Below are positions 1-25,929 of a stretch of DNA of 25,929 bases, in pieces. The stretch comes from a virus. The DNA is taken from the IMG/VR virus record IMGVR_UViG_3300049432_000018, positions 1-25,929 of that record; one strand, 5' to 3'. Each line of letters starts with the position of its first letter. The first letter of the stretch is position 1. The notes under the pieces are model-generated. The model was not told where the DNA came from. It made no database searches and saw only the letters and a program-made list of their open reading frames with translations. Made by a program: the position numbers and the translations under genes.

Positions 1-48
1 GTGTCGCGGATGAAAAATCCGGCGTGATTGCAAGGCCCTTCCCTATTG

Positions 49-897
49 CTAATCCAACAATCGCAACTGAGATGAACCCCGATCACCCTTCACGCTGTTG
101 CAGATCAAGTGCGCTAGCTGCACGTTGATCCGCGTGTGTGCACCACCTAGCCCGAGCGGCACGATGTGATCCAGCGTGGGGCTCATCAGGTCAGAGCGTG
201 CGTACCTGCGATGGGTCGGCTTGAAGCATAGCTGGCATATCCATCGGTCACGTTCGTAGATCTCAACATCCTTGAAGCGCTCAACCGGCACTGCTCGCCT
301 GGCTGCTCGCCTGCGTTTGGCCTGGTTCCGCTTCTGTTGCTTAAACCGTTCAGGATCAGCCGCGCGATAGAACCCATCAGCGCAGCGCTTACCGCATAGG
401 TCGCGCTCGCCGTTGTATCGCTGATATGTAAAGGGATCTCCGCACTGCTTGCAAGCAACGGTAACCTCAGCATGCTTACCCTGCCGCTCGACCTCTTCGT
501 TCCACAGCCTGCGCTTTAGCGCCAGCGCACACTGGCGACTACAGAGTGAGCGGGATCGCCTTCCGATGAACCAGCGCCGGCACCCACCACACTGAGCCCA
601 CGGTATCGGGCTGGCCTTACCAATGGACCGAGTCTGCCCAGCACAGCGCTTCGAGCAGTGGGTGCTCCACCTGGAACTACCCTGGTAGGTGGGGTCAAAG
701 CTCTTGCCGCAGGCTGGGCAATCGACAGGTCGATGCTTGTGCCTGTCGACCTTAGGCCGACCCCGCTCATAGCAGGGCTTCGAGCACCACTGATGGTTCG
801 GCCTGAACTTGCTGGGGTAGAACGAGGCGCCGCACTGGGCACAGGCTCGTAAGGTAGCATCCACTTGGGTCGGACCTCTCATACAGGTTCGGCTCAC
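49..897 (-). CDS. HNH endonuclease with an array of N-terminal zinc ribbons
   Basis: Probable DNA endonuclease of 282 aa. The C-terminal quarter carries an HNH fold: a CxxC pair (ICQLC), then LDHIVPLGLGG, then a Leu-Ile-Cys-Asn segment near the end, which fits the H-N-H/N pattern. Upstream of it are four CxxC...CxxxC modules (starting near residues 19, 60, 103 and 149), each like a treble-clef or zinc-ribbon unit. These probably bind DNA, giving an unusually zinc-rich nuclease. The start is a GTG at 897; an ATG at 882 is also possible and neither has a clear Shine-Dalgarno sequence. It is the last gene of the leftward operon in the window and follows a smaller HNH gene. Its place next to the expected terminase region suggests a packaging-associated or homing nuclease, which is inference. 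Confidence 0.8.
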   Translation of the reverse strand: MSRTCMRGPTQVDATLRACAQCGASFYPSKFRPNHQWCSKPCYERGRPKVDRHKHRPVDCPACGKSFDPTYQGSSRWSTHCSKRCAGQTRSIGKASPIPWAQCGGCRRWFIGRRSRSLCSRQCALALKRRLWNEEVERQGKHAEVTVACKQCGDPFTYQRYNGERDLCGKRCADGFYRAADPERFKQQKRNQAKRRRAARRAVPVERFKDVEIYERDRWICQLCFKPTHRRYARSDLMSPTLDHIVPLGLGGAHTRINVQLAHLICNSVKGDRGSSQLRLLD

Positions 898-939
898 CGG
901 TCGGGGTGCTGTTTGCGCAGCGCCTCGGCCATTTCCATT

Positions 940-1254
940 TTACCCCGTTCTGTTCCCCCTGCTGCTATTGTGTCGTCGGCACAGCACGGCGCCTGCGTCA
1001 GCTACCGTCCCGCCCTTGCTGATCGGCACACCATGGTCCAGGGTCAGGTCTTCGGTAGTCCCGCACACCGCGCACATCGGGCTGGCCTTGATCGCTGCCT
1101 TGCTCGCCTTGCGCCACGCTGGCCCGTAGCCACGCTGCGCTCTGGTACCACGCCTGGCCACCCTGGCCGTCTCGTACTTGGTCGAGCAGGTCGGACAGCG
1201 CGCGCCGTTGGTGGTTGGTCTGCGACAGGTCAGGCAGGGCTGAGCTACCGGCAT
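940..1254 (-). CDS. HNH endonuclease, phage packaging-associated type
   Basis: A compact HNH nuclease of 104 aa. It has an N-terminal CxxC...CxxC zinc pair (CLTC, CPTC), a basic stretch with RGYGPAWRK, a second CxxC (CAVCG), and the catalytic core LTLDHGVPISKGG followed by LCRRHNSSRG. This order is the standard layout of the small HNH proteins that sit beside terminase genes in many siphophages and assist DNA packaging (family knowledge). The ORF extends further upstream, but the ATG at 1254 is preferred because a GGGGG purine run precedes it and homologous proteins begin just before the first CxxC. A terminase would be expected to the left of the window. The family call is firm; the packaging role is inferred. 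Confidence 0.85.
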   Translation of the reverse strand: MPVAQPCLTCRRPTTNGARCPTCSTKYETARVARRGTRAQRGYGPAWRKASKAAIKASPMCAVCGTTEDLTLDHGVPISKGGTVADAGAVLCRRHNSSRGNRTG

Positions 1255-1338
1255 GGAAGCGGGCCCCCGAATTGCACGAGGTCTCTCCAGGTTATGGGCC
1301 TGGCGGGTTGCTGTCTCCCTCGCCCGCTGGGGAAAGCA

Positions 1339-1372
1339 ATGGCCCAGCACATCTGGGGATGCACTGAGCCAT
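1339..1372. repeat. 34-bp imperfect inverted repeat in the leader of the HNH genes
   Basis: The arms ATGGCCCAG-CA-CATC and GATG-CA-CTGAGCCAT flank a TGGG loop. They pair over 13 positions on each side, with one G-T type mismatch and a 2-nt symmetric internal loop. It lies in the 159-bp gap between the HTH gene and the small HNH gene, the longest non-coding gap on the leftward strand in the early region. No T-run follows, so it does not look like an intrinsic terminator. A 5' RNA stem-loop or a protein-binding site are the alternatives. Confidence 0.6.
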
Positions 1373-1380
1373 CGTAGCTA

Positions 1381-1409
1381 CCTATAGCACCTTCTCGTAT
1401 TTGTTGCAA
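1381..1409 (-). promoter_or_regulatory. Putative leftward promoter for the HNH/late genes
   Basis: On the minus strand TTGCAA (1409-1404) and TATAGG (1386-1381) are separated by 17 nt, which fits a sigma-70-type -35/-10 pair with four matches in each box. The predicted start near 1374 falls just before the inverted repeat at 1372-1339, so the transcript would begin with a stem-loop. This is prediction from sequence only. Confidence 0.4.
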
Positions 1410-1413
1410 GGGG

Positions 1414-1824
1414 TTAGCCATTGGCGGATGCCTGCTCTTCCCACCCGAGCGATCTGGCCATCATCTTCGTCGCAGCTCGATAGGCAGCCCAGAGTCGGTT
1501 GTTGTCTACCCCGAGCCTGGCCCTGATCTCAATCATCGGTAGCGACTCGGCCATCCTCCGAGCTACCACCTGCGACTCCAGCGAGTAGGGCGGGAGGATG
1601 GCGGCTGCCTGCTCGAGATCGGCCTTGATGTCGCAGTAGCGGACAGGGTCGCCATGGCTGCGCGTGCTCTTGATCCCCACAGGCTTCCCGCTACCGCACG
1701 CCTTGTCGGAGTGCCGACACTCGCTGCTGAGCAGGTGAGCTGCCGTCGCGGGCGTCTCCGATAGCGAGGTCAACAGCTCCCACTCGCGCAGCCATCGGTC
1801 GACGATCTGCGGGCTGTAGTCCAC
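1414..1824 (-). CDS. HTH protein resembling sigma-70 region 4, possible late-gene regulator
   Basis: 136 aa. The N-terminal half has a Cys/His-containing stretch (SECRHSDKACGSG). The C-terminal half, about residues 75-130, is a helical segment in which a proline-rich turn is followed by a likely helix-turn-helix (MIEIRARLGVDNNRLWAAYRA). This matches the layout of small phage sigma-like or ArpU-like late transcription regulators, but I do not recognise a specific family. The GTG start at 1824 directly follows the stop of the preceding gene at 1826-1828, and a TGAGG purine patch is the only ribosome-site candidate. It is the last gene before the promoter-containing gap and the HNH genes, the usual place for a late activator. 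Confidence 0.5.
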   Translation of the reverse strand: MDYSPQIVDRWLREWELLTSLSETPATAAHLLSSECRHSDKACGSGKPVGIKSTRSHGDPVRYCDIKADLEQAAAILPPYSLESQVVARRMAESLPMIEIRARLGVDNNRLWAAYRAATKMMARSLGWEEQASANG

Positions 1825-1825
1825 C

Positions 1826-2083
1826 TCAGGCGTGCCCCGGCAGCAGCAGCTTGGTCCGGGCCTGCGCCACCCTCTCCGGAGCAGGCTGGTAGCTCACGAA
1901 CGGCCCGTGGCCCTGCTCGACCACGCCGACGTAGGAGACCGTGGCCTGCCCGCAGTGGCAGCAGACGTTGGCCTGAGCGATCCAGGCTGGCTTGCCATCG
2001 GGTCCGGGGTTGAATCCGGAGACCGCGGCGATGTGGATGCAGCATTGGTGGACCGGATTTGGACCCTTGGATTTACCAGCCAT
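1826..2083 (-). CDS. Small Cys/His-rich hypothetical protein
   Basis: 85 aa of unknown function. Residues 14-45 hold CCIH and CCHCG motifs, which could bind one zinc ion. A short conserved-looking VSYVGVVEQGHGPFVSYQ segment follows, and the C-terminus is helical and basic. It lies two bases after the end of the preceding gene's frame and just before the HTH gene, inside the coupled early operon. The codon pattern (G/C third positions) supports real coding. A role in host takeover or nucleic-acid binding is possible but nothing in the sequence proves it. Confidence 0.6.
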   Translation of the reverse strand: MAGKSKGPNPVHQCCIHIAAVSGFNPGPDGKPAWIAQANVCCHCGQATVSYVGVVEQGHGPFVSYQPAPERVAQARTKLLLPGHA

Positions 2084-2085
2084 CT

Positions 2086-2304
2086 TCAGATTCCCTCCAT
2101 CAGCGCGACCATCTCCATCGCCACACCAAACGAGGCCAAGTCGATCGCGTCAGCCAGTGAATCGGCCTCGGCCCTAAACCGCTCATCGCCCCGCATGAAA
2201 ACCACTTCCCATGGCCCCTGGTCAACCTGGCGCGCCGAGTAGATCCAACCGAGTCGCTTCAGTCGGGCGATGTTGGCGCGCCGAGCGGTTTCTTTGATGC
2301 CCAT
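2086..2304 (-). CDS. Hypothetical protein, coupled to an upstream micro-gene
   Basis: 72 aa of unknown function. I place the start at the ATG at 2304 rather than the more distal in-frame codon at 2319, because this ATG overlaps the TGA stop of the 33-aa micro-gene as TGATG, the junction type seen throughout this operon. The N-terminus (GIKETARRANIARLKRLGW) looks like a helical, basic DNA-contacting segment. It is followed by a beta stretch ending in EVVFMRGDERF and a C-terminal acidic helix. It could be a small single-stranded DNA or RNA partner protein, but this is a guess. Confidence 0.55.
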   Translation of the reverse strand: MGIKETARRANIARLKRLGWIYSARQVDQGPWEVVFMRGDERFRAEADSLADAIDLASFGVAMEMVALMEGI

Positions 2305-2405
2305 CAGCGCGGCCAGCACATGACCGAGCCGAGCCCAAAGCCGATGGCCACCAGGCCGAAGCCGAGCAGCCCGTAGGCGAGCGACAGGAGCCCATCGCGG
2401 AACAT
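2304..2405 (-). CDS. 33-aa single-span membrane micro-protein
   Basis: A tiny gene. It reads ATG TTC CGC GAT and so on to TGA, giving a protein with a short polar N-terminus (MFRDG) and one hydrophobic span rich in Leu and Gly (about residues 6-30). Its ATG overlaps the upstream stop as TGATG at 2405, and its own stop overlaps the next ATG as TGATG at 2304. Two exact couplings in the operon's usual style, plus a clean membrane span, argue that it is real. A role in the membrane (superinfection or lysis timing) is conjecture. Confidence 0.6.
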   Translation of the reverse strand: MFRDGLLSLAYGLLGFGLVAIGFGLGSVMCWPR

Positions 2406-2782
2406 CAGCCCAACTCCTTCAGAACCGTCGCTACCCGGTCGATCGGCTCGTACTCACCCTCGCGCAACTCGACAATGAGCCGCCGCTCCGCCATCGGCCC
2501 GTAGAATCCGACCAGGTCGTAAACAGCGCTCCCGTTCGCCACGGTGATGCTCACCTGAGGTGGCCCGATCGGCTCATCGTCGGTAAACCCCGGAACGTCC
2601 CACCTGATCCACTTCGAGTGGAGCACCTGCGACTCATCGAAGACCTGGAATCGCGGCCACGGTCGAAGCAGAGTAGGCGGTCTGCCGGGTCCGTCCTCGC
2701 AGTGCCAAGCGACCGACCAGATGATCGGCTTGCACTCGCCCAGGTGGACGACGTCGGGATAATCCGCCCTGGTCAGGAGCAT
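2405..2782 (-). CDS. Hypothetical early phage protein
   Basis: 125 aa that I do not recognise. It is rich in Trp and Pro (WSVAWHCEDGPGRPP, SKWIRWDVPGF). The later part alternates beta strands (QVSITVANGSAVYDLVGFYG, ERRLIVELREG), suggesting a small all-beta domain. It starts with ATG at 2782 directly after the TAG of the RusA-like gene (TAGATG), and its TGA overlaps the start of the 33-aa micro-gene. Its position between a resolvase and small genes suggests an early accessory role. Coding is well supported by length and codon pattern. Confidence 0.6.
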   Translation of the reverse strand: MLLTRADYPDVVHLGECKPIIWSVAWHCEDGPGRPPTLLRPWPRFQVFDESQVLHSKWIRWDVPGFTDDEPIGPPQVSITVANGSAVYDLVGFYGPMAERRLIVELREGEYEPIDRVATVLKELG

Positions 2783-3175
2783 CTACTCGGCCTCCTGCAG
2801 GATCATGGTCACCTGGTCAACCGGCCCTCGACCGGATCGGTAGCGCCAGGTGATCGGTCCGGATGGTCCATCATGGGTACGCAGCCACTTCGCCACCTGG
2901 TCCCGAAGTTGCTTGCAGCAGCCGGCCAGGTTGTCGTCATCCATCAGCTTGCCGGCGGGCTGATCGACTCGGAAGGTCAGGATGAACCGACGGCCGGTCG
3001 GAAGCTGATGCGGCCACCCGGCGACGAGCAAGGCATCCTCGACCTTCTTGTGGGCCACCTTCGTGGCTTTGTGTCTGGCCCAGCGGTTGACGCCCGAATT
3101 GAGCCCATATTGCTTGGACCTGGGCCGCCAAGCCGGGATTGACGCCTCCAGGCGCAGGCGGGTGTCGGTGGTCAT
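2783..3175 (-). CDS. RusA-like Holliday junction resolvase
   Basis: 130 aa, matching the usual size of RusA-family endonucleases, which cut four-way DNA junctions during phage replication and recombination. The diagnostic acidic block is present: Asp79-Asp80-Asp81-Asn82, then Lys88 and Asp92 (DDDN-x5-K-x3-D), followed by a DG motif. Family members use these Asp residues to bind magnesium, and the spacing here fits. The start is ATG 3175, which overlaps the upstream ASCH gene's TGA as ATGA; the six extra codons upstream are rejected. RusA needs a dimer and acts on replication intermediates, so the neighbouring loader and initiator genes fit this role. Some divergence around the Lys means activity should be tested. 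Confidence 0.75.
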   Translation of the reverse strand: MTTDTRLRLEASIPAWRPRSKQYGLNSGVNRWARHKATKVAHKKVEDALLVAGWPHQLPTGRRFILTFRVDQPAGKLMDDDNLAGCCKQLRDQVAKWLRTHDGPSGPITWRYRSGRGPVDQVTMILQEAE

Positions 3176-3606
3176 TGGCCAGCCCACTCCCACAAGCCGA
3201 GCGATCCCTTGGCGGCCACAGGCTCAGCCAGGATCTTCACGTCTTCGAGGATCCATCCGAAACGGCGATCTGAGTACTCGCCGAATCGCCACTCATCGCT
3301 GTCCTGGCTCGGCATCCACGCGGGGCACGGCTCTGCCCCGCGACAGGTCGGCAGGACGTCCACCAGTCGGCAGGTGGCGATCACCTGGCCACGAGGAAGC
3401 TGCCAGGGCTGACCGAAACCAGCCTGCTCTAGGTACTTGCGGTAGGGCATCTCGCGCACCAGGCACTGCACGTCGCCAGGGAAGCTCTTAGATGCGTGGA
3501 TCGCGATCGGCCCGCGGTAGCTGGTCGACCATGAGCGCGTCTCGATCCGCTTGGCACCGATCGCGACTAAGGTCGCCCAGGGCTGGACCAGGCTCAGCGC
3601 CTTCAC
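3172..3606 (-). CDS. ASCH/PUA-like domain protein
   Basis: 144 aa. It opens with KALSLVQPWATLVAIGAKRIETRSWST, the hallmark start of phage and bacterial ASCH-domain proteins (Q-P-W-A, G-x-K-x-x-E-x-R). A GPIAIHASKS segment follows, then GQVIATCRLVDV, and the C-terminus is GLWEW. The ASCH fold is a PUA-like beta barrel thought to bind RNA or modified bases; some members act on modified cytosine or adenine. The start is GTG at 3606, which overlaps the preceding stop as GTGA. It probably acts on nucleic acids in the early phase, but substrate and activity are not visible. Confidence 0.8.
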   Translation of the reverse strand: MKALSLVQPWATLVAIGAKRIETRSWSTSYRGPIAIHASKSFPGDVQCLVREMPYRKYLEQAGFGQPWQLPRGQVIATCRLVDVLPTCRGAEPCPAWMPSQDSDEWRFGEYSDRRFGWILEDVKILAEPVAAKGSLGLWEWAGQ

Positions 3607-4265
3607 CGCGCCCCGGCCTCGACACTCCCCCGGATCCGACTCAGCGCCTCTGGGCTGACGTCGGGCCTGGTCGCGTCTTGCCAGTCGAGATCCTTGGTCG
3701 TATCGCCGTCTTCAGTGTTTCCTGAAGATCCAAAGACGGCCGGCGCCTCGGGCCAGTCCGAGTGATCGTCCTCTCCGGCCAGGTCTTCGTCCAGGTCAGT
3801 GGTGTCGAGAGCTGCATCCTCGATCTGCAGCTTGAGCTGTTGCGGCAGGTCCAGGATGATTCGGCCCACTTGCCGCTGCTCGGTCGTATGGAGTCCGTGG
3901 CGCTTCACCGCGGCGAGGTAGAGCGAGACGTCGGGCTTGTTGATCACGTACTTGTCGGCGCCGCTGGTCTGATTGGTTTCCTGGCCCATGGAGCAGAGCA
4001 GCTCGTCGACGAACAACTCTCGGGCGTCCGGGGTCCGGGATTGCCAGTCGCGCTCTGCCACGATCACCACGAAGTCGGGAGTGATCCCGGAAGCGTCTCG
4101 GCCGAAGGCGTGCCGTAGCAGGCCAGGACAGACGCTGGCGCCGCTCTTGGTGCCGGTGCTGAACAGCCAGATGATCCGGGCGTCGGCAAGGTGGCTGTGG
4201 TAGTTCTGGATCATCGGCTGCGCGAGTCGCTCCGGGATGTCCGCGTCTCGGTAGGTCGTTGCCAT
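3603..4265 (-). CDS. Putative phage metallopeptidase-family protein, catalytic residues lost
   Basis: 220 aa. The N-terminal ~125 residues follow the layout of the phage metallopeptidase-like family: ADARIIWLF, then TPDFVVIVA, then a helix that in active members carries HExxH, then a late DV..Y/F..V..HGL segment. Here the helix reads V-D-E-L-L-C-S-M (Asp87, Glu88, Cys91), so both His ligands are absent, and the expected His before the DV segment is a Pro (KPDV, residues 110-113). It is therefore probably a non-catalytic derivative. The C-terminal third is acidic and low-complexity (TTDLDEDLAGEDDHSD). The ATG at 4265 is chosen because GGAGGAA stands seven bases before it. Family assignment is moderately sure and the loss of zinc sites is seen directly. 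Confidence 0.6.
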   Translation of the reverse strand: MATTYRDADIPERLAQPMIQNYHSHLADARIIWLFSTGTKSGASVCPGLLRHAFGRDASGITPDFVVIVAERDWQSRTPDARELFVDELLCSMGQETNQTSGADKYVINKPDVSLYLAAVKRHGLHTTEQRQVGRIILDLPQQLKLQIEDAALDTTDLDEDLAGEDDHSDWPEAPAVFGSSGNTEDGDTTKDLDWQDATRPDVSPEALSRIRGSVEAGAR

Positions 4266-4329
4266 CTCGATTCCTCCGCTTTCAGTCGCGCCGCTCGGTC
4301 GCCAGCCGACGGCGCTCTCGGGTCCCCTG

Positions 4330-4752
4330 TTAGAAAGGCCGCTCGCCGTCCAGCGACCGAGCTGAGAACTCCGGCTGATCGGCACAGTCGCCGCAGAGCG
4401 CCCGCATCGTTCCCCAGCGCACCTTGATCCGCTCGCCGCAGCCGTAGCACTTGAGCTCGATCTGATGTCCCTCCGGCGCCGCCAGCGCCGGCAATTCCCA
4501 CCGCGTTACGGGCTCCGGTCGGTTGCTCTTCGCCACTGCCTTGGCTGCGTCTTCGCTGCAAGGCGTCAGGGCGTAGATGCTCGACCCACCGCAGAACTGG
4601 GTGGCCACGATCTCGCCGTCGTCGCCCGGCACGTCCACCCGGAGCATCGCCACGCCATACTGCTCGGCCTGGCAGACCCGCCCACCGAGGCGGCGATGGC
4701 CGAGCAGCTCGACGATCGCCCAGCCCTCGTAGGGCTTCTCTGACTCGCTCAA
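4330..4752 (-). CDS. Phage hypothetical protein with C-terminal CxxC zinc finger
   Basis: 140 aa starting from a TTG at 4752: GGAGGG lies a few bases upstream, and TTG overlaps the TGA of the zinc-finger gene as TTGA. The first two thirds (KPYEGWAIVELLGHRRLGG...GVAMLRVDVPGD) is a compact beta domain often seen in phage replication regions. It includes FCGGSSIYALTPCSE. The last part holds CYGCG...CGDC, a zinc-ribbon pair about 17 residues apart. The family is known to me only as a hypothetical phage protein. It lies between the metallopeptidase-like gene and the topoisomerase-type finger. Coding is secure and function unknown. Confidence 0.7.
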   Translation of the reverse strand: MSESEKPYEGWAIVELLGHRRLGGRVCQAEQYGVAMLRVDVPGDDGEIVATQFCGGSSIYALTPCSEDAAKAVAKSNRPEPVTRWELPALAAPEGHQIELKCYGCGERIKVRWGTMRALCGDCADQPEFSARSLDGERPF

Positions 4753-4952
4753 TTTCCCTCCGTCTCGAAGCCAGGCAGCTCGGCCGCCCCAGCCGCCAGC
4801 ATCTTTTCGCGTTCTGGGATCTCTGCGGTCTCCTTGCAGAACGGCCACCTCGAGCAGCCATAGAAGAGTCCGCCGGTGGCCTTGTTCCGTCGCTTGAGCA
4901 TTTGATCCCGGCAGGCTGGGTCCGGGCAGCGCATCGTGCCGACCTTGCTCAC
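4749..4952 (-). CDS. Topoisomerase-type C4 zinc-finger protein
   Basis: 67 aa. Nearly the whole protein is one finger of the kind found at the C-terminus of bacterial DNA topoisomerase I: CPDPAC, then LKRRNKATGGLFYGC, then SRWPFCKETAEIPE. The four cysteines are spaced as in that family and would bind zinc and single-stranded DNA. As a stand-alone phage protein it could assist replication or recombination. It starts with GTG at 4952, overlapping the loader's stop as GTGA, and ends where the next gene begins as TTGA. Confidence 0.8.
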   Translation of the reverse strand: MSKVGTMRCPDPACRDQMLKRRNKATGGLFYGCSRWPFCKETAEIPEREKMLAAGAAELPGFETEGN

Positions 4953-6148
4953 AGCGGCAGCTCCTCGACCGAGTCGTCGGCGTAGGGCAGGCGAGCCCCA
5001 GCCGCGGCGAGCTGGCGCGGGGTGGTCTGGCTGCTCGACCGGGCCCCTCGGCTCGACCGATCGCGGTAGTTCTCCCCGCCGAGCTCGATCAGCTCGCAGG
5101 TCTCCTGAATCCGCCAGGCGATGCGGTTGCCTTCGACCGGCTCGTCAGTGCCAGCCAGTCGCTTCGCCATCAGGCCCAGACTGAAGTTGCTGGTCATGAT
5201 CGTCAGGCGGCCCGCGTCGTAGCGGCGGTTGATCACCAGAAACAGCCGCTCTCGGCTCCAGCCAGTGACCCGCTCGGTGCCCATATCGTCGAGCACCAGC
5301 AGCCCGGTGCTCAGCAATCGCTGCATCAGCGCCGCCTGCGACTCGGCTACCTCCTCGGCCATCTCTCGGCCGCCTGGCCGGAGCATGTCGAACAGCTCCG
5401 AGATCGTCAGGAACAGCGCGGCGCCGCCATCCTGAACCCAGTGCCGAACCGCCAGCGCGGCCAGCGTGGTCTTACCGGTGCCCACCCCGCCGTACAGGTA
5501 AACGCCCCGATTCGGGCCGCCTGGAGCCAGGGCGCGGATCGCAGCAAGCGCCGTCTCCTTGCCCGGATCGCCCTGGAAGTCCGCGAAGGTCAGGCCGGCA
5601 AGTCGGACCGGCAGGTTGGCCCGGTGCAGCCGCTCGGCTTGCTCGGCCGCGGCTCGTCGGGCTTCGTCCTGCTCTCGCTCGGCGCAGATTTCGGCGTCGA
5701 CCCGAGCCGCCTCAGCCTGCTGGGCCAGCGACTCCGGGCAGACGCACCAGGTCGACCAGAGCACGTAGCTGACGAACGGCAGCAGGTGGCCGGTCCCGCC
5801 AACGCCGAGACAGACGCAGCCCGTCGGCCGGAGCGCCATCAGGCGGTCCCGCTCGAGCGCCATGGCCAGCTCTGCGTCCAGTTGGCGCAGCGCCGTCCGG
5901 CATTCCTGCTCGATCCGATCGCGGACTTGAGCCAGCAGCATCTCAGCCGGCGACTCGATCTGCTCGGCTTCCGCGGCGAGCTCGGCCAGCACTCGCTCAT
6001 GGGCTGCCAGAATCTCCGATCGGGACTGGGTCACGGCGGACGTACTTGGCAAACGGGTCATCTTCGCCAGTGCTGCCCGCTCCGGGCCCAGCATCCGCTC
6101 TTCCCGGCCCTGAGCCAGCCCGGCCAGGACGTTGCCGATTTTCTCCAT
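4949..6148 (-). CDS. DnaC/IstB-type helicase loader (AAA+ ATPase)
   Basis: 399 aa. The C-terminal half is an AAA+ ATPase: Walker A GGVGTGKT (residues 220-227), Walker B LLVLDDMG (283-290), sensor 1 TSN (319-321), and a downstream Arg-rich stretch. This matches phage DnaC-like loaders that place the replicative helicase on single-stranded DNA. The N-terminal region is a helical, charged stretch with CVCLG...CVCP, a degenerate version of the zinc motif seen in related loaders. The ATG at 6148 follows a GGGAG sequence with suitable spacing, which means its first 152 nt overlap the initiator gene in another frame; ATG 6064 and GTG 6034 are shorter options. With the initiator next door, this forms a loader-initiator pair. 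Confidence 0.85.
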   Translation of the reverse strand: MEKIGNVLAGLAQGREERMLGPERAALAKMTRLPSTSAVTQSRSEILAAHERVLAELAAEAEQIESPAEMLLAQVRDRIEQECRTALRQLDAELAMALERDRLMALRPTGCVCLGVGGTGHLLPFVSYVLWSTWCVCPESLAQQAEAARVDAEICAEREQDEARRAAAEQAERLHRANLPVRLAGLTFADFQGDPGKETALAAIRALAPGGPNRGVYLYGGVGTGKTTLAALAVRHWVQDGGAALFLTISELFDMLRPGGREMAEEVAESQAALMQRLLSTGLLVLDDMGTERVTGWSRERLFLVINRRYDAGRLTIMTSNFSLGLMAKRLAGTDEPVEGNRIAWRIQETCELIELGGENYRDRSSRGARSSSQTTPRQLAAAGARLPYADDSVEELPL

Positions 6149-6947
6149 GCCCGTTGCTCCCGTTGGGGCCAGCCTTCCAGGCCAGCCAGTTGCCGACTCG
6201 GTTGTTGTTCGCCAGGTAGCCGAAGCTCAACGTCCGGCGGCTGAAGTCATCCCCGTAGTCGCCGCTAGCGTGGTCTTGCCAGCAGGCGGCAAGCTGCTCC
6301 GCCGAGTAGTGCCGCAAGAGCTCCTGAGCAGCGGTGGGCTCAGCGCGGAGCATCGCTGGCGGCGACAGGTCGGCCGCCTTGAACGCTTCGAACAGCGGCG
6401 CCAGGTCAGGACCGCTCGGCTGTTTCGTAACGCCCTTCACCCGAACCGGCGCAGCGGACTTGGGGGGCGAAGCCGAAGGCGCAGCGATAGCGGTTGGCGG
6501 TGCTTCTGAAGCTGATGCCGCCGCCCCGGAGGGGCTAAACGGAACTGAAGAACTAACCGAAACCGGAGATAAGACCGGAGCGACGGGTTGCGCTGATGTT
6601 CGGCGTTCCGCGCTGCTCTGCGCTGATTCTCGGCGCTGCTCTTTAATGTAGGACTGGTACTTGTGGAAACTCTTGGGGTAGCGCAGAACGTCGCCGTCTC
6701 CCTCCAGCAGGCCCAACTCCAGCATTCCGAGGATCGCCAGCGCTACGTCTTCAACTGTCTTGTCCCGACGCCCCGGCAGGACAGTGAACAGCAACTGCTC
6801 GGGATCGGCTGTTAGAGCTCCCTGGTCGTCGGCGTGCGGGATCATCCAGGTGTAGAGCAGGGCGGCGAAGTCGCCGTGACTCTGCGCCAGGCGATTGACG
6901 CGGGTATCCACGCTGATTTCGGTTGAGACGTAGCGACGGCGGGCCAT
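5997..6947 (-). CDS. Replication initiator-like protein (winged-helix N-terminus)
   Basis: 316 aa from ATG 6947, which overlaps the upstream stop as TAATG. Residues 1-110 (RRYVSTEISVDTRVNRLAQ... then GLLEGDGDVLRYPKSFHKYQSY) have the look of the N-terminal winged-helix domain of phage O/DnaD-type replication proteins, which bind the origin and recruit the loader. A long Ala/Ser/Pro-rich linker follows (residues ~115-175), then a helical domain with LLRHYSAEQLAACW and LSFGYLANN-NRVGNWLAWK. It ends with DDPFAKYVRRDP. Its tail overlaps the loader gene by 152 bp. Reading through the linker may be variable. Function is inferred from layout and neighbours. Confidence 0.7.
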   Translation of the reverse strand: MARRRYVSTEISVDTRVNRLAQSHGDFAALLYTWMIPHADDQGALTADPEQLLFTVLPGRRDKTVEDVALAILGMLELGLLEGDGDVLRYPKSFHKYQSYIKEQRRESAQSSAERRTSAQPVAPVLSPVSVSSSVPFSPSGAAASASEAPPTAIAAPSASPPKSAAPVRVKGVTKQPSGPDLAPLFEAFKAADLSPPAMLRAEPTAAQELLRHYSAEQLAACWQDHASGDYGDDFSRRTLSFGYLANNNRVGNWLAWKAGPNGSNGHGENRQRPGRAGSGPGRADAGPGAGSTGEDDPFAKYVRRDPVPIGDSGSP

Positions 6948-7501
6948 TAGGATCGTCCGTGCCGGCCAAAGCGAGCCTGAATGGCCGCCTCCGCAGCCTT
7001 CTCGGTGACGCCGCGCGTAGACCAGATCAAGACACAACAGCAGCTCATGTCAAGGGCGTCCCTGGCCGGCTCGACAGCGTGACAGATTGGGCACTCAAGC
7101 CACTCAACATCGTCGACCACCAGTCGATCGACCCCGTCATCGGTGTATGTGTCGAGCTTGAATCGCTTACCTGACATCCAGGGCTTGATCTGACCAGAAA
7201 ACACAAACACCGGCACTTCGCTCGCGGTGGCCAATGCCGCTGCTTTGGTCCACCCATCGTCGCCCTCCTGCATTTCAGGACCCTTGACTTCGAACCATGC
7301 CCCCTCCTCGTTGCCGCCTAGTTCAGGAAGCCAAAAGTCGGGGAGATACCAGAGACCGTTCAGGTTGTAGCCCTCGATTTCGTACTCCCACTTCAAGCCG
7401 GCGTGGTCTAGGAAGACGGCCCATCGTGCTTCAAGCCGACTCCTGAACCGATAGCCCTTGTACAGCGTCTCGATCGCCTTCAACTGGCCGCGGTCGTCCA
7501 T
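6947..7501 (-). CDS. PD-(D/E)XK-like nuclease candidate with CxxC
   Basis: 184 aa. The sequence YRFRSRLEARWAVFLD, then WYLPDFWLP, then WFEVKG gives Glu24, Asp55 and Glu71-x-Lys73. This is the E...D...ExK spacing of the PD-(D/E)XK fold found in many nucleases and in phage recombination and restriction-like proteins. A CPIC pair follows near residues 137-140. The start at ATG 7501 is preferred: GGAG lies eight bases upstream, and the ATG overlaps the stop of the 23-aa micro-ORF as TGATG. A longer frame up to 7630 overlaps the helicase gene and has no such support. Activity and target are unknown. It may repair or degrade DNA during replication. Confidence 0.65.
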   Translation of the reverse strand: MDDRGQLKAIETLYKGYRFRSRLEARWAVFLDHAGLKWEYEIEGYNLNGLWYLPDFWLPELGGNEEGAWFEVKGPEMQEGDDGWTKAAALATASEVPVFVFSGQIKPWMSGKRFKLDTYTDDGVDRLVVDDVEWLECPICHAVEPARDALDMSCCCVLIWSTRGVTEKAAEAAIQARFGRHGRS

Positions 7502-7572
7502 CACAGCAACTCCATAGTCAGGATGATCCGCAGCATATTCCGATAGCCGTCGTCGAGCTTGACCCAAGCCAT
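7501..7572 (-). CDS. 23-aa micro-ORF resembling an initiator N-terminus
   Basis: This ORF codes for 23 residues beginning MAWVKLDDGYRN, followed by a mostly hydrophobic end (MLRIILTMELL). Its ATG overlaps the helicase stop as TGATG at 7572, and its TGA overlaps the next ATG as TGATG at 7501. The opening MAWVKLDDG is typical of phage replication proteins, whose next residues usually include a short H-P pair. Only the N-terminus is present here, so it may be a truncated relic or a real coupling peptide. Evidence is positional and partial. Confidence 0.4.
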   Translation of the reverse strand: MAWVKLDDGYRNMLRIILTMELL

Positions 7573-8264
7573 CAGGCGCTAACCTCGATCTGAAGATCTG
7601 AGAACAGATCCCGCGGCCGCTCCACCACACACGCCTGCTCGGCCTTCGCCACGTTCTTCAGCGCGATCGTGTGGTAGCTCTCCTTGAGCTCGAATCCGAC
7701 TGTGCCGGGGATGAACTTCTCATAGTTCGTAATGCCGATCGCCATCCCGGCTTCTGAGCACCAGGCAGTAAGTGCCTCGCGGGTATTAAGGTGCTCGATC
7801 GGCAAGCCAGGCCCGTAGAACTCCGCGGCCATCTCCTGGACCTGGCCGATCACCTGCAGCGGCGCCAGGATCACCACACGGCCGCCGGTGAGCGCGACAA
7901 CCTGCCGGGCCCACTCCAGATACATCGGCGTCTTCCCAAGCCCCGTATCGGCCCACACGGCGAACCGGCGGGCGTCTAGGGCCATCCGGACAATCCAGGC
8001 CTGGTAGTCGAATAGATGCTCAGCCAGCGGTAGGAGCTCGCCTGTGGTCGCCACGCCTTCCACCCCGAGCAGCGCGGCGAACCGGGCCGGTGCGGTCAAG
8101 GTGTAGGTGTCCGATCGCCAGTCGTAGGCCACCTGGCTCTCCGGGATCTTCTTCGAGCGGATGAACACCTGATAGGCGTCCAGGCCGTAGCGATCGAACG
8201 TGGCCACCATGTTGGGGCCCTGGATTTCGATCTGGACTGGTGAGGGTGCGAGCGTCGCCGTCAT
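7572..8264 (-). CDS. Truncated SF2 helicase fused to a DNA methyltransferase-like tail
   Basis: 230 aa. Residues ~85-185 match the start of phage SF2 (SNF2-like) helicases: a DYQ motif at 87-89, Walker A DTGLGKT (106-112), motif Ia VILAPLQVIGQ, and ITNYEKF (178-184). In full-length relatives the motif II LDES and all later motifs follow. Here the sequence jumps at about residue 187 to VGFELKESYHTIALKNVAKAEQ...LF, which closely resembles the extreme C-terminus of phage N4/N6 DNA methyltransferases. The reading frame is intact across the join, near nt 7703. It is probably a deletion remnant that cannot act as helicase or methylase. The start is ATG 8264, overlapping the upstream stop as ATGA. 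Confidence 0.65.
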   Translation of the reverse strand: MTATLAPSPVQIEIQGPNMVATFDRYGLDAYQVFIRSKKIPESQVAYDWRSDTYTLTAPARFAALLGVEGVATTGELLPLAEHLFDYQAWIVRMALDARRFAVWADTGLGKTPMYLEWARQVVALTGGRVVILAPLQVIGQVQEMAAEFYGPGLPIEHLNTREALTAWCSEAGMAIGITNYEKFIPGTVGFELKESYHTIALKNVAKAEQACVVERPRDLFSDLQIEVSA

Positions 8265-8497
8265 ACGCTGTGCGGCTCCGGCACCTGCGCCAGTCGGTAG
8301 GCGCGGTTGTTCCCCGCGCCACTGACGTACTCGACCTCCCCAGCAGCCACCAGGGCGTCAAGAGCCCGACGTACTTCCCGGCCGTCAATCTTCGGCCAGC
8401 CGCCCAGCCGCTTGGTGATGGTGCTGATGGTTGGCTCGCGCGGCGAGAGCACGGCCAGATCGGCCAGGATGGCGCGGAGCAGTTCGGCGTCAGTCAC
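8261..8497 (-). CDS. Small winged-helix DNA-binding protein
   Basis: 78 aa from GTG 8497, which overlaps the TGA of the membrane micro-gene as GTGA; the longer frame to 8680 overlaps two other genes and is not used. The body (DAELLRAILADLAVLSP, then ISTITKRLGGWPKIDGREVRRALDALVAAGEVEYVSG) has the helix-turn-helix-wing pattern of small MarR/PadR-like winged-helix proteins. It probably binds DNA in the early region as a regulator or origin-binding helper, but the target is unknown. Its stop overlaps the helicase start as ATGA. Confidence 0.6.
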   Translation of the reverse strand: MTDAELLRAILADLAVLSPREPTISTITKRLGGWPKIDGREVRRALDALVAAGEVEYVSGAGNNRAYRLAQVPEPHSV

Positions 8498-8628
8498 GAT
8501 CGCCGCTCCTTCAACTGCCGCTCGCGATGGGCCAGGCTCGCCACCCAGCCCGCCAACAGCGCGCCCATGCCGAGGATGACGAGCCACCCGCCGACTAAGA
8601 ATCCGACGACGAGCGAAAGCAGGTCCAT
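8494..8628 (-). CDS. 44-aa membrane micro-protein
   Basis: It starts with ATG at 8628, which overlaps the upstream stop as TGATG. The protein opens MDLLSLVVGFLVGGWLVIL and continues to ALLAGWVASLAHRERQLKERRS: one or two hydrophobic helices followed by a basic tail, so the N-terminus is probably outside and the tail inside the cell. The TGA at 8494 overlaps the next gene's GTG. It has the size and shape of small phage membrane effectors, but no function can be assigned. Confidence 0.6.
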   Translation of the reverse strand: MDLLSLVVGFLVGGWLVILGMGALLAGWVASLAHRERQLKERRS

Positions 8629-8867
8629 CAGCGCACCGCCTTTGCAGCCAACACGGCATGCTCGGGGCAGTAGTCGACATCCCCGCCCTGCCATGCGCGG
8701 TGCTCTCGGCAGAGCTTTCGGTAGCAGGTTTTGCCGTCGCCTACCGGCCAGTCGCAGAGCGCCTCGTGTGGTGCCTTGCAGGCGTAGCAGGACGCTCGTC
8801 GTGTGGGCCGGCCGCGCGTGCAGTAGATCGCCACGCCGCCAGGGATGCGCTGTTCAATGCAGGGCAT
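8628..8867 (-). CDS. Cys-rich zinc-binding hypothetical protein
   Basis: 79 aa. Cysteines appear as CYAC, CDWP, CYRKLCREH and CPEH, giving up to two zinc sites. The order C-x2-C...C...C-x3-C-x2-H...C-x2-H resembles small zinc-finger adaptor domains. It starts with ATG at 8867, overlapping the Pol X stop as TGATG. It could act as an RNA or protein-binding helper. I do not recognise the family. Confidence 0.55.
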   Translation of the reverse strand: MPCIEQRIPGGVAIYCTRGRPTRRASCYACKAPHEALCDWPVGDGKTCYRKLCREHRAWQGGDVDYCPEHAVLAAKAVR

Positions 8868-9487
8868 CAGGAGACCTCCCGCTCTTCGGGCGGCACGAAC
8901 TCACGGCCGATCGCTTCGAAGACCTGACGTTCCTCAGGCGTGGCCACAGGCTCGCCGTCGTACCACAAGGCGCCACGGTCAACGTGGTAGCCGGGTGGCA
9001 GCCAGCCCTGTCCCAGGTCACGGCCAGCCCTCGTCATGGCGTGGCGCTCGCAAGGGGTCACGAACCGATGCGCGAAGTCAGCGCTGCCAGTCCGAATCAG
9101 GAGGTCCACGCCGAACTGCGCCGTCGGCCCGACCACCGGGAACAGGTCGAGCGGCACGTCGCGATAGGTGGCCCACTTGAGCCCGCTGCCCCAGCGCGGC
9201 CGGCCGTTTTTGTCGTACCGCTTGCCGAGCGTGCCTTCCACAAACAGCCGATCGCATTCGAGATCGAGCAGGTTGACCCCGGGCTCGACAACCTCCTGGA
9301 AAAGATCCCGCGATGCGTCGCCGAACCGTGGCAGACAGACCAGCTCGATGTCCCCGACAGTTGGGCGGCCGCGGCGAATCGAGCCAGCAACTTCGATCCG
9401 CTCGCAGTAGGGGCTGAGCAGGCTCACCAGCTCCCAGGCAAGCGCTACGGCTTCTGAGCGGGGCAGGCGGGTCTGTGTGGCGCTCAT
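8867..9487 (-). CDS. DNA polymerase X-like nucleotidyltransferase
   Basis: 206 aa. It carries the family motif VAGSIRRGRPTVGDIELV (Gly35-Ser36, Asp46, Glu48) and the third metal residue Asp114 in DVPLDLF, as in the catalytic palm of DNA polymerase beta-type (Pol X) enzymes. FGVDLLIRTGSADFAHRFV continues the fold. The helix-hairpin-helix and PHP domains of full-length bacterial PolX are absent, so this is the small phage type, known as a nucleotidyltransferase. It might fill DNA gaps or modify ends during replication or repair. The start is ATG 9487, overlapping the HTH gene as ATGA. Confidence 0.8.
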   Translation of the reverse strand: MSATQTRLPRSEAVALAWELVSLLSPYCERIEVAGSIRRGRPTVGDIELVCLPRFGDASRDLFQEVVEPGVNLLDLECDRLFVEGTLGKRYDKNGRPRWGSGLKWATYRDVPLDLFPVVGPTAQFGVDLLIRTGSADFAHRFVTPCERHAMTRAGRDLGQGWLPPGYHVDRGALWYDGEPVATPEERQVFEAIGREFVPPEEREVS

Positions 9488-9780
9488 CGCTCACCCGCCA
9501 ATCGCTCGGCCACCCGGCGCGGCAGGTAGTAGCGTCCAGCCAGGTGGCGGTGGGCCAGCATCCCGCTTCGGCAGCGCTTGCGAATCTCCCCGACCGACAG
9601 GCCGCAAAGCTCGGCAGTCTCGGCCGCCGTCAGCAGCTCGTCTGGATCGCCAGTCAGGCCGCGCTGGTCGGTCTGTTGAGCGGGTCGGTAGCCGAGGCCG
9701 TGGTCGATCGGCAGGCCGAACGCGCCACCGGCCCAGGTCCGCCCGACGTACCGCTGAATCTTGCTCCCTGCAGCGCTCAC
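9484..9780 (-). CDS. Excisionase/MerR-like HTH protein
   Basis: 98 aa. The C-terminal half (LLTAAETAELCGLSVGEIRK...GMLAHRHLAGRYYLPRRVAERL) has the winged-helix layout of the HTH_17 excisionase family: A-E-x-L-G...I-R...G-x-L...G-R-Y-x-x-x...V. The first ~45 residues are Gly-rich and unmatched. Excisionases bend DNA at attachment sites and help an integrase excise the prophage; others are simple regulators. The neighbouring 571-aa gene is RDF-like. No integrase gene is in the window. The GTG start at 9780 overlaps the upstream stop as GTGA. Confidence 0.7.
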   Translation of the reverse strand: MSAAGSKIQRYVGRTWAGGAFGLPIDHGLGYRPAQQTDQRGLTGDPDELLTAAETAELCGLSVGEIRKRCRSGMLAHRHLAGRYYLPRRVAERLAGER

Positions 9781-11492
9781 AGCAGCGCCCCCTGAGCTTC
9801 CCGGTGCCGCGCCAGCTTGCCCGTCAGCCCTTCGACCGCCCCCGCCAGTTCGGCGTTGCTCAGCTCGTCGAGGTTGATCTCTTCGACCTCGAAGCCGACG
9901 GCGGCCGCCTGCTCGAGTAGGTCGTTCAACTCGGCCATCAGCGCCGCGCGTGTTTCTCGGTCGCGGGTGAAGGGATCGTCGTCTTCAGGCTTCGTTGCCT
10001 GTTTCTCGACCACAGATGAGGACGAAGAAGAGGAATCAACCTGATCCGAATGCTTCAGCGGCAGGACGTCGTCCAGGTCGAACTCTGGAGATTCAGGCTC
10101 ATCGTCCCAGGCTTGCCGCGCGGGCTGCTCTTCGGCCTGAGTCGCCGGTTCGGGTGCAGTCGGTACTTCGATCGGCGCTGCCGTCCCCTCGATCACCCGC
10201 CCCATCTGCCGCGGTGGTCGCTCAGCTTCGGCCTTGCGGTTGAGCCAGAGCTGGCCGAAGCTGATGATGCCCGCGGCCTCGCCTTCGGTCGCATCGGCCA
10301 GGTACTCGCCGAGTGACGTGGTCTTGCCGTGGCTGTACTCGCGCACCATGGCCGCCCGAGGGCCCGGGTCGTTCAGCACCGTGTCCCCATAGGTGCCGAA
10401 GAAGATGCGCCGGCTTCGGGTTGGGTCACACAGTCCGCCACGCATCGCCGAGTTGAAAGCCTCCTGTTGCTGGCGCGTGATCGCCGGCCGCTCTTCTGGC
10501 TCGACCTCTTCCGCGATCCCTTCGAGCGTCGGCCCGTCAACCAGTGGTGCATCGTAGGCCGGACCCTCGAGCGCGGCGACGTCGATCGTCTGGACCGGTG
10601 GCGGCAAAATCTTGAGTTGCTCGCCCTGCACCAACGCACTCGCGAAGATCTCTCGGAAGTTGCCCGACGTCAATGCCAGCGCTTCCGGCGGCCGCGGAAT
10701 CAGATTCCAGACCGGGACGTGCCGCCGTCGGCCGTCGGGCCCGGGCACCTCCATCTGCTCGTGCCAGAGATCGAACGGGACGCCGGCGAAGCGCCCGCCG
10801 GTCAGCTGGCTGATCCACTTCAGACTGTTGACGATGTTGTGCGCGCTGTTGCGGCTCGTCATCCGTAGCCGATAGAGCCCAAGGCCGTCGGGCATCAGGA
10901 CCTGGGCCTGACGGCCTTCCCACCCCGCCAGGAAGAAGTAGATCGACGTCTCGACTTTGACGTAGGGAAGGAGCGCCTCGAACTCTTCTGAGCCCGCCGG
11001 GTAAAACTCGTGCATCGGCCGCGCGAGTTTGGTGACCTCGCCGGTCTCCCGGTCGGTGTATTCCGAGCCGGCCTCGCGGATCCTGGTCAGACCAGCGTGG
11101 CTGCCATAGACCTGCAGTCGGCTGGCGGACCTGCAGGTGAAGTGCTGTCGGATGAACAGGTCCGGCTCGTCGAACGGGAAGGTGATCGTCAGTCGTGTGC
11201 GGTTGGTCTTCTGGAGTGCGGCGGCCAGCCCCTTGACCTTATCGAAGGCCAGCGCCAGGTTCTCCCGACCGTCAACGTAGATCGTACCGTCGCGCGAAAC
11301 GACGGGCTGCATCTTGGCGTCCTTCTTGCCTGCGTTGGCGTTGTAGCCCGCGCTGATCGTGGCCAGGGTCGGCTGTTGCTTGCGCGGCTCGACCAGGCCG
11401 CCGGTGAAGGCGTCGAGCAAGCGGAAGCGGTCGATCGGCGCGGCGGTGGCCAGCTGGCCGGGCGCCGCGCGCTGGGACAATTCGGCCGTCAT
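9777..11492 (-). CDS. Large phage protein with recombination-directionality/Gp3-like central region
   Basis: 571 aa. The central segment (LGLYRLRMTSRNSAHNIVN... followed by LTGGRFAGVPFDLWHEQMEV) resembles the C-terminal part of Gp3-like proteins, of which phiC31 Gp3 is the serine-integrase directionality factor. The match is by pattern only and many members are annotated just as phage proteins. The later third is acidic and Pro/Ser-rich (about residues 430-515, with a run of Ser after DQVD), then a helical C-terminus. It starts with ATG at 11492, overlapping the upstream stop as ATGA. It sits next to an excisionase-like gene, which fits control of integration, but the function is tentative. 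A single-strand DNA-binding or annealing role is another option. Confidence 0.4.
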   Translation of the reverse strand: MTAELSQRAAPGQLATAAPIDRFRLLDAFTGGLVEPRKQQPTLATISAGYNANAGKKDAKMQPVVSRDGTIYVDGRENLALAFDKVKGLAAALQKTNRTRLTITFPFDEPDLFIRQHFTCRSASRLQVYGSHAGLTRIREAGSEYTDRETGEVTKLARPMHEFYPAGSEEFEALLPYVKVETSIYFFLAGWEGRQAQVLMPDGLGLYRLRMTSRNSAHNIVNSLKWISQLTGGRFAGVPFDLWHEQMEVPGPDGRRRHVPVWNLIPRPPEALALTSGNFREIFASALVQGEQLKILPPPVQTIDVAALEGPAYDAPLVDGPTLEGIAEEVEPEERPAITRQQQEAFNSAMRGGLCDPTRSRRIFFGTYGDTVLNDPGPRAAMVREYSHGKTTSLGEYLADATEGEAAGIISFGQLWLNRKAEAERPPRQMGRVIEGTAAPIEVPTAPEPATQAEEQPARQAWDDEPESPEFDLDDVLPLKHSDQVDSSSSSSSVVEKQATKPEDDDPFTRDRETRAALMAELNDLLEQAAAVGFEVEEINLDELSNAELAGAVEGLTGKLARHREAQGALL

Positions 11493-11713
11493 GCGGGGTC
11501 TCCTGTCGGCAGGAAGAGCCGCCGTAGTCGGGCGTCAAGCCGACGCACCTGCTCGACCACGCCGTTCTCATCGTCCTCCTGGGCGTCGAAGTAAATCTTG
11601 ATGTCCCAGCGATAGACGCCCTTCGCGTCGCGGCTCAGCTCGATGCTTGAGCGAGACTCGCGGGCGACTTCGAGCAGCGTGCCCTCGATGGGCGGGTTGG
11701 TGTTGTCGATCAC
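11489..11713 (-). CDS. Hypothetical early phage protein
   Basis: 74 aa from GTG 11713, whose codon overlaps the TGA of the Ala-rich gene as GTGA; seven upstream codons in the same frame are rejected on that ground. The sequence has a beta section (GVYRWDIKIYFDAQEDDENG) and then a helix rich in Arg and Leu (VVEQVRRLDARLRRLFLP). It may be a small helix-beta protein that partners the 571-aa protein just downstream. No family recognised. Confidence 0.55.
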   Translation of the reverse strand: MIDNTNPPIEGTLLEVARESRSSIELSRDAKGVYRWDIKIYFDAQEDDENGVVEQVRRLDARLRRLFLPTGDPA

Positions 11714-12519
11714 GCCGCCACCTCGCTTCCGCACTCGATCATTCGGTCCAGCAAGTCGAACGCCGATTCCTGAAGCCGGGCTACCGTCTCTTTGAGGGCG
11801 CCGAGAGCCGCGTCGTAAGCCGCGCCGAGAGCCGCGTCGTAAGCCGCGCCGAGAGCCGCGCCGAGAGCCGCGTCGAGAGCCGCGCCGAGAGCCGCGTCGC
11901 GAGCCGCGTCGTAAGCCGCGCCGAGAGCCGCGCCGAGAGCCGCGCCGCGAGCCGCGTCGAGAGCCGCGTCGAGAGCCGCGCCGAGAGCCGCGCCGAGAGC
12001 CGCGTCGTAAGCCGCGCCGAGAGCCGCGTCGTAAGCCGCGCCGAGAGCCGCGTCGCGAGCCGCGTCGCGAGCCGCGCCGGCCATAGTCCTTGCTCGGTTC
12101 AGCGCTCCCTGAGCGTGCGCCGCAGACGCAGAGTCAACGATCTCCGGCAGCGCCTCTAGTGCAGCCGCTTCCTCAACCAGGCCAGCGCGACGCAGCCAGG
12201 TCGGTGCGCTCACTCGAGAGGCCCAGTCGGTGGCCATCCAGGCACGGCGGTTACTGATCGCTGCAGATCCTGCCGTCCCGATCAACCGGGGGATGTAAAT
12301 CTTTAGGCGCTGGCGCGTCTTGTCGTCCAGCGCGTCATTCCAGGACCGCCCGAACGCCGCGAGCGTCGGGTCGACGCAACGCGGACTGGCAGACCACCGC
12401 TCGCCAGCGATGTGGCTGATGGCCTCGAGGAGGCAAGCGCCCTCGGCAAGCGACTTGTGCCCGCCGGCGAGCAGCACCAGAGCATCCAGGTCAATGGTTC
12501 GAGTCTTGTTGTCAATCAC
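11710..12519 (-). CDS. Phage/bacterial protein with N-terminal conserved domain and Ala-rich tetrapeptide repeats
   Basis: 269 aa from GTG 12519, which follows GGAG by seven bases and overlaps the upstream TGA as GTGA. Residues ~1-130 (LDALVLLAGGHKSLAEGACLLEAISHIAGE, then CVDPTLAAFGRSWNDAL, then LKIYIPRLIGTAG) are a conserved domain I know from many bacterial and phage genomes with no agreed function. Residues ~146-239 are 23 tandem tetrapeptides of the form [G/D]-A-A-[R/L/Y], encoded by a 12-bp DNA repeat, followed by KETVARLQESAFDLLDRMIEC. The array may form a long Ala-rich helix. The repeat number is likely variable, and 12-bp steps would keep the frame. Confidence 0.6.
   Translation of the reverse strand: MIDNKTRTIDLDALVLLAGGHKSLAEGACLLEAISHIAGERWSASPRCVDPTLAAFGRSWNDALDDKTRQRLKIYIPRLIGTAGSAAISNRRAWMATDWASRVSAPTWLRRAGLVEEAAALEALPEIVDSASAAHAQGALNRARTMAGAARDAARDAALGAAYDAALGAAYDAALGAALGAALDAALDAARGAALGAALGAAYDAARDAALGAALDAALGAALGAAYDAALGAAYDAALGALKETVARLQESAFDLLDRMIECGSEVAA
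11803..12078. repeat. 12-bp in-frame tandem repeat, 23 units
   Basis: The plus-strand unit is close to GCCGCGYCGNRA, with variants such as GCCGCGCCGAGA, GCCGCGTCGTAA and GCCGCGTCGCGA. It repeats end to end for 276 bp inside the Ala-rich gene. Differences sit mostly in the third and fourth codon of each unit and swap Gly/Asp and Arg/Leu/Tyr. The long complementary ORF on the plus strand is a by-product. Confidence 0.9.
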
Positions 12520-12656
12520 TCGATCACTCCTATGAGCACAAGGAAGCCGCAGAACATCAGAAACAGCGCCAGCGCCATCCACAGGTCCCGCCGCGAGATC
12601 GTCCAGTCGTGGCCCTCGAAGAGCGGCCTGGCCTGGGCACGACGCCGGCGGATCAT
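12516..12656 (-). CDS. 46-aa membrane micro-protein
   Basis: ATG at 12656 gives a basic N-terminus (MIRRRRAQARPLF...), a Trp-containing stretch, and then one hydrophobic span (WMALALFLMFCGFLVLIGVIE). The positive N-terminus suggests that side faces the cytoplasm. Its ATG overlaps the stop of the preceding gene as ATGA, and its TGA overlaps the next GTG as GTGA. This is too short for standard gene callers, but the exact couplings support it. Confidence 0.65.
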   Translation of the reverse strand: MIRRRRAQARPLFEGHDWTISRRDLWMALALFLMFCGFLVLIGVIE

Positions 12657-12766
12657 CCGTCCAGCTCCGGCAGCGTCCCGTCAGCCGCCACGCAGCGCCA
12701 GGCCGCGTCTGGCCAGGACCAGTGCTCGCCGATCGAGAGCGGCTGGTTGCAGTTCAGGCAGGTCAT
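12653..12766 (-). CDS. 37-aa CxxC micro-protein
   Basis: It starts with ATG at 12766, overlapping the upstream TGA as ATGA. The protein begins MTCLNCNQPLSIGEHW, with a CxxC pair at residues 3-6 and a third Cys at 25 (WRCVAADG). It resembles half a zinc ribbon that might complete a metal site by pairing with another protein. Its stop overlaps the next start as ATGA. Function unknown. Confidence 0.6.
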   Translation of the reverse strand: MTCLNCNQPLSIGEHWSWPDAAWRCVAADGTLPELDG

Positions 12767-12993
12767 CGTTCGACCTCATAGCCATCGCCCATGACCAGGC
12801 CGCCTAGGCACCAGACCAGTAGCGACCAGACGGCCGAAAACAAAGCCAGCATGGCCAGGTCAAAGGCCAACTCGCCGGCGTTATCCAAAAGCGCAGCCCC
12901 GAACAACTCCCGGAAGCGCCACCCGATGTAGAGCGTCATTGCTGCGACCAGCGCGGTCCAGATCGCCAGTCGGGCAAAGAATCGGCCACTCAT
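12763..12993 (-). CDS. Two-span small membrane protein
   Basis: 76 aa from ATG 12993, which overlaps the preceding TGA as ATGA; the longer frame up to 13293 crosses the neighbouring genes and is discarded. There are two strong hydrophobic spans, about residues 5-25 (FARLAIWTALVAAMTLYIGW) and 42-68 (AFDLAMLALFSAVWSLLVWC), joined by a polar loop. Both ends are short. The fold is typical of small phage membrane proteins such as holin-like or superinfection-exclusion factors. It lies in the early operon, not the lysis cassette, so an exclusion role is slightly favoured, by inference only. Confidence 0.65.
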   Translation of the reverse strand: MSGRFFARLAIWTALVAAMTLYIGWRFRELFGAALLDNAGELAFDLAMLALFSAVWSLLVWCLGGLVMGDGYEVER

Positions 12994-13115
12994 CTGGCAC
13001 CTCGCCGCGACCGCTCGATCAGCGTCGCCGCGATGCTCTCGACCCAGGCCTGCCAGGCACCGCGGCGGTCCAGGTGCTCCATGAGCGGCGTGCCGCAGTA
13101 GCCGCAGTGGGTCAT
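12990..13115 (-). CDS. 41-aa CxxC micro-protein
   Basis: It starts with ATG at 13115, which overlaps the upstream TGA as ATGA. The protein opens MTHCGYCGTPLMEHL and continues as an amphipathic helix (AWQAWVESIAATLIERSRR). The CGYCG motif resembles one knuckle of a zinc finger. It ends in ATGA with the two-span membrane gene. The function is not known. Confidence 0.6.
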   Translation of the reverse strand: MTHCGYCGTPLMEHLDRRGAWQAWVESIAATLIERSRRGAR

Positions 13116-13489
13116 GACGCCTGCACCATCGCCAATGGTTCGCGCTGCGCGATCTCTCCGAGGTGCGCCAGGCTGCGCACCTCGCGCCAGCCGTTGTGCT
13201 TTGTCTTGACGCAGAGCCAGCCGCCACGCAGGTCGTACGGGTTCTCCGCTTCGCCCCGGAACAGCAGCCCGTCGACGACCGCGACAGGCTCATGGCACCG
13301 CGGGATGTAGGTCAGCCGGTTGACGGTGCGCCCAAGGATCTTCTCAACCAGCTTGGGCAGCACCAGCGCTCGGCCCTCGCTCGACTCGATCAGATTCGAC
13401 TCGTGAGCCTTGAGCGCGTCGCGGAGCAAGGCGCTCGGCTGTGGCGATTCCTGGTGACGCTGCCCCACAAGCCGTTTCGGGGATGTCAT
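13112..13489 (-). CDS. Hypothetical early protein
   Basis: 125 aa from ATG 13489. The reading frame is open for another 111 codons upstream, but that extension runs across a different gene (13570-13773) with better codon use and a strong ribosome site, so it is not used. The body has a helical Arg/Leu/Glu-rich middle (ALVLPKLVEKILGRTVNRL) and a beta C-terminus (VAVVDGLLFRGEAENPYDL, WLCVKTKHNGWREV). No Shine-Dalgarno sequence is visible before the ATG. An 80-bp leader with a hairpin precedes it. I do not recognise the family. Confidence 0.5.
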   Translation of the reverse strand: MTSPKRLVGQRHQESPQPSALLRDALKAHESNLIESSEGRALVLPKLVEKILGRTVNRLTYIPRCHEPVAVVDGLLFRGEAENPYDLRGGWLCVKTKHNGWREVRSLAHLGEIAQREPLAMVQAS

Positions 13490-13526
13490 ACTGAAATTAA
13501 GCAAGGGGTCCACTCCTGCTTCTAGG

Positions 13527-13560
13527 CCCGTCTGAGCTGCAATCTCAGCGGGTCTTTTCT
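13527..13560 (+). terminator. Putative intrinsic terminator hairpin (plus-strand reading)
   Basis: On the plus strand CCCG-T-CTGAG, loop CTGCAAT, CTCAG-CGGG is followed by TCTTTTCT, a classic stem plus T-rich tail with one bulged T. It lies in the 80-bp gap between two leftward genes, so read in the plus sense it would stop antisense transcription. In the minus sense it lacks a U-run and could be a leader hairpin. Confidence 0.4.
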
Positions 13561-13569
13561 GTTGGTCGG

Positions 13570-13773
13570 TCAGGCGAACAGTCGGCAGCCACGCCGCCGT
13601 GGTATTCGCCTGGGGGTTCTGACGCCGTTCTCCCGTCGCTGCTCGCGGTTGGCGTGCTCCAGGCTTGGCAGCGAAGCCTTGAGCGTCTCGCGCTGCCGCC
13701 AACGCCGCTCCGCGTTCAACTCCGACCTGGTGCGCTTTGAAAGCTGCCAGGCCGTCTTGAGCTCCAAGGGCAC
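13570..13773 (-). CDS. Small basic hypothetical protein
   Basis: 67 aa from GTG 13773. A near-perfect ribosome site, GGAGGTGA, stands just upstream, and G/C-rich third codon positions favour this frame over the overlapping larger one. The protein is strongly basic, with many Arg and Glu (LSKRTRSELNAERRWRQRE, EHANREQRRENGV), and ends in an Arg cluster (RTPRRIPRRRG). It may bind nucleic acid. It follows the ribbon-helix-helix gene by 45 bp. No family recognised. Confidence 0.6.
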   Translation of the reverse strand: MPLELKTAWQLSKRTRSELNAERRWRQRETLKASLPSLEHANREQRRENGVRTPRRIPRRRGCRLFA

Positions 13774-13818
13774 GGTCACCTCCCTCTAGCGTGTGCAGCA
13801 GCGCAGCGCTGCCCTGAC

Positions 13819-14010
13819 TCATGCGACGCGCTCCGGCTCTAAGACGGACGCGCCCCGCTCCAACCGATCGAGTTTCTCGTCTATGGCTTCGCGCAGGATC
13901 ACGCTCTTGCTGATGCGCCGCTCGCGTGAGACCCTTTCGAGCCGGGCGAGCTGGTCCGGGTGGACGGTAAAGCTGCTCTTGATCAGCCCGCCGCTCGTCT
14001 CGGCCGCCAT
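13819..14010 (-). CDS. Ribbon-helix-helix (CopG/Arc-like) regulator
   Basis: 63 aa. It begins with a beta strand (LIKSSFTVHPDQLARLERV) and then two helices (SRERRISKSVILREAIDEKLDRLER), the standard ribbon-helix-helix order with a Gly-free turn. Such proteins form dimers that insert a beta ribbon into the DNA major groove. The ATG at 14010 follows AAAGGAGG by seven bases, a strong ribosome site. It is the first gene after the leftward promoter and its palindrome, so it may be a Cro-like autoregulator of the early operon. Its stop overlaps an ATG at 13822 that leads only into a doubtful frame. Confidence 0.75.
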   Translation of the reverse strand: MAAETSGGLIKSSFTVHPDQLARLERVSRERRISKSVILREAIDEKLDRLERGASVLEPERVA

Positions 14011-14025
14011 CCGCTGGCCTCCTTT

Positions 14026-14038
14026 CTACAACCTGTAG
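14026..14038. promoter_or_regulatory. Operator-like palindrome
   Basis: CTACA-ACC-TGTAG is a perfect 5-3-5 inverted repeat lying just after the predicted start of the leftward promoter and before the ribosome site of the ribbon-helix-helix gene. Related half-sites (CTACA and TGTAG) recur in the same intergenic region, at about 14059-14064 and 14149-14153. It is a plausible binding site for the repressor or the RHH protein. The evidence is the symmetry and its position only. Confidence 0.5.
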
Positions 14039-14048
14039 TACGGAAACC

Positions 14049-14078
14049 AGTCTAAGCTACTACATCCGAACCTGTCAA
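14049..14078 (-). promoter_or_regulatory. Early leftward promoter
   Basis: On the minus strand a perfect TTGACA (14078-14073) is followed 18 nt later by TAGACT (14054-14049), which keeps four of six -10 positions. The predicted start lies near 14042, upstream of the RHH gene. It would drive the whole early operon. The overlap with the palindrome suggests repression here. Confidence 0.6.
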
Positions 14079-14143
14079 TACGATACGGGCATGATTCGGG
14101 TATCCCGATCTGGCCGTCGAAATCGTTTGAAGCATATGTACTG

Positions 14144-14172
14144 TCGACATGTAGGTAGGAAAACGGTATGAT
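14144..14172 (+). promoter_or_regulatory. Repressor promoter
   Basis: TCGACA (14144-14149) and TATGAT (14167-14172) lie 17 nt apart, each with five of six consensus bases. The leader to the repressor ATG is about 25 bp and includes GGGGAT. It is divergent from the early promoter, as in a genetic switch. Confidence 0.6.
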
Positions 14173-14201
14173 AGGCGTATAAACCGAGATTGGGGATAGT
14201 T

Positions 14202-14585
14202 ATGGAGTCAGTGGTGGCGCCGTCCAACCAGGACCTCGGGCGCAAGCTGAGGGAGTTGCGAGAGCAGCGTGGTATCCGCCGAGAGCGGCTGGCGCTCGAT
14301 TTGGATATGAGCGCTGGCAACTGGGCGCACTACGAAGGCGGCCGCAATCAAATCAACGCTTGGATGCTCCCGACCATCGCTGAGTCGCTGAAGATGGGCC
14401 TGGCCGAGCTGCTGTCTGAACTCTACGGCCTTGACGGACCCTGTCAGACGGTGGCAACTTCTGACAATGGAAGTCAGAATAAGAGTACTGCTAATTATAA
14501 CTACACCGAGTCTGCGCGGAGCGGTTTCGGCCCTCTGCCGCCGTCCTATGCCCGGGACCGCGAACTGGTGGCCGCTGGCCGCTGA
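14202..14585 (+). CDS. XRE-family repressor (CI/Cro-type HTH)
   Basis: 127 aa from ATG 14202, chosen over a TTG at 14190 because GGGGAT lies about seven bases upstream. Residues ~8-65 (LGRKLRELREQRGIRRERLALDLDMSAGNWAHYEGGRNQ) form an XRE helix-turn-helix with the conserved Y-E-x-G-R-x turn. A second helical stretch (LPTIAESLKMGLAELLSEL) follows, and the C-terminus is polar and disordered-looking. There is no obvious peptidase or dimerisation domain like that of lambda CI, so induction probably does not use RecA self-cleavage. It faces the early operon across a shared region of operator-like half-sites and is the likely lysogeny regulator. Confidence 0.8.
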   Translation: MESVVAPSNQDLGRKLRELREQRGIRRERLALDLDMSAGNWAHYEGGRNQINAWMLPTIAESLKMGLAELLSELYGLDGPCQTVATSDNGSQNKSTANYNYTESARSGFGPLPPSYARDRELVAAGR

Positions 14586-14719
14586 TCCAAACTCCGCTCG
14601 AAATGGCTACGTTTAGGCTGCACTATTTCCACAATGCGCCCGGAACACATCCGTTATGGGTCTGTGACCGATAGTTTAGTGGGGGTCCCGGCTCAATTTG
14701 CGGCGTCGGAGGAACCAAC

Positions 14720-15013
14720 GTGCAAGACGATCGGACGGAACGTCTCGCGAAGCTCAAGAAGACTCAGCCAAGGGGCCGACCAAGGGCTCGATTATGTGAT
14801 TTACGCGAAGTGGCGGCTTACCTGCACGTGAGCCAACGCACGGTCTACCGTTTGCTCGATCGTGGCCTGCCAGCCCTCCGCGTTGGATACGTGCTCAGAT
14901 TCGACCTGGCTGTCGTTCTGGCGTGGGTCCAGGACTTCACCGACAGCGGCGATCGGCTCCATTGGAGTGATGAGTACAGCAACATCAAAAAGCCCATCCG
15001 CCGTGTGAATTAG
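14720..15013 (+). CDS. Excisionase-like HTH protein
   Basis: 97 aa from GTG 14720, after GGAGGAAC with good spacing. The core (LREVAAYLHVSQRTVYRLLDRGLPALRVGYVLRFDLAVVLAWV) is an HTH_17 excisionase-type winged helix, with the A-A-Y-L-x-V-S-x-R-T-V-Y-x-L signature. The N-terminus is basic (RLAKLKKTQPRGRP). It follows the repressor on the same strand and could be an excisionase, a Cro-like protein or a lysogeny regulator. No promoter is obvious in the 134-bp gap before it. Confidence 0.75.
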   Translation: MQDDRTERLAKLKKTQPRGRPRARLCDLREVAAYLHVSQRTVYRLLDRGLPALRVGYVLRFDLAVVLAWVQDFTDSGDRLHWSDEYSNIKKPIRRVN

Positions 15014-15060
15014 TTGTGACGCGCCCTCTTTATGTCGAGTGACAATCCCCTGCCCCACTG

Positions 15061-15089
15061 TTGAGGAAGAGCTAGCAATACCGTATAGT
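15061..15089 (+). promoter_or_regulatory. Strong promoter for the DUF4352 gene
   Basis: TTGAGG (15061-15066), a 17-nt spacer and TATAGT (15084-15089) form a good sigma-70-type promoter. A short AGTCC/GGACT stem (15088-15102) lies at the presumed start. The nearest downstream gene is the DUF4352 protein, with a GGGAGGGG ribosome site. Confidence 0.65.
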
Positions 15090-15147
15090 CCCCTTCGGAC
15101 TGTGCAGATCGACTCTGAAGAGCGGCGGCAGTCCGGGAGGGGATCAG

Positions 15148-15708
15148 GTGGGCAAGTTCTTCAAGTTCGGCTGTCTCGGCATCATCGGTCTCGTCATCGT
15201 GGTGGCAGTGATCGGCGCCCTAACCAAGAAGCCTGAGCCGGTCCAGCAGGTCTCCGACGGCGCCGCTGCACCAGCGCAACAGGCTCCGGCATCTCAGCCG
15301 GGCAAACCGGAAGCGGCCAAGCCGACGCTCGCCAAGATCGGGCAGACTACCAGCTTGAAGGGGTGGGAGCTAACGCTGAGCGACTTCGGGCCGTTCGATC
15401 GGTTCTCGCCCAGCAAGCCACCTGCCACGAAGGCTCAAGGCGCGCTGCTGGTGGCCGACATGAAGATCAAGAACCTCCAGAACAGCACCAGCAACTTCAC
15501 ATCCGGAGACTTCGTGATCAAGTCACCAGACGGTCGAGAGTTCAAATCATCCGGCCAGACCGCCACGATCGAGCGCGGATTCATGATCACGCAGACGGTG
15601 CAGCCAGGGCTGACCACTGAGAACCGGGTGGTGTTCGACGCCGACCCTGCTGTGAAGGCCTTCACATTCACCGGGCTCGGAATGCAGTTCGAGGTCGCGG
15701 TGCCGTAG
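15148..15708 (+). CDS. Membrane-anchored DUF4352-domain protein, possible lysogenic-conversion factor
   Basis: 186 aa from GTG 15148, after GGGAGGGGATCAG. An N-terminal anchor, FGCLGIIGLVIVVAVIGAL (about residues 7-26), has no clear lipobox, so it is probably a membrane helix with the rest outside. An Ala/Pro/Gln-rich linker (about 30-60) leads to a beta-sandwich domain (LKGWELTLSDFGPFDRFSP... NLQNSTSNFTSGDFVIKSPDGREF... TTENRVVFDADP). This is the DUF4352 pattern of secreted, often immunoglobulin-like proteins. It has its own promoter and terminator, lies in the lysogeny segment and may be expressed in the prophage state, altering the host surface or blocking superinfection. That role is inferred. 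Confidence 0.7.
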   Translation: MGKFFKFGCLGIIGLVIVVAVIGALTKKPEPVQQVSDGAAAPAQQAPASQPGKPEAAKPTLAKIGQTTSLKGWELTLSDFGPFDRFSPSKPPATKAQGALLVADMKIKNLQNSTSNFTSGDFVIKSPDGREFKSSGQTATIERGFMITQTVQPGLTTENRVVFDADPAVKAFTFTGLGMQFEVAVP

Positions 15709-15739
15709 CGCCCGGAACCAATTAAATCTAGACAAAACA

Positions 15740-15778
15740 GAAGACCCCCACCGGGGCTCGAAGCCGGTGGGGGTCTTC
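15740..15778. terminator. Bidirectional transcription terminator
   Basis: A perfect 15-bp stem (GAAGACCCCCACCGG pairing with CCGGTGGGGGTCTTC) encloses a 9-nt loop. It separates convergent genes: the DUF4352 gene on the plus strand and the LuxR-like gene on the minus strand. On the minus strand it is followed by TGTTTTGT. On the plus strand there is no T-run after it. Confidence 0.85.
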
Positions 15779-15857
15779 ACGGTACGCCAGCGGGAGGGCC
15801 ACCGGCGCCGGTCAGAGAATTATTCCAGGCATATTATGACGGCGATTCGGACAGGGG

Positions 15858-16061
15858 TCAGTCAATCAATCCCCTCCGGATCGCAATGGCCACCGCCTCC
15901 TCAGTCGTCCAGGCGTCGAGCTTGTTCCTGGCCGTCTGGAGCGCGCTGCTGACGCCGCTCCGGCCGACGCTCATCAGCGCGGCTATCTCGGTCCGGGTGT
16001 AGCCATCGGCCAGGAGTTGGAGGGCTGTCTTCGCGCGTGGCGGCAGGACCGGTCGGGTCAG
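15858..16061 (-). CDS. LuxR-type HTH protein with a non-canonical CTG start
   Basis: 67 aa. The sequence (LPPRAKTALQLLADGYTRTEIAALMSVGRSGVSSALQTARNKL) has the LuxR/FixJ helix-turn-helix order: L-x-x-G-x-T-x-x-E-I-A, then a V-S/T-x-x-L/Q-x-A-x-x-K recognition helix. No ATG, GTG or TTG in frame lies before the motif, but the CTG at 16061 overlaps the TGA of the 24-aa gene as CTGA, the same overlap style as elsewhere. It is the last gene of the late operon, upstream of the terminator. It may regulate lysis or late genes. The function and the start codon both need proof. Confidence 0.55.
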   Translation of the reverse strand: MTRPVLPPRAKTALQLLADGYTRTEIAALMSVGRSGVSSALQTARNKLDAWTTEEAVAIAIRRGLID

Positions 16062-16132
16062 CCGATGCCCAGCAGGCGCAGCACGACGATCACGATGACG
16101 ATCGTTCCGACGATGTAGATGATGCTGGTCAT
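16058..16132 (-). CDS. 24-aa hydrophobic membrane peptide
   Basis: ATG at 16132, after AGGTAGGA with suitable spacing, starts a 24-residue peptide that is almost entirely one transmembrane span (TSIIYIVGTIVIVIVVLRLLG). It directly follows the holin-like gene and overlaps the next start. Its small size resembles membrane micro-proteins of lysis regions; it might regulate the holin. The longer in-frame extension to 16291 lies inside the holin gene and is rejected. Confidence 0.6.
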   Translation of the reverse strand: MTSIIYIVGTIVIVIVVLRLLGIG

Positions 16133-16139
16133 GGGCGTC

Positions 16140-16541
16140 CTACCTCTCTCTTGTTCGCCGGGGGTGTAAGACTGGGGCCGGGGCAGCCTCGATAGGTGGC
16201 TCACCGTCGTGCTGCAGGGCTCGATCGCGCAGGTACTCGGCGGTCGCCAGCATCTGGGCCGGCGTGAGCGTGGTCGCCATGGTACTGCCACTCACCGGGA
16301 TCAACTCGCCGCCTTTGCCGATAGGCTGAGTGGTCTGGAACCGTTGGGCAATGTTCCCGGCGGCGAAGATGAAGATCGTGAGCCAGGGGATGGCCCGGTC
16401 CGGGATGCCCAGCGCCAGCGCGTTGTCGGCCATGTAGACCAGGAGCGGCACGATCACGCTGAGGACGCTCAGCCAGATGGTCCGGGACTCGTACCAGGGC
16501 TTGGACTCGACCACGACGGTGGCGATGGCTTGTGTTGGCAT
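16140..16541 (-). CDS. Holin-like membrane protein
   Basis: 133 aa. It begins with an amphipathic segment (VVVESKPWYESRTIWL) and then a hydrophobic span (SVLSVIVPLLVYM), a short polar turn with Asp and Pro, and a second span (WLTIFIFAAGNIA). The tail is hydrophilic and Arg-rich (PVLHPRRTRER). KPWYESRTIWL is a signature of a widely found phage holin-like family. The two-span topology and neighbours (coiled-coil membrane protein upstream, 24-aa span downstream) fit a lysis cassette. It starts nine bases after the stop of the preceding gene. Confidence 0.7.
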   Translation of the reverse strand: MPTQAIATVVVESKPWYESRTIWLSVLSVIVPLLVYMADNALALGIPDRAIPWLTIFIFAAGNIAQRFQTTQPIGKGGELIPVSGSTMATTLTPAQMLATAEYLRDRALQHDGEPPIEAAPAPVLHPRRTRER

Positions 16542-16550
16542 GGATGCTCC

Positions 16551-17024
16551 CTACCCTCCGATAACCACTTTGTTGCCGCCGAGCACCAGGGCCAGGAGGC
16601 CGGCAATCACGGCGCCAATGACGAGCTTGGTGATCCAGGTCTGACTGGTCACCAGCGCGGAAACATCGGTCGCGACCTCCGCGATGGTCGCCGTGAGCCG
16701 CACTCGCTCAAGCGCGCCATTCGCGCTAGACGCCGCATTCGACTCCACGCGACGTCTCAGGTCGTCCATCTCAAGACGGAGCGCTTCCTTACTGACATAG
16801 GTGTTCTGGACTGCGATCGCCTTTTCGTGGGAGTTGTTGAGATCCTCCAACCGTCGTTCATATTCCCGAGCCTGGAGTCTCAGAGATTCCTCCGACGAAT
16901 CTTTGTACTGATCGAAGAGTTGCCATCGGAGGGTCGTCTCCTTGGCGACTGCCTTCTGGTACGCCTCGAACTCGCGCAGGGTAACGGGCTTGTCGCCCGG
17001 ACTGGTGGACGTTGGCTCGATCAC
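16551..17024 (-). CDS. Coiled-coil protein with C-terminal membrane anchor
   Basis: 157 aa from GTG 17024. The middle (residues ~15-105) is strongly helical and charged (FEAYQKAVAKETTLRW, YERRLEDLNNSHEKAIAV, LRLEMDDLRRRVES), consistent with a coiled coil. The end, SQTWITKLVIGAVIAGLLALVLGG, is one membrane span. Such proteins usually lie between fibre and holin genes in siphophages and are thought to take part in lysis or holin timing, but their exact role is unclear. It begins three bases after the fibre stop codon. Confidence 0.65.
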   Translation of the reverse strand: MIEPTSTSPGDKPVTLREFEAYQKAVAKETTLRWQLFDQYKDSSEESLRLQAREYERRLEDLNNSHEKAIAVQNTYVSKEALRLEMDDLRRRVESNAASSANGALERVRLTATIAEVATDVSALVTSQTWITKLVIGAVIAGLLALVLGGNKVVIGG

Positions 17025-17027
17025 CGG

Positions 17028-18650
17028 TCAGGCCGCCGCAGCCAGCAGCACGACGCTGGCCCTGCTCCGGTCCTCCGACCCGCCGTGGATCGACAGCGAC
17101 TCTGGCGAGTCCTGGAAGGCGAAGAATTCCAGGAACTGGCCGGCTCGCAGATAGACCAGGTCAGCGCCCGACTGGATCTCAGCTGACGTCGAGGTCCCTT
17201 CCTGAAACTGGACGTCGTGGGCGGTGCTGGTGTCGTCGATCCGGTAGCCGACGCCCTGCACGCCAGCACCGCCCTGATCAGCCCACTCGATGTTTTCCGC
17301 CACCAGGTAGACCCCGTCGACCAGGGCCGTGAACTTCGAGCCCTCCCAGATGCCGCCGACGTTGACCACTGGCGTGTCCCAGGTGATCGGGCCCCGAACG
17401 CCCTGGCTCATCGACTGGTCTTCGCTGAGGTAGACCTTTGCGCCGGCGCCCTTGAAGTTGCGCAGGTTCTTCGTCATGTCGCGGACGTAGGTGTTCAGGA
17501 CCGCCGGCGACATGAAGGTGCCCGTCGGGAAACCGTCGACCCAGACCTTCGGCGCCTTCCAGGGCAGCGTGGTTGCCCCGCCCGTGGCCAGCAGGCTGAG
17601 GTGCATCCAGACGATCCCCTCGTTGGTGCCGACGGTGTTGATCGATCCGCCGGTGTTCTGGTAGCCATAGACCTCGATGTAGTCGCCGGCGGTCAGGTAG
17701 ATCAGCTCCAGCCCGTTCGTGGTGTCCACGCCGTTGCCGGGGTGGGCCTGCAGGTCGAAGTTCTGGGAGAGGTTGGCGCTGGTGTGCCAGCCGATCCGAC
17801 GGATGCCACCAACCACGTTGGCGTATTCGATGTTCCCGGCCAGCAGGTACCAGCCGGTGACGTTGACGGTGATCCTGCTGGGGTTGGTGCCCGAGCTCCA
17901 GGTCAGCCCAGTCTGGTAGGCCGCGGCTTGCCAGGAGATCGGCTGCCGGGTGTTGTTCGGCATGCTCTGGACCGAGGTGCGATGCAGCCGGATCGACTGA
18001 TCGTTCAGGTTGCGGAGGCTCAGAACGTTGTTGATGAGCTCCTGGTCGAGCTGGGTCGCGTTCGGGTTGACCCCGAGCGCCCAGTCAGCCGGATCACTCC
18101 AGACGCCGTGGGTGGAGTCACCGCCGAGGTAGATCATGGCGACGCGGGTCCTGTCCTCGGCCCCGCCGTGCAGGGTCAACGCGCCGCCCGAGCTCTGGAA
18201 GGCCTGCACCTCGAGGTACTGGCCCGCGGTCATCGACAGCACGAGCTTGCCGCTGAGGTTGGACTTGCCGCCAGTTGCGCCCTGGCTGGTCAGGTCGTAC
18301 TGGCTGGCCCCGCCAGCGCTCCGGAGCACCGCCATATTCCGGAGGTTGTTCGAGTTGCTGCGCCACTCCTGATTGACCAGCAGCAGGTACTTGCCCGTGA
18401 GCGGCGCGGTCAGGCGGGTCGGGTTGGCCGCGCTCCAGATACCCTGCCCCGCGCTGCCGAAGGCGATCGTCGTCCAGGGTATCGTGAACGAGACGTTGTT
18501 GGTGGTGCTCGGCGAGCTGTCCAGGTAGAGCTTGACCCACTGGTCATTGCCGTTCCGAAGGACCCGCAGGTTTTCCTCGAACGCGTTCATGAACGCGGCG
18601 TTCAGGACGGTGGTGTTATCGACGAAGGCGGCCTGCGTCGTGAACGCCAT
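17028..18650 (-). CDS. Tail fibre/receptor-binding protein with three repeat modules
   Basis: 540 aa, built of three copies of one module. Each begins with a short helix (FMNAFEENLRVLRN, LINNVLSLRNL, YVRDMTKNLRNF). A beta-rich domain of about 130 residues follows, with WSS...P...G-Y-L/Y-L-L...N and a closing L-x-A-G-x-Y/F-L/I-E-V/F-x-x-x-Q. Modules 1 and 3 share HGG(A/S)EDR(T/S)R near their ends. The pattern suggests C1q/TNF-like jelly rolls that form trimers, as seen in fibre heads. It starts with ATG at 18650, overlapping the upstream stop as TGATG, and is followed by the lysis genes. It most likely binds the host surface, and the fold assignment is by pattern. Confidence 0.6.
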   Translation of the reverse strand: MAFTTQAAFVDNTTVLNAAFMNAFEENLRVLRNGNDQWVKLYLDSSPSTTNNVSFTIPWTTIAFGSAGQGIWSAANPTRLTAPLTGKYLLLVNQEWRSNSNNLRNMAVLRSAGGASQYDLTSQGATGGKSNLSGKLVLSMTAGQYLEVQAFQSSGGALTLHGGAEDRTRVAMIYLGGDSTHGVWSDPADWALGVNPNATQLDQELINNVLSLRNLNDQSIRLHRTSVQSMPNNTRQPISWQAAAYQTGLTWSSGTNPSRITVNVTGWYLLAGNIEYANVVGGIRRIGWHTSANLSQNFDLQAHPGNGVDTTNGLELIYLTAGDYIEVYGYQNTGGSINTVGTNEGIVWMHLSLLATGGATTLPWKAPKVWVDGFPTGTFMSPAVLNTYVRDMTKNLRNFKGAGAKVYLSEDQSMSQGVRGPITWDTPVVNVGGIWEGSKFTALVDGVYLVAENIEWADQGGAGVQGVGYRIDDTSTAHDVQFQEGTSTSAEIQSGADLVYLRAGQFLEFFAFQDSPESLSIHGGSEDRSRASVVLLAAAA

Positions 18651-20419
18651 CAGTAGGCCAGGACGCCCTTGGGCGTCCCCGAAGAGCCGACCTTGCCCAG
18701 CGTGGCGTCGCCGAGCACGAAGAACCCCTGGCCCGAGATGTAGATCTGGTAACCGATTCCGACGCTGGACAGCCGAAACACGGTGTCCCAGGTGCCGACG
18801 CCGATGGTGTGCTCGATGCCCTCTATAAACGATTCCTGCTCGATCATGGCCCCGCCGCCGGGCGGTCGGAAGCGGACCGTCACGCGGTCGCTGAGCGCCC
18901 GGCCCAGCGCCTGGGGCCAGAGTGTTGCGGGCTGGGCGGTGCCGTCGAGCGCCAGGCTGACGATGCGCGGGTGGTAATCCTTGTACAGCGCCAGCTCGAA
19001 GGCAGCCTTATCCGAGCACTCATTGTCGGTATCGTTCAGCAGCCCGTCGTGCGAGAGCGAGCGGCTGAAGTAGGTTGCCGCGCTGGTCGCGTCGGTGGCG
19101 CTGCGCTGCTCGCTGCCTTCGGTGGCGCGCTGGCAAAGGATCTCGTTGACGATCTGCTGCTCGCCCCCCCCGAAGACGACGCCGGCGTAGAGGATCTCAG
19201 ACTCCCCAAATGTCCCTTGAGACGTCGACAGGTAGGCCGCGTGGCGGTCGATAAACCGGACGTTGCCAATGGAGTTCATGAACAGCCGTCCACTCTCGGT
19301 TTCGGCCACCTTGAACAGGTGATCGAGCGCGCCGACCTTGTCGAGCGTGATCGCGTCCAGCATCGAGACGCCCGTCGCCAGCGTCCGCTGGCTGGCTGGC
19401 CAGCCGATCGCGTCCAGGACGGCGCCGACGCGCTGATCCGACCGCTGGGCCGGGAAGTCGCCGCTGACGAGCTTGTTGGCCAGGACCTTGAAGCCGTCGG
19501 TGGCCGAGACGTGCAGGATCGCGTCGGCCTGGTCCGGGTAGTCCTGGACCGGATCGTCCAGGTAGCCGTAGAAAACCGGATAGGTGACCGCGGCATAGAC
19601 CGCCTGGCAGCGGACCCGTCGCATCGGCTTGACGTTCGGCCAGTACGGCGCGTTGCGGTAGCTGATGCTGGCGTGGGCAGTCCCGCTCCAATGGCAGCCG
19701 GCCTGGCTGCCATCGCAGTAGGACCCGAGCGAGCTGGCCTGCTCGAGCTGCCAGCCGTCGGTGTGGAAGGTGAAGATCCCACTCGCGCCGGTGGTCAGGA
19801 AGCGCAGGCGCGCGTGGTCCGCGGTAGCTGGCGCGACTCCTGAAACGGAGAACTGCGCGTGGCTGGTGCTGTTGAGGGTAACCGTGGCGTTGGTCGAGGA
19901 GATCAGCCCGCCGCCCGCGGTTTGCCAGTCGATCCGGACCTGCATCGAGACCGAGCCGGCCGACGCCAGTTTGGCGAAAAGACTGAAGATGTAGTTCAGG
20001 CCTGGTACAACCGGCATCAGCCCGACCGTCCCGCCGTAGCTAATCCCGGAGCTCGCGACGTTGGTGGTCACCACCGACGCGCCGAAGCCGCCGAACTGGC
20101 TCGCAGCGGCCAGCTGCGAGATAGTAGCGGCGAGCCCGGAGTAGTCGGTCAGGGCGAGCTCGAAGCTCGGATTGGTGACCAGGTTCCCCAGAAGCCCTTC
20201 GAACCACCAGTCGAACCGCCGGTCGCGATTGTCCAGGTCGAGCGTGCAGGTGCCCGCCTGATCCTGAGCCGTCTCGATCTGGCGGCCGCGCTTGGTCGTG
20301 GCGCCGCGCACGAAGGGGGTGATGTCGGTCCAGGTCGTGGTCGCCGAGCTGGGATCGTTGGTGAAATCCATTTCCCAGATCCAGCTGGGGATGACCGTGA
20401 CGGTGTCGACGGGCGGCAT
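18650..20419 (-). CDS. Tail-tip/minor tail protein with inserted carbohydrate-binding-like domain
   Basis: 589 aa. The first 75 residues (WTDITPFVRGATTKRGRQIE, then GTCTLDLDNRDRRFDWWF) are the well-known beginning of a minor tail protein family that interacts with the distal tail. Residues ~78-235 (NLVTNPSFE..., FSLFAKLASAGSVSMQVRI, and so on) look like a CBM-type beta sandwich. The rest returns to the tail-protein pattern (MRRVRCQAVYAAVTYPVFYGYLDD, and a later FKVAETESGRLFMN). The ATG at 20419 directly follows the tape measure TAG (TAGATG). It probably forms the baseplate or tip and may bind sugars on the cell wall. Confidence 0.75.
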   Translation of the reverse strand: MPPVDTVTVIPSWIWEMDFTNDPSSATTTWTDITPFVRGATTKRGRQIETAQDQAGTCTLDLDNRDRRFDWWFEGLLGNLVTNPSFELALTDYSGLAATISQLAAASQFGGFGASVVTTNVASSGISYGGTVGLMPVVPGLNYIFSLFAKLASAGSVSMQVRIDWQTAGGGLISSTNATVTLNSTSHAQFSVSGVAPATADHARLRFLTTGASGIFTFHTDGWQLEQASSLGSYCDGSQAGCHWSGTAHASISYRNAPYWPNVKPMRRVRCQAVYAAVTYPVFYGYLDDPVQDYPDQADAILHVSATDGFKVLANKLVSGDFPAQRSDQRVGAVLDAIGWPASQRTLATGVSMLDAITLDKVGALDHLFKVAETESGRLFMNSIGNVRFIDRHAAYLSTSQGTFGESEILYAGVVFGGGEQQIVNEILCQRATEGSEQRSATDATSAATYFSRSLSHDGLLNDTDNECSDKAAFELALYKDYHPRIVSLALDGTAQPATLWPQALGRALSDRVTVRFRPPGGGAMIEQESFIEGIEHTIGVGTWDTVFRLSSVGIGYQIYISGQGFFVLGDATLGKVGSSGTPKGVLAY

Positions 20420-23400
20420 CTAGCGTTCCCACGCCAGCTTGCCGTTACGCCGCCGCTTGCGGGCTAGGCCAGCCTCGAAGGCGTCAACCGCCTGGTCCAT
20501 CGTGCCGACGTAGTTCGGCATGTTAAGCGTGACGTTGATGGTGTCCCCACCACCGGATCCACTAGAGCGAGCACTCTGCCCAACCGTCAAGACCCGCTCG
20601 CCCTGCTCGAGCCAGTGCAGGCCGGTGTAGGCCGCGACGCCGCCCTGAGCGTGGACGTCGAAGCCAGCGCCGCCCAGGCTGTCGAGCTCGTTGCGGTAGC
20701 TCCTGACCGCGTCGGCGGCATTGTCGATGTGCCCCTTGAGCGAATCCCAGGCGCCACCCTGCTCGTCGACCTTGCCGATATCCAGGCCGCCGATGGCTTC
20801 CTGAAACAGCTTGACCGCCTCGGTGGAGAGGTCAATCGCCGGCTTGAGAGCGTCGTACTTCTTCGCCATCTGGCTGACCGCGTCGGTGGCCTCGCCGGTC
20901 TGCTGCGTGGCCGTACCAGTGGCAGTGGCGGTGGCGTCGATCGCCGGCACGGCCTTCTGATAGTTCAGGGCAGCCTGGAGGAAGTTGAGCGCCGTCGTCT
21001 GGGTGTCGTTGCCCGCCACGGTTTGGGCGACGCGCAAAGCATCGAACTGCGGACCTGCCTCGGACGCCTGGTTGACGACCCGCTCCATCGCCTGGTCGAT
21101 GTCGATCAGGCCAGCGCTGTAGTCGTCCCAGGGCTTCGTGGCGAGTCCCGTCGCGCGTGCCAGGTCGACCAGCTTGAACTGCAAGCCCGACAGCGCAATC
21201 TGTCCGCCAGCAACCTGCCTCTCGATGGGGCCAAGGACGCTGCCGAACTCGGCCATCGCCTCCTTGGTGTTCCGCATGGGGTCGGCCTGGCCCTGCATGA
21301 CCTCGGTCAGCCTAGCTTGCTGGTCGGCGAAGACCTTCGCCCAGTCGGTGCCCTGCTGCGTAGCGCTGGTCAGCATGGCCTGGCCCTGGCCGGCCGCACC
21401 GGCCGCAAGGTTCAGGTTGCCGTACTCGGCGATGATCTGGCGTAAGCCCGTGACGTAACGCGAGCCGTCGCCCTCGGAGACCTCCGCGAGCTTTCCCCAC
21501 TTCTGGACAAGCGCCTCTCCCGCCAGCCCCTCGGCGACCAGTTGCTTGTACAGCGCGGCGTGGTCAGCCGCGAACTTCTGGGCGCTGAATCTCGGGTCCA
21601 TCAGCTGCTCGACGCTGAAGCCCGCCCCCTGCCCGCCGGCCCGGTTGTGTTGGAACAGGCCGACCGAGTCTTCACCGACCGTGTTGTGTGCTCGCGGATT
21701 CAAGCCTGACTCAGCCTTCGCCAGGGCCAGGAGATGCTCTGGTCGAATGCCGTTGGCAACCGCGGCTTCCACGACGGCGCGGACTACGTCGGTGATCGTG
21801 CCGCCGTTCTTGGTCCAGCCAAGGAGGTAGCCCTCCACCGACATGCGGCCGAGATACTCGAATTCCTCAGACGGCGACGAGATGCCGAGTGCGAGTTTCG
21901 CCGCGGCAATCCAATCCCCCGCCAGCTTCGCCAGCAGATTGCTGACTGCCTCGCCGCCGCGGCTGAGCGCGCCGGTCACGCCATCGATGATCGCCTGGCC
22001 GATCTGCCCGGCCGAGACCGCGAGCGAGTTAAGGGATGCCGTCGCCCACTCTGAGATCGAGTTGAGAATCCCGGCCAGGGCCCCGGGCAGCTTGGGCAGG
22101 ACCTCGGTCCCGACCCAGTCGACGAAGGCCTTGCCCCACTCGAGCAGCTTGCTGACGATCGCGGGCAAGGCGTCGGTGAGGATCCAGGCGCCCAGCGCGA
22201 TCTCGAGCTTGACCATCTCAGCGATCAGCAGCGGGATCCGCGGAGCAACCCATTCCACGAAGGCTATGCCCCACTTCAGCAGGTTGCCTGCGAGTGAGGG
22301 CAGCGCCACCGTCAGAAGCCACGAGCCGAGCTGAATCAGGACCTGGCCGAGCTCGCCCAGCAGCGGCGGGATCAGCGGCGCAACCCAGTCAACGAAGGCG
22401 CCGGCCCACTGTCCCAGGTTCTCCACGATGGTTGGCAGTGCCACGGTGTAGAGAAAGGTGGCGACCGAGATCGAGATCTTCGTCAACTCTTGGAGCATCG
22501 GCGGGATCATCGGGCCGATCCAGTTGACGAAGGCCGCCGCCCAGGTGATCAGCACATCTGAGATTCGCAGCCCGACGTTCAGCAACAGGTCGCCGAAGTT
22601 GGCGAATGCGCCAGCCACGTCCCCGCTGAGCGCCTGGTCGACGATCACCGCGAGCCCCGTGAATGCGTCCTGCGCGATCGTCCAGAGATCATTGATTCCG
22701 GTCGCCAGTAGGCCGATGGCGTTCACGACGGGGTCTATGGAGTCGGATGCCGACCAGTCACCCTGGAAGACCTGGATAACCGTCTGCCAGCCATCGGTCA
22801 GGATGGTGATCAGCGGCGCCAGCACATCGCCCAAGCCGGACAGCTGGCCCATGAATCCGTCGATCGCGGCGGGCAGCTCGTCGGCGAACGCCTGGACGGC
22901 CGGTAGCGCAGCCGTGGCCAGCGATGACAGGCCCTTGACCAGCGGCCCGCCGATCGCCTCCGCGACGTTCCCGATAGCCGTCTGGAGAATGACCATCTGC
23001 CCGCCGAAGGTCTGACCAGCCGCCTTGGCAGCGCCGCCAAACTCCTTTTCCAGCTCAGCCAGGATGACCTTTTGTGCGCCCATCATGTCGCCCGATTCCT
23101 GGAGCGTCTTGATCTGCTCTTTCTGCTCGTCGGTGAACGACACGCCCACCCGGGACAGCGCGGTTATCCCCTTGATGGGGTCGTTCAGCGCCTTGCCGAG
23201 CTGGACCGAGCTGGACTTGAGATCCTGACCGAGCGCCTGGCTCATGTTCAGGACCGTCTCGGTGGCGTCCGGGAACACATCCTTCCCGATGTTCGTGAAG
23301 GTCAGCAGCAGATTCTCGGCGCTCTGGATCGCTTCGTCTTCGAACGGGGTGAGCTTCGAGAGTGAGCTAGCGTAGCCAGAGATGTCGTCGGCGCTCAGAC

Positions 23401-23710
23401 CAGCCGCTTCGCCGGTCGATTTGAGCACCGCGGCGGTCTGGCTGGCGACCTGCTCAGCTTCGATGGCCGGCCCGATCAGCCCCTCGATCGCGCCCTTGGC
23501 AACGTCGAAGGTTTGGGTGATCCCGAAGATGCCAAGGCCCAGCTCCTTGAAACCGCCGAGCAGGCCACCGACGCCCTTCTGGACGCCGCCCAGCACGCCG
23601 CTGAAGTTGTCTTTACCGTTGATCTCGATTGCGATCGCTAAATCTGCGATGGCGCTACCCTCGGGTTTTCTTCCGGGTCCGATCGTTGTCAGCGGCGGCG
23701 TCCTGCTCAA
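20420..23710 (-). CDS. Tape measure protein with ruler repeats and a lytic transglycosylase-like domain
   Basis: About 1,096 aa, the longest gene here. It has N-terminal helical Gly/Ala-rich stretches, then four 45-residue hydrophobic repeats (22543 down to ~22075) led by WAxAFVxWV and followed by IPxLL and LPxxxxxLL. A soluble-lytic-transglycosylase-like domain comes next, with EHLLALAKAESGLNPRAH (Glu ~667) and SVGLFQ, and then a helical tail with the G-G-V-A-A-Y-T-G motif and a basic end. The length of this protein sets tail length, and the lytic domain digests peptidoglycan during injection. The start is uncertain: TTG 23710 is used, but ATC 23650, after GAGGGTAG, fits the conserved ADLAIAIEING beginning. 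Confidence 0.85.
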   Translation of the reverse strand: MSRTPPLTTIGPGRKPEGSAIADLAIAIEINGKDNFSGVLGGVQKGVGGLLGGFKELGLGIFGITQTFDVAKGAIEGLIGPAIEAEQVASQTAAVLKSTGEAAGLSADDISGYASSLSKLTPFEDEAIQSAENLLLTFTNIGKDVFPDATETVLNMSQALGQDLKSSSVQLGKALNDPIKGITALSRVGVSFTDEQKEQIKTLQESGDMMGAQKVILAELEKEFGGAAKAAGQTFGGQMVILQTAIGNVAEAIGGPLVKGLSSLATAALPAVQAFADELPAAIDGFMGQLSGLGDVLAPLITILTDGWQTVIQVFQGDWSASDSIDPVVNAIGLLATGINDLWTIAQDAFTGLAVIVDQALSGDVAGAFANFGDLLLNVGLRISDVLITWAAAFVNWIGPMIPPMLQELTKISISVATFLYTVALPTIVENLGQWAGAFVDWVAPLIPPLLGELGQVLIQLGSWLLTVALPSLAGNLLKWGIAFVEWVAPRIPLLIAEMVKLEIALGAWILTDALPAIVSKLLEWGKAFVDWVGTEVLPKLPGALAGILNSISEWATASLNSLAVSAGQIGQAIIDGVTGALSRGGEAVSNLLAKLAGDWIAAAKLALGISSPSEEFEYLGRMSVEGYLLGWTKNGGTITDVVRAVVEAAVANGIRPEHLLALAKAESGLNPRAHNTVGEDSVGLFQHNRAGGQGAGFSVEQLMDPRFSAQKFAADHAALYKQLVAEGLAGEALVQKWGKLAEVSEGDGSRYVTGLRQIIAEYGNLNLAAGAAGQGQAMLTSATQQGTDWAKVFADQQARLTEVMQGQADPMRNTKEAMAEFGSVLGPIERQVAGGQIALSGLQFKLVDLARATGLATKPWDDYSAGLIDIDQAMERVVNQASEAGPQFDALRVAQTVAGNDTQTTALNFLQAALNYQKAVPAIDATATATGTATQQTGEATDAVSQMAKKYDALKPAIDLSTEAVKLFQEAIGGLDIGKVDEQGGAWDSLKGHIDNAADAVRSYRNELDSLGGAGFDVHAQGGVAAYTGLHWLEQGERVLTVGQSARSSGSGGGDTINVTLNMPNYVGTMDQAVDAFEAGLARKRRRNGKLAWER

Positions 23711-24292
23711 CCTTCATCAAGTCGAGCTCAAGGTCTACTTCGGGGTCGTCCAGGTCGATCTCATGGGGTCGGCAGAACCAGCGGCGGGCAATCAGGCGTC
23801 GGAGGTGCCAGTCGGGGACGGCAGCGCGTTTGCCGGTGAGACTTCGGTAGATTGCCCTGAGCTCCGCGCTATGCTCTCGGTCACTTTTTTTTGGTCGACT
23901 TCGATGTTGGCCATGATTGCCCGCAGCACGTCGTTGCTGATCAGCTCCCAGAACTCATCGAGCTGTGGCGACGGCAGGGGGAGATCGGTTTCAGGGTCGA
24001 TCCAGGGTCCATCTGGCGTGCCGTCGTCGAAGTGGACGCGGTGGGCCAGCACCATCCGCTTGAGTGCCCAGAGGATCCGCTGCTCGTCGGTCATGTCGTC
24101 GGGGAGCTTGCCGACGCCGCGCTTGTTCGGGTTGAAGCGCATCAGGATCTGATGGCCAGGGTAGAGGTCGCCCATGTCTACCCAGTGCTCGCGCCGCAAA
24201 GGATTCGGCCGCTCCGGTGGGGGAGCGTCCGTGCCGTTGGTTCTCTCGAGGACCCGGACGCCATGGGGCATCCAGTCGCCATGTTCCTGCAC
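23655..24292 (-). CDS. Tail assembly chaperone G-T fusion made by -1 frameshift
   Basis: Produced when ribosomes slip -1 at A-AAA-AAA. The product keeps the first 136 residues of G, then continues for 76 residues in the -1 frame to TAG at 23657-23655. The extra part (SAELRAIYRSLTGKRA, PDWHLRRLIARRWFC, EIDLDDPEVDLELDLMKVEQD) is rich in charged residues and has the look of the T domain. In lambda and relatives, the G and G-T proteins guide tape measure folding at a fixed ratio. The frame is confirmed by hand translation of both strands of the overlap. Confidence 0.75.
23792..24292 (-). CDS. Tail assembly chaperone G
   Basis: 166 aa from GTG 24292, with GGAGG five bases upstream. The protein has an acidic middle (LPDDMTDEQRILWALKRMVLAHRVHFDDGTPDGPW) and a helical segment (FWELISNDVLRAIMANIEVDQKK). 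It ends in a short Ser/Pro-rich stretch after the slippery site (QSTEVSPANALPSPTGTSDA). It lies between the tail tube gene and the tape measure, the fixed position of the G gene in siphophages. The frameshift site at 23891-23885 makes the longer G-T product. Confidence 0.75.
   Translation of the reverse strand: MQEHGDWMPHGVRVLERTNGTDAPPPERPNPLRREHWVDMGDLYPGHQILMRFNPNKRGVGKLPDDMTDEQRILWALKRMVLAHRVHFDDGTPDGPWIDPETDLPLPSPQLDEFWELISNDVLRAIMANIEVDQKKVTESIARSSGQSTEVSPANALPSPTGTSDA
23885..23891 (-). promoter_or_regulatory. -1 ribosomal frameshift heptamer
   Basis: On the minus strand A-AAA-AAA lies at 23891-23885 and is followed by GTG in frame 0. The codons are CAA AAA AAA GTG, and the -1 reading continues as AGT GAC CGA. 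A run of eight A residues gives an efficient slip. No strong stem-loop is seen just after it. Confidence 0.8.
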
Positions 24293-24312
24293 AAAGCCTC
24301 CAGGCTATTCGT

Positions 24313-24320
24313 GGTAAAAT
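24313..24320 (+). promoter_or_regulatory. Possible extended -10 promoter for the inserted HNH gene
   Basis: TGG-TAAAAT is an extended -10 element (TGN plus TAAAAT) about 70 bp upstream of the HNH start. No good -35 box lies at the expected distance. It is the best candidate for an independent promoter that would let the gene be expressed opposite to the late operon. Confidence 0.35.
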
Positions 24321-24334
24321 GTAGGCACGCAAAT

Positions 24335-24365
24335 GCCCCCGCAAGTGGTGGAACACTTCGGGGGC
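24335..24365. repeat. Hairpin in the leader of the inserted HNH gene
   Basis: GCCCCCG-C-AAGTG pairs with CACTT-CGGGGGC (12 bp, one bulged C) around a GTGGAA loop. It lies between the possible promoter and the TAGGAG ribosome site of the HNH gene. Such leader stems can block translation or terminate readthrough on either strand. No T-run follows, so it is not a clear terminator. Confidence 0.65.
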
Positions 24366-24389
24366 GAGACACCGTAGGAGTTAGCTACG

Positions 24390-24995
24390 ATGCCCCATCA
24401 GTATAGCCCCGCGTTCGTCGCCCGATTCTGGTCCCGAGTGGACAAGTCGGGCGACTGCTGGCTCTGGACCGGAGCCTGTACCGCTGCTGGCTACGGCAGC
24501 CTGACCTTTAACGGCGAGCGACTGTACGCCCATCATGTCGCCTGGGAGCTTGCGGGGATGCCGCGCTCCAGGCGCGCCCGCGTGCTGCATACCTGCGATC
24601 TGCCGGCGTGCCTGCGGAATGACGAGGTCGGCACCTATGACGTTGACGGGCTGAGCCTCCCCAGGCGCGGCCACCTCTTCGGTGGCACCCAGGCGAACAA
24701 CATCCACGACGCTGTCACCAAGCGACGGATGCACTACGGCGATGCACACGGATCGAAGACTCATCCCGAAAGCACTCCCCGCGGCGATCAGCACGCCTGG
24801 CGGCGACGCCCCGAGCTGGTCAGGCGCGGCGAAGATCAGCCAATGCACAAGGTCACCGAGTCCGATGTCCGCGAGATGCGCCGCATGCGCGACGCCGGCG
24901 CGCTGCTCACCGAGATCGGGGCGCGCTTCCCTGATGTCCAGATCCCAGCCATCTCGCGGATTTGCAATCGGGTTCGGTGGAAACATATTGAGTAA
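24390..24995 (+). CDS. Inserted HNH homing-type endonuclease with a split motif
   Basis: 201 aa on the plus strand, opposite all surrounding genes. The ATG at 24390 follows TAGGAG. Residues ~13-60 (FWSRVDKSGDCWLWTGACT..YGSLTF, AHHVAWELAGMP) and VLHTCDLPAC...HLFGGTQANN match free-standing HNH_3 homing endonucleases. In relatives the motif reads C-x-N-P-x-H-L directly after the CD-x-P-x-C. Here about 15 extra residues (from RNDEVGTYDVDG) separate Cys74 from His95. The second half holds a helical DNA-binding section (TESDVREMRRMRDAGALLTEIGARF). It could be a mobile gene inserted between tail tube and chaperone G. Its stop lies next to the tail tube stop. Activity is doubtful because of the split. 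Confidence 0.75.
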   Translation: MPHQYSPAFVARFWSRVDKSGDCWLWTGACTAAGYGSLTFNGERLYAHHVAWELAGMPRSRRARVLHTCDLPACLRNDEVGTYDVDGLSLPRRGHLFGGTQANNIHDAVTKRRMHYGDAHGSKTHPESTPRGDQHAWRRRPELVRRGEDQPMHKVTESDVREMRRMRDAGALLTEIGARFPDVQIPAISRICNRVRWKHIE

Positions 24996-25929
24996 TTAGA
25001 ATGCGGTCAATCGATTACAAGTGCACGCTATGACGATGCCACTTGCTAGCGTGCTATCATACACGTAATCTAACGGGAATCCATACGCCCTAACCGCACC
25101 GAACGCTTCCTTGTTTCGGTCCACGTCGCCCCAGTAGCCGGGGATATCGATTCGGATAGTCGGGAAGATCGCCGCTTCGATGGCGACCGGGCCGATGAAC
25201 TCCAGGCGAAGAAGCTTCGGCGTGCCGGCATTCCAGTTCGTGAGCTCGGTTGCGGCAGCCGTCGACTCGGCCAGGAACGTCAGGTCGGAGCTCAGGTCAA
25301 GCTCGCCAGGAACCGTGCCGATCGCCGCCTGGGTGTTCCCCGCCGCGTAGATCCTGGTCATGTTGTTGTTGAGCTTGATCGACCAGTCGGCGAGCAGGTC
25401 GCTGATTTGTGTGGTTCCTGGAGTACCACCTAATGCGTCCAGGAAGAATTTACATTGCCAGCCTTCCAGGAACGGCGGGTTGCGGGCGGGCAGCGCGGCG
25501 GTGAGCGTCGTGAACGCCGTATCGACGTCGTTGCCGTACAGGTCGAAGGTTCCCGAGTTGTCGCCGTCGACGCTGCCGTCGATCGACAGGCCGGCACCGC
25601 GGATACCCAGCCCGCGATAGACTCGCGACCCGTCGTTGCGCTCAAGCGTCATAGACGTCAGGGACGCGGTCGGTTTGTAGGTGTGGGTGCGCGAGAGCGT
25701 GCCGCCGCCCGGGGTTGTAATCGCCCCGTCGCCGAACGTGATCGCGAGCCATTCCAGCCACTCATTGGGATGGGCGGGCAGCTTGACCTGGCCCTCGACC
25801 ATCGTAGGGCCCTGGGTGACCGCCATCTGGTTGTCGCGTCGGCCGGTCTTGAAGCGGTGGGTCCGGTTCGACCGCTTCTTGTTCAGGGACACCGTCTCCA
25901 GGTAGGCGACCCTCGTGGCAGCCACTCCC
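24996..25929 (-). CDS. Major tail tube protein, 5' end cut by the window
   Basis: At least 310 residues. The visible start (VAATRVAYLETVSLNKKRS) looks internal: tail tube proteins usually have about 15-40 residues before such a stretch and the frame remains open to the window edge, so the gene is partial. Later features include RTHRFKTGRRDNQ, a long beta-rich section (TFGDGAITTPGGGTLSRTHTY, LTSMTLERNDGSRVYRGLGI), a possible Ig-like addition, and TLASGIVIACTCNRLTAF at the end. It forms the inner tube of a non-contractile tail and lies two genes before the chaperone region. The stop is TAA adjacent to the HNH stop. Confidence 0.75.
   Translation of the reverse strand, partial: GVAATRVAYLETVSLNKKRSNRTHRFKTGRRDNQMAVTQGPTMVEGQVKLPAHPNEWLEWLAITFGDGAITTPGGGTLSRTHTYKPTASLTSMTLERNDGSRVYRGLGIRGAGLSIDGSVDGDNSGTFDLYGNDVDTAFTTLTAALPARNPPFLEGWQCKFFLDALGGTPGTTQISDLLADWSIKLNNNMTRIYAAGNTQAAIGTVPGELDLSSDLTFLAESTAAATELTNWNAGTPKLLRLEFIGPVAIEAAIFPTIRIDIPGYWGDVDRNKEAFGAVRAYGFPLDYVYDSTLASGIVIACTCNRLTAF

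Follow-up and report, generated by a model that had tools for sequence, protein, structure and literature searches.

The minus strand of the window, by which we mean the whole stretch of DNA analysed here (a linear virus record, present as a single contig of 25,929 bases with 65% G+C), carries two overlapping reading frames, G and T, that most probably form a siphophage tail assembly chaperone gene with a programmed −1 ribosomal frameshift (probability about 0.82). This proposal, made earlier in a sequence-only reading as a lambda-like G/G-T frameshift, fits the position of the pair, its overlapping −1 frames, their codon usage, a run of eight As (A8) made of rare codons, and the layout found in related loci. 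The frameshift is an ordinary new example of a trick used by many long-tailed phages, and its conservation in tail assembly genes has reportedly long been known, from work of Xu, Hendrix and Duda in 2004.

The G/T locus and its reading frames

G and T lie between the tail tube gene, on their upstream side, and the tape measure gene, which follows them directly, in a region with the following features:

24996..25925, minus strand: major tail (tube) protein (Pfam Phage_tube_2, 4.8e-10)
24390..24995, plus strand: HNH endonuclease ORF, antisense (PHROG HNH endonuclease, 7.8e-16)
24297..24301, minus strand: GGAGG resembling a Shine-Dalgarno site, 4 nt upstream of the GTG of G, read from the sequence
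23792..24292, minus strand: G-like tail assembly chaperone ORF (putative), frame 0, 166 aa, GTG start
23885..23892, minus strand: A8 run, holding the in-register heptamer A_AAA_AAA at 23891-23885
23795..23884, minus strand: overlap of 29 codons, apparently dual-coding, between the G tail and the T start
23655..23885, minus strand: T extension, −1 frame, 76 codons plus TAG, with coding-like codon usage
20420..23710, minus strand: tape measure protein ORF (Pfam TMP_2, 2e-11; PHROG tape measure, 2.7e-32)

The A8 run lies in the context GAC CAA AAA AAA GTG, where CAA AAA AAA are codons 134-136 of G. Frame 0 continues to a stop at 23794-23792, the −1 frame stays open for 76 codons past the slip, up to a TAG at 23657-23655, and the +1 frame stops at once after the run; the coordinates given in the sequence-only reading are thus all correct. 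Within the permissible overlap (23954-23795, 160 bases) the A_AAA_AAA at 23891-23885 is the sole in-register heptamer of the form XXXYYYZ, and a −1 slip at this site is predicted to produce a G-T fusion of 136 + 76 = 212 aa.

The slippery site of lambda is G_GGA_AAG. The window has A_AAA_AAA instead, and it also differs from lambda by the antisense HNH gene between the tail tube gene and G, and by G and T sequences that have no detectable similarity to any family. The architecture is otherwise alike, since in lambda, as described in the available part of PMC5009743, the order is also tail tube, G, T and tape measure, with T in the −1 frame and slippage near the end of G. The location between tail tube and tape measure proposed for the pair therefore holds as an order of genes on the minus strand (tail tube, antisense HNH, G/T, tape measure), with the amendment that the HNH ORF at 24390-24995 separates the tail tube gene from G. 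A related locus, L010, has no such gap, its tail-tube ORF stopping at 4335 and its G starting directly adjacent at 4332. Between the HNH ORF and the G start of the window there is also a strong hairpin (around 24335-24365, about −23 kcal/mol when 56 nt are folded, on either strand), with no T run after it.

In order to judge the coding character of each frame, we used a codon model built from six other genes of the window, with scores repeated leaving out each gene in turn. Before the slip, G scores +35 bits in frame 0, and the other two frames score −93 and −114 (computed with the training genes themselves included). The preferred reading frame then changes from 0 to −1 over the A-run and the overlap, and after these to that of the tape measure. 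The length of the open −1 frame is not significant by itself, as 189 of 604 76-codon −1-frame windows taken from real genes of the same DNA are also open. The codon score of the T segment (+4.3 bits), in contrast, is reached by 0/604 −1-frame and 0/604 +1-frame windows, which overlap and so are not independent, and true-frame windows score at or below this value in 10 of 604 cases; T is thus a low-scoring but coding-like segment. In the 29-codon overlap, the T-frame score is reached by 5/658 −1-frame windows and the G-frame score by 2/658 +1-frame windows, and such high scores in both frames are expected of dual coding, not of an error in the A-run.

The run itself occurs once in the window and is present in three of 100 dinucleotide shuffles. 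It is composed of three minority synonymous codons (AAA is used for 10 of 94 Lys and CAA for 19 of 167 Gln, with a product of 0.0013). The six other genes contain three Lys-Lys pairs, each of them written AAG AAG. The codon content, the dual-coding overlap, the rare-codon run, the late first start codon of T and the place of the pair beside the tape measure are less easily explained by chance than the open frame. Codon usage, the rare-codon run and its register illustrate how a frameshift can be supported for proteins that have no detectable homologue.

Related tape-measure loci

Relatives of G and T were found neither by tblastn in phage records nor by a pattern search of virus contigs, and neither protein had a Pfam or PHROGs match up to an E-value of 10. 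An hhalign comparison of single sequences at one locus placed T no better than its own shuffles, and the G score against L068 (15.4, with shuffles up to 7.5) is too weak to use, and the single-sequence structure models are of low confidence (pLDDT 43 for G and 63 for T), too poor to support a fold search. Siphophage G and T sequences diverge widely, and likeness to a known chaperone family is not required of a G/G-T gene. The term chaperone consequently rests on position and architecture, G and T having no sequence relative in the collections searched, and it is on this ground that an otherwise unrecognisable ORF pair can now be annotated as tail assembly chaperones. The tail tube protein was also searched against virus contigs and phage records, with nothing found; weak matches only were found later, at L010, L047 and L008.

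Since G and T had no detectable relatives, the tape measure was used as query. The protein itself retrieved two virus loci and no genome locus, and alignment A1, made from its conserved part, gave virus loci, taken as the best 80 of 529, and 74 genome loci. With L002-L006, these 80 and 74 loci make a set of 159, which was not dereplicated and to which overlap thresholds set by hand were applied.

Among the matches listed, 125 of the 159 loci have a −1 overlapping ORF pair that ends at the tape-measure start. The +1 geometry is present in 71 of the same 159 listed loci, and an overlap by itself therefore discriminates poorly. An in-register XXXYYYZ heptamer is found in 80 of the 125 −1 pairs among the matches listed (45 are without), and of the XXXYYYZ heptamers in these overlaps, 96 stand in the correct register and 24 and 29 in the other two. 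The commonest in-register heptamers among these matches are A_AAA_AAA (14) and A_AAA_AAC (13), and G_GGA_AAC occurs seven times. Runs of nine As are uninformative on register, because they are guaranteed to contain an in-register heptamer; of the runs of exactly six As among the matches listed, 12 begin in the correct register and one in each of the others. When the G proteins of ten of the 14 A_AAA_AAA loci were compared with the family collections, two matched the PHROG 'tail assembly chaperone', and nine of the ten had no Pfam match, the other having a weak match, below the cut-off, to a Pfam chaperone family.

Individual loci show the same arrangement with other details. In L070 and L074, both from IMG/VR, an A8 run stands in the same codon register and the −1 extension ends at the tape-measure start, but the G+C content is 35% and 46%, respectively, and G and T are not recognisably related to those of the window. 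In Gordonia phage Bock, genes 18/19 precede a related tape measure (39.9% identity, covering 23% of the query) and carry the annotation of joined tail assembly chaperones; they differ in having the site G_GGA_AAA at the G stop and a T of 166 codons. Phages of Paenibacillus larvae belong to a low-G+C host group, in contrast to the 65% G+C of the window. The slippery heptamer AAAAAAA has been tentatively assigned to the 3' part of their upstream tail assembly gene, in Arcticfreeze and 12 others (available part of PMC6256562). The earlier description of the site in the window as A_AAA_AAA and not of lambda type is therefore right, but the novelty it implied is not, as this heptamer is the commonest in-register one in the related loci listed and its occurrence in tail assembly genes is already in print (PMC6256562, in the part available). 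What the window adds to this known site type is an A8 example in a phage of 65% G+C.

Proposed slippage mechanism and alternative explanations

In the mechanism that we favour, most ribosomes would translate G to its 166 aa, and in a minority both lysyl-tRNAs, placed on AAA AAA, would slip back one base at A_AAA_AAA, so that these ribosomes would read on in the −1 frame and produce the 212-aa G-T. The lambda tape measure is bound by both G and G-T, and the tail tube protein by T (available part of PMC5009743); by analogy, G and G-T of the window may coat the tape measure protein, with T recruiting the tail-tube protein.

The sequence-only reading had also noted the lack of a clear stimulatory stem, and the folding results bear this out: the 90 nt after A8 fold no better than shuffles (z +1.19), and no stem was found in the 60 nt from +5 either (z 0.05). 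Around A8 we found no obvious upstream Shine-Dalgarno stimulator, and an Rfam search gave nothing at gathering scores. Among the matches listed, 11 of the 14 A_AAA_AAA relatives also have no structure beyond z −2, so a missing hairpin is not unusual for this kind of site. For E. coli, the part of PMC5009743 available ranks A_AAA_AAA below A_AAA_AAG in shiftiness. Even so, an unstimulated A_AAA_AAA could give a low, lambda-like yield, as cassettes are reported in the available part of PMC3711429 to shift at 10% (seven As, from another gene) and at 6% and 7% (two tail chaperones).

The serious rival is slippage of RNA polymerase at A8, by which a share of the transcripts would have nine As and be read straight from G into T, yielding an identical protein; protein mass cannot separate the two mechanisms, because a transcript with nine As would also give QKKSD at the junction. 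Programmed transcriptional realignment often takes place at homopolymers of at least eight (PMC3711429, in the part available), and both the failure to find a ribosomal stimulator near A8 and the runs of 8 or 9 in nine of the 14 A_AAA_AAA relatives among the matches listed are in keeping with this. We nevertheless consider it unlikely, since the remaining A-run relatives among these matches have runs of 6 or 7, the positional equivalents A_AAA_AAC and G_GGA_AAC cannot easily slip in this way, and polymerase slippage would not need the 12:1:1 register bias of the six-A runs in the matches listed. Nor did a limited literature search, in the portions of text that it covered, find a tail chaperone assigned to such a mechanism. 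That polymerase slippage, alone or in addition to ribosomal slippage, sets the G-T ratio is likewise improbable; it would mean a change of mechanism in an otherwise ribosomal-frameshifting family.

The two remaining explanations dispense with slippage altogether, and we give little credence to either. The length of the A-run could be an assembly or read error, the true gene being one continuous ORF or having no shift, and it is true that homopolymers are error-prone and that the run is known from a single virus contig for which no close relative was found. However, the overlap looks coding in both frames, a result expected neither of a purely fused gene nor of G alone, and related loci as a rule have the split layout (the 125 of 159 in the matches listed), which makes an error very improbable. 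T could also be a separate gene, coupled to G and translated without fusion from a non-standard start (CTG, ATC or ATT), and suitably placed codons do exist, with CTG 23795 and ATT 23792 at the G stop and ATC 23852 inside the overlap. This appears the most improbable of all, because T has no ATG, GTG or TTG until the TTG/ATG at 23720/23717, about 20 codons before its stop, and because a separate gene leaves unexplained the rare-codon A8 in the permitted overlap and the coding-like character of the T codons that precede the G stop.

The tape measure start and other observations in the window

The conserved N-terminus of the tape measure begins near an ATC at 23650-23648 (minus strand), where there is no ATG, GTG or TTG. 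This codon follows GAGGG, at a distance of 4 bases from the T stop, and seven relatives have an ATG at its position; in the relatives, the tape measure start was taken as the first ATG, GTG or TTG of the ORF. The window's tape measure may start either at a rare AUC or at TTG 23710, or else the sequence contains an error at this point. The ORF that follows the tape measure downstream contains a homopolymer of eight Cs (19164-19171), and in another minus-strand ORF (11710-12582) AARDAALGAAYDAALGAA-like repeats fill the middle over a long stretch.
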